From positions 11,594,001-11,658,000 of the forward strand of contig NC_026657.2 of NCBI RefSeq assembly GCF_000004075.3: DNA of 64,000 nt, in the 5' to 3' direction. The position numbers were made by a program, and so were the translations under genes. This stretch comes from Cucumis sativus (taxonomy: Eukaryota; Streptophyta; Magnoliopsida; Cucurbitales; Cucurbitaceae). Numbering within the stretch: position 1 is the first letter of the stretch; each line of letters begins with the position of its first letter. Positions 1-64,000 of this stretch are shown here, one piece after another. The notes beneath the pieces are model-generated. The model made no database searches, was not told where the DNA came from, and saw only the letters and a list, made by a program, of their open reading frames with translations.

Positions 1-435
1 TGTAGTAAGACAACCTGTGAAAACAATTGAGGTGCATGCTAACAAGGTCCAGCCACAGATATGGAAAAAAGAGATAGATAACCTATTTGGATGATTGTTT
101 CGGGTTGATTTTTTGAAAAATAACCTGTAACTTGAAGAGATGATTCGAACATAGTGGCAAACAGTGAATATTACAGAGCTAATCAAAGTAGGAATAAATG
201 CATAATATCAGCCAATGGTTTTTTTTTATAAAAAAAACAACTAAATGGTAACTATGAAGAAACTACTTTGAACTAACATCTTGATATTTTGCGTCCTTAC
301 ACTAACTACACGATAACTATTCAAACTTAATCAAAACCTTCAATCTTGTATAAATTAATTAACTGTAAAGAAACTAACAAGTGCGTGCAGGGGGAGTAAA
401 TTCAGTGTTGTTATACTAATGTTGCATGTTTACAG

Positions 436-2816
436 TTAGAGGTTGTTAAAGGAAAAATCAAAGCCTGCAGATCAGAGGAGGTAGAATCGCTGAAGTTTCA
501 ACAAAAGAATCTTATTAACAAGGTAACTAATTATTTTATTGCATGGTAAGTGTTAACATGATAACTATAATTACTGAGTTCAATTTTTAGTAGTAACTAA
601 TAAGTTAGGCATGGAGGTTTGTAGAGATAATTTGATATTCTTTATTGAATAACTTTGAAAGTTTTCCCTTGCTTAAAGTCTCCCACTTTGTAATGGAACC
701 AGATATACACTGATTCTGCTGAAGCCAAAATTCCAGCAGTTCTTAATTATCTAGAGACCGTAATTGAGGTATCCTTTTCTTTCTTATGTATAATATATCT
801 TCTTCTTAGCTCTCTTTCACCCAATGTGTGTACACTCTGTACTGAACCAGTTTGGAGTTATGTGAATGGCTTAAGCCACACCTGGGGAAATTGTAGAATT
901 GTTCAAAGCCTTTATATCTTACCATTGTTGCATCAATCCTAGATAATCTTTTTTTATTTTTTATTTTTTATTTTTTAAGATGGTCTTTAAGAAGAAGTTG
1001 TAGCCTTAACCATCAATCAAATGGTCAAATCGCCATATCCCTGGATTACTTTACAACTAATTAGTAATTAAACTAGTTTCTTCCAGCCCATTGATTTGTC
1101 AAATCTACTCATGGCTCTTGTTTTTTTTTTCCTTGTCATTTTTCTTCTTATCAGTTTCTAAATCTTGAACATCAGTGTGTATGCATTCGTAAAAATTTCA
1201 TCAATGATTGAACCCTTAACAAAATAATTCCCACAGGCAGGTTGCAAGTTTCTGGTTTTTGCTCATCATCAGCCCATGATTGATGCTATACACCAGTTTT
1301 TTCAAGTGAGGGACTGTATATCTCCTTCAGTTTATGAATCAAGTTTGAGGTTGCTTGAGATCTTATATAAACTCATAATTTCCAGAAAAAGAAAGTGAAT
1401 TGCATTCGAATTGACGGCGGTACTCCTCCAGCAATGAGACAAGCTCTGGTTTCAGAGTTTCAGCAGAAAGATTCAATCATGGCAGCAGTGGTACATTTTT
1501 CATTTGGCCAAAACATTCAACAGTTTCTAAATATTAGTTTTAAATGGAAACTAAAATGGCAACTGATAACTAAAATTCTTGTAGTTATCTATTAAAGCTG
1601 GAGGCGTTGGGCTAACGTTAACCGCTGCAAGCACAGTTATTTTTGCCGAGCTTTCTTGGACGCCAGGTGATCTGATTCAAGCTGAAGATCGGGCTCATAG
1701 AATCGGACAGGTAGGCACATGCAATATATTCTTATAAGTTTCAAGTCCAATAATATTAATCCTCATTGGGTGATTATTGGTTTCTAATTCGACATAGTTG
1801 CATTGTTGTTGTAGGTGTCTTCTGTTAACATACATTATCTACTAGCGAATGACACAGTTGATGATATCATATGGTAAGTTACTTTGAGCATTGGCTAAAC
1901 GATATCTGAGCGCAAAGTAATCCATTTATTTTCTTTTTACAGGGACGTTGTACAGAGCAAGTTAGAGAATTTAGGGCAGGTAACATGGTTCTCAACCCTT
2001 AATCTTTTACAAATAAAATTTTGAAGGTTTAAATTATTTTTTGGTTCATGGCCTTTGCATTCATGGCTACTCTCTAAACCGTTAAAAGTTTCTAGTCCTT
2101 CACTTTGACAAAAAAATTAAAGCGAAAAGACTTTGAATAAATTCTGAGACTAGTCCTCGTTCTTGTTTTTTTCTCTCCCTTTAAAGAATCCTTGTTAATT
2201 TTTTTAAATAGATTCACATTTATCTTTTTTATATGAAAATTATAGTTTTTTTCTAAAAGGAAACAACCTTTTATTGGAAAAAATTCAAAGAGTCTGATGC
2301 TAAAAAAAAACATCAACCTTTAAGAGATGAGAGAAACCGAAAAAAGCCAAAATTAGACAATACTATTGGGATACAACGAAGATAAAAATGTATGGAAATT
2401 CTTATTATTTAATCAAATATAACTTTGAAGGTTAAATTTTAAGATTTATTGAAAGGTGTAAATTTGCAACTAAAATGGAATGAAACAAAAAATATAGAGA
2501 TGAAAGTTTGCATAAGTAAGATATAACGTTTAAAAGTTCATAATGAAATCGATTAATACAAACATTTGAAGACCAAAATAAGATCTGAACTTTGTTGTAA
2601 TTCCTGATTTTGTAGTTTGTATTCATAATTAGTGTTTGAGCTTGTGAAATTCAGATGCTGGATGGGGAAGAGAACACATTGGAAGTAGCAGTGAAGCAAC
2701 AGCCGATTACAAGTAGCAGTCCAAATTCAAAGCAAAAGACTTTAGATTCTTTTATTAAACGTTGCAACAATGCAAGTGTTGATACCCAATCCAAGTTGAA
2801 ACTTCCCAAGCACTAA
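436..2816 (+). CDS. CHR18: SMARCAL1/CHR18-like SNF2 annealing helicase, C-terminal part (5' end outside window)
   Basis: Seven exons can be joined in one frame with GT-AG introns: 436-522, 703-768, 1237-1305, 1386-1490, 1585-1710, 1815-1873 with 1943-1979 (a split Trp codon), and 2655-2816 ending in TAA. They give the last 236 residues. The piece carries the helicase C lobe: a Phe-Ala-His-His block, the motif around [19 protein letters not shown] (motif V), and [14 protein letters not shown] (motif VI with the arginine finger). It is followed by [17 protein letters not shown] and a polar tail ending in a Lys/Arg-rich [11 protein letters not shown] segment. This matches plant SMARCAL1-type SNF2 ATPases (Arabidopsis CHR18), nuclear enzymes thought to reanneal DNA at stalled forks. 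The ATP-binding lobe lies left of the window. The gene is convergent with the DGAT3-like gene. A possible 3'-UTR intron is 2845-2974. Confidence 0.88.
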
Positions 2817-4590
2817 CTAAAACCATTCAAATGTTTTGATGGAGGTAAAAAGGGAAGGTCTTTAGACATGTTTGCTGGGATGAGTTTTAGTTAGATTTTG
2901 TATAAAAGCATTAAAGTGTGACCTTAATTATGTACAGTTAGAATTTTTATGCTAATATCTCCCTTTTGTTACAGGAAATTTGGAGAAGGGTTGATAATCA
3001 AATTTGGATAAGATATACTTTTAGTTCTTGAAGTTTCAAAAACTACATCCCATACACAAAATAACCACCTAAATAGATAACATAATTTTACGATATTCTA
3101 AACTCAAAATTAAACAAAGTGAGACTCAAATTAATGATACAACTCAAAGCTAATCCAATTGCCTAACCTAAGGGCTTTGCATCTCGAGCAAATGCGCTAT
3201 TTGAGTCAAAAACATAAATAAATTTTTTGAAAATAAATGAGAAGAAAGAGTTTTAGAAACAAATTATAACTCCACTTCAATTTAAATTTTGTTTCAATTC
3301 AATATTTAAATTAGAAATAGAATTTTATTTGCGTAACGCTTACCACTTATGAACTAAATTGAAACAAAATTTAAATCTTATTAGTACTGACATTAAAATT
3401 TGTACTTAGAAAAAGAAAAAATTGAAGTTAGAACAAACTTATACCGTTTCAATTTGGAATTTGGTATTCAATGTTAAAATTTTATTTTATATAGGATTAT
3501 TTTAAATTCATTGATCGACATTAATGTAAAAAATGCGTATTCAATTAAACAAAACTAATCAAATTAAAACAATTTTCAAATTTCAAAGTAAAATTGTGAT
3601 GTTATGAAACCAAATTGAAACAAAATTTGCTTAAAATCAATTGATTTTTTCAATTAAAATAACATTTTAGAACTTATGAAAAAAGTAGACAAAAAAAGTT
3701 CAAGACCTAAACCCTACATTTATTAAAAATTAATAACATTTTGAAAATCTCAATACTAGAATAAAATAAAATTTAAAAGGAAAATAAAAGAAAGAAAGTA
3801 CAAAGCAAATTGGTAAAAATTAGAAAAAGAAAAGGGAAAGGAAAGATATGGAATGCAATAGAATTAAGATAGAAGAAGAAAAAATATGGTATAAAGTGTA
3901 AGCTAACACATTGTTAATAAACCACTAAATAAATATGCGTTAGCTAATAAATATGAATAAATATGCGTTAGCTAATAAACTTAGAATGAATTTTTCATAT
4001 TTAATCACTTCTATTATTAAGAAGTCATTTCAAGTTTGCAACAATTAAAAGTAAGAATATGATATTCTATAATTAATTGTCAAGCCGGTTTTAAGTCATG
4101 ACAATGAAAGATCGAACATTAAACCATATATTTTGGAGTCCGATCAAATGAATAATTATGAACGTTATTCATTATGAACGTTAGGCATGAGTAATGTGTA
4201 ATTGTGATCAAAATATAGCATCATCAATATTAACATAGGTTGTTACGAGATAGATAACTTAGTTCAATCAATACCATTTAAGACAACGACAAAACAAGTA
4301 AATAAGCATTAAAAGAACATCTAATTGCAATATTTTATTCACAAATGGGTACAAATAACTTTGAAACACCTAAATCAACTAACCCAACTCAAATTCCTTG
4401 ATGGAATTGAGATTGAAACAACTCTCTAGCTCCAATGGATGAATTTTCTTTTAATCCTAATAGTTGGTTTAGGTCTAAAAACTTCTCTATCCCAACCCAC
4501 CTTAGTATAACTAAAAAAGAAGATGATTAACTTTGTACAAACTCATCAAATAAACTGCACTAAATTTTGACTTCTATGAAAAGTATCAAT
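2817..4590. other. Convergent intergenic region with a short 28-bp tandem repeat
   Basis: AT-rich spacer between two convergent genes. It holds the 3' UTR of the helicase (possible polyadenylated end near 2990) and, from the right, that of the DGAT3-like gene. A segment of about 25 bp containing ATATGCGTTAGCTAATAAA occurs twice in tandem at 3927-3951 and 3955-3979. No coding potential was seen. Confidence 0.6.
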
Positions 4591-5798
4591 TTAAATTGCT
4601 GCAGGTGCTAACCTTGATTGTGTCTGTCCCCCTTCTTGTCCAAGATACTCAGCTACAATTCTACCAACATCTTCCACCCCAACTCCAATGCACAAAGGAT
4701 TTTGCATCTCCATAGAACCCAAAACTCTCACATTTGGTCCATCTCTACATTTTCCCATACATTTACACCCACAAACAGCAGCTTCATCCCCCATCACCCT
4801 CCCAAATTCTTCCATCAATGCTGCTGCTCCTGCCTTCTTGCACTTGTTTCCCATGCACACTTGAATCCTCCCTACAGACGTCGACTGGGTTACTGCGATG
4901 TTTTCGGTTTTCGAATTGAGAAGTTGGGTTTGCAATGGAAGAGGCAATGTTGATACATGGATGGTGTTGGCCTGGTATTGATCTGGGGATGGCTGTGAAA
5001 GCGCTTTCTTTAATCGGTAGCTTGTGGTGTTCATATGGCCTTCATTGTCACTGGATTCAGAGGATGAAGATGTTGAGTCGTGAATGTTTTGTGTTCTAGC
5101 TGCCTTTAGCTTGGCCTTTTCTAGCTTCTTTTTTCTTTTCTGTTCTTTCTCTTCTGATTTTAGCTGTTGGAGTTGTCTTGTCAATGCTTCTCTTCTTTCC
5201 TCAATCTGCAATCAAGGAAACAACAATCTGATTAATGAATGTTATCAGCCAAAATAAATACACCAAGGAATCATTCATGATGATCGAGAGAAAACAGAAG
5301 AATTCCATGGCGAAGAAATTTCAAGTCCAACTCCAATTTAATTCAACCGGTATAGATAAAGTGGCGCAAGCAAACAGGAATAAATTAGTAGGCGGATTCC
5401 AGAAATTTTCAACTTACAGAAAAGCGATCCGACTGAAATTCTTCAATAGAACCATGATCGAAACGAAACAACAAGCTCGATTCATAATCCGCGGCAGACA
5501 ATCCTTTCAACAATTTCAATTTCTTCTTCACCGCCTCCTTCTCCTTCTTCACATTCCCCCCCTGACAAGTCGGCCCAACATAATACCGCAAATAACCGTC
5601 ATCGCAGAACCTAGAAGAACCCATTCTCCGACGACCAACGAGCCCCAAAGCACGAGTTTCTGTACCAACCGAACGACCGGAAACGGACAGGGTAGAGGGG
5701 CCCCGACGGGTATCTAGGTCGGAGACTCGAACGGATTGAGAAAAATCGAGGCAGAAGAGGCCAGGAAGCTGGCCGGAAACGGTGCCGTAGACCTCCAT
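4591..5798 (-). CDS. DGAT3: Soluble diacylglycerol acyltransferase 3-like protein with [2Fe-2S] thioredoxin-like domain
   Basis: Two exons: 5798-5418 (127 codons) and 5205-4591, joined in phase 0, giving 331 residues. The ATG at 5798 begins MEVYG and is preferred over an upstream in-frame ATG at 5894, because the extra segment reads through the ATTG repeat of the leader. Order of parts: N-terminal region with Ser/Arg stretches, which could act as a plastid transit peptide; a Lys-rich segment near 84-98; a strongly charged coiled coil about 128-167; a Ser-rich linker. Last comes a thioredoxin-like ferredoxin domain with Cys at about 244, 249, 272, 274, 276 and 280 (CMGNKC and CGCKCMGKC). The layout matches plant DGAT3, the soluble enzyme that acylates diacylglycerol to triacylglycerol and carries a [2Fe-2S] cluster. 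Arabidopsis DGAT3 is of similar size and, from memory, neighbours CHR18, as here. Confidence 0.87.
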
Positions 5799-5825
5799 GG
5801 ATTTGGGGAAAAAGTATTCGAAATT

Positions 5826-5850
5826 ATTGATTGATTGATTGATTGATTGA
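5826..5850. repeat. (ATTG)n microsatellite in the DGAT3-like 5' leader
   Basis: About six tandem TTGA/ATTG units lie 28-52 bp upstream of the chosen DGAT3 start codon, probably inside the 5' UTR. Length changes here could alter the leader. Confidence 0.85.
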
Positions 5851-6115
5851 AGATTTGAAGGAAAAGGGAAGCGAGGAGTCGAAATTTGAAACAAAACCGA
5901 AGAATTGTTGTCAACAAAAAATGAAAATTAATGACGTGGCGATTTTTGATTGGACATATGAGGACCTCGTGGCGACGCTCGTGGACCACGAGCTTTTTGC
6001 ATTCCCGCGCGAGCGCCTCCTTAATATCTGCCGTTGGATAAATCTTCGTGGATCGGATGGCTGTAAGATAAGCCACCTGGAAACACGTAGGATGCTGACG
6101 TCAATCCGCTTTTGA

Positions 6116-7724
6116 TTTCGAGGCTTTTTCTACCCATTCGTACAAATAAATTTTGGATTTAATAAAAAGAAAATGAAACGTTTTAAAAACGTGGTTTTAG
6201 CTAAAATAAATTTTTTTATAAACGTGGTTGTAATTTATTTTATATAAATATTACATATAATTAAATCATTTTAAATAACATAACTTTTTTTTTTTTGTAA
6301 AATATTAACATTTATATGGGACTATCATATACGAGTAGTAGTTTATCCCAATTCATTGTAGATAGAATATGATATTTTATTATATTTTGTGAATATTTTA
6401 GTTTACTTTGGCGTAAATACTTTTGAAATGTTGATAAAACTATTTGAACGTTTAGTTATTTGAAAACCAATTCGATTTATTTGTTAAATCATCTATCATT
6501 GTCTTAAAATACTGATATCACTTAAACATAAAACAAATTTAAAAGGATGTCAAAGCTACAATAATATGAACGACTTTGTTCTCTTTTCAAAGGGCATGAC
6601 AAGTGTACAATGTTGACAAAATTCTTAACTAAATGTATTATTGTGACACTGGCAAATTTGAATCATATCTTTATGATGAATATTTTACATGTTTTTAATG
6701 AATTTTTTCATACATAACAAAATGGACCAAACTATTTATAAAATATAACAAAATATTGATGTCTATTAATATCTATAAAGAATAGATAATAAAATTTGTT
6801 ATATTTGTAAATATTTTCTAACAAATTTATCCTTTACAATGATTACTCATTTTAAAATACTCTCCAAATCCTAGTTGTCGACTCCGTGGCGGTTCCTAAC
6901 TACTAAAATCTTGCCTACCTTTTACATTACCTATTTATTTTATGAATAGTGAAATAGGTAATTGATCGGACAAAATAAAGAAAAATGAATTGATATCATG
7001 TTCTCGTTAAAGATTGAAATAATTGATAACTAAACTTTTAATAAGAAGTCTATTAGGACCCTTTAAAATTTCATACCGTTTAAAAATCAATGGATTGAAT
7101 TTTAGTTATACATAAAGTAAGTAAAGAGAAATTGCGTCAAATGATAAAAATGGCAAAATTGGTGATATCAAACCGTTATCATAAAAAAAAATTACCACTT
7201 TTGCAAGGACCCTAAAGCAAATCCCTAAATTTTTAAAAAATATAAAAAATTAAATACTCAATTTGTAATCCAAGAATAGAAACCATCTAAAACAAACTCC
7301 AAAGTTTGAAGATCAAATTTGTATGGTCAAAATTGTTGATTATCCGCACCTATACGTGACGGTGATAGAAGTCTAAAGATCAAATCCAAAATTGTGCTAT
7401 ATTTGAAAATGCAGTTATACACCATTTATGATAATGTTTAACGATATTCACACGGAGAGTACGGATATACATTAAAAAGTAAAAAATTATGACAAGTAGA
7501 TGAAGCTAATTTTATTTATTTTAAAAATAAAACTATTTGAAACACCATTTCTTTAAGCCATTACTACAAAACAACCAAATATCATATATCAATACACTTC
7601 ACTAACATTAACCAAATTAATAATGAACATCTATCTTAATCTGCTATCCCCTTCTCATTTTCAATAAATATACTACAAAAGAGTAAATATTTTACATAAG
7701 GAGAGAGAATAACTGTTTACTTGG
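6116..7724. other. AT-rich intergenic spacer with MITE-like remnants
   Basis: Lies upstream of the DGAT3-like gene and downstream of the CHUP1-like gene. No exon-like sequence was seen. It contains short AT-rich inverted-repeat elements (one reported separately at 6735-6812; a more diverged one near 6290-6400). Confidence 0.55.
6735..6812. mobile_element. MITE-like AT-rich inverted-repeat element
   Basis: The left end reads TTTATAAAATATAACAAAAT. The right end, read on the opposite strand, is ATTTACAAATATAACAAATT, so the ends are inverted repeats of about 20 bp. The same terminal signature (AAATATARYAAAAT) recurs at 23174-23282 and 56426-56549. No coding capacity. Call rests only on the terminal symmetry and recurrence. 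Confidence 0.4.
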
Positions 7725-10700
7725 TTATGATGATTGTATGCCAACTATCAACCCTTGAGCATGGGATCTTCCAACCATTCGTCTTGGAACCCATTGTTTT
7801 ATTTCCTCAAAAGCACACAATGTTTCCGAATCAAGCCCTCCAGCAAACTGCCCAACCAAAAGCACCGTGTATTTAGATCATGTTACAAAATCAATTGACC
7901 AAATAGAGAATATTAAAACAGAAAGAACCGACACACATATTTACATGGTTCACTACAAGTGTGTTAGCTATGTCACGTGGCAGAGAGAGAATGTTATTGA
8001 ATACAGAATAGTGGCGCCTCAAGGATTAGAGAATTTGTGGTTCAAAGGGACGTATTCTTCTCAAAATGTTACCTGGTGAGTTCTGTATGCAAAATGAATT
8101 CCCTGAAGTAATAGAGATTCATGGTTGGATTCTTTATCTGAACTACGAACTGAATCCAGCTCCGTTTTCACCCTTTTCATGTACATCTTGGCAAGATTCA
8201 TAGAAGCTTGCTTTATCTGTAAAGGGTTTAAAATGGAAATTATATGTTGTATGAAAATGATTGTTCCAGTACGAGGAGAGATTTTTTATGTTTTTCAAGT
8301 CATGTACCTTACTCATGATACCGGAGTCTAGCATCCAATTTGTTGGGAGTTTCAGGTTTTGATAAGAATGCATGACAGTACTCCGAAGTGTGATTAAACG
8401 TTGTATGCCTCGCTCCGACCTTTTATTATACGACGATAGAAGGAAAAATCAGGGACAAACATGAATTGGTTAATAAAAAGTTTATCAGATGTGTTGGAGT
8501 TCTAACTTGTCTAACAAGCTCGCCATCTTCTTCAAGGCTGCCTCACATGGAGAATTAGTGTCATCCTTGTAAAAGGAGATTTCATTTTCCAACAGTTTGA
8601 GCGCACGGTATTCTATGGCCGCTTCTCGCATGGCATCAGCTTTTTTCTCAGGCCACTTGAAATGCTTTAACACAGCTCGCTCGTCAGCCTGCAGACAAAC
8701 ATTTAACATCCAATAATATAACAGGGGAGGAGCACGCATACGGTCATGTGTAGGCCAAAACATTTCTACTCTTTCTCAACATCACTATTTTCACATTGTT
8801 TATGTCTTATGAGTAATTTTCAGTCACTTGGTTAACTTTCAAAATATATTCAAAATCTTTTTTGATGGTATGAAGATGCACTAAAAGTGTAGAACTAGAC
8901 ACTAAATTGATTTTGAATGCATGATTAATGACATGTTCGAGAGTGATTTTGAATATGAAAAAAAAAAAAAAATTAACTATCTCTAAATCACTATCAAGCA
9001 TGCCCTTAATTCATGTATCCTATTAGCCATTACAGAGTGGGCCTAAATACAAAACTACCCCAAAAGTGCTATTTATAGGCACAACAAGAACATAGACTAA
9101 ACTAACTCAAACGCAGGAATATATTTATCACGGAACAGCATTAATTAGCAAACAGCAGTTTCAGTAGTTATTTTATCTGAATGATTGTCATTTGGCGTTT
9201 TAGTTAGAAAGGAATTAGTGGAACTAACATTAAATCTCAATTTTGGGTCCATAAAAAAGTTTCCTTCTGTTTCTAAAACTTAGGTCCACCAAGAAACAAA
9301 TGGCATATTCCAAAAGATCAACAACCATTATCAGTGGCACATGGCTGAGAAATGTTGAGATAAGATAACATATGACTAATGTACGTAGGATTTCAATTTC
9401 GGCACAGTGAAGTTCCACAAATGACAAATTTAGATAATCATCTAAAGTTTCTGGTTTCAAGCAAAATGTACAAAGCTGTACAGTTGGCCAGTCAACATCA
9501 ACAAGGACTTCACCCCAAAATGAACAAAGTAAAGACCACGTCATTCTCAAACCAACAGCTTCTAGAATTTGAGGACAGAGAATAGATTTTTTTAGTTCAA
9601 AAGAAATATAAAATCCAATTCACCACCTCACATGCCGCACTGCCTAAAGAGGATAAAGCTCACAAAGGAAAATGCCAACGATTTTCTGGATAGATTGAGC
9701 AATGGAATATGGTCCCAAGGTAACAAAGTTTTGCTTTTGCAGGATGATTCAGCCATTTTATAAATGCTAAAGCCTTCCAATTAGAAGCCAAGTACCCAGC
9801 AAGAGTTCCCGAAATAGGTCCTCCTGGGACAACCCGACTTGCAAAATCCATTATAAAAGACTCGGGGTCCCTCAATCTCAATTTCCTTTGTCGAGGGGAG
9901 AAGAAAAAAGAAAAAGAAACAATCCAGTCCATAGTAAATTTAGAAGTCAGAGGGGGCCATCTTAGGACAGTCTAAAAGACAATGGACCAGCATTAGATAT
10001 ACATTATAGGAAGGCACTAGAGGATCACAAAGCCTATCACATGCTTTTCTTTTATCGTTCGGGTGGAAGATTAAACCATTGACTATTGAATTCGTAATTG
10101 ATGCCTTAATCTACTAAACTATGTTCGAGTTGACATAAAATCATCACATGTTAGAAACGTTGATTAGATCGTTGCTTTTCTCCTAATAAACCAGACCATA
10201 TTAACGAATAATGACCATAAATCTTCTGCATAGTAAGACATGATATGGCCCACTACACCCAGAATACTTTGTCTTAAAACTAGCTCTTTCCAAAGATGTA
10301 TACACAATAAAAAATAATAATAAAACTGATAGAGAAAAAAGAGACAAGTAAAGATTTACCAATGATGAAAGTTGGGAATCAAGCCAATCGACAAACTTGA
10401 GGATATCTTCAATGTCCGTATGAGCTGCAACAAGCACCTTGTCAATGAGACCATTGATGAACTCTCCTTTGGTTTCAATATCTGCTTTTATCTGAAAATT
10501 GAAGATGGGACTTAATTTTTCTATGTGGGTTAGATTTAATTCATCAAATAAACCAAAATCATGGCCTTACGGCTAAAAGATGCGCAGAACGATTCTGAAT
10601 TTCCCCAACAATGCTATTATGCGCATTGATCGCAGCTGGTTTCCCCAACAATGGAGGATCTCTCTTCCCCTCTTTCTTTCTTAATGAGTGAAAGAGGCGT

Positions 10701-11552
10701 ACGAGGTCCGGAGATTTCTGTGTAGCCGCTGCTCGGGGCATGGACTGGACAGGAAGCGGCGGAGGCGGAGGCGGAGGCGGCGGTGCCCGTGGTGGTGGAG
10801 TCTTGCAGTCCAAATCTCTAACATTCCGACACGAACTTGATGGTTGAGTCTCCAACTTTCCATTTTCAAGTTTCTGATTGTCCTCGGCGCTTCGTTGCGA
10901 TTCCTCTGAAACTGACTTCCTCTATAACCACGAACAGAAAATTGAAAACGATTCTGAACTTCCTTAAAAAATTTCAACGGCAAATAGAAAGTAATTTTCA
11001 AAGAAACAACAATGGCATCTTCTTCCTCACCTTGTCATTATTACTAACACTAGCGAACTTCGCTTCAGCAGCGGCTAGGTCACGAACGAGCAAATCATTC
11101 TGCGATTGAAGTTCAAAGTTCAAGCTCTGAGACTTATGCAACTCCTCCTTCAGCTCCACCAATTGAGACTGCAAATCTTTAATCAAATCCTCCGCAAAAC
11201 AAAGCTTCTCCTGCAATCCACTCTTAACTCCATTACAGTCCTCAACATTTACACAAGAACCAGCACCAGACAAAGAACGCCGGTGCAAAACTTGCTTGAG
11301 ACCACCACGGTTGACCGTTCGAGCCGAAACTCCAACATTCTCACCATCCCTCCCCTTCTTAGGACCATTCGGCGTCAGAGATCTACTAACTTTCGAACTT
11401 TGCTTCTTCACACCAGACTGAGGCGTCGATTCAACCGCCGATACAGAAACCACCCGCTTCGGTGACTCCATAGCCTTCAAAGAAACCCGCCCACCCCGAG
11501 ATGACATCGTAGTAGAGTTCTTCACAGCATTTGATTTCCCCTTCTGCTCCAT
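7725..11552 (-). CDS. CHUP1-like / IPGA1-like proline-rich coiled-coil protein
   Basis: Seven exons in consistent phase: 11552-11031, 10921-10571, 10491-10360, 8688-8507, 8419-8308, 8216-8073 and 7847-7725, giving 521 residues. N-terminal third is basic and Ser-rich. A coiled coil spans about 115-170. A polyproline run (about residues 213-230) resembles the actin/profilin-binding segment of CHUP1. The C-terminal half is the conserved CHUP1-type domain: SPDLVRLFHSLRKKEG, VGEIQNRSAHLLA, DIEDILKFVDWLD, the ADERAVLKHFKWPEKKADA block, LDSGIMSK and the FAGGLDSETLCAFEEI ending. CHUP1 itself positions chloroplasts on actin. This member lacks CHUP1's long N-terminal membrane anchor and looks like the shorter cytoskeleton-associated relatives (IPGA1-like; Arabidopsis AT1G48280 from memory). 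Its role in the cell is therefore inferred. Intron 3 (8689-10359) is unusually long. Confidence 0.85.
9660..9932 (-). pseudogene. Coding-like relic of unknown origin inside intron 3 of the CHUP1-like gene
   Basis: An open frame of 90 codons whose middle (from about VPGGPISGTL to IKWLNHPAK) has protein-like composition, unlike the surrounding AT-rich intron. It is not needed by the CHUP1-like reading frame, which splices cleanly across it. I do not recognise the family. It may be a gene fragment or transposon-borne piece, or simply a chance open frame. Confidence 0.25.
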
Positions 11553-11697
11553 TAAAACTTACTAGAAGAAAGCCAACAATTCACACAATGGTGGTGCCGC
11601 CGCCGTCGCCGCCACCGCACTGCCTCAGTTATAAACCGGCGAATTACCTAGCGGGCAACGCCATGCACCGGCCAAACCTCAACCCAAGAGAGAGAGT

Positions 11698-11720
11698 GCC
11701 AATATATATATATATATATG
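11698..11720. repeat. (TA)n microsatellite upstream of the CHUP1-like gene
   Basis: A short AT dinucleotide run about 150 bp upstream of the start codon, in the presumed promoter or 5' UTR. Confidence 0.8.
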
Positions 11721-14700
11721 TAATGAAAATGGAAGAACAGCGAAGCATGAACAAACAAAAAGAAAGGTCTAAAGGCAATGAGGATTTGATTAACAATGGC
11801 GATTAAACCCACTAGTCCGCCATTAACTTAACTTAGAATCTTGAATTGAACCAACCAACCAATAGGGTGTTGTTGGTTCCTTTTGTATTCTGAATTTGAA
11901 ATTTTTTACATCAATTGTGCCATGTTCCACCACTTCTCACAACCAAACTTTCAAAATTTTGGAAAGTTGATAGTTTAATCTTTGTTATTATAACTTTTTG
12001 CTTACATCATAATTTTCGACCTCTCTAATAAAAATTGATTAATTTCATGATAGAAATCGTCATAAAAGGCAAAAAAATGATTGTTAGTTGGATCTTTTCA
12101 AAGGTTATCTATACAAAAAAAAATGTGTATTCATCAAACTTGTATAGATGAAAATGAAAATGGAAGGTTGTGGCTCAACATCATCTTTATTTATTTAAAT
12201 ATTTATTGTTAACTTTTTTGCATTTTGGGTTTGGTGGAAAGATTTTTGCCAATTGAAAATTAAGCATGATATGAAAAGGAAATTGGCCCAATTCTCCCCT
12301 TTTTAGGCTATGCTATTATTGCCTCTTATCTTGATTTTCATACACTATGCTAAATGCCAAAATTTGTCTCCATAATTAGAAAATAGTTTTCTAATAAGGT
12401 TCATTTTCAAATTTAGCAAAATATGAAGACTACTTATAAAATATAGCAAAAAAATAAATTATCAAACCACGTATAATTTATTTATGATTTTTTTCTTTTT
12501 TATTTATTTTGTAAATAGTTATAATATTTTGATATCCATAACAATTCACATTTTAAAATAATTAAATTTAATCTTTATAATTTTAAAAATAGAGAAAAAT
12601 TACAAAAGTTGCAAAATAAATAAAGTATTTACCTTTCGTGACCTTTTGTGCTTTAGTGTGGTTTTCTTTTTTCTACTAAAGTGTAAATGGTTTGTTTTTT
12701 GTATTATTGATAAAAATACAAAAAAAAAATGAATTTTATAAAGAAAAATAAAACATAGAGATTATTTATAACTTTTTTCAAATATATCAATAAGAAAACA
12801 AAAACAAAATATTTACAAATATAACAAAATTTTATTTTATACTATGATGTGATGTATTATATCTATATTGTAATCACCTCGTTTAATAGTCTATTATTAT
12901 ATGATGCTTTTTTTAATACGTTAATGGTGTGAGATTTAAACCATAGGTCTCTAAATTCTAAGCACATACAAATGTTGATTCTATTGAAGTCATTTCACTT
13001 TGTTGTTTGGATTGTTTCAAAATGGTCAAAAAAAATTGAATTAATTAATAGACATTAATGTTAAAGATGGTGAATGAATATTCAATAAAAATTGTTAAAC
13101 ATAAATATTAAAATAAAATAAAACACAAATCTAAGAAAATAATCTTTCTCATTTAGTCTAATCCAATCACCTAACTTTACAACTCATCCAAATAACAAGC
13201 TATTAAACAATACATATAGACTAGCAAAGTTGGACAAACCCCTTAAAATAAATGATTCTTAGATCAACTAGTGTTCATGACTAATAGACCTAAAAAGGGT
13301 AATTAACTCTTAACGATTTACGGTTACATTTGTTGAAAAAAATGTGGTGATTTCTATTTATTGTGTTCGTTGGATGTTTTTAATTACAGTGTCTCTTTTG
13401 ATTTGTATAAACGATCTTGTAGTTTTGTCATGTACTTATTAACTCATGTAATTGTTGGCTTCTTTGACGACTCACGTTTCTTATTCTACAAAGCAAATTG
13501 GTTGTATAATAATTCCTATTAGAAGACTAATTATCCTAATTAGTTGTCATTTGTGTTTAATGATGACACTATTGTATTTCTTTTTTCTAAAGAGAATAAC
13601 GTTACTAGTAGTTAATTTATTTTTTTACTATTTTCTATAAAATAAAATTAAAAGAAAACACTAGGTTAACATTTCTATCACGAATAAAATACATATCAAC
13701 TAGTTAATTATATAATGTGGAGGGTAAATCATTTTTTACAGTAATTCAATAAAACTAATTTGAAGTTTTTCTAATATTTTAAAATTTTCTAATTTTTTTT
13801 TTTTTTACATATAGAACAAGTTTGAGTATGCAATAACTTATTATTATTGTTGTTGTTTCAAGAAATAATTAAATTTGTCTTACTTTTAATTACAAACCCC
13901 AACGTTAAAAAGAAGAATAATTACAAAACCCTATTAGTATTTGATCAACGAGGGAAAAAAAAGAATAATTAGAAGATAAATAGATATAAAATTACCAAAT
14001 TGGCCTTATGATTTCTCCAACTAAAATAAAAAACTAAAACCTATGAGTTGTAAAATTCATAAAAATTAAAAGAAAATAAACTAAAAATTAAAATGAATGA
14101 AACATATATATAAAAAACCATTTATTTTTTGGGGGTTGGTGGTGCTCTCATTGTTAATTCCTCCTACCATACCCATGTAATTTGAATCCTACAAATTCAA
14201 ATTATAGGATGAGGCAACTAATTCTTAGCAATTAGCTTCAAATTATATATTAAAAAGAATGATGAACAAACTATTTATACTTCATAAAAAATCACTAAAA
14301 CACAAAAATTATTATATTTATTTTTATATGAAATTGATATTTTGTCTAACTTTCTATTTGTGACAATTTTTTATTCATGTTTTTTAAAAGACTATTCGAA
14401 TTATAAAAAAAATAAAAAATTTATTACATTTTTTATATATAAATGTAAATATCTAGCAAATTTTTTTTGACCATTTTTCTTTTATATTAAAGAGAATTTT
14501 TGAGAGAGTTCTTTTTAATAAAATAAGTAGAGAAAGTTTTTACAAACTTAGACACAAAATTTTACACTAAAATGTAAATATTTTATCAAAAATAAATTTT
14601 GATAATTTTCTATTTTTAAATATAACAAACTAAAGAAAAATATAATAAAATTTTATCAATAAGTTAAAATATAGAAATAAGTTTTAGAATAAATTATTTT

Positions 14701-14990
14701 AAGATCTATTAAAGGGCTAAGAGCACGTGCCCTTATCTAACCAAATAATTTATCACATACATAAATTAAACTGGTCATGATCAATGTTTATAATAAGAAT
14801 CATAATTACAATAATTTTAATCAAGGACCTTAATGATTATTCCCTAAAGAGATAAACATATGGTTATATATTAAACTTTAACAAATCCCCAAACCTTATC
14901 CAAAATGAAAAGAAAAGAAAGGAAAGGAAAGGAAAGGAAAAGAACAATAACATACATTCATCTGTGATTGGCCACCTGTAACTTTGTCAT

Positions 14991-15106
14991 ACACGTGGCA
15001 TCCTCAAACTCCCATACCACCTCTTAAAACGCCACCTGGCTTCTTGTCATCTTCCTCCACGTCCACTCACCGTTTACCGCTTCCAGGGTTTCCAATCCTA
15101 TAAATA
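14991..15106 (+). promoter_or_regulatory. LEA gene promoter: ABRE/G-box-like element and TATA box
   Basis: ACACGTGGCA at 14991-15000 contains the ACGTGGC core of the abscisic acid response element. A second ACGT core (CCACGTCC) is near 15057. TATAAATA is at 15099-15106, 105 bp before the ATG. ABRE plus coupling elements are typical of LEA genes, so ABA/desiccation control is inferred. Confidence 0.65.
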
Positions 15107-15210
15107 CAAACCCCAAATCCCCCAACTTTCTTCTGTACTCTATTCTTATTTCTCCTAATTGTCCAACACTTTTCATTTCCATTCACTTTCAAATTCATCA
15201 ATATAATCCA

Positions 15211-16563
15211 ATGCCTTCTTCTTCTTCTTCTTCGATTCGAGTTTACCGCCGCCGGATTTCTCTACCGGCAGTGGCAATGGCGGTGACGGTGGTGTTGCTG
15301 GTTTTTATGGTGAGTATATGCTGGAGCGGGAGTGTGGGACATATGCCGTCCACGACGGAGGAGGCTCGAGATTACCAAGAAATGAAGAGCAAAGCGGAGG
15401 AGAAAGATCAGACGGGGGAGACGTGGACGGAATGGGCGAAAGAGAAAATCACAGGGGGACTTGGATTGAAGAGTGAAAGGCAGGAAGATGATGAGGGTGG
15501 CGTTAAGAAGGTTACTGATTTCACTTCCGATTCTGCTAAAAAGGCCAAAGACAAGATACAGAACGTCGCTTCAGGTTTTAATATGTATATTTTTTTAGCC
15601 TAAATTGTATTATTAATTATTTTAATTAATTTGCAAAATTATTTAAAATGCTTTTAAATATAACAAAGTATGGGGAGATAATTAACAAAAATCAGTGTAT
15701 TTTCTAAATCCATTTTTTCTAAAATGTAGTCTTTATTTTTATGGTAAAAAAATAAAATGCCAACAAAATATAATATATAAACAAAAAAAAAAAAAAACCC
15801 ATTTTAGTCCTTAAATAAACAAGTATTGCTCAATTATACTATTTTGTGGAACATTAGATTTTCTATAGAGATTTTAGTTTTTAAGAATATCAAATTTTAT
15901 TAGTTCAACTTTTTAAAAGGAAATTATTTGGTTTCGTGAAGTTACACTAAATATTTGTTTATGCTGACGACAGGAGTGGGACAGTACGGCGCTGAAAAGG
16001 CCGAAGAAGTGAAAGGCATGGCGGCGGAGAAGGCTGGTGAGGCCAAAGATAAGGCAGCGAAACTGGGAACAGTAGCTGAGAAAACGACGGAAGCGGCGGA
16101 CAAGGCAAAAGAAAAGGCACAAAATGCGGCAAAAGGAACCAAAGAGAAAGTTACCTCCCTAAAAAACAAAGCAGAAGAAAGCTCGGGTGAGGCGACTGAG
16201 AAAACGAAGGAAGCGGCCAATGAGGCGAGGAAAAAAACAGAAGAAACAGCAGAGGAGGCGAAGGAAAGAGCCTCGACGGGAGCAAGAGAGGCGGAGGAGA
16301 GAGCAGGAGAGATGAAGGAGAAGGCGAAAGTGAAGGGGAAGGAAGCGAAGGAGAGAGCGGAGGAGGAGGCAGGGAGGGCAGAGGAGATAGCGGAGAAGGG
16401 GAAGAGATGGGCAAAGGAAGGGTTTGAGGCTGCGAAGGAGAAGGCAGAGGAGGTGGTGGAAGCGGCGAAGGAGAAGATAGGGGAGCAATACGAGGCGGCG
16501 AAGAAGAAGTCGCAGAGGATTAAAGACGACGTGGTTCGGTCCGAGGTGGAAGACGAGCTTTAA
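15211..16563 (+). CDS. Late embryogenesis abundant protein (LEA_4 type) with N-terminal membrane anchor
   Basis: Two exons, 15211-15574 and 15974-16563, phase-consistent, giving 317 residues. After a Ser-rich basic start, residues about 20-42 are one hydrophobic segment (AVAMAVTVVLLVFMVS), which acts as a signal anchor or cleaved signal peptide. The remainder is almost entirely charged Ala/Lys/Glu sequence in degenerate 11-residue repeats (for example AKEKAQNAAKG, AAEKAGEAKDK), the hallmark of LEA group 3/LEA_4 proteins. These form amphipathic helices on drying and protect membranes or proteins. Trp is confined to a TWTEWAKEK segment and one later site. Exon 2 has low-complexity purine-rich codons, so antisense open frames of up to 139 codons on the other strand are shadows. 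Resembles the Arabidopsis LEA family member near CIPK1 (AT3G17520 from memory). Confidence 0.87.
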
Positions 16564-19449
16564 ACAACACCCGGGCACGGGGTACGTAGTTTTGTGTGTT
16601 CATATTATGTTAATTCTGAGGACAATGTGAGAGGCAGCGTCCTTCGTTTGAATGAAATGATATGTTTTCGAGGGAAGTCGTTTTACGTTGGTTATGATGT
16701 GAGTGTGTGTTTGTGTATATAATGAAATCATAAGAAAGAGTTTGTTGTTCAAATCGTTTTTGGTACTTCAATCTTGATTTTAATTTTTTTATAACTCGAT
16801 CTTACCTTAAAATTAAAATAGCAATTTTCTTTGTTAGAAGATAGTGCAACGACTATTTCTATCTGATATATGTTAGGTATATATAGGTTTTGATAATATA
16901 TAATAATCATTTGTCATTTTGTAATCAATGGTGGTTGGAATGGGGTGTGTGTAACCAACCCATGTGGGTTACAAGATTTTCGTTGAAAACGAGTAACTTT
17001 AATTTAGAGCCTTCCCAGAAATGTTGAAAAATGGTAAATATTTTGTTATCCAAAGTGAGTGAGTGAGTGAGTTACAATGTGGGTATGGGTGCAACAAGAA
17101 GTTGGTAGGAGTGAGTTAGCTTACCCTTTGTCACCAACTACAGCAAATGGTATATACAAAATATTCACTGTAGTATTTTGTTGTTATATTTACTATTTAT
17201 TCTAAATTATTGTAATAATTCTTACTCAATATTCTAAACATTAACTATTATTAACTAATCTAACGTCTTTCTCGTATATAGAATAAAAAAAAATTGACGT
17301 TACAAAGTACAAAGGACCTACTATATCTAGTGTACAATATGATTGAGGAAAAACTTAGGTGTACACGGAAATGAAGAAAAATCTTGAAAAGATATGCAAT
17401 TTTCGTGGCTTCTATTGCACTTGGGTTCAAGGCTGTATTCAGCATTGGTAAGTTATTAATGTTGGATTTATTAAAATGGTACCTAAAATAAGTGGGAATC
17501 CAAAAAATCAAGAAGCAATTTAATACAAAGTAGTACTCTTCCACACACACACGTGTTGTGTATATTTCCTATTAATTCCCATGAACAACCTAAAACGTGA
17601 TCATGTCTTTTCATTTTGAAGCTGATGTTGGACTTCCTCTTTAGCATAGAGGTAGTAGTTGGATACTCATTCCGTTTATTTCAACTATTATTTATATGTT
17701 ATATATATATGTATATAAACATGGTGTAAATTTCCCCTTTCAATTTATACGAAGTTGGTAGGTTGGTAGTACTTTTAGCAATAATAACAAAATGTAGAAC
17801 ATGGTTACTGAGAAACCCAACAAGTTGTGATAAACCCAACAAATTGTGATAAACCCAACAAATTGTTATTATATTTGCAATTAAACTGTTAATTGACTAT
17901 GAAATAACGGTAGAGTGATTGAATTGAATCTTCTTAGAGTGATTGAATTGAATCTTCTTTGTTAAAAATTTGGTGTAATATTGTTGGCTCATTTTGACAT
18001 TTTACATTTGAAATTGTTATTATATTTGCAACTAAACTGTTTATTGATTATGAAATAACGGTTAATCAAATCTTTTTTGTTAAAAATGTGATGTAATATT
18101 GTTAGCTTGTTTTGACAATTTACATTTGAAATTGTTATTATATTTGCAATTAAACAGTTAATTGACTATGAAATAACAGTTGAATCGAATCTTTTTCGTT
18201 AAAAATGGGATGTAATATTGTTAGCTCATTTTGACAATTTACATTTGAAATTGTTATTATATTTGCAATTAAACAGTTAATTAACTATGAAATAACGGTT
18301 GAATCGAATCTTTTTCGTTAAAAGTGTGATGTAATATTGTTAGCTCATTTTGACAATTTACATTTGAAATTGCTATTATATTTGCAACTAAACTGTTAAT
18401 TGACTATCAAATAACGGTAGAGTGATTGAATCGAATATTTTCGTTAAAAATGTAATGTAATATTGTTAGCTCATTTCGACATTTTACATTTGATTTGATT
18501 CTCATTCAAAGTCTGTAAACCTAAAATAGTAATAAAGTATAATGATTCGTTAGTTGATTTGTTTACCTTGAAACCATCAATTTCAAAATTCTAAATTTTG
18601 GTAATTTGTTTAAACAATCAATTTGGATTTCAAAATTCCAAAATTTGGTAAGTAACTGAAATTCTAAATTTTGGTAAGTAATTGAATCTTGAACACTATT
18701 AAGAACTATGCTAATTAATCAAATTTAATACAATATAAAACACATGATTCTTATTGTTAAACAATAATTAAATACTAAACAACCATTAAAGATTTTTATA
18801 GTATAAAAATTTATGGTACGATCCCTAATGAAAATTGATGCTATATATTGCAAATTGGTCCCTAGACTCACATAAACTCTTTACAAATTAGTACTTTATA
18901 AAAGAATATTTCCAAAAAAGATAAAGATGAAGAGAAGACTTTTCAAATTATAAACTATGATTATTTTAATTACAAAAGTAGAGAGAAAATAGAACTCTAT
19001 AATTACACTTTTATAAACACAATTTTCAGATTCTCAACGGACCGAAAGGTGGAAACGGTGTCGTATTGGGAAGTCAATAATATAGGTAAAATTCGGAGGC
19101 GGAAAATAGAAAAAACTGAATAAAATAATAAATGACCCTTGGAAATAAAATGGAAATTATTAATAATAAAACGCCCCTTCAAATAAAATTGGAACAAATA
19201 AACAAAACCCCGCCACGGAGCGCGTGGGGCCAATGGTACGTGGTTGAGATTGAATGTGATGGGAACGCGCGGTTTCTGCGCGTGGGATGTTGTTTTTCAT
19301 TTGTTACTGAATCGTTCAAAGGCGCGAAGCCAAGTAAAGAAATTAAGAAATAAATAATTGAAAAATAAGAGAGAAAGAGAGAGAGAGAAAGAAAGCACAA
19401 ATTTGGAGAAGGAAGTGAAAGAAGAGGAAGGAGGAGAAGGAGAAGGAGA
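16564..19449. other. Intergenic region between LEA and CIPK genes, with tandem array
   Basis: Contains the LEA 3' UTR (to about 16740), a roughly 120-bp tandem repeat array (reported separately) and the CIPK promoter. The last 80 bp before the CIPK ATG are an almost pure purine (GA-rich) tract, probably 5' UTR. No gene was seen. Confidence 0.6.
17808..18490. repeat. Tandem array of ~118-124 bp units
   Basis: Five head-to-tail units begin at 17860, 18011, 18129, 18248 and 18367, each starting (A)AATTGTTATTATATTTGCAA and ending near GACAATTTACATTTG. The first unit is longer because of an internal 26-bp duplication (AGAGTGATTGAATTGAATCT, around 17911-17960). It is preceded by a separate ~19-bp AAACCCAACAARTTGTGAT motif repeated about three times (17812-17860). 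Non-coding. Confidence 0.9.
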
Positions 19450-22190
19450 ATGAGGGTAGGGAAGTATGAGTTGGGGAAAACTCTAGGAGAAGGGAATTTC
19501 GGGAAGGTGAAGTTGGCTGCGGATGTCCGTACCGGCTGTCGTTACGCCGTCAAGATCCTTGACAAGACCAAGATTCTCCATCTCAACTTCTCCGATCAGG
19601 TTTGGTTTTGTCTTGTTTCGTTTCGTTTTGTTTGTCTTTTTGTTGTTGTAGTTATTCTGCGAAGGGAACTGATGTAATGAATCGGAGTTGGTTTCAGATT
19701 AAGCGTGAAATAAGTACTCTCAAGCTTCTTAGGCATCCGAATGTTGTTAGGCTTTATGAGGTTTGTTTGCGATTCTGTTGGATTTAATGAAGAAATTAAA
19801 CGACTGGTTTTACTTATTGTGGTTTTTTATTTTTATTTTTATTTATGGATGATATAGGTTTTAGCTAGTAAGACGAAGATTTATATGGTTATGGAGTGCG
19901 CTTCTGGTGGAGAATTGTTTGATAGAATTGTAAGCGTGTTTTCTGATGTTGATTTGAATTCCTGTTGGATATAGTTATAGAATTGGTGAGTTTGAGTTGG
20001 GGATAACTGTGTGTGTGTTTTAGGAATCGAAAGGTAAGATGGATGAAGCTGAAGGTCGGAGGATTTTCCAGCAGCTTATTGATGGTCTTAGCTACTGCCA
20101 TGACAAAGGAGTTTACCACAGGGATCTCAAGGTATTTACATGCGATTTATGTCTCATTTCGTTGAACAATCAATCTGCGTATCGTTTTTATTTGATATTT
20201 CTCTTGCTGGTTGATCCGTTTAGTTGGAAAACGTGCTTGTTGATGCTAAGGGAAATATTAAGATTTCTGATTTTGGTCTCAGTGCTTTACCAAAGAATTG
20301 CCGGGTAATATTCTGTAACTATCTATTTTCGAGATCATCTGTATCTAAATTTAGGCTACTTATTCGTAGTTGAAGAACTAGAATTGATGGATGGTTTATG
20401 AAATTAGGAAGATGGTTTGCTGCACACAACCTGTGGAAGTCCTAACTATGTTGCACCGGAGGTTCTTGCTAATAGAGGATATAATGGAGCCGCCTCTGAT
20501 ATATGGTCATGTGGGGTTATCTTGTATGTTATTCTTACGGCTTTTCTACCTTTCGACGAGACCAATTTGGCTTTACTTTATAAAAAGGTACCTAAACCTA
20601 ACTGCAAAAGGGGGAAAATGAATAAACTAATATTAAACATATGTCTTGTATTGTTTGGATCCCTATCTTTCTCTCTCTCTCTCTGTCTCCCCCTTTAGAA
20701 AATATATTTATATGCATCAACGTTCGTTGTAGACTTTGAGGGGGGATTTTCAGATACCCAAATGGTTATCAGCAGGTGCCAGAAATTTGATCAGGAGAAC
20801 TCTCGACCCCAATCCCAATACTCGGATTACCATAGCAGGAATCAAAGAGAATGAGTGGTTCAAGACTGACTATAATCCTGCTTCTCCTTGTTATGATGAC
20901 GATGAGGAGGAGGGTTCACTTACTGATCAGGATGATGCCATCTCAACGCTTGATGAGGTATATGTAAAGAGAGAAATTAAAGAGAACCAAATCCTTGTTT
21001 TTCCCTCCTATCTATGTTATTTTGTCTTAAACTGATGAAAATTTGGATTTTACCTGTGGCGTAGCCATCTGACGCTGAAAACAGCCCGGAATCTCCTTCT
21101 ATTATCAATGCTTTTGAGTTAATTGGAATGTCTTCAAGTTTGGATTTATCCGGATTCTTTGAGCAAGAGGTGAGAGTTCAAAAGAAAGACTATTAGACTA
21201 CGCAATCTATGGGCTCGGTTGCTTGTTCATTTTAAAATTTCATTTTAAAATCTTACTTGATTACTTAATATTTTAATCTGAATAACCATAGGATGTCTCC
21301 GAGAGGAAGATCAGATTTACCTCAAATCGTTCTGCCAAAGACTTGCTTGAGAGAATCGAGGTTATCGCAACGGATATGGGATTTCGAGTTCAAAAGAGAA
21401 GTGGAAAGGTTGGTACTCAATTCTTAGCATCGAAAGAATCTAGTAGATGTCATTATCGTTAACCCCTCCATGATAATGGATTAGTTGAAAGCTTGTGGCC
21501 ATCGTTGTCCGCAATTTTATATGACAAACGGCCCCTACAATTTGCGACCTATTTGCCATGAGGTTACAAAGTAACATGCCCCGTTTCAAAGTAACATGCC
21601 CCGTTTCTCTTTCTCACAACATGATTACTCTAACATATCTTTCCTTTTCTGCGTCTTTAGTTGAAATTGATTCAAGAGATAAGAAGTCAAAAAAGCCTAA
21701 GTAATCTATCATTTGTAGCAGAGGTAAAAAAAAATTTCATTCGAGTTACTAATTAAATTTTCATGGAACCTAATGCTAACAGTTACTCCCCATTACCAAA
21801 TCTGGTGAGTTATGATTTCAGGTCTTTGAGATACGCCCACTGCTTCATGTAGTTGAACTGAAAAAATCTTTTGGAGACTCATCAGCTTACAGACAGGTAC
21901 AAGATAGGACAGGCTAGTTTCAATGTCTGTCTATTTTAAGTGCTTAAAACTACGTCTTTTACTCTAAAAAAAATACATTTTCATCACTTGGAACATCATT
22001 CCAATCCTTGCAAAGTACTAAATTTGGAAAAAAACTTGTGCCAAGTCCTTCTGACATCTTCCTTTAACTTCTAACATTCAATTCCATTCAAACCTTGCAG
22101 TTGTGTGAAAGACTGTCAAGTGATTTGGGCACAAACCCAGAGCTCGAACGGCAAAATTCAAGCTCGTTTGCATTAAACAGTACATGTTAG
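19450..22190 (+). CDS. CIPK1: CBL-interacting protein kinase, CIPK1/CIPK17 type
   Basis: Twelve exons, all phase 0: 19450-19599, 19698-19760, 19858-19929, 20024-20131, 20224-20304, 20408-20587, 20733-20957, 21065-21169, 21292-21408, 21661-21723, 21822-21896 and 22101-22190. They give 442 residues. The kinase domain has GEGNFGKV, catalytic Lys35, YHRDLK (Asp129), DFG (147-149), an activation loop with Ser/Thr/Tyr sites and APE (174-176). The NAF motif that binds calcineurin B-like calcium sensors is at about 308-310 ([13 protein letters not shown]), followed by the PPI region that binds PP2C phosphatases. Best resemblance is to Arabidopsis CIPK1 and CIPK17, cytosol/plasma-membrane kinases acting with CBL1/CBL9 in stress and ABA signalling. 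I cannot decide between the two paralogues. Convergent with the CRSH gene, with 521 bp between stop codons. Confidence 0.92.
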
Positions 22191-22711
22191 AAGAAATCTA
22201 TACCCAATTATAGGATTTTTATTAGAATTATTGTTGTTATTATTATTTTATAATTTGGGTTGATGTCAAGCACGGCCTTTGATTGGTGCATAAGTGGGTT
22301 TAAATGTAGATAATAGATAGAGCCAAATATTAAATGGCAAGAAGCCTCCTTTGTGTATCCCCCTTTGTATGTAGACACCGAATATCAAATGTAAAAGAAC
22401 AGAAAGTTCATTTGTATTATAGAAGCTTGAGAATATAATCATTAGATCTCTCCCTCCTTTTCTATATCTTCTAAACAAATCTCCGATACATTATTACTTC
22501 ATCCTATTTGGATTCTTTTCATTTCATTTGTAGATTACAATTTTTTTTTCTGATTAAAATATTAGACCTCCAAATGACAATGTTGCACAGGAATTGGCTT
22601 GCTTCTCAACTTTATAAACAATCTATTCACAATAATGAGGCTAGATATGTGACTCCAAATGAACTTAATTTCCTACCCTTGTTGAGACAAATGGAGGGTC
22701 CACGGCCAAGA
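22191..22711. other. Spacer between convergent CIPK and CRSH genes
   Basis: Holds both 3' UTRs. No gene. The plus-strand open frame starting at 22508 is a shadow of the CRSH last exon. Confidence 0.7.
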
Positions 22712-25700
22712 CTATGTGGCAAGTCGATTGCCGAGTTCTTCACTATAGACTTGTATCAAACCGGTGTCGTCATCGTTTTGGAGCTTATGATTTAGGATGA
22801 CCTTGTATTGATCATCTCTGTTCTCCAAGCTGCGTATGAATTCGACCTAAGAACAAATTGACTTTGTTAAAAGCTAATTCTCCATTTTTCAAGTTGCATT
22901 GGTAATCTTATACATGCAATATTAATTCGTTGGGGTAAAGAACATGCAGGTTTGGGAAAGGCCTTGTGAAGATGAAAAATATATGATTGAATATTAAAAT
23001 TCAAATAAAAGATTACGGTTGTGACATCAAAGGTTGTTGTCAAGATGAACAAACTCAATTAACATAAACTTATTCTATTAACTTCAAGGTTAAAGATTCG
23101 ATTTTCATGTCCCACACATTGATATAAATCGTCTTGGAGAGATTATTTTAAATGACAAAATTTCTGAAATTATTTACAAATATAGTAAAATATCACAGTC
23201 GATTTATGATAGACCATAATAGACACATAGTAGTTTATCTTGATCTATAGTAGATAGATGGTATATTTTGTTATATTTAAAAATAGCCCGCACTAATATA
23301 AATACAAGTGTAGATTAATCACGCCTAGGCTTTGGTTTAACTTTAGTGATAATTGGTTTAACACTTACTATTATAAAAAAAAATCATTTCATTTTTGTTT
23401 CACAACAAAAAAGACAGATGTTTTTGGGAGTTATGTGCACAGGGATCTAAATATGCAATCATAATCATTTCACTATCTTGAAACAAGGTGAAGAATTTAC
23501 CTGTTTTTGAAAAAAGTCGAATTCATCAGAGCTAAGAGAACCATCACTATTCGAATCTAGAAGTTGCATCATCTCTCGCGCATCTTCTCCGGGGGCACCA
23601 ACACCAAGGTCTTCCATGACATCCACAAGTTCCTCAATACTTATTCTACCGTCTCCATTCTTGTCAAGAAGCCCAAATACTCGACCTCTTTGGTTGGTAT
23701 GTATGCCTTTATAGTTAGATGATGGAAAATCGTTAAGACGTAGAGCAGCAAGTTCAGCTGCAGCCAACATTTTAGCCTTGAGCCTTTTCGCCTAAAACAT
23801 TGACAAATATCCACATCAGTCTTAAACTTAACAAGCTTGTGCAAATTTTATAGAACAAGACTAAGTGTATTAAAACATTAAAATAGATACTAATTGTTAC
23901 TGACTTCTTCTGGATCTGTGAGACCTCCCTTGTATAGTGAATGTGATGCCGTTCCACCAGCTGCCAATTTGTCCATCTCAGTAGTTCGTATTTGAATTTC
24001 CATTAACGGTTTCGTCTGGCTCTCGTTGCTCACATCCACAGCCATGTGTAAGCTCTTGTAACCATTGGGTTTTGGCCTTGCAATATAATCTTTAGTCCTA
24101 TGGGGTATTTCTTTCCACTGTGACTTTATAATTTCACTTGCCCGGTAGCAAGCTCTCTCACCCGATTCTGATGTATCTGTCCCAGCCTTAGGTTTCAATA
24201 TGACGCGTAATCCTAGAATATCGTTAACTTCTTCAAGTTTTCGACCATCTTTAAGGAGTTTCTTCATGGTGCTAGATCGACTTTTATAGCGACCTTTCAC
24301 AGAAAAATCTTCCACCATGTTTGTTAATATAGGATCATTCTTCAAGGATTGTGCCAGCTGATCCTTGTATGTTTCAATCAAAGACTTACTTCCTGACTCG
24401 TGGCTTCGCAACCACGAATCCACATAAAAGTAAGAGCAAGGAAACAAGTAACGGAAAGAGAGATCCTCCAACTGAAGTGATAAGAAATTAGCTCCAACGG
24501 CAAATGCTAATGGTGCATGTATCTTCAAAACCTCAAGAGAAACCATCTGCTGCTGGTATCTTGGCAATGATTGGAGGTTTCTCATCATATCAAGCTTCAA
24601 AGCCAGGTCTAAAATCAATGCCCTAATATCATAATACGTAAGACAGAACTTTCTTAAAGCAGCCGAACTATCATCGTCAAAGATATCGACTCTTGAAGGA
24701 ATGTGCTTCACTCGTAAGCTCTCATGCAGTAAATGAGCAGTACTTATACCTATTTGGTTTTTAACTTCTTGAAGAGATATCCCCCCAGCCTCCATAACCT
24801 CTCTAAGAATACCAGTAGATATAACTTCTGCATCCATCTGAGATAATGGTTTGTTCTAAAATCTATCAATAGCTGAAAGTCTCAAATCTATCAAGTGCAG
24901 ACTAAAATTCACAGAAAAGGCTATTCAGCAAGTATAGAGCTTCCAATTCCATTAAGAACCATACCTATTATAAAGCAAAAATAAGCAACAGAAGCATTAA
25001 GTTCCATCTATTTGTCTACTAGTTTCAACATCCCCCAAGAATCTAACATCAAGTCTATTCCATAACTAAAAAAATGTATGGCAATTGGCAGTTGAAATTG
25101 CAACTGGTGAGCTTTCCTGATGACAACACCACCTAGTTAGAAAATATTGGCATTTGTCAAGCAAGTTTTTTTTTTTTAAAAAAATAAGAAACATATCAGA
25201 ATGATGTAACGAATTAAGCACATTACAAAAGAAATTTCCAATTGAAAACTAAACGTGATTAAAGGGTGCTTTTTTTTTTTTGCACCAAAACAAAGCTGTA
25301 GACAGAACCAAGTCCATAAAACCATAAAAAAACCGAAACAAGAGTACATAAAACGCTTGTCAAGCATTGTTAAAAATTGGATTCGGAATTGGAACTGAAT
25401 GGACCAAGTAGTAGGACCAAACTATTCGGTCACAGTTAAATTGAACACATGTATAGCTTGAGAAGAACAAGGAAACGAAGAAGAAGAAGTAGAACACAAT
25501 TGTTAATTCGACAAAACAGTGGAAAACCCATCAACAAATCAATAATACACCATGTGGGAATTCTTGGACAAACCCCTGATTTTTAAAATAGTTTTTAACA
25601 AACATATAATTATACCTTTTAGCAGAAAGCTCTCTAATCTCCTCTAACCATAATCCCCAAAAGTTTCTGAATTCAACTCTACTATGCATTGAATAATAAT

Positions 25701-26212
25701 TAGGTAAGCAAACACTCACAATCCACCAATCAATAACAATCAAGAAGAAAGAATCGAAGAGATAGAAACTTAATTAGTAACAACAGCAAGAGAACCTGAA
25801 GATCAGCGAGAATAAGAGCGACAGACAAGGCCTTGGAGAGAGGAGAGCGGCCATCAGGAAGCAGAGGCAAACTCTGCAAGATGGGGATTGAGAGCTTAAG
25901 AGTGACAAAGAGGATCACAGACGAACTAGTGGAAGTGAGATTCATCCTATCAGTGAGCTCATTGAAGGCTCCAATGAGTTCCACAACTAATTTTCCGCCG
26001 GCCTGCTCCGGTACGGATGTGGGAAGATCCGGGATGCCAGAAGTGGAGGAAGCTCGCAAATGCAGAAGGCGGCAACGGGAGAGGGAGCTGAGTGGGCGGC
26101 GAGGGTGACGGAGGAGAAGACTGGGAAGGGGAAGGTGATGGGTGTCGGTGAGAGAACGGAGGGAGTGGAAATGGAGGTCTGGAGAAGGATTAATGGCAGT
26201 GAAAAGCTCCAT
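22712..26212 (-). CDS. CRSH: Calcium-activated RelA/SpoT homologue (chloroplast ppGpp synthetase)
   Basis: Four exons, all phase 0: 26212-25796, 24837-23905, 23791-23501 and 22846-22712, giving 591 residues. The last exon is easily missed because it lies 655 bp away and has no long open frame of its own. Residues 1 to about 55 are Ser/Arg/Leu-rich, a likely chloroplast transit peptide. A degenerate hydrolase-like region is followed by the RelA/SpoT synthetase fold at about 315-430 (GRYKSRSS, DILGLRV, NGYKSLHMAV, MEIQIRT). Two EF-hands are at about 493-504 (DKNGDGRISIEE) and 529-540 (DSNSDGSLSSDE). No HD dyad is visible, as expected for a synthesis-only CRSH. The enzyme makes (p)ppGpp from ATP and GDP/GTP in response to Ca2+ in plastids. 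Length is close to Arabidopsis CRSH. It shares a divergent promoter region with BSH. Confidence 0.92.
23174..23282. mobile_element. MITE-like AT-rich inverted-repeat element in CRSH intron 3
   Basis: Left end TTACAAATATAGTAAAAT is the near inverse complement of the right end ATTTTGTTATATTTAAAA. The centre has partly palindromic GATAGACC/TAGATAGATG motifs shared with the copy at 56426-56549. Non-coding. Confidence 0.45.
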
Positions 26213-26988
26213 TGCTATGGATTCTTGAAGCTTAATATGGAAGGAGCAGAGCCATTGTTAAGTTCAAAAGGAGCTTTCAATGAAGGTGAAGAGGAAGAAG
26301 AAGAAGAAGACGCTGCCACTGCCACTGCCACACGAATTCTTTTGGAAAATTGATCAAAAGTCAAAATTAAACAAAATCCATAAACTTGTAAGAAATGTTG
26401 GAGAAATTAACAAAATTTGCAAATTAGCCCCTCTAAGTTTTAGATAAAATACCCTTTAAATTTTTTTAGATCCTATGATAATTACGCATTATAAAAATAC
26501 AATTTTTTTAAATCTTATATTACACATTTGATTAACGAATTAAGTAAGTATATCAAAATAAATTAAAATATTGATAAATATTAAAAAAAATTAAAAAAAA
26601 ATAACTATGATTAGGGTTAATAATTTTCGTTAAAGTTAAGTAGAGACTATTTAAGAAGTATTTAGTTATTGAGAGAGATTTATTTGTGAAAATATGAAAT
26701 CTGGTGGATCACATTTCTTTAGGACCAAATAGATAGATATCAATGACCAAAATTTCATTTTACCCTTATGGTTCTCCGTAGGGTTTAGAAATGGTTTAAA
26801 CGCCAATTGGCGATCACATTTCTTTAGGACCGAATCGCTCTCAATCCTACACCCCTTGTCTGGAAGCGCCAATGATTGATCTTTGAAACCTCATATCCCC
26901 TACTGATATCTTCTAAATTCAATCGCCAACCCTTATAATTTTTTTTGAAATTCCTACAAAATTAAGAGAGTCGGTTACGGATTTCACC
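26213..26988. promoter_or_regulatory. Divergent promoter region between CRSH and BSH with a 24-bp direct repeat
   Basis: 776 bp separate the two start codons. A 24-bp sequence beginning GATCACATTTCTTTAGGACC occurs at 26707-26730 and again at 26812-26835 with one mismatch, 105 bp apart, in the BSH-proximal half. No clear TATA box was recognised. Regulation is an inference from position only. Confidence 0.5.
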
Positions 26989-29900
26989 ATGAAAGCTTCC
27001 GCCTCGCCTCATTCAAAAGCTCCATTCAAGTTCAGGATGTGAGTTCTTTCTCTCTTTCAACTCCATCTATCAATTCTTCTTCTTTTCATTTATTTCTCTT
27101 TCTTTATGTTTTCAATCTCTATCGAAGTCCGACGGCGGAGAATCTAGTCCCAATTCGTTTGGACATTGAAATTGACGGTCAGAGGTTCAAAGATGCTTTC
27201 ACTTGGAACCCTTCTGGTAATTCATTACCTTGCTCCTACTTCTTATGTTTTTTTTCTTTTTTTCTTTTAAAGCAATGTTGAATCATGTGTAGGAGAATAG
27301 CTTATGCTTTTGTTTTTTGAGTTTAGGGTTTTCTTTTTTCTCCCCAAACATATGCTTTTTGACATGGAAAAACTGAATTAATCACTTGCCCTTGCCCGCT
27401 GTGTTGCTGATACTATAGTGAAAGACTTTGCGAATTGAATTAATCCTCCATTGTGCTTCTTCGTTTTGGTATAGTATTTAGGCCTCAAATCGGTGTTTTT
27501 GAAAGTGCTTAAATGGCACACTAAAAGAACTTATAAGCGTGAGGCCTAAGTTTGTTCTCTAGTGAAATTAAAGTTAGATTAGATTACATGTTTGGTCTAT
27601 GAACTTTTAGGTTTGTCTTTTGTGTGTAATAGAAACTTAACCATAAACTTAAATAAGTACTTGACAAATTTTTTACCTTTCAATTTTTTTTTTGAAATAT
27701 AGGTCTATGATGTATGTGAGATTTTTTTAAAGAACTTTTTTTTTTATAATTCACGGATCTACTAAACGAAAAATTGAACTTTGTGTCTTACGAGCCATTA
27801 GATGTTCAATTTCGTATACGTTATGTGAATTTTGAATAATGTAATAAAAGTCATAGGACCTATTAGATATGAACTTAGAAGCTCAAGGGCTTGTTAGACA
27901 AAAAATTGAAAGTTTTGAAACCTATTAGATACTTTTGAAAGTTTAGAGATTAGAAGTGTAACTTTAAACTCGTACATACAAAAAGTAGTATTATGAATGA
28001 TAAGATATTGAAAAATTTAAGAAATTAGAGTTCTTTTTTGGGTAAGAGATACGAGTTGTGGAGAAAAATAAATATTTTCTTAAAGAATATCTGTTAGTTT
28101 CTTCTTCTTTGAAGGATTTAAAAAGAAATTAAAAACAACGATCTTCATGCACTGAGGGGCCTGGGCGTACTTCATTAATATTTAATGGTGTCTCGCTTGA
28201 AGCGCCTAGGATTTTTAAGCCACTGCTCGAAATAATATTTCTGTAGGTATAAGAATTAACCACATCCGCCATTATTTTCATAGCCGGCCCACCAATCTTC
28301 AAAGTGGTTTCGTCCAAAGACAACATGAGTTCTTAAGGTCACGTTTTATAACATTGTTTTTTATTTTTGAAAATTGTACTTGTTTCTCACAACTTCTATA
28401 CATAGTCATCATCTTTCTTAAGAAAATATTTGAAGTCTTAACCAGATTCCAAAAACAAAAACAAGTTTTTAAAAAACTATCTTTCTTAAATTTGGAAGTA
28501 TAACAAAACAAAGAAACTCATAGGTGAAAGTAGTGTTTATTTATTTAATTTTAAAGAACGAAATACCAAATGGTTATCAAACAAGGCCCAATTTTTTTAC
28601 CATGAGAGCTTGAGTCTAGGAGTATAGAGGTTATCTTACTACATTCCAAAACCATAGGCACCTTTGTGGCTTAGATTGAAAATGCCTGTTTTGCACTTTT
28701 GATAATATATTCAATATCATCATCATAATTTATGTTTATTCTAGATCCCGATTCAGAGGTGGTGGTCTTTGCAAAGAGGACGGTGAAAGATTTAAAACTT
28801 CCTCCGGCATTTATAACACAAATTGCACAATCCATTCAAGTAAGGACAATAGTCATCCGAACCTCCATCTCTCATTCTTCATGGATTTGAATGGTCAGCA
28901 TCAGCCTAAACCATGTTTCCTTTACATATTAAAAACAAAACAATGAAGTTTTGGAGAAGTGTTGAACAAAACACTGAAATCTTTGTTCTTTTTATTAATA
29001 TTTCTGAATTAAAAAATAACAGCTTAAACTTTAGCTTTATACTAAGGATAGTCATAAGGGCATTAGGTGACGTATTACCTTTACAGCTGGTTGCCCAAAA
29101 CTTGAAATTTCTACATTTCAGCTGCAATTTGAAGAATTAAAGCACAGTCAGCTAACTAATATTAACCAGTACAGATGCTAAATAAATACATCAAATTCCC
29201 TCCTCCTAATAAAAACTCGTCCTCGAGTTTTACGCTGAAATTTGCGGCTGGTTGGGTGGAAAAGATTCAAAGATATCGGCTGTGTTGAAGATAGGATTGA
29301 TATGTATGTGATCTGGTAAATCAATCTTGTATGCATTGTTCCCGAGTTTCTTTATTATTCAATAAGGTTTTATCTTTTTTGGCTGTAATTTACTGTATTT
29401 TCCAGCTGGAAGTCTTGCCTTTCGAAGGTATATCATGACTAGATCTTCTTCTTTAAATTCTTTGAATCTTCTACGTTTGTCGGCTTGTTATAGCCTTCTT
29501 TCATCTACTCTAGTTGATATACTACATTTTTGTGCAATTTTGCTATCCTTTCCACCATGTTCTCGGCTTCAATGCTAAGATCAACATTAGAAGTAATATT
29601 AGCAAGGTCATCAGTTAATCTAGGTAATTTATTGTAAACAATCTCAAATGGTGACTTCCCCGTTGATCTATTCTTCATATGATTGTAGGCGAACTTGGCT
29701 TGTGCTAAGACGAGGTCGGTTTAGTTTTGTTTCCCCCGATTCATCTTATGAGGTTGGCTAGGGTTCTATTGGTGACTTCGGTTGAAGTCCTCGGGGAAAG
29801 AGTCTCTGGTTCCAAGGGTTGCTCGTCGACACCCTTTCCTTTATTGGCATTGGTTGGGTTCCTTCCCACCATGAGTCCCTTCTTCAAGAGCTCTGATACC

Positions 29901-32092
29901 GAGTTGATGAAGTCTTGGAGAAGTGTTGGAACAAAACACTGAAATCTTTAATCTCTTATTAATATTTCTGAATTAAAAAATAACAGCCTAAACCCTTACA
30001 ACCGGTTGGCCAAAGCTTTTATACTAAGGATAGTCATAAAGGCAGTAGGTGACTAATCACCTTTACAACCGGTTGGCCAAAACTAGAAATTACTAATTCC
30101 AGCAGCAACTTAAAGACTTAAAGCACAGTCAGCTAACCAATATTAACCAATACAGATGCTAACTAAATACATTACAAAACCTTCAAACTTAAATCAATAC
30201 CTTTAATCAAATCTTGATCTGCCATCAAATTCACTCATATATTTTCTTTGGTTTTTGCTTATCAGTCACAGCTTACAGAATTTCGATCCTTTGAAGGTCA
30301 AGATATGTATACTGGTGAAAAAATCATTCCAATCAAGGTTTGTCTTGTTGGCGTTTTGGTATCGATCTCTTGATTACTTCCTCCCTTTATCATTATTCTA
30401 CAGCTTGATGCCACATAACTCAATTCTGTTTCTTTCCCAGCTTGATCTTCGAGTGAACAATACACTCATAAAGGATCAGTTTCTGTGGGTAAAGTCGAAC
30501 GTACTCTTGATACATTTGACTGGAACATATATATTTATTAAGCTTACTTGTGCATTATGATATGCCTTTTAGGACTTGAACAACTATGAGAGCGATCCTG
30601 AAGAGTTCTCCAGGACATTATGCAAAGATTTGGGCATTGACGACCCTGAAGTTGGAGTAAGTGAAGTACAATTGAATTTGTAAATGTACAAAATAATAGA
30701 ACCTTTTGTTCCAAGTAATTTGGTTTCTTCAGTCATGAAAAGGCATGTACTTTAAAGGGATGGATTGTCAATGAGCTATTTCCATCTAGTGCCCTCCTGT
30801 ATGTGTTTTTCTCCAACTGTTTGATACAATGAGAATTTCATTTATTTTTGTGAGGTAGCCTGCAATTGCTGTTGCCATTAGAGAACAGCTCTATGAGGTT
30901 TGTTTTTTCTTTTCCAAATGACTATATATATATTCTCTAGTTCTGTTAGAAATCTGAATGATTTATTTCATGACTGCATCTTCATGTGTCCATGTTCCAG
31001 ATAGCAGTGCAAAATGTTGCTTCAGCAAGAGAAAGCAGAATGAGCAAGAAGGGTCGCCGAGGGTTTGAGCATGTTCCAGTAAGGTATCAATTTAGATATT
31101 CTAAACTGTGCATTGTTTCTTGTTTTCTTTGTAATCAGCTGCGTTGCAGCAAGACTAAATGTTTACCCTTTGATCGTGCCTTTCTCTGTTTGCAACAGTA
31201 AAACTGGAGGTGCTTCAGTGGACTTGGTGAAGTTATTTGGTCATAGATCAAGTGTTGTTCGGTTAGTCTATTCCCTATTTATCTATTTATTATTATTATT
31301 ATTATTTTGGAATGATTAGTCTATCCCTCGTTGCTTATGGATTTTCCTTTTATTTTCTCTCTCTTATCTAACCTAAGAAGTATATGGTATATAATTCGTA
31401 CATGATTATTTAATACTGCCAGTTATGTTTGTTTCCTGGTATCGTGTGTCTTTATCTTCAAGAGAGAGAAACCCATGGTTTTTCAACTTCAACCTAGAAG
31501 TTTAGGGTGTTTTTGGTTCTTGGGAATCATAAGGTGCTCATGTGAATGACAACTTATCTCAATTTTGAAAAAGATTCCCACATTTATGAGATATCTAGAC
31601 ATGCTGAGATGTCTCTTTCATATGCAGGTATCTTATTTCCATAACACTTAGTGCGGTTATGGGTATCTATATTTTGGGCAAAAAGAAAAAGTTATAATTT
31701 GTTCCTTGTGCCCTGCTTTCATTTTTTCATAAGATTAGAGCATACTTTTTTAATTTTAATTTTTTTAGGTAGTAGTTTATATTTATTATCAATGTTCTTT
31801 CTGTTACTGGTGAATCTAGACTATTTTATTTTCCAGAATCGGATAATTCACACCCCTATCTTAATGCCATTTACACTTATTATCTATTCTCAAGTTTTAT
31901 TTTAGAAGTTGGTTAAAAAGTACATTAGCCAATGGCTTGTAAAGTTATAAAAATTTGATGCTAATGACAGTATACACTTAAATGCAAAACAGGAAAAGGA
32001 AGGACTGGGACATTTACGAACCAATTGTTGATCTTCTATCCAACGAGGAAGTAGATGCCCTTGAAGCAAAAGAAGAGAGGACAGCTCGATAA
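26989..32092 (+). CDS. BSH: SNF5/INI1-type SWI/SNF subunit (BUSHY GROWTH)
   Basis: Ten exons: 26989-27038, 27128-27216, 28745-28839, 30266-30337, 30441-30488, 30573-30656, 30859-30897, 31001-31083, 31199-31261 and 31993-32092. They total 723 nt (240 residues), exactly the length I recall for Arabidopsis BSH. The SNF5 domain fills most of the protein: two related repeats (NLVPIRLDIEIDGQRFKDAF and IPIKLDLRVNNTLIKDQFLW), each followed by an acidic/hydrophobic helix pair (PDSEVVVFAKRTVKDL; ESDPEEFSRTLCKDLGIDDP). The tail is basic, then ends EEVDALEAKEERTAR. It is the core SNF5 subunit of nuclear SWI/SNF chromatin remodelling complexes. Intron 2 (27217-28744) holds a coding-like relic and intron 3 (28840-30265) holds a truncated gypsy retrotransposon in antisense. 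Splice sites are intact on both sides of it. Confidence 0.93.
28129..28326 (-). pseudogene. Coding-like relic of unknown family inside BSH intron 2
   Basis: 65-codon open frame antisense to BSH. Its composition (LSLDETTLKIGGPAMKIM..., then SSGLKILGAS, NINEVRPGPS) is much more protein-like than the flanking AT-rich intron, and the local GC content rises. I do not recognise the family. No splice sites clearly extend it. Could be an exon fragment captured by a transposon or a degraded inserted gene. Confidence 0.3.
28944..29193 (-). repeat. 3' LTR of the gypsy element in BSH intron 3
   Basis: About 250 bp, diverged from its partner by substitutions and small gaps (for example loss of one of two GGTTGGCCAAA copies seen in the other LTR), so the insertion is not recent. 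Confidence 0.8.
29908..30176 (-). repeat. 5' LTR of the gypsy element in BSH intron 3
   Basis: About 269 bp. It contains an internal short duplication: TTTACAACCGGTTGGCCAAA near 30060 and TTACAACCGGTTGGCCAAAG near 29997. The PBS starts about 7 bp from its inner end. Confidence 0.8.
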
Positions 32093-34407
32093 TATACTCT
32101 TGGTTGATGTTGATCTTATCGCTTCTATCGTCAAACAAGGTTGGCTTTCTTAGTGGAGGTAAATTATTCAACATGGAGTGGAACTGTTCTTGACGGTTTA
32201 ACACATCAATTAACATTTACTTAATGCCCCCCAAGTTAAAGGCTTTTAGAGCGATTCTTCATAGAGTATATAACCTATGGAGCAGATTCTACTCAAGTAA
32301 GGTCGAAGCAGGGATATCAATTCTGATACTAAAGTGTTCATAGGGTAGATATTTTGACTATGTAGAGTGGTAACTTCTGATATGAGTTCTTCCCATTCTT
32401 ATTTGTTGCTTTTGGTAACATACTCTCGGAACCATACAAATGAAGTAAAGATATTCATATATGCCAAAAGTTGTTTGTTTCTATCATTTGGACCATTTCC
32501 ATGATGGTCCATTTTTCTCTTTTAAAGTTGGAAAATGATATGTGGAAAACTTTGATGATAACATCACAAAGGAGGTCAGGGTGCATTCTAGAGTTAATTT
32601 TATTTTTTTTATGTATAATAAAAATGAAACATTATTATTGTTGTTATTATTTTCATTAATTTTGTATTTTGGTGCACTTTTAATGACTTGAAAACTTTAA
32701 AATTTTAGACAGATTCACCTCAAGTGAGAACAAGTTTGTACTTATTGACAATATAGAGTATGTGACACAAGTTAAATATAATCGACAACGAAAACGAAGA
32801 TGTTATTCAAAGACATATCGTTTGTATATCCCAAATCAATTGAAATTGACTAATGAAAACACTTTATTCTAATAAATATAATCAAACAAAAATTACCACG
32901 TGATATACTTCAACAATCGAACTTGTTGGGGCCGTTTGTTACACCCCACCAATTTTGGAAGTTGCTACGGACAATTCAATTTTAATAATAAATATGAGTG
33001 AGGTTTGTATAATTCAATTTTAATTTATTTTTTACATTTATCAACAAATCTTATCTTATAACTTTACATTCAATGTAGTCAAATCAAACTTCAGGTCCGA
33101 TCTCCATTTGCATCGTCGTACTAAAAAAATACCTTTACTTAGTGGGCCAAACAACCTCTTAATTTTTATCCGTAACAACTTTCATATCGAAATGGCTTGT
33201 TGATCTTTTTCAAAATTCCTAAAAGTTTAGACAATAAGTTGATAGAACTCACTTCACGGAACCAATAATGTGCATATATAGTTTGAAGTCAATTATTTGA
33301 TTGATTGAAGGATAATATTAGTGAAAAATAGGAATGTATATATATATATATAATAAGAAGATAAAGGTGTGAAAAAAAAAGTTCTTCACGAGAAGCCCTT
33401 CCAAATCCCTAACTTTCTTCCTCACAAATCTTTGAAAATGATAGAAAAAGACATTCTGTACGGAGTGGAAGAGACTATTTATACAAAAGTGGTAGCACTT
33501 CAATTTAGTGGCTCAAATTTTGTTGTTGAATAGATATTTTTGTAAAACCAAACAAAATCTATTTTTAATCACATGCTTTATTTTTTTAATTTTTTTTTTC
33601 AATTTTACAAAATATCTCTCAAGCTACGATAAGTCGACCCGATGGTTTGTCCTCTAAAATTAGGAGATATCATTTGTTGCTAAGAGATTAAAGATTTCGA
33701 TTATCATATCTTTCAAACAATTTTTTCTTAGATTTTTCAAGTTAATTTATTGGAATGATAACGTGTCTAGTTTTTATACAAATTTAATTTTCATCTTATT
33801 CTAAATAAAAGAAAAAAGAAGTTTTTGGGTTAGGGGCATAAAGGTAATTTACTTCAATATTTTTGAAAATAATTTAACTTAAGATGTTTTTAACGCGTAA
33901 AAGTGTGATGATGAATTTATTGAGACTTTTATTTTAACAAAGGATTGTAGACTATCTATGGAGTCTCTACAATTAGTTTAGTTAATAAGAATTGAGAAGT
34001 AAATTGTAGAAAAAAGAAGGTAAAGTTTAAAAAGAGGTTAAAGAGATTGTCACCATTAATTGTATCAATCAAAGTCTTCATCATAATAAGTGATTTTGAG
34101 TACATCGGATTCTACTATTATAATAAAGCAAATGATTAACAATACTGCATGTCATGTCAAGATTGATATCCTTAACTAACTAAAAACAAAAATAAAAAGA
34201 TGAATGACTAAAAGTTAATATTATTTGTAATTTACAAAAGAGAAAATTGAAAAATTGAAGACTCTCTATCTCTTTCTCTTTCTCTCTTGAATTCTTTCTG
34301 AAAATGAAGACATTGGGAAGTGGTTTACATAAATTATAACTAAAATCTGACCAACCAATCAGATCTGATGAACCACTTTCCTCAAGAGATAAGGTTCCAT
34401 TTCCTAG

Positions 34408-34440
<33 letters not shown>

Positions 34441-34686
34441 AGAAGAGTTTTTTTAAACCTTAAATCTCACCATGATTAAGAGCTTCAAATCATGGGGATT
34501 CATTTGATAATATATTCATTCCCTACACATAATTAAATAAACAAAATCATCATCATCATCAACTGATCACAAAATACCATAGAGATCGATCATCATGTAT
34601 TGAGCAGCAGCAGCAAGCTTTATCTACAACAAATTTAATTAAGCAGTAGTCATAGTCTGAGACATTGGTCGTGGTGGTGGTGGTTG
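32093..34686. other. Intergenic region downstream of BSH
   Basis: The BSH 3' UTR (to perhaps 32640) is followed by AT-rich sequence without supported genes. Contains a (GA)n run at 34413-34440 and a pyrimidine-rich stretch near 34260-34290. Confidence 0.6.
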
Positions 34687-34881
34687 TTAAGAAGAGACAT
34701 TGCAAGTAGCGGTAGCGGTGGTGGCAGCGGAGTTGGCCTTGTGATCTAAAATAGACCACATCACATGCACGTCTTCATACCCACATGCCATAACCTCTCC
34801 TTGGAGATTCCTCACATCCACTCTCTTCTCTTGCTCTAAAAAACAAACAAAAAGAAGAAGCTATGTATGTTCAGACGCTGG

Positions 34882-34912
<31 letters not shown>

Positions 34913-35171
34913 TATATATTATATACTAAAGAAACAGAGAATTAAACAATTGTAAAAATGTAAGAGATGATGATTTAAAAAAGAAAAGTAAGGTCTCGTG
35001 TGTTGTTTTGAAGAAGAAGAAGAAGAAGAAGAAGAAAGAAGTGGATGCATGGGGGGTCGTAAAATTACCTGAGTCGGAATGAGACTTTTTAGGATGATCT
35101 CGAGGGTTTTGGTTGAAGATGGTGCAAGCTTTTCTGAAGGGAGAAATGATTGTTTTCTTCCAAGAAGCCAT
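34687..35171 (-). CDS. Small plant protein of unknown function (family labelled 'SsrA-binding protein' in Arabidopsis)
   Basis: Two exons, 35171-35069 and 34835-34687, joined through a split Glu codon, giving 83 residues. The N-terminus is basic and aromatic (MASWKKTIISPFRKACTIFN), the middle is polar (RDHPKKSHSDS), and the most conserved-looking part is RNLQGEVMACGYEDVHVMWSILD, followed by an Ala/Thr-rich tail. From memory this resembles small Arabidopsis proteins (AT1G48330/AT3G17580) carrying the misleading label SsrA-binding protein. It is not a bacterial SmpB. No signal peptide or membrane segment. The short intron (35068-34836) contains CA and GAA microsatellites. Function unknown. Confidence 0.75.
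34883..35036. repeat. (CA)n and (GAA)n microsatellites inside the intron of the small gene
   Basis: A compound TA/CA run lies at 34883-34920 and a GAA run at 35011-35036, both between the two coding exons. They make good polymorphic markers. Confidence 0.85.
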
Positions 35172-36179
35172 TAGAGTTGTTGTAGTTGTAGCAGTAACAA
35201 ATAATAGTAATGATAATAATTTGGTGAGGTTTGAGAATGTGTTTGGCTGAAAGGGGTTGGAAGTGAAATGGGTCACAATATATAGAACACAAAGAATTAT
35301 TAATAAACAATAGATAAGAAAAAGAGAGAGAAAGAGAAGAAGATGAGTAGGCAAGATCCGAAGGATGAGCAACACAAACTTTTTATTTCTTATCTTCAAA
35401 TCATTATTATTATTATCATCATCGTTGTGTATGAATCAATTTACGTCCGTCTCCACAAATACTTCGATAAAACAACGCATTCTTTCATATTAATTAAATA
35501 ATTTAAACCTTTTCACCTTCCAATAATTCGTATATTTTTTCATCATCATATTCTTACAAAAGTTATAGAACATATGTTAATATACATGGTGAAAATTGAC
35601 AGAAGAAACCCTTTTTGTTCGTGGGGAAGCTATAGATTTTTGCTTTAAAATTTGTGAGTTTCTTTTTTACAAAATTACTTTATAATTAATCTATGCATTA
35701 ACTTTAATATATAATTTTAGGAATGAGTAAGGTTAGAGTTCCATAATCAGAAGACGAATTGAATCCATCCACCCTACCAAATTTATGAACAAACTAATGT
35801 TCTATAATTATATAACAAATTTAGTCGTTCAATTTTTAAACAATACAAAATCGAGAACTCAAAAGCTATTTAAATCCTAATATAATTTATTAAAAATTCA
35901 AATTTATTAGTAAACCACAAGAACTAAATTTAATAAAAAGTTTCATAAATAGAAGAAACGTTATTGATTGATATTCTATCACTATTAATGATCGTTTTCA
36001 ATCTCTGAACGTATCATAACTTGTTTTAGTTTTTTTTTATAAAAAATATCATGGATAGATGTTACTATTGACTTTATATATATATATATAATGTATAAAA
36101 TGATGGTGTAATTTTATAGAATTTAATAAGATCGTAAATAATATATAAAAATGAAAAGAAGAAAAAGAGAGAGAGAGAG

Positions 36180-36260
36180 GTGGTGTAATAAGTGAGAAGG
36201 GAAAGCACATGGCGCACGCTCCCTCACCGTCCTCTCCGACCTTACACGTGAAACCATTCC
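36180..36260. promoter_or_regulatory. GC-rich island with palindromic G-box in the gene-poor region
   Basis: Stands out from flanks that are far more AT-rich: GGCGCACGCTCCCTCACCGT followed by CTCTCCGACC and TTACACGTGAA. CACGTG (36245-36250) is a palindromic G-box, the binding site of bZIP/bHLH factors. It lies about 1 kb upstream of the small gene at 35171 on its own strand, so a distal promoter element is possible. Confidence 0.35.
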
Positions 36261-38379
36261 TTCACTTCTCTCTTTCAATCAAAATTTAAATACCCACTCT
36301 TTTTCTTTTCTTTTTCCTTTCTTTATTCATTTTTTTTCCCTTTCCTTTTTTTTTTCTTTACTTCAAATATTCTTTTCTATTCAAATTATTCTTTTTTCAT
36401 CAATTTTTTTGATTAAATTAGTTTAATTTCATTTTCTAGTCATTTTCGTATTATTATTTTTTCAATTTTCAACCTTTTCATTTTATCAATACAACACGTT
36501 GTTGTGTAGTATGTTACTTATTAGATCAATTTACATGTAGGATATATTATATTATGTATATTTTCTAAATAAAAATTAACGATTTTGAAAAAATGAAATT
36601 AATTTCGAGAATTAATTGTTATGAACACAAAATTACTATTTTTTTTAAAACTATGTAGTATTAAATTTTTTTAAAATTATGTAATTGATTTATAATTTGT
36701 AACGTAATTAAAAATATGCATCAAATAATAGACACCTACATTTATAATATAACTTTTGAAAGAAAAAAAAAAACTATTTAAAATCACATTAAGATTTTAG
36801 TGTATGCAATGATGACATATAGATAGATTAGTCAACATTTGTTAATAGGGCATGTTAACATCATCATTTGGTTAGCTTTTTATTAAGACTATATATATAT
36901 ATATATACTATTAATATAGTTTTAAAAATTAAGAGTAGAAGAACATGGTGATTTCTATATAAAACTATATCTCTTATTAAATGATTTGTTAAAGGTTTTG
37001 GCACTTAATTAGTTTTTTTTAGATGTACTCTTGGATATCAAAGGGCTAATTAATGGCAATTATATTAATTAATTGAAATGTGAAAGATGAAAGTTTCAAT
37101 AGTTTAATTTCTTTGAATTTTAATTTCATCCATGTGATTTTTTATGGTAGAAGTCAATAATTCATTAATTTACACAACTATACATTATATATATATATAT
37201 ATAGGCAACATTATATTTTTATTTTGGAAAAAAATATTTATTAAAATAATAGTCAATGATTGGTTAATCATTATCTATAATTAAACAATTAATGTGTTAC
37301 TGTATTTAATCTCCAAATGTACAAATTGTTGGTAAGTATAATACAATATTAAGACATCTATACCTTCAGCCAAAAAAAAAAAAAAAAGAACAACGATATC
37401 TAATGTATTATTATAATTATTAAAAAAATATTTTTTTATTTTATTTTTAAAAAATTAAACTTATAAATATTATTTCACTTTCATTATTTTGTTATGATGT
37501 TGTAAAAATCTAATTAACTATTGTTTCTAAAAACTTATTTTTTTTTCTAGTACATAGATAAAGTTTAAAAATAGTAAATAAAATAGAGAAAACCAATAAT
37601 AGAAATAGAAAATAGAAAACTAGAAAGAAATTATCCAAGTTGGTTGAACTACTTCCTTATATAACTTTTGGATTGTGTACATTTTCTCGAGATGAATATT
37701 TTAGGGCATGTTTGGGATGATTCTCAAATGGATGAAACACTGTGAATTATGTTTTCAATAATCCAAATCCGATTTTGATAATATAATAATGTTTAAAAGT
37801 GTGAAATTAAATTAAATTAATAATTTTAATTAAGTGCGTGGTTCTGAATATGAAAAAAGTGATCATTTAACAATTTCAAAATCACTTCCAAACATACACG
37901 TAATCTATAATATAATCTTTAAGGTCGGAGCATGCATGTATATAAGTTACTAATATTAATAACTAATGATGTTGTAACTTTTACGCACAAGTCTACAAGT
38001 AATTAGGGTTTATTTTCGGGGATTTTGTATTCTAATGAAAATTTGTTTGTTGTTGTGATTTATTATATATTGTCTTCTCAAATAATTATACTATATGTAC
38101 AAAATGTACCTTATATGTTTGTGACATAATTAGGTTAGGGAAGGGGTAGGGGTCCTTTGGGATATAGTCCTTCAAGAAAGTGGTAGCCTCTAGCTAAGTG
38201 CAAGAACCTAAAAAAGACTTGAATTCATTTCATGTCACTTAAATTTATTGTCCTTTTTGCTACATAGCATGTCTCTTCATCTCGTTACTACTATATATAC
38301 ATACTCCTTCCATGTTATCAAGAAACAAAGTTTTGAAATTGCCTTTTGCGTGTCTTCTAGTGCTTTCTTTTTCGCTCAG

Positions 38380-39936
38380 AAATCGTAGGTAACGTAAGAT
38401 ACGTTTCTAATTTGAGTATAAGAATTTAAAATCTGGTTAAGAGTTTTGAAATTTTGCGTTTTAGAATAGAATAAGCGTTTTGAAATAAGACTTTGCGTTA
38501 AGAAGTTGACGTTTGAATAAATCTACGAAAATGATTAAGAAATAAAACTTTTTTGGTTAAGGATAAGTTTTACGATTAAGAACCACTCACAAGGAAGTTT
38601 TGAGAAAAAAGTGATATTGTGTTAAGACCTTTGAAAGCTATGTTGAGTGATTGAAGTTATTCGTGGAATGAAATTAGGCGAGAAGAAAGGTTTCGCGAGG
38701 AAAATGTCAAGGGTTAACGTGTAAGCTTAAAGAGTTAAGCATGTCTGAGTTAATATTAAATTTACATGTGTGGAGTTTTAAGCAGGAGTTGACAAACTGA
38801 GAAGAGTTAAAGTACGACTAAGCTGGTTTAAGGGCTCTATAAATAGAGGACTTGGTCAGTAATAAGCAAAAATGATTTTATTATAAAAAAAAGAAGCTAA
38901 AATGTTGTAGTTTTGCTTTGGCGAGAAGAAGAAAAACAAAGTGTTAAGTGCTGCAGTTTGTTTTACGAGAAGGCTCTGCGAAAAGAGAAGGAAGAAGAGG
39001 ATTTTTGGTAAAGTGTGGTGAGTGTTTTCTCTTAAATGAATTTACATTAAAGCTTGATTTGATGATTATGATTTCAATACTATAAAATTATTTTCAAACA
39101 ATTAGTTGTTTTCTTGAGATGATGCTAACTTTTATGTGCACATAAAGAGTCAATGCTACCATGGGGTGTACGGGGCTACATGGTGATAAGAAGTTGCCTT
39201 ATGCGTTGAAAGACGTGTATAATGCTTAGTGACCTGAGCAGCAAGGATAAATCTCCATGTTCTTGGATGTTGTTGAAACAGTAGTTTAAACTTGAAGTAA
39301 TGAGACCAAGTGTAGAGAACGATTCGAAATCCTTGACAAAAAAGTTAGTTGACTAACAGGTGTTTATGCGAAATGAATATTGATGTGATTCGCGAGTTGA
39401 TCTAATTCTATTGTAAAAGTGATTGCACACGTTTTGATATGTTTTGTGAAATGACGAAGTATTTATTAATAAACTAATTTGTGTTGGAATTTATAATTTG
39501 GCAAAAAGAAATTACTAAAGGGCATTGCGAAAAGGATTTCGTAAAACCTCACTAAGTCTTTTAGGCTTATGTTTTAAAAGTCTCATATTCCAAGAACATG
39601 CATTTAGGCAATGTAGAGAAGAAGGTTGAAGGGCTTGCGACGAGTTGAGGAAGTCACAAGACGTTTAAGAGTTGTTAATTATGTTTGGTCAAAGTGTTGT
39701 AATTGTATATTCTTACCGAACGCCTATTATTAATAAAATGTACGTTTTGATTAAGTTATTTATCACATTTGGCGTTTAAGGTTAACTGCCGTTGTGTTCT
39801 GAGTTTCATTTGATAGTATAAAAGAAGTTGAAAATAAGCTTAGCGATAAGATCAATTGCAATTTTAAAGCAAAATCACGTCCTATTTGCACTACTTCTTG
39901 CATTTCAGTCACTGTCTTGCAAATTAGGGTGTGACA
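38380..39936 (+). mobile_element. Probable solo LTR of a gypsy-like element (boundaries uncertain)
   Basis: Base composition differs from the flanks. TATAAATAGAGGACTTGG at 38838 resembles an LTR TATA box, AATAAA at 39732-39737 a polyadenylation signal, and the right end reads GGGTGTGACA, whose complement (TGTCACACCC) is a common plant LTR terminus. No PBS or coding sequence follows the right end, so a solo LTR is the simplest reading. The left end was not located. A smaller alternative is a 636-bp unit 39301-39936 flanked by AGTAA on both sides (39296-39300 and 39937-39941), beginning TG and ending CA, but that leaves out the TATA box. Confidence 0.4.
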
Positions 39937-40191
39937 AGTAAAGATTTAGATCGATCAACCATTGTGATAAATATATTCACGACTATATTTTTTATTTATT
40001 TAGTCAATCGCTCAATCGCCTCATCAAACAAATGAAAGTATTCACACAATATGAAAGTACTCAAACATATATAGCTAAGTCAAAGACATACATTAAACTG
40101 TGATATGTCACTTATTAGGGACAATACGTACCGTACCATCCACCTTCTCGTAAATGATACACAGTTAGTTTTCTTATAAAAAAAAGACTAT

Positions 40192-40193
<2 letters not shown>

Positions 40194-40240
<47 letters not shown>
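40194..40240. repeat. (AT)n microsatellite, 47 bp
   Basis: Uninterrupted AT dinucleotides, the longest simple repeat in the window. Confidence 0.97.
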
Positions 40241-40244
<4 letters not shown>

Positions 40245-41307
40245 CTAGCTAGCTCAAAACCAATCATTCTATATAAACTAGAGTATATAGTTGGATAACC
40301 CTAAAGTTTTTTTAATTCCTTTGCTGCTATGAACTTTTATATAATTGAACTATATATCTTAGGTTTATGTACTTTTTTCTGCATCCTTTGGACAAATGGT
40401 GAAGTCTATTTCTACTTTTTAAACTAAAGACAAACAACCAAACAAGTTTGAAATCACTTTCTCCCTCATTTGTGTGTTAAAGTCTCTCATTTTGAGCCAA
40501 AAAGCATATACACACATTCTTTTTCATTGCTGAAAAAGCTGCCTTTTGCTTAATTATATATATACTTTTAAGTCTTCATAAATCAAATGCCATCCATCTT
40601 AAATTAGTATTAAAACATACTTAATCGCGTCATAATACATAACTTCAACCTTACTTTATTAAACGAACATTATTATTTAAGATCAGGTTGACTCGCTTCA
40701 TTGCCAAAGAGATAGGAGACATTTTATTCCTCAAGAAAACCATAAACAAAACAATTGAATCTCATCTCGACAACTCTAAAACATACATATACACTATTTA
40801 AGCAAACACGAAGCATATTAATCGTATAAATACCGTTTTTATAACCCATATTTTAAAATATAACGAGTTAAAAACTTAAACAATGTGTAACTGTTACTTT
40901 GATCTGACAATCCATATAAAACTAATCACGTTATTATACACTTAATCATATTAAATAATTTCTCCCAAGAATGGAAACATAATCCAAACACACACACATT
41001 TCAAATAAACAAGACAGTCGTACATAGTTTAATATTTAAACTATATGGGGAAAAGTGTGAGATGTTGATAAGATTATTATTATAATTATTATAAGTATGA
41101 AGTAATTATAATATATAGTTTAGGGTTAAATTCAATGTGTGTATGTTTGTGAAGTGAAAAGGGTTTAAATAAATTAAAAGGTCAAGTGGTGGAGAAGTGG
41201 GAACACAAAGATTAAGAATCTGACAAAAGCATTTCACAAAGTTTTGAAAGTTTGAAGATTGAAGTTTTGAACCACTCTTTTTCTTTTTCTTTTCTACCCC
41301 ACCACAT

Positions 41308-41352
41308 GTATATATATATATATGTGTGTGTATATATATATATATATATATG
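41308..41352. repeat. Compound (TA)n(TG)n(TA)n microsatellite
   Basis: TA repeats interrupted by GTGTGTG. Creates a spurious Tyr/Ile open frame on the reverse strand. Confidence 0.93.
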
Positions 41353-44300
41353 ATATATGAATGTGGAAATGAATAAAATTAAATGACTGCCTGCCTGCCA
41401 TATGCATATTGCATAATAATGCATCTGCTCTTTCACATTCATGCACTCAATCCTTTGTCCCCCACAACCTTTTGCCTTTGTCTTTATAACTACACATCTT
41501 CAACATTTGCCCCCACACACATATATATAATCAATTCACCATCTTTTACACTGATCACTTTCTCTTAATTAACTTTTATTCACTTTTCACATTACCTTTT
41601 CTAGACTTTCCAATTTCCACGTTTTTCATTTTTCCTTTTCTGATATACATACATCTATATAACTGCACTTTAATTTATCACTTCCTTTTTACTTATCAAA
41701 TTCAATATATATAAATATATGGCGTACCAACGTCTCGTTTACTCCGTTGAAACTTATATTCATCCTTTTCTTTCGAAAATTTACCTCTCCTTCAATGGTG
41801 CTTTTATCCTCCTAGTATGGTAGATAGAGTCGACACTTTAAAAGATGGATTCTAACCACTTAACTTTGAAATAGTTATTCTAATATTATATCTAGTTTTA
41901 ACGTTGCTATAATTTTTATCTTAACTCAAAAGGGTTAGAATGTGATAAATAGAAAATTAAAAATTGATACTAATAAAATCTAAAATTTTTATAGATGGTA
42001 AACATTTTAATTTATTTTGCTATTTTTAAAATTGTCTCTTCTAAAAATTTACACATTAAACATGTATCAATCAATTAATCTAATAAGAAAGTTGTTATAG
42101 GTTTTTTTTAAGAACAATTTTAAAGTTAAAATTAACCTTTTGAAAAGGGCTATCTTTAGAGTTCTAATAAAAGTAATTAATCATGTGAATGTGATCATGA
42201 TTGTTCTTATTCCCACTTTAATTTTACTTTTTCTTTAAATGGTGAACAAATACCACGTACAATTTAAAGATAAAATTCAATTTTATATCTAATTAATTAA
42301 TTAACTTTTAAATTTTGAATAGGTTAAAAGTAAGTGTTAAAAAGAATTTATTACATATTCTCATGCAAACTTAAATTTTGTTCGATACAAACGTTATAGT
42401 TTTAAAGATTAAATTTGGTAATTTTATTCGGTTATATATGTCAAACCGTCAAATATTTTAAACGTTTTTTTTATCAAAAGAATTTAAATGAAAAACAAGT
42501 TTTTTTTTCTTAAGTCAATTCAAATAGCTCAAAATTGGTTGCAAATCAAAACTCGAATACTAAATTAGCAAAAACAATATACATATAGAAGTTGAATTGA
42601 TGCTGTCTAAAATTAGAGCTAATCTAGAGAACTCCAAAAGAGACATTATTGTCCAAAGAAAAAGGAACCCTATGACTATATAATATTATTTATACATTGA
42701 AGAAAAAAGAGTACAAAATGAGTATACGGAATATTTTTGAATAAGTGTGAGAGGAAAGCAATAATAGTAATAATATGAGTTAATATAGAGTTATTGAATG
42801 GGACACAATTTGTACAAACATCATCATCTCTTTGCTACCTCCTTTTCTATACTTTACCTGCCATTTCCATTCTCTCTTTTTCTTCTATTATTATCCATTC
42901 TTCTTTTACTCTTTCTTTTTCCCCAGGAAATAATCCCATGAAGTTACTCGAAAACGATTTTAACGTGAAACATTGTTTTCAACATGTTAAATACATATTC
43001 ACATACTTTAATTTTACTCGAGGCATATAATATTTACTATCTAGCTAGTATGACTCGAGAATTAATACCTAGTGAAATCAAGGTGTCGGGTGGAGAGGAA
43101 AAAGTATGATATAGTAATTGAAATTATCGTAGGAGTTAAATTTATAATGATACAATAAAATAAAATTTAGGAATATTTTATAGTTTCCTTTTATGGCCAA
43201 TAATTGCATAAATTCAAAGAAAAAAAAATTAGTTTGAGAATATAAATTAAATTATATTTATTGTAAAACCAATAATTAATTTACACATTTCAAATTAAAG
43301 TGATGGTAGAAAAGTAAATATTGAAATTTATAGTAATTTGTGATCTAATTTGATTCGGTGAAAAATTATGTATCTAATTTTTCTTATTTTACAATGACAT
43401 TGACTTTATGAGTGGTAGCTCCTAAGCATTATTAACATTAAGAAGACCACTAACCATGGGATTAAATGCACATTAAAGCAACGATTGATATGATATAAAC
43501 TTATTATATGTAAGTTGAATTATACTTATTTGTTTTAATTTAGTAATACTTTTTTTGGTTTAGCTATTTTTATAAATAAAAAGTAGATTTAAGTAGTTGG
43601 GCTAGTTTGTTGAACATGGGCTATTGAAGTATTTTGGGCCACCATGGGCTTTTGCATAATAATTAGTCTTTTAAGTTCCTGAGCAATTTGTTATTTTTCT
43701 TATAAAATATTCAACTTTACTAAATTAATTTTTGTTTCATTTTAAGTATCAATTGTTCGTATTCTATAATCTATTTTCGTATCTTATCATGATTTAATTA
43801 CAGCTCTCTAAAATTAATTATATGAACAGTGTCTTCTGTAGAATCACGTAGGAATGATGAACGATAACGTAAATATACTTCAAACGGTAATTGTGAGATC
43901 ATAAGTATATTTTATATCAACAAAGAATGGTAAAAAAAGTAGATAAGTTATTAAACAAAGTATAAGATCATAAAGTACCATCAACTATAGTCATGTGAAT
44001 TAAAAACTGAACCAAAGTTTAGAGGAAAAAAAAAAAAGAACTAGAGCACACACTAATGAAAGCATAGGAAGAAAATGGAAGCATATCTGCAAAAGATTAT
44101 TAAAGTAATTATCACATGATATGGTGAGAAGAATCAACCTAAATATGATTCTCTCTTAGAATTAGAAGTAGGTGTGATATTCATTCATTAAGAACATATA
44201 AAATCAAATATCAAATGAGTAGGGGCAGAGAAGAAGTTTAGTAGCCCTTTTTAGCTTGGAAATTAAAACATATATTAAAATTAAAGCCACCATTTTTATA

Positions 44301-47300
44301 TTAAAATAAAGAGCTTCTTTAATATAAACTATAATTATTTCACATCCCTAACTTATAATTCAAACCATTCATCTTCTTCCATGAATCAACCCTAAAATCA
44401 GACTTTTCCTTTCACTTTTAGCCTCTCTTTTCTCCATATAATTAATACACACTTAATTCCATTCTTGACTGCATCATTACAACTTTGAACTAGGTTTCAA
44501 AATTTGTGTCTACATTTGTTAAAAGTTTTATTCTCTTCAAGGGTTCCTTCTATTAATATATTAATATAAGATGAAGATTGATGGGATATATGGTGTTAAA
44601 TCATACGAGACATAATTCACAATATTACTATTTAAAATAACTCAACAAGTAATGAACGTACAAACTTCGAGTAAAAACGTAATGCAACTTACATTGTAAA
44701 TGAACTCATCTATTATTGTCTAGTGTCTATGTTGTACAAATAAAAATTTTGTCCTTTGGTTGTTTGTTTTCCCATCATGTAAAAGGTGTAGGCTTAACCT
44801 AATCGTCGCTCGATCTTTTGGTTATATACATAATTTTTATTAGTAGTATTTTTTTAGATTAAAAAAATAATAATGATGGTAACAACGTTCAAGTAAGTTT
44901 AACTTGAGAATAATTTGACGCAACTTAATCAATATTTTTGAAAAAAACACAAAAATAAAAAAACAAACTAAATTAGTGAAAAAGCTTTTCAATAAACAAA
45001 TTAAAATGTATATCAATTATCATTATATTTTGTTGCTTATATAATGGGAAAATGTCAAATATAGATATCAAATTCATGTTTTCATAGAAATATGAAGAGA
45101 AATTCAATACTAATATTATGTTTACATTGAAAAGATGAGATGAGATTTTGTTATAAAATTAGGGAATGAGTGTGTGTGTGTATGTCTTGTTGAGTACTAA
45201 ACCAAAGTGACCCTTTTGGCATTATTTTAGGGTATTTGTTTATGGTCCCTTTTTGGGTTAGGCCATTAAAGGGTTTTGAGCTGTATGGCATGACTCATGA
45301 GCATTAGGTTCTCTCATTATCATCTCCTTCTTACCATTATATATATATAATCCATAACATCAATATATTTTCTGCTTTTTATTCTTTCTACATTCTCCTA
45401 CCGAGTTCAAAATTTCATTAGAAATATGCATTTCTCGACACTAATATCTTTTAAACGCATACTAATGAATGTGCGGTGAAAAATAACTTGATACAACTTA
45501 AGTTTGTATGTTTAATTAATACATGAGATTTCCTAAACTTTAATCCAAATTTAACTTTGAATAATTTAGAATTGAAATTTAACGTGTTAAAAAAAGAAAA
45601 CTTTCCATTAAATAAAAAAGTAGATGAGATTTCTCTTTTCTTTTCTATAGGGCCTAATGCAACTCATATTCATTAACTCATAGATCACCGAGTTTGAGAA
45701 TTTTGTACTTTCAATTTGTACCATATTATTACTTTTTTTTTTCCTTTCTTGATTTGAAGTACATCAACTAACAACATACACCACACACACATATATATTT
45801 TAAAAGTAAATAGATAAATAATCTAGAAAGATCGTTAGGTGTAATGCATTGTTATGTATCATATCTATCAGCACGTTGTCTAAGACAACTTTTTAGTTCT
45901 TTATCTCACAGTCACACACGATTTGACATATTGTACTACTAGATGACACTAACATGTATGTAAACACCTTCAATGTATAACATATCACTATATCGAAAAG
46001 GGTTTTAGTTTACAAATCTTGTGATATGTCGATGGAATAATCAAAATAATATATTATGGTATCACTTTTCATTTATTTAATTAAGCAATCACTTCTAAGT
46101 TTGTATGCCATCTATGTATGATGTAGATTAGGGTAGATGTCCTTTGGGAGAAGGAAGAAGCACTAGAAACCCTTTTTATACCTATAATTTTCTCTTTTCA
46201 TTTATTTTTACATACTTATTATTCAACAAATTAATTAAGAATTCAATAATTACGACCTATTTAATCATTTGTATTAAACACAAACATAAAAATTCAAAGA
46301 CAAATATAAAAGAATTTATCTAAATCTATCATAACTAAGAGTACCATTGATAAATTATATACTTTGAATCCTATATTTCTAAAAAAAATTACTATCCATT
46401 ATAATTAACCATATAGTTAAGAACATCAATATCTTCTTCCAATAGAAAGCGTATCAAAACCACTTTATTTTTCACCTTTTCCAAACCCCTATATGATGCC
46501 CAAACTATATATTAATATATATACTTTGCCCAACAAAAGGAATCACAAGAAAATGGATTTAAGTACGGACTATTGTACTATATATATATATATGCAATAA
46601 TTTGATTCAATATTAACCAATAATATAAAGTGAAATTACATCACTTACATTACACACACACATATAGTTCCTTTTACAGATTTTGTTAACTTGTTCCATT
46701 CAACCATTTTGGTACTTGACATCATGAAACAGAATATTATCAGACTATGTGAATTCAGTGATTGATGTTGGTTGATATTCCAATTCATTGTTCTTTCTCG
46801 TTTAAATGAAAATGTATATGATAAACAAGCATATATATATATGTATATATATTTCTCATATACTGACAATTTGGTCTTGTTCCTTTGTACGATAGAAACT
46901 CCAAAAGGACTTGGAATTTGTACTAATAATTAGTTATATTAGGGAAAATGCATACATATTTTCGAATAGATATCTTTTAACGGTGATTATTAAAAAGTAG
47001 TCATATTTTGATAGACTTGCTTGCTTGACTCAATGTTTTTTGTTTCTTTCGTTTAAAGGGTTTATATTCGAAAATATTCTAATGGTTTTTTTGTATAGGA
47101 AGTATATATTGATGACATCAAACCAATGAATTTCACTTTAGGACAAAATCGTTAGAAATATATGCTTTGTGAACTAGAAAAGAAATTGTGCTTTTATCCA
47201 AAGCAATTTTCTTACATTAAAAAAATCCCTAATTTGAAATTCTACCAAAAATTTTATAACACTTACAATAACCTTTGTTATTATTTATTTTTTAACCAAC

Positions 47301-47896
47301 TACTCGTCATTGGTTGAATAGTTCAAAATATATTGTTTGAAATATTTTGTTAAACTATGAACTTTTGTTTTTGTTTATATCTTTTATCTTTAAAATTTTA
47401 AAAGTTGATACAAATAGTTGAAAATGAGCATAATTCTGTTGATATAGTCGTATATTATTCAACCTTGGTATTAGGGTAGGGTGACAATAATAATTATAAT
47501 ATCAACGTGTTTATGAAATTCAAGAATTAAAATGGAAGACTCGTTGGTAGAATTTGTTAGCAAAAGATTAAAAAAAACACCTAAATTGAAGAGCCAAAAT
47601 GGCATTATGAAATTATTAAAGCATATACCATAATAATACCATGAGCTACTTTTTTCATTCTTCATCGTTGTTTTTAGCAATTCAAACGACCATTATTTAA
47701 TAACTTTCACCAAATTTTATTGATCATAAAAATAAAAGATTACAAGAAGAAAGAAAAGAAAAAAAGATTCGTCAAAATCCAACTCAATCCAACTCCAACC
47801 GAGACAAATACAAAAGATGATCGTGATATCAGAAGGGGAGGAGTAATAAGGGAAAGAAACGAGGATTTATATATGATCAACGAAGAAGAAGAAGAA

Positions 47897-48172
47897 TTAA
47901 AGAGAAAGAGTTTGGCGTTCGGGATCGGAAACACGAGCTTCGTAGAATCTAGCAATAAAAGCAGAAGCTTTACGATCAATTCCAGGCTCAGCAACCCATC
48001 TACTTCCTCTATCTTCATCACTTGGCCACATCCTTCTTCTAATTTCACCACTTTGATCTTCAAAATAATGACCTTCATAGTCATTCCCATAATCTCTTCC
48101 TCCCATGAAACAACAGCTTTTCAATATGCTACAAAATGAAAAGCACTTCAATGACTTTGATCTTCCCCCCAT
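47897..48172 (-). CDS. Small uncharacterised plant protein with conserved C-terminal 'IDRKASAFIARFY' block
   Basis: Single-exon frame of 91 residues, MGGRSK to SLSL. The ATG at 48172 is chosen because everything upstream in the same frame is AT-repeat-derived Tyr/Ile sequence. An internal ATG at residue 23 (MGGRDYG) is an alternative. Features: an N-terminal Cys-containing stretch (KCFSFCSILKSCC, possibly lipid-modified or disulfide-bonded), an acidic Tyr-rich middle, then PSDEDRGSRWVAEPGIDRKA and FIARFYEARVSDPERQ. The end resembles the short DUF761-like tails of small plant proteins, but I cannot assign a family with confidence. Codon use is far less AT-biased than the flanks, supporting a real gene. 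Function unknown. Confidence 0.7.
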   Translation of the reverse strand: MGGRSKSLKCFSFCSILKSCCFMGGRDYGNDYEGHYFEDQSGEIRRRMWPSDEDRGSRWVAEPGIDRKASAFIARFYEARVSDPERQTLSL

Positions 48173-51100
48173 ATAACAGTAATAACAATATATATATATA
48201 TATAAATATATATATTTTCTTTGAGAAGAAAGCACTTTTAATAAATTTCCCTCCCTTCTTCAAATAATAATAATGGTGCCTTTTCTTTTCCTTTCTAGTT
48301 CTCTTCCCTAAGCCTTTTTTTCTCTCAAGAGAAAAAGATGAAGGAATGAAAGGTAACTTGGAGGGGGTGTTTGTAGTGATAATATATATGTGGGAGAGAA
48401 TATGATGGTTGCTGAGTTTATATAGTGGAAAACAACAGCTATATTGGCTTTTTGCTTTTTGTGAGACAGCTTGTTGAAGGGTCTTCTTTTCTCATAAAAA
48501 TAATAATTAATTTATATGAAATGACCTTTTCAAGTTTAGGTTGGTTTCAATTATATATCTCATGTTTTTTAAGAAAACAAAATTATGCTTAAGTTTACTT
48601 TAGGGTTTGTTTCAACTATGTGTTCATAAAAAAAAAAAAAATCTTTTTGAAATTTAAATTTTCACCTTTTTGACTTTCTCAAATTTGTTCAAATTAATAT
48701 ATATACACCCTTGAAGAATTTCCTTTGGATAAAAATAAGATGGGAATTTAGTGACCATTAATGCAGGTAAAAATTGAAAAGCACATGTCACAATAATGGT
48801 AAAAATTGATTGCATAAAGGATTCTTTTTTGTTAATGATATCAGTTGAGGGGAAAAATTGGTAACGATGGTCTTAATCAATCTTCTATATAGATAATAAT
48901 ATAATGCTTATCTTCTAATATCATGTTATACGTTACACCATATTTTGGACAAACTAGAAGTAATGAAAAAGAGTATTTTATAAACATTATATACACACTT
49001 GTGTTTATATTATATATAGATATAGATATTCTTTGAACCTAGAACAAGTGCTAAACTTAAAAAGTTCTTCGAACGTAAGTAAAACCTACTCAAAATTCAA
49101 GAGTAATTTTTTATAATTCAAAATTCTTACCACAGTGTTGCAACTCGTAATTTGGACACGGTAATGAAAGATTTCTAATTAGATGATATATCAATTTAAG
49201 GGTTAAAATAGAACTTTTTGGATGAACAGTAAGTAGAATTAAAAGCATACCTTCTAGAGAGAAGCACTTTGTATATTATACATTTTAGCTTTTTTTCTTT
49301 TTAACCTAAGAAATGAATGGCTAGGATCCAATGATATGACTTGACAGAGTTATTAAGATAAGGGTATGTAGCCTTTGAGATGTAATAAAATGAGACTAAA
49401 AAGCACAAAAAATTATTGTCCTCTGCTTTTTTATTAAACCCTAAACTCTCTCTCTCTTTCTCTTTCTCAACTTTTATTTGTTCTTTCTATTCTCTTTTCC
49501 TTTTTCACAGAGGGGATTCTCTGCCATAAATCCTCGTTTAAATAATGCCTATGGAAACAAACTTTTTTTTTCTCTTTGCTTCTGCATGATGAGTAAGGTT
49601 GATAGCACAAACTTTTATATGTTGATTAAGCTGTATTTATACTGACATATTCTATATAGTAAATGACTTACTTACATAAGAATAGGAATTACAAAATAAC
49701 AGCAAAGAAATAGCTATAAGTAAATGTTGAGAATTAAACAAGAGTGTGAACAATTTTTATAGCTCAAACTACTTTGAGCACCACAACTAAGAACACATCT
49801 CTCTTTTGGCCAGTTTGCCTCTTAATATACCAAAGCAGAGAAATATGAGAAAATAGAGAGGAGGAAATTGAAGAGGTAAATCTTGTTGTGAATTGAGAGA
49901 AACAATTAATAGTATAGAAAAGGTTAAGATTTTCTTCTTATCTTACAAAAAAATAAATCATATATTTAAAAAGAAATAAATATTAAAAATGAAAGACCAA
50001 AAATAACCTAATTTTTTATTTAATATTAAATCAATCTCCACCAACAACAAACAAATTTTTTTCTTAAAAAAAAAAAGAAGATGAAGAGGTTTGATAGTAT
50101 ATTTAAGATTAAAATATTACCAAATGTTTAATTAATTTCTCATACTTTATGTTCACTTATAATGTTAATTTGAAGGTACAGTACTTCTAGAAATTGAGTC
50201 GTTCTTGTACTTCACGTATATGTCTTTGATCAAATCCATCGTATCTATTAAAATCTATATAAAAAAATTGAGGTATAACATAATATTCTTAATTAAAAGA
50301 ACAATGTGTGTGTCTGTGTGTGTATATATATATGAAGTTGAGAATAAGGAAAACACAGGGAGGTTTGCCAACTTTGAAATCACTGGAAAAATTGCAAAAG
50401 AAAACTTAAACAAATGAAGGAATGATAGAAAGAAAAGCCTTTGATCACATCTCTCTTTTTCCTCACCGTTTCTTATCAGACAATTAGAAGGTTCATGCAC
50501 CCCGTTGGCTTTTAAATAATAATAATAATCGTTATATAATAATTATTTTAAATGACAAAACTATTATAAAATGTTATTCTTTAGTGATAACATGATTGTT
50601 GGAATGTGAGTTGAACTGAGGGCAAAACATAGCAAAGAAAGGGTAAAAAATGACAATTGTGGCAGTAATGATCATTGAAAAGGGCATTTTTATTTGTTTT
50701 TAGGACTTTGAAAATGTTGTTGTGGCTGTGGGTTAGGCCCTTTGATTGAAATAATAAAGAAAGCTTTTGAAATTGTGGGAAAGGAGAGGTTGGGTTTAAG
50801 GGTTAGGGTGAAGTTTTCATAAGAAACCTCCACAGTGCATTCAAGCTGTCTGTCTAACTTTTAGGAATCTAAAAGAGAAATGCCAATCACATTAATTCTC
50901 TCTTTTTTGTTTCCCATATATATATTTTCCCCCAATTATGTATTACTTTAATTTATTCCACTTTTTAGTAAATAAAATAATGGGTTTATTCATTAATTAT
51001 ATTAATTTGAGTATTTTATTATTTGGTTTTATTTTAATATGGAAATTCAAAGTTAATTAATTAATTACATGTATTTCTCTATTTATTAATTGCAGATCAG

Positions 51101-51359
51101 AGGGAAGTTTGGTAGAGTTTGTTCAAAATTAATTTCCTTCTCCTTAACACTTAAGTAAAGGTTTTTTTTTTTTTTTTTCTTTGTAGGGTTTTCTGTTTTT
51201 CTTTGTAAAGAGTTTGAGATAATGAGTACTGAACCCTAAAATGAAAAAGGCTTTAGGTCAAAGTATTTCTTGAGATAAAAGGGAATATGGTAATTTGGTG
51301 TTGGTCACTAAAAGTTGGGTAAAGAGTTGAAGATATACCTTATATTTATATCATGTTGA

Positions 51360-51880
51360 CATATGTACGTTATGGGTCATCTTGGACAACCGGATGTATA
51401 ATCGACATTGACCAAGAAAATTACAAGTTTTAGACAAAAGGTATCATCCTATGGTCGGCCTAGAGGAGAAAGGCTGGTTGGTTTAAAACTTAGTCCAAAC
51501 ATATATGGTTCGTGGAATAAAAGCCCTAGCTAGCCAAGGACATCACCGATCCTAAGACAAAATTTAGTCCTAGGGTGGAAGGTTCTTGGCCATGGCCTCG
51601 TTTGAGGCCAAGCCTAGCTAGCAAAATGGCCAATGTTGCATGCTCCAACTCAATCATCGATTCCTATTATAATACAGCGTCAAAACTCTATGAATGATGA
51701 CTTAGGTCATCTATTCCTATAAATACATCATTATAACTTCAAAGAAAGTAAATTCTCACTTTGAAATCCTTCATTAATTAGCTTCCACTTTACACGTATG
51801 TATATTAGTTTCCACTCTACACGTATGTATATGTTTACTTTAGTTTATTAGAGGTTAGGCTCTTTATTTTCCATATATGG
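51360..51880 (+). mobile_element. Possible decayed LTR fragment
   Basis: A GC-richer island in AT-rich sequence, with short inverted and palindromic words (TAGCTAGCCAAGG; GGCCATGGCCTCGTTTGAGG), then a TATA-like CCTATAAATACATC at about 51717-51730 and a 27-bp tandem pair downstream. The organisation is LTR-like, but no terminal TG...CA or target duplication could be fixed. Confidence 0.25.
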
Positions 51881-52519
51881 AAACATCACGTGGCTTATTT
51901 GCATGCTCTAGAAACCGAAAAAAAAAGAAAAAGAAAGATAAATTGTATTCTTAATGCAATTTGGATCTAAATCTTAGTCATTTCAATAAATCAATATAGA
52001 GAAGAAGCTGAACTAAAAAGGATAGTATGGGCATGATTTTGAATATAAGGTCAGTTTGAGACATGGTTTTTGATGAACTAAAAATTAACAACCAACTTTC
52101 TCAAAATCTAATTCAAACATATATTAGTTTTTATAACATACTTCAATCTATTTGGATAGTTTTATCTGTCATATTCGACTAATCAAGACATACATATCTT
52201 TAACAAAAGAGTTAGCTAGAAATTTGAATCTTTATTATCCAACGTGTTTTGTTGATAGATCAAAAAGGAAAAAAAAATGAATATTATCAATGATCGGATG
52301 ACTTTTAAATCTATAGACTAAATTGATACAAACCCTAAGTATCAAGCAACACAAATTTTACTGAATCTAAGTTAAATTACAAATTTAATCGCCTAAACTT
52401 TTGAAGGTTATTAAAATAAAGATCTGACAATATGATCTTTTAGTTTCAATTTTTTTTGAAGAAGTGTTTGGTTTTTGATTTTTTAAAAAATAGTTTTCGG
52501 TAGATTTGGAGAAATATTT

Positions 52520-53090
52520 TAATGTCAATGGGTTGCAGATTGGGGGAGATGGGTTCGGCTGACAACTTGTTTGTGGCTGCTGCAATAAGGCTTTATTGAT
52601 ATGGGTTTCCTCCTCTTTGGGATTTCCTGTTGTCCAATTTGGGAGGATCAGAATAAGGGTTGATAACTCGATACCTATTGCTCCTGTTAATTGCAAAGTT
52701 AAATGGGATTCTCCATTATTTTGATGAAGTTGCTGGGAATGGAGAGGCTTGTTTCGAGTTCACGTACCCATGAGTTGGACCCTTGCTCGAGTGATCAGAT
52801 TGATGTTGTGATCTCATGAGAGTGTGGGTGCGAGTCGCGAATATGGTTTGTCTTGGCACCACAGGAAGGGTGCCTTAAAATTAATGTTGATGCTGCCTGT
52901 TCACCCTTCAAAGATGGTATGGGTATGTGGACAATCATAAGAAACCATAATGGAGATGGGGTTGCAGCTGCAACTGAGTTTCGCCATGGTTGTTATGTGG
53001 GTGAAGGTGGAGAGATTTTTGCTTTCCTTTATAGTTTATGGTTTGCATTTGGCGAGGGAGATGGGCCTCGTGGGGTTTCGTACCACAACC
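52520..53090 (+). pseudogene. LINE RNase H (RVT_3) relic, copy 1
   Basis: The frame at 52853-53090 starts APQEGCLKINVDAACSPFKD and continues GMGMWTIIRNHNGDG..., GEGGEIFAFLYSLWFAFGEG. This is the plant retroelement RNase H-like (RVT_3) pattern (KINVDAA with the first catalytic Asp, IIRN..G, E..A). The upstream part (52500-52850) matches the second copy at DNA level (TAGATTTGGAGAAATATTTT, GGGAGGATCAGAATAAGG). Stops and missing RT domain show it is dead. Confidence 0.7.
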
Positions 53091-53134
53091 CATTTCATTT
53101 CTTACCAAAAAGTAGGTTAGGTTTAGTCAAATTC

Positions 53135-53177
53135 TTCCCACATCGGAAATTTACCAATAACAATACTAATATTTAAA
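53135..53177 (+). promoter_or_regulatory. U3 snoRNA promoter: upstream sequence element and TATA box (Pol III spacing)
   Basis: TTCCCACATCG at 53135-53145 matches the plant snRNA upstream sequence element (RTCCCACATCG) at 10 of 11 positions. TATTTAAA at 53170-53177 is the TATA-like box. The 24-bp gap between them is the short spacing that in plants specifies RNA polymerase III (Pol II genes have about one helical turn more). Start of the RNA is about 23 bp downstream of the TATA box. Confidence 0.85.
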
Positions 53178-53199
53178 TGGAAAGAGGAAGCAGTAGGTC

Positions 53200-53410
53200 C
53201 CGACCTTACTTGAACAGGATCTGTTCTATAGGTTGTACCTCTGTGTCCTTGAGTTCTAAGGAGACAAGAACCAAAGTCTGGTGGATGATTTCTGACTTGT
53301 GACTAGAGCGTGATTAACGGTACATGGACCCATGGTCCAACGGCTGTATAGGATCGTTCTCGGTAGCATTACTACTTCCGGGATGGTTGCAAGTCAGTCT
53401 GACAGACCCC
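53200..53410 (+). ncRNA. U3: U3 small nucleolar RNA
   Basis: Recognised from the plant U3 sequence: CGACCTTACTTGAACAGGAT at the 5' end; box A region GGATCTGTTCTATAGG (about 53217-53232); box C' GATGATTTCTGA (53284-53295); box B AGAGCGTGA (53305-53313); box C region in ATGGTCCAACGGC; box D GTCTGA (53397-53402); end GACAGACCCC. The 211-nt length fits plant U3. It guides early cleavage of pre-18S rRNA in the nucleolus by pairing with the 5' ETS and 18S. Upstream element, TATA box and T-run terminator are all in place, so it is probably an active Pol III gene. A few bases differ from the sequence I remember (first base, GTGGATGATT), so a recent pseudogene is not excluded. Confidence 0.88.
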
Positions 53411-53415
53411 TTTTT
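53411..53415 (+). terminator. Pol III terminator of U3
   Basis: Run of five T immediately after the GACAGACCCC end of U3, followed by further T-rich sequence (TTTTCTTTTTT), as needed for Pol III release. Confidence 0.8.
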
Positions 53416-54419
53416 ATATTTTCTTTTTTCTACTTTACAAATATTCTTAAAATTTTTGAATTTTGAATTCTTTTTTAAAAAAACTTCTTGATATTATTAT
53501 TTTTAAAAAGGGTATTTAACAAAGTATTTACTTTTCAATTACACCCAATAGGTCGTGAGTTTTATTATTAAGAAAATTTTATATGCTAACAAAGTTAATA
53601 AATAAACTTCAAAATTAAACAATCATGGTAATTGCAATGTATTTATAATTTTTCTATGGTAAAACTAATCATAATAGCGTTTGAGAAAAAAAATGAAAAA
53701 ATTATTATCGTTGGATAGTAAATAACAAAAATAATCAAATGAATATAATAGATCGAACGATCGAGTGGACTTACCAAACCAAAGTCGGTTTGGAAAGTTT
53801 CAAATTGATAATTTTTAAAATTATTTTTAAGTTTGTATCAAAATAAAGCTATAACAATATGATCTTTTTTTAATTTCAAGTTTTGAAGAAGTTTTTGGAC
53901 TTTGAATTTTTAAAATATAACTTTTTTTATAAATACTACTAGTTGGTGTGTTTTGATTACATCTTCAAGTATTTAATTTAGAAAATAAATTATTTTAAAA
54001 AAATATTATTTAAAAATGTATTTTAAATAAATTTTAGAAAAAATAGATTAAACAAAAATGAGTTTATCGAAAAACTCAGTCCAAATAAATCCTACATTTG
54101 CTCCTTAAGATTTTAAAATATTCTTTTAGACTCTTAATTTAAAACGTCCCTACAATAGTTTGTTGTTATTTTAAGAATCAGCTCTTCTCTTTTTAAAAGA
54201 GATTTTTATTAGTCAAAATGTCATACAGTTATATAAAATAACAACAGAAGAGGAAGTTGTGATTTAATGAACCACAAGGATGAGTGAGATGAACGTTGTT
54301 AGTTACGTGATTCCAACCTCCTTTACTTTGTTTTAATTAATTGAGATTGTTTGTTATGATACCCCTCTATCTATATTGGGAAGTCTGAATTATTATACAT
54401 GATTGCAGTGTCATTGAGT

Positions 54420-54497
54420 GTGATTCTGCATCCTTGGATTTATTACAATTGTGATTCTGCATCCTTGAATTTATTACAATAGTGATTCTGCATCCTA
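54420..54497. repeat. ~33-bp tandem repeat, about 2.5 units
   Basis: The unit carries GTGATTCTGCATCCTTGRAT plus TTATTACAAT. The third unit is partial (GTGATTCTGCATCCTAAAG). Confidence 0.85.
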
Positions 54498-54639
54498 AAG
54501 TATAATATCTTATCATGGATCTATGTAGAGGTTGTGTGTTTTCTCAAATGTAACTTTTTTGGGAGGAGGATGTTAACACCTTATCTATTTCTATTTGTAG
54601 AATGGTCATTCTTGATAAAGGGTGGTGTTGGCAGTATAC

Positions 54640-55335
54640 AAAAATGGTGTTTTTAATAGGAGCAGTGCCTATAAGGTTTTTATTCAAATGAAAAACCAAG
54701 CCTCTTCATCGGTTGGTGGTGGTCATAATTTTTAGTGAAAGAAAGGTATTCTTCCAACAAAATTGAATCTTGCAAATAGAAAAATTCAAGTTGAGAGATA
54801 TGGTGCCTTGTTCCTTGTTTTGTGGGAGTGATTTTTAAGTCTATTATTCCTGCTCTTTTCTAGTGTAATCGTGCTTCCTAGATTTGGAGAAATATCTTAA
54901 TGTCAATGGGTTGGTAGATTGGGGGAGATGGATTTGGCTTGCGACTTCTTTATTTGTGGCTGCTGCGATGAGGCTTACTCATTTCCTTTGGGATTTTCTA
55001 TTGGGCAATTTGGGAGGATCAGAATAAGGTTTGCCATTATTTTGTGTAAACAGAGTGTGGGTGTGAGTTGAATGGTTTATGTCTTGGCTCCAGAGGAAGA
55101 GTACCTTAAAATTAATGTTCATGGCTACACATGTTCACCCTTGAAAGATGGTCTCTGTATGTGGGCAATCATAAGAAAGCATGATGGGAGATGGGAGATG
55201 GGAGATGGGAGATGGGAGATGGGAGATGGGAGATGGGGTTGGGGCTGAAACTGAAGAGATATATGCTTTCGTTTATGGTTTGCGTTTGGCAATTAGGGAG
55301 ATGGGCTTCGTGGGGTTTCCTTTGGAATATTGTGA
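54640..55335 (+). pseudogene. LINE ORF2 3' relic (zf-RVT and RNase H-like), copy 2
   Basis: In order on the plus strand: GVFNRSSAYKVFIQMKNQA (typical text just before zf-RVT), two stops, KKGILPTKLNLANRKIQVER (zf-RVT core, about 54745-54800), then after a gap the RNase H block (EEYLKINVHG..., CMWAIIRKHDG, EEIYAFVYGLRLAIREMGF) from about 55085. Same element family as copy 1, but with stops, a changed catalytic Asp (KINVHG) and a 7-bp minisatellite inside the domain. Dead. Confidence 0.7.
55186..55234. repeat. 7-bp minisatellite (GGGAGAT)7
   Basis: Seven perfect head-to-tail units interrupt the RNase H relic copy 2. Copy 1 has only one GGAGATGGGG at the equivalent place, so the array arose by expansion after duplication. 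Confidence 0.97.
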
Positions 55336-55643
55336 TGCACTTGGCTTGGTATCTCTTTCTTTCTTTCTCTTCCTCCCCATTTTCTGCTTTCTTTGTCCAA
55401 ACATCCCATTTCTGTTTGTGATCAGTCTTCAAATGAAGACGTGGGTTATGCACACATTTCGGTTAGTGGTATACAAAACATAAAAGGAAGTGGGCATTAA
55501 TATCTATCTAATTTTAGGTCCACCTAACTATATCGTCATCTTATGCACACAGCCCATGCTTGAATCACCCTATCAAATAATTCATTGAACTTTATATATA
55601 AAACTTATTAATTACGTACTAAAATTAAAAACCTTTAAAGTGA

Positions 55644-57216
55644 TTACAGTTTTGAAAATTTCTTGAGGGCATCAGCAGCATCTTCAACATGTTTAGGAAC
55701 AGGCATATTGGAAAGAAGAGTTACCCTTGCAGTGGATACAACGACTTTTCTTTCTTTCAAATCCTTCCATAATTGGACATCCCATACCTAACCATCACAC
55801 AAAATCCTTCTCAATAACCCAACAAATTACCACTTAACCTACATTTCCAGGGTATACCTTACGTCGTTTCACATTTTTAAGTCTAAAATCCAAGGTTTAG
55901 AGCTTCCAATCAATAGTTTAGAAAGTATGAGACTTTTAAATTTCTTACCTATGCTTAGTTTCTCCAAATTATACAGTTTAACCACCCAAATTTATTATGC
56001 CTCAAAAGAATTACATTTTTAAAATACAAAGATCTAATTAATTGAAATTACCAATTTAACAAAAATAATTAAGACGTCGTGGTTCGAATCTTCAAACCTC
56101 ACTTATACTAAAAAAAAATGGTAAAGAACAAACTAAAATTCAAAATCATTTAATGCTAAAATTTCAAAATCATTTAATGCTAAAATAGTTAAGGAAATAA
56201 TATACTTTAAGTATCAAACTTCATTATAAACCCAATTTAGGAATGACCCTGGACTACATGTTATTATGATTTGACCATAATAGTTTAAGACCAGTGGGAG
56301 AATAAATATGCTAAAATTGGAATTTGAATGTAAATTATCTAAACTTTGTATTATATATTAAGAGTAATTATAATTGATAACCATTTTACGAATAATAATT
56401 AATGATATAACATCATTTAAAAAAATTGTAAATATAGTAAAATCTATCGCTGATAGACTCGTAAGGTTTATCGTTTATTAGTCATAGACAATATTTACAA
56501 TATGGTCTATTTATTGATAGACTTTTACAAAATTTGCTATATTTATAAACGTTTTAAAATGTTACTATATACTTAACTATTTTGAATCTAATGGCTAAAT
56601 TTGCAACTAACATCCCTATTAATTTATATTTGTGTTCATTTTCTAATTTTCGAAGTGAATATAGAAAAAGAAAATTGCAAAGTAAAACGTCACAGTCAGT
56701 TGGTTGGCTTTGTAAATTTCAATTAATTTAAACAATTATTATTATAAAACGATAATATAATGGGAGTTAGGTAGAAAAAGACTACCTGGATGGTTCTACC
56801 GACGGTGACCGGAACGGCTTCGGCGATAACAAGCTCGCCGAGGGAGGCGCTCTTCAAGTGATTAATACTGAGATGAATTCCTGCGACTCTCTGGTATCCA
56901 GACGCCTTGTGAGCACCCATACTCGCCAGAGACTCCGCAATCAACGCGGATACGCCGCCGTGCAGCACTTTGAACGGCTTCCAAAAACAAAATAAAATGA
57001 AATCGAGGAATTAAGAAGAGAAGAAGGAAAGAAATTAGAGGTAATAATTAAGGGAGTTGGAATATATATATATATATATAGAACCTGGCAGCAGATCGGA
57101 GAAACGAGGAGACGGCCGGAGACTTTGTGAGGAGAGACGTGGTGGACCTCGAAGCCAAGGGATTGAAGCGGAGCGTCGAGAACAAGCGGAGGATTAGATT
57201 TATCCGTTGACGACAT
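55644..57216 (-). CDS. DHNAT1: 1,4-dihydroxy-2-naphthoyl-CoA thioesterase-like, hot-dog fold, peroxisomal (copy A)
   Basis: Three exons, all phase 0: 57216-57085, 56977-56786 and 55787-55644, giving 155 residues. Hot-dog thioesterase of the PaaI/4HBT type: [12 protein letters not shown], then [14 protein letters not shown] (His50-Gly-Gly and the probable catalytic Glu59), [12 protein letters not shown] and [10 protein letters not shown]. It ends in Ser-Lys-Leu, a canonical PTS1, so peroxisomal import is expected. DHNATs hydrolyse DHNA-CoA in the peroxisomal steps of phylloquinone (vitamin K1) synthesis. Arabidopsis DHNAT1 has nearly the same length and, from memory, also neighbours CHR18. A (TA)n repeat lies just inside intron 1. 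Upstream of it sits a second copy in the same orientation. Confidence 0.88.
56426..56549. mobile_element. MITE-like AT-rich inverted-repeat element in DHNAT copy A intron 2
   Basis: Left end TTGTAAATATAGTAAAAT pairs as an inverted repeat with the right end AAATTTGCTATATTTATAAA. Internally carries the palindromic CTATCGCTGATAG word and GATAGACTTTTACAAA. Same terminal signature as the copies at 6735 and 23174. Confidence 0.5.
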
Positions 57217-58606
57217 TTTGGGATGTGATGAAAGTAAGTAAAAAGAAATAGGAATTTTGTGGAAGAAAGATTGAAAGAGAAAGACTTGTATTCTATTTTA
57301 AGGCTAATAATTAAAACGGTAATTAATGGTTAAGGCTTAAGAGAAATGGATTAAGGGATAGACTAAAATACCCTTAATATTCAAAGGGTTAGTATGTGTG
57401 TGTGAAGGGAGTGAATTGGAAATTGCGGAAGTAATAATGGATTTTGGGGATAAAGAGGGGATTGATGGAATTGATGGAATCGATGGTCCACAATGACGGT
57501 TGGTAGGGAACCTTTTTAGTTTCATAATAAAATAAATTGACAAATGGTATTATTAGTCACACAAATTTTAATTTTAGGGGTAAATTGTGTGGTTGATTTT
57601 TGTTAGCGTAAATCCGGTTGAGTAGAACTTAAATAACCCAAATTAATTTTCTAAAATATGGTATTGTTTTCTTTTTTTTTTTTCATTTGTAGTCCAACAA
57701 TTGTTTAGTTTAATTCGAGTTGAACCAAATTTTTCAATCCCAACACACCTTTTATATAATATAAGTTTGATAATTCAAATTAGGTTCAAATTTTTCAATC
57801 CCAACACACCTTTTATATAATATAAGTTTGATAATTCAAATTAGTTGGGTTGGACATACACTCGTGTATTCATTTACCCACCAAAAGACAAAAAAAATGT
57901 ATTCATTTACCCACCAAAAGACAAAAAAAAAAAAAAAAAACAAAATTCAAACTTCCAGGTGGAACAATCAATCAATTGATTTTAAATATACCAAACAATC
58001 AATCTTTTAAAAGAAAAGTGATTTGGAAGATGGATAAATAAAATAGTGAAATATGCTCTAGATTGATTATTATTTGTTATTATTTTGGTAATATATTTTG
58101 GAATTGAGGTATGGGAAATGAAAAGGTTGAATTGACAACTCAAAGCTTGACCTATTACGTACTTATTAATGTCTATGAAGACAGGGACCTTTAAGAATGA
58201 TATCCATAGAGGGATTGATATAAGAACAAGAGGGTGAGAACAATAATGTTAATGAAAAATTCAACTATTTACAGAGGTGATTTATATTTAAAATTCCAAT
58301 TTTCTTTTGAGTGGGAGATAAATGTGATCTTAAAAAAACATATATTAATTAATTAAAACTTAATTTATTAATGTTTTATTAGGAGTAAGACCCATAAACT
58401 CTCTAGAACAAACAACAAATGTAGCACCAACTAAAGATGTTAGCTAATACAATTATCCATAAAAAAAATTTAGAGTTCGAGAATATAATTCGAACTTTTT
58501 AATCTGTCGATAAAGGTTACTACATTCTTCAACCATTGAGTTTGGTTAAAAACTAGAAGGAAAGAAAAACGCAAGTCTAAGTTATTAAATCTAAATAACT
58601 TATTGT
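57217..58606. other. Intergenic region between the tandem DHNAT genes, with two short tandem repeats
   Basis: Left part is the promoter of copy A. A 61-bp unit (TTTTTCAATCCCAACACACC ... GATAATTCAAATTAG) occurs twice, at about 57728-57788 and 57789-57845. A ~33-bp unit (TGTATTCATTTACCCACCAA plus A-run) occurs twice at about 57866-57940. No gene. Confidence 0.75.
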
Positions 58607-60345
58607 TTACAACTTGGCAAAGGTTTTGAGTGTGTCAACCAAGGGTTGGGAATGTTTAGGAATAGGCATATTGCATAGAAGAGTGACCCTTGAGGAGGCC
58701 ACTAGGTCCCTCCGTTCTATGCTTGAACTTTTGGCCTTCCACAATTCTACCTCCCACACCTACAACACACACATACACACATAAAGTATTTTAATTTTTG
58801 GGTATTTTGGTTTATATATTCTCCAGATGTTTAATACTTTTGGTATTATTTAATCTATACACTCTCAAAATATTATTTGATTTTTGTATGTTCGAATTTT
58901 TAGTATACAATTAATTAAAAGGTCCATGAAATAATTTCCTATGTTTTTAAGAATTATAATTAAAAATGCCTCAACCATTTGTTTTTAGTTTTTTGAAAAT
59001 AATTTATAGACTATGAACACTTATTACTTTGTTTTGTTATTTACTTTTGAAAAACAATAGTTTTTAAAATTTTGTTTTTGTTTTTTTGGAACTTTGACTT
59101 AAGAATTTGGTTTTGTAAATAACAATGATACAAATCATGAAAATAAATTAGAGAAATTATGCTTAATTTTGAAAAACTAAAAACTCATAATGTTACCAGA
59201 GGTGCTTTCAAAATGACCAAATTCCTACTCTAAATTTCTTGTTTTATTATTTACTATTTACCAATCAAACCACAATTTGACTAAGATGTTTTTGTTCTTA
59301 AATTTTGGTTAAAAATTACCTCTTAAAACTAAAAAATACTCTGAAGAATTGAACTTAATTTTTAAAAACAAAAAACGAAAATCCATTTGATAACCATTTC
59401 AATCCATAGCTATTCCAATCGGGATGAAATGGTTATCAAACCAACCTATATACGTTTGGACCAAAATCATAATTTCAACAAAATTTGCAAATCATGGTAG
59501 AAGGTTAGAAAGAATTAGGCTTAACTTTCAAAACCAAAACTTAGATACCAAATTAATATTAGTTCGGTTTAAAAACTTGTTTTTGTTAAATTAAAATTGA
59601 ACAGAGAAGAATTTGACTATTCAAAATTTGACTAAGGAGATCCAACTTGATAATCATATTTTGTTTTTTGAAAAGTAATCTTAAGTAGAAAAACTATCTT
59701 AGCCAAATCCTGAAAAACAAAAGTAAGTTTCTAAGAAAAAGACTTTTCAAAATCTTTTAAAAACCAACAATAAGAATTCCAAAAACAAAAAACAAGTTTT
59801 CAAAATCGTAGGGTCCAGTAGAGAAACAAACTGTATTTGAAAGAACAAAAACAACAAACCAAACCAAACCAAACCATCACAAGAAAACACAAAAAAGGAA
59901 AGTGTGACCTGAATGGCATCGCCAACAGAAAGAGGGATAGCTTCGGCAAGAACAAGTTCCCCCATCTTAGCACTTTGCAAATGATCAATACTTAGATGAA
60001 ATCCCGCCACTCTTTTGAATCCCGACGCTATCTGTGCTCCCAGACTCGCCAGCGCTTCCGCTATCATCGCAGATACGCCCCCGTGCATCACCTTAAACAC
60101 CTGTGCATTTTTGTCCAATTTCAATTATTGAAACCATTCATCCTAATTAATTAAATTTACGATATCGATCGAACCTGGCAGCACTTTGGAGAAACCACAA
60201 TGCGGCCGCTTACTCTGTTAGGAGATATGATTTCGATCTCGAAACCTACGGCGTTAAGAGGAGCGTCCAGAATCGACGTCGTTGATGATGACGGCGACGG
60301 GAGCGACGGGAGCGGCGGATCATTCTGAGGATTTTGATTATCCAT
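58607..60345 (-). CDS. DHNAT: 1,4-dihydroxy-2-naphthoyl-CoA thioesterase-like, hot-dog fold, peroxisomal (copy B)
   Basis: Three exons at the same positions and phases as copy A: 60345-60175, 60100-59909 and 58759-58607, giving 171 residues. Core motifs are kept: ILDAPLNAVGFEIEI, HGGVSAMIAEALAS (His63, Glu72), GFHLSIDHLQSA, VWEVELWK. Differences: a longer Pro/Ser-rich N-terminus (PLPSLPSPSSSTTS) and a three-residue insertion in the last exon (KAKSSSIERRDL). The C-terminal tripeptide is Ala-Lys-Leu, a weaker but accepted PTS1. The identical gene structure and adjacency show tandem duplication with copy A. The protein divergence suggests it is old, and the two may differ in substrate or expression. 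Confidence 0.87.
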
Positions 60346-61938
60346 ACGGAAACCGAATGCGAATGCGAATTTTGTTTGTTGAAGAATAAGGGTTTGGATT
60401 CGATGGGGAGTTTTTGAAAGAAATGGGAATCAATTTAGGCGTCAGAATTGCATTCAAACACATGGCGCCATGCTTTAATGTTAACACAATTATCTGTTTT
60501 TTCTTTTTTCCTTTTTCTAATTTTGAATATTGTTTCGGTTTCATCCATAAACTTCAAAATATATTCCCACTTTAATAAATATAAAATATATGCTTTTTGT
60601 TAAATATTCCAACCTTTTCGCAATTCCAAAATACAGTAAAAATGAATAAAAATATTTATCCAAATTTAGTTTATTATAAAATCTCTATATCTTGTAAATC
60701 CAATGTAAACTTTTACATTTCTTCTTAGATTTCAAGTGGAGAATCCTACGTCTTAAAAATATCATTTTATCCCTTGGTGAGTGTTTTCCATTTTCTCTAT
60801 TACAACTTCTCAAATCAAACTTCAATTTTAGACTTTAATCCAAAAATTTGTTGAGATTTCTTGTATGGATTTGAAAATTTCTCTCGTAAGATAAATCGTT
60901 CGTGAATGTTTAAAAATTGGGTAAAATGCACTGATGTTCAATTGTTAGGAAAAATTTGTTACTTTTTATGGAATTTTATTTTATCATATTTCGTTTATTT
61001 AAAATAATTTTCATATTTAATAATCTAATTTATAACCATTATTTTCTTCTTTTTTACATAAAAAAATTCAAAGCTAGATTTATGATGATAATATTTGAAC
61101 AATATTTAAAAAAAGTTGCTATTATTTGAACAAATTTTGAATGACATTTCCTAATAGTTTGAGATTTTAGCAAACTTAAACCTTCTTGTTAAGATTTGAC
61201 ACAAATCTATCTTCTTTTTAGTTTTATTTTCTTTTCCACTTTTGGAAGAAAAACAACTAACCTAAAATCAATGAATAAATAAATAAAAACTAACCTACTA
61301 TTGTTGTACTAATATAAATAATAAATAACGAAATATACACACATTGATTTAGAGCAAAGTACAAAAATAGATTCATTAATAAATTAACTAACTATATCAA
61401 AGCCAATTCTCCTAAGTGGATCTTCACTAAGATTGATGGTGTTAAATCATGTTAGATACCTACCTCTGTAATTGTAAAAAATCAATTCTAGAATATTGCA
61501 TTAATTTATATCAAATAGTACTCTTCACATCTAGTCCTTGAATGAAATTTTAAATGAGCAAGAGATAAAACATAGAAAATATTTTCGTAAGAGCCTTTGG
61601 TAGACACTACTAGAGAAAGAGGATTTATGAAAGAACCATTTGGAGCATTTTATCAAAATTATTGAAGCAGAATGAATTACTTGTAACAATCAGTTAGAAC
61701 AATCCATCGGCTGAAATACGATTAAGCTGGCTATAACAGAAATTTAATAATGCATTTGCTAAACACTTAAACACATTCAGAGAGAGATTAGTATGAGAGA
61801 AATAGAGAGGAGAAAAAACCTCATTATCGAATAGCAGAGGAGACAACTGCATTCCATTGAAGCTCAATTTCCATCTTGTAAATTCAACTAATTCTTCCAG
61901 TAGTGTCATCTGCTGCTTTTCTTCTGGCAAGCCATTAT
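60346..61938. other. Spacer between DHNAT copy B and the RNA helicase
   Basis: Promoter of DHNAT copy B and the helicase 3' UTR. AT-rich. The minus-strand frame ending at 61694 probably lies in the helicase 3' UTR or is noise. No gene supported. Confidence 0.55.
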
Positions 61939-63480
61939 TTAGTACGTAAGCTCATAAGCAGATGGCACATCGTGCAATGGGTGGCCTTTCCTGTTTCTTT
62001 CAATTATCCTCCGTGCAAGGGACACCTGCTTGCCGACCACGAAGATGAATGCTTTTCCTTTTCCTGTAGCACCTCTGGCAGTTCTCCCAACACGGCGGAC
62101 ATACTCGCTAGGATCACGAGGGAAGTCAAAGAGTATGACGTGATCCACATTTGGAAAATCAATTCCACGTGATGCCCTGTTAATAGTTTTGAAAAATATA
62201 TTTTTCTTAAAATATTGCTCATTCAACATCCTTCTATGAAAATTGAAGTCTTCTGACGTCTAATGTATTATCATAAAGCACATTTCCATCTGATTGACTG
62301 AATTGTGCATTTAGGTTTTAGCAACAAATGGCATGACTAAGTACCCTCTATGATAATAGAAAAAGATGGAAGGTTGTGCTAATTACAGTTGAGCTAAGCT
62401 CTGGTGCATAAATAAGTACTTATTCTTTTTGACAATTCCTCTGTCCAGGTTAAACAAGAACAAATGTTTCTTTGTAGGTCTTCGTCCTTACATGGAAATG
62501 GGAAACATGATTTCTTGAAGGAAGATGAAAAAAACTGGAACCATTGTGACGGGTCAGAAACTGAAGTGAAAATTAACAGAAATGCTACTAACATAGCCAA
62601 TAAGAAAATAAAATTACAAATTTTCGAGACTTTCAAGAGGTTTGGATTGTTCCCAAACCATTCCTAAAATCAGCGCCTTAAGCCGCTTTAACCTATTGTA
62701 ATGACAAACAAATTCCTTACCCAATTCTACTTTTTACACTAATAATATTTCTGACATGTTGAATTAAATGATAACTTTAATTCAATCTTATTAATTACTT
62801 GTTCATCTTAAACGGTTTCAACTAGAGTATTTCTTCCAAGAAAAGAATCTAGATTCTCAACCCAATATATAGTTTTTCCCATGTCCTTTTGTCTTTTTCC
62901 TGTGAGTTTACTCTTTCCTCTGTCTTTTGTCATCTTATCTGGCTCCAGAAATCGCACTTCTAGGTTCAATTGATTGGAGAAAGTTGCAGAATGATTCGGG
63001 TGCTGAATTGGAGACAAACTCCTAAGACTATTGTTATCAAATCACATGGCGTTGACAAAATTTCCTTATTATATATGTGATTCTGTTGGAAAGATGGGGA
63101 TTATTTGTTTCAGTATTGTCCTATTCTGGTTTCTCATGAAACATATAGTTTAGTCTTTACAGATCCCATAAGGTAAAACCATGTATTCGAACTACCAATG
63201 GAGGTTGTTTTTAATTTAAAGGCAATTAGTAGGAAAAAAGCTCTTAGCGATTGAGAGAATGTTTTGGCCATTTTGTACTATGTTGTGGAATAGTAAAAGT
63301 ACCTATCAGTGCAAACCAAGAACTTGGATACTTGGTTAGAATGAGAATTGGTAAATGCCTCCATATTTGCCAGCCGTGACTCTCTTGCTAGGGCAGCATG
63401 AAATGGAAAAACTTGCAAGCGGCTACCTTTTTTATCAAAACGCTGCAATGCATTTTCAACTTTTCTACATGTCTCAATCT
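61939..63480 (-). CDS. RH50: DEAD-box ATP-dependent RNA helicase, C-terminal exons (RH50-like; 5' part outside window)
   Basis: Two exons on the minus strand, 63480-63303 and 62176-61939, joined through a split Arg codon. They cover the end of the helicase C domain: [20 protein letters not shown] (motif IV-V region), [20 protein letters not shown] (motif V), [20 protein letters not shown] (motif VI arginines), then a short tail ending [20 protein letters not shown]...AYELTY. The tail resembles plant RH50 (Arabidopsis AT3G06980 from memory), a chloroplast rRNA-processing helicase. RH39 is a related alternative. Upstream exons, including the DEAD motif, are beyond 64000. The intervening intron is 1.1 kb. 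Confidence 0.82.
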
Positions 63481-64000
63481 GCAAAATTCAACGACCAAAC
63501 TAACATAAGAGTAAAAACTTTGGAAATTTTGGAATTTTTCTAATAGTTATTATGTTCCTTAGTCAAAAACAAAACAATATTGATTGAGAATGGACCTGAG
63601 AGTCTATTCAGCATTCTCAAATAACATGAAAAACTACATCCGCAAAGTAAAGTTACAAAAATAGAAATACGGCCAGTATCTTAGTGTTCTATTTAGCAAT
63701 TATTGTTTGACCTTACTTGAAATCTACTCATCAAATCAAATGCAGAAAAATACCGCCTAACCATCTTCAAAAGGTTGGAAGATCCCTATCCTTTTGAAGC
63801 TTACAAATCCCAAATTTCCCACAGAATTTTACGCATTACCAAAAACAAACCCATGTTGGTTTTAAGAATTAAGCATTCTCCAGAATCTTGTAGATTCCCA
63901 CTGAATTCTTAAGACCTTCCTGGGCACCCCAAACAATCTATTTGTCTCAACCGTTATTTTAAAATTCAAGTTTGCTCTTCTAGTTCCATTAGTTGCATTG
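63481..64000 (-). other. Helicase intron or further upstream sequence to the window edge
   Basis: Preceded by a good acceptor (TTTTGCAG at 63488-63481 on the minus strand). I found no further exon that fits the helicase frame before 64000. Confidence 0.5.

Follow-up and report, generated by a model that had tools for sequence, protein, structure and literature searches.

A Pol III-type U3 snoRNA gene in Cucumis sativus and a genome-wide swarm of U3 5′ fragments probably made by internally primed LINE-type retroposition

The U3 gene of the window and its relatives

U3 snoRNA takes part in making ribosomes. A U3 snoRNA gene at the end of a LINE-like relic raises the question of whether a LINE helped to put the gene there or whether the two adjoin by chance. 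We addressed it in a 64-kb window (C3:11594001-11658000, the whole stretch of DNA analyzed) and in the 226.6-Mb Cucumis sativus assembly, which comprises 88 contigs (C1–C7, 22–41 Mb each). The first-pass annotation had proposed a U3 gene at 53135–53415, and the covariance-model search that it suggested recovered the gene: the plant U3 model RF01847 of Rfam matched window 53200–53408 on the + strand over model positions 1–221, that is, at full length, scoring 157 bits against a gathering cut-off of 80 (E = 1.4e-42). This was the sole Rfam match listed above gathering in the window, apart from a weaker hit of the same clan that overlaps it and was left out. The dicot-type Pol III promoter and terminator read from the sequence were likewise located, and the gene has the following parts, in window coordinates:

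53135–53145, + strand: upstream sequence element (USE) of 11 nt, TTCCCACATCG, compared with the consensus RTCCCACATCG; holds the only exact TCCCACATCG in the window
53136–53145, + strand: USE core TCCCACATCG, the sole match with 0 mismatches in the window
53170–53177, + strand: TATA-like box TATTTAAA, separated from the USE by 24 nt, a Pol III-type spacing
53200–53408, + strand: full-length U3 snoRNA, RF01847 at 157 bits, fold z −3.35
53200–53259, + strand: U3 nt 1–60 of the window gene, the segment dispersed genome-wide as short copies
53306–53317, + strand: GAGCGTGATTAA, which we take to be the box B region; the same in the alignment of the other four promoter-bearing genes
53397–53402, + strand: GTCTGA, presumably box D; the same in the alignment of the other four genes
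53411–53415, + strand: T5 run TTTTT, Pol III terminator, read from the sequence

The combination of TCCCACATCG, 24 nt and TATTTAAA (53136–53177) had a single match in the window and none in 100 shuffles. The TATA-like box begins at −30, and U3 starts 54 nt past the end of the USE, a distance that had been given as about 45 bp. The feature, with USE, 24-nt spacer, TATA, U3 and T5 in order, is a true U3 snoRNA gene of the Pol III type and, taken alone, an ordinary member of a known family. According to the available parts of PMC9845283, the plant USE has the consensus RTCCCACATCG, Pol III snRNA genes have it one helical turn closer to the TATA than their Pol II counterparts do, and U3 promoters initiate at A. 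The window gene resembles the Pol III U3 genes described there in RNA family, USE consensus, a TATA near −30 and the T-run, and differs from them by a C at +1 in place of the usual A and by a USE whose first base is T, where the consensus has R. At the aligned +1, the predicted start, the other four promoter-bearing genes have A.

Of 3491 first-look candidates in a genome scan with the Rfam U3 model, 29 places received a score, and 10 of these exceeded the cut-off. Five promoter-bearing U3 genes (USE plus TATA) were found in the genome: two in tandem at C3:32.52 Mb, one each at C3:25.93 Mb and C1:7.67 Mb, and the gene of the window. The USE core TCCCAYATYG is conserved in each of the five, as is, counted by eye, the 24-nt spacing between USE and TATA. 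The USE is absent from four further full-length copies (L014–L017) and two partial ones (L018, L019). Close to the tandem pair, a mid-U3 match at C3:32516576-32516597, which has no adjoining match to nt 61–82, is probably a partial third copy.

Covariance scores were 168.6–173.6 for the four other promoter-bearing genes and 94.4–142.8 for the four promoterless full-length copies. A pseudogene-like score had been named as the observation that would speak against the gene; its 157 bits lie below the other four genes and above the promoterless copies.

The adjoining relic and the state of the gene

The gene was described as sitting directly downstream of a LINE relic with an RNase H-like frame, of which a second copy lacks U3. 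The two relics are:

52501–53079, + strand: LINE-like relic copy 1, with a zf-RVT end and an RNase H-like frame, outside the U3 gene; Pfam scores below cut-off
54879–55319, + strand: LINE-like relic copy 2, without U3; aligns with copy 1 in two pieces of 74% and 80% identity

Relic copy 1 also aligns with pieces at C1:17.14 Mb and on C56 at 72–73% identity. The best match of its RNase H-like frame was RVT_3 (E = 0.02), and the open frame of the third relic copy, at C1:17.14 Mb, matched zf-RVT (E = 6e-4). Because both scores fall below the Pfam cut-offs, LINE identity is likely but unproved, and as read from sequence the assignment is plausible but weak. The order of relic and gene holds, although not as direct contact, since 56 bp lie between the end of relic homology, at 53079, and the USE, and 120 bp between that end and the U3 start. 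Relic copy 2 has no U3, in agreement with the earlier claim. Other repeats in the region comprise a short GGGAGAT run inside the RNase H-like region of copy 2 (window 55185–55240), a tandem array of four to five copies that repeats roughly every 119 bp (17860–18442), and a pair of direct repeats, 87–90% alike, separated by some 980 bp (29036–29191 and 30018–30172).

The earlier suggestion that U3 was inserted here with LINE help draws on an adjacent LINE-like relic on the same strand. A retroposed U3, however, would lack the USE and TATA and would carry a target-site duplication (TSD), and the locus is the opposite on each count, leaving LINE-aided insertion unsupported. The gene has its own upstream promoter, the relic ends 56 bp short of the USE, and the TSD score is 2, compared with a maximum of 7 in 110 swapped pairs. 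None of the five promoter-bearing genes has a TSD at its RNA ends (scores 2–4, same swapped pairs), whereas the six promoterless copies score 4–12.5 (8–12.5 for L014, L016, L017 and L018, 4.5 for L015 and 4 for L019). A wider comparison of both flanks of the window gene yielded no more than a match of 7 nt (E = 0.92), and no junction mark was found between relic and gene. We consider LINE-aided insertion of the window gene extremely improbable; chance adjacency to the relic is the best explanation. A chimeric retrogene made of relic and U3 was rejected because the LINE lies upstream, which is the wrong order, and U3 has its own promoter; the window locus also lacks the mark of U3/LINE chimeras, in which a single TSD encloses the 5′ part of U3 fused to the 3′ end of a LINE. 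The LINE idea fits other U3 copies in the genome, many of which look LINE-made and occur elsewhere as 5′ fragments.

A separate issue is whether the window gene works or decays. Among the five promoter-bearing genes it has diverged furthest, with 3/90 differences from the majority of the other four in nt 1–90 and 36/120 in the rest. This skew alone is no proof of function, because L015, which has no promoter, shows the same one (3/90 vs 32/122 differences), and we dropped it as an argument. In favor of decay are the lowest score among the promoter-bearing genes (157 vs 168.6–173.6), the C at +1, the changed first USE base, a G-to-T change near box C in the conserved stretch UAGAGGAU, and pairs lost in the shared register (1/37, 117/151, 166/180 and several of one variable hairpin). 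The spacing from TATA to +1 is also one base shorter. These features suit a pseudogene that arose by DNA duplication including the promoter and is now decaying, a reading to which we give a minor share of the probability. Set against it, nt 2–88 differ from the paralog majority at nt 40 only, boxes B and D are intact, and compensating changes occur in the main helix: the two-sided changes 97/197 and 104/190 preserve pairing in the long 3′ helix and 129/140 does so in a hairpin, while the two-sided change 96/198 belongs to the C3:25.93 gene. Where the variable hairpin loses pairs in the shared register, the window gene's own fold has a six-pair hairpin. On the whole, the pattern of changes appears to favor an RNA kept by selection. 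The window U3 is thus best regarded as a real gene with a plant Pol III promoter that is probably functional, judged from sequence; we would expect it to be transcribed, and we favor an active over a decaying gene with fair assurance.

Short U3 copies across the genome

Searches of the genome with 22-mers, allowing up to two mismatches and counting the five genes, gave strongly uneven numbers along U3. The 22-mer of nt 6–27 occurred at 165 places and that of nt 38–59 at 110, as against 9 places each for nt 61–82 and nt 105–126; reversed 22-mer patterns, used as a control, occurred at 0 places in the genome. The 5′ 22-mers of U1 and U2 were found at 11 and 9 places, respectively. For U6, at least 45 of the 48 places scored were over the Rfam cut-off, with spans of 93–111 nt, that is, near full length. 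We fetched 99 of the 165 nt 6–27 places (100 listed minus the full-length L014), and most were short fragments of about nt 1–60 (for example, L040, L049, L050, L066 and L104). Removal of the five promoter-bearing genes left a sample of 94 copies, which includes the full-length L041 (identical with L015) and the longer L038. No USE core was found within 110 bp upstream of any of the 94, and Rfam at its gathering threshold detected 0 of the 10 short-copy loci given to it. Both 22-mers match in 37 of the 99 fetched places, from which direct scaling gives a rough copy number of 294, or nearer 400 if the remaining places behave like the two-mismatch class (4/28); neither figure is used as evidence. 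The C at nt 40 of the window gene is shared by few short copies, and the dispersed copies would derive from U3 RNA in general, not from the window gene in particular. One fragment variant recurs at C7:7603262-7727716, at C7:11123758 and on C53, the C7 occurrences forming pairs spaced by about 7.8 kb, and apparently rides in a larger repeated segment; L158 and L159 have identical junctions.

The copies begin at the start of the RNA and end sharply. Their alignment starts at U3 nt 1 in 53/94 and at nt 3 in 23/94, with CG, TG and CA at nt 2–3 in 45, 22 and 15 of the 94, so that the CpG has often decayed. The last matching U3 nucleotide falls at nt 55–64 in 62/94 copies, with a mode at nt 60 (26/94); 16 copies end at nt 65–75, 3 run past nt 75 and 13 stop short of nt 55. 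About half of the copies are flanked by TSDs: 48/94 scored at least 9 for a duplication whose end lay no more than 2 nt from U3 nt 1 and which resumed after the copy, compared with 8/1856 swapped pairs, with a median length of 17 bp (range 9–25). In a held-out set of 17 places, picked by the other 22-mer with one mismatch, 7/17 had a TSD vs 3/272 swapped pairs, all seven starting at about nt 58–64. The remaining 46/94 copies are below the threshold, and age may account for copies that have no TSD or match only below nt 55. The 48 duplications differ internally at 74/825 positions; the insertions are therefore not all recent.

Two of the 48 TSD-bearing copies repeat another copy including its flanks and were dropped, leaving 46 junctions. 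Microhomology between the target and the U3 end averaged 1.57 nt at these junctions, compared with 0.57 nt in controls with swapped left flanks (0/5000 shuffles as high); it was 0 nt in 11/46, at least 1 nt in 35 and 3 or more in 12. Including microhomology, ends lie between nt 54 and 78, with 34/46 at nt 58–63. The nick site has T at −1 in 26/46 and A at +1 in 29/46 (background 33% each), an enrichment only moderate over the A/T-rich background. There is no long A tail, the longest A run at the 46 junctions being 6 (2 of 46), and in a crude test 23/46 carry 1–9 nt between copy and TSD that could not be placed in U3. A SINE with a U3 head was rejected, as no body or tail is shared after nt 60 in the copies compared, those with TSDs among them, and so was a DNA transposon origin, because TSD length varies over 9–25, unlike a fixed length.

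These observations can be accommodated if LINE-type machinery repeatedly captures U3 RNA in this genome. An endonuclease would nick an A/T-rich target, the freed 3′ end would pair over a few bases with U3 beside the hairpin II loop, at about nt 55–63 (UUCUAAGGA), and reverse transcription would run from about nt 60 to nt 1, producing a tailless copy of ~60 nt between target-site duplications. Both LINE enzymes as the agent and internal priming as the step that fixes the copy end are what we infer from the junctions. The genome does contain reverse-transcriptase domains in long open frames, a set that pools LINEs with other elements. Hairpin II has a stem at nt 47–52/58–63 and a 5-nt loop at nt 53–57; the modal end at nt 60 therefore lies outside the loop, two to three weak pairs (G-U, A-U, A-U) 3′ of it, and priming there would require the top of the stem to open. 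Few copies end in the A-rich nt 70–77, which should prime well too. Taken together, a true Pol III U3 gene in the window plus a swarm made by internally primed LINE-type retroposition is the account we regard as probable, a confidence that we lowered slightly because the modal end sits beside the loop and not in it.

Another route to the same sharp end would be a pre-cut U3 5′ fragment (~nt 1–60), cleaved beside the hairpin II loop and then inserted by a LINE. The mode at nt 60 (26/94) is what a fixed cut would leave, and the cut site would adjoin an exposed loop; yet the ends of the 46 copies scatter over nt 54–78, at least 1 nt of target microhomology is present in 35 of them, A runs at the junctions are no longer than 6, and the available parts of Noll 2015 report that no such fragments of 5S or U2 were found in human data. 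We judge the pre-cut fragment unlikely. Scarcely probable at all is self-priming, in which the U3 3′ end folds onto nt 76–81 and primes cDNA that is integrated afterwards. A self-primed reverse transcription model is said to have been proposed for human U3 by Bernstein in 1983, and in the folded alignment the U3 3′ end does pair with nt 76–81. The model, however, predicts ends near nt 75, and only 3/46 lie at nt 69 or beyond (69, 72 and 78); nor does it predict target microhomology. Internal priming on U3 RNA remains our preferred reading of the copies.

U3 retroposition in a plant

Tailless retropseudogenes are described from therian mammals and also from the anole lizard (Noll 2015, PMC5322556). 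In the parts of that paper that are available, 42 snoRNA-derived cases are counted in human and plants are represented only by eight U2 copies in maize, a number read there as a sign that plants may place additional limits on random retroposition of RNA. For mammals, the same parts and those of PMC4476161 document truncation at single-stranded segments, homology at the junction, an L1-type nick, duplications and the lack of a tail, and explain them by target-primed reverse transcription begun inside the RNA. The cucumber swarm is like tailless retropseudogenes (PMC5322556) in its complete 5′ end, preferred truncation, missing A tail, TSDs and target complementarity, but it differs in its plant host, its single snoRNA source and an end that lies beside a loop, not clearly inside one. 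It shares grouped truncations, junction homology and a T-rich/A-rich nick with the L1-moved, 3′-truncated snRNA pseudogenes as described in the accessible text of PMC4476161; those are mammalian and derive from spliceosomal snRNAs, whereas the swarm is plant and derives from U3. U3/LINE-1 chimeras, as far as the available portion of PMC13174262 describes them, likewise involve truncated sense U3 moved by LINE-1. In the 46 copies with clear TSDs, by contrast, U3 and the second TSD adjoin or are separated by no more than 9 nt, and these copies therefore carry no fused LINE sequence.

Among the matches listed from the open literature, a coverage with subscription papers mostly outside, no title concerned plant U3 or snoRNA retropseudogenes. 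The accessible parts of PMC6172812 (maize ncRNAs) and PMC5122169 (plant snoRNA families), and those of PMC4838847 and PMC3747384, contain no U3 retropseudogenes. The remark on maize U2 in the available text of Noll 2015 (PMC5322556) is the sole plant case found in the literature covered; a plant U3 swarm may nevertheless have been mentioned before.

The U3 swarm is a known kind of retropseudogene in an unexpected host, a plant. It is somewhat probable, in our estimate, that dicot LINE machinery with relaxed template choice made some hundreds of tailless U3 retropseudogenes, with the loop-proximal end of hairpin II as the preferred priming site. The window gene provides a further native U3 promoter, and U3 sequence searches in this genome call for caution, as they yield mostly dead fragments. 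TSD-flanked U3 insertions are usable as cucurbit markers. The 165 matches of the U3 5′ end in a dicot suggest that high-density tailless retroposition is possible in plants. If the proposed origin is true, tailless retroposition would be shown to operate on a large scale in plants, a group with few reported cases so far, with U3 favored over U1 and U2, and the preference for one nuclear RNA and one site within it would be testable by comparing sequenced plant genomes.
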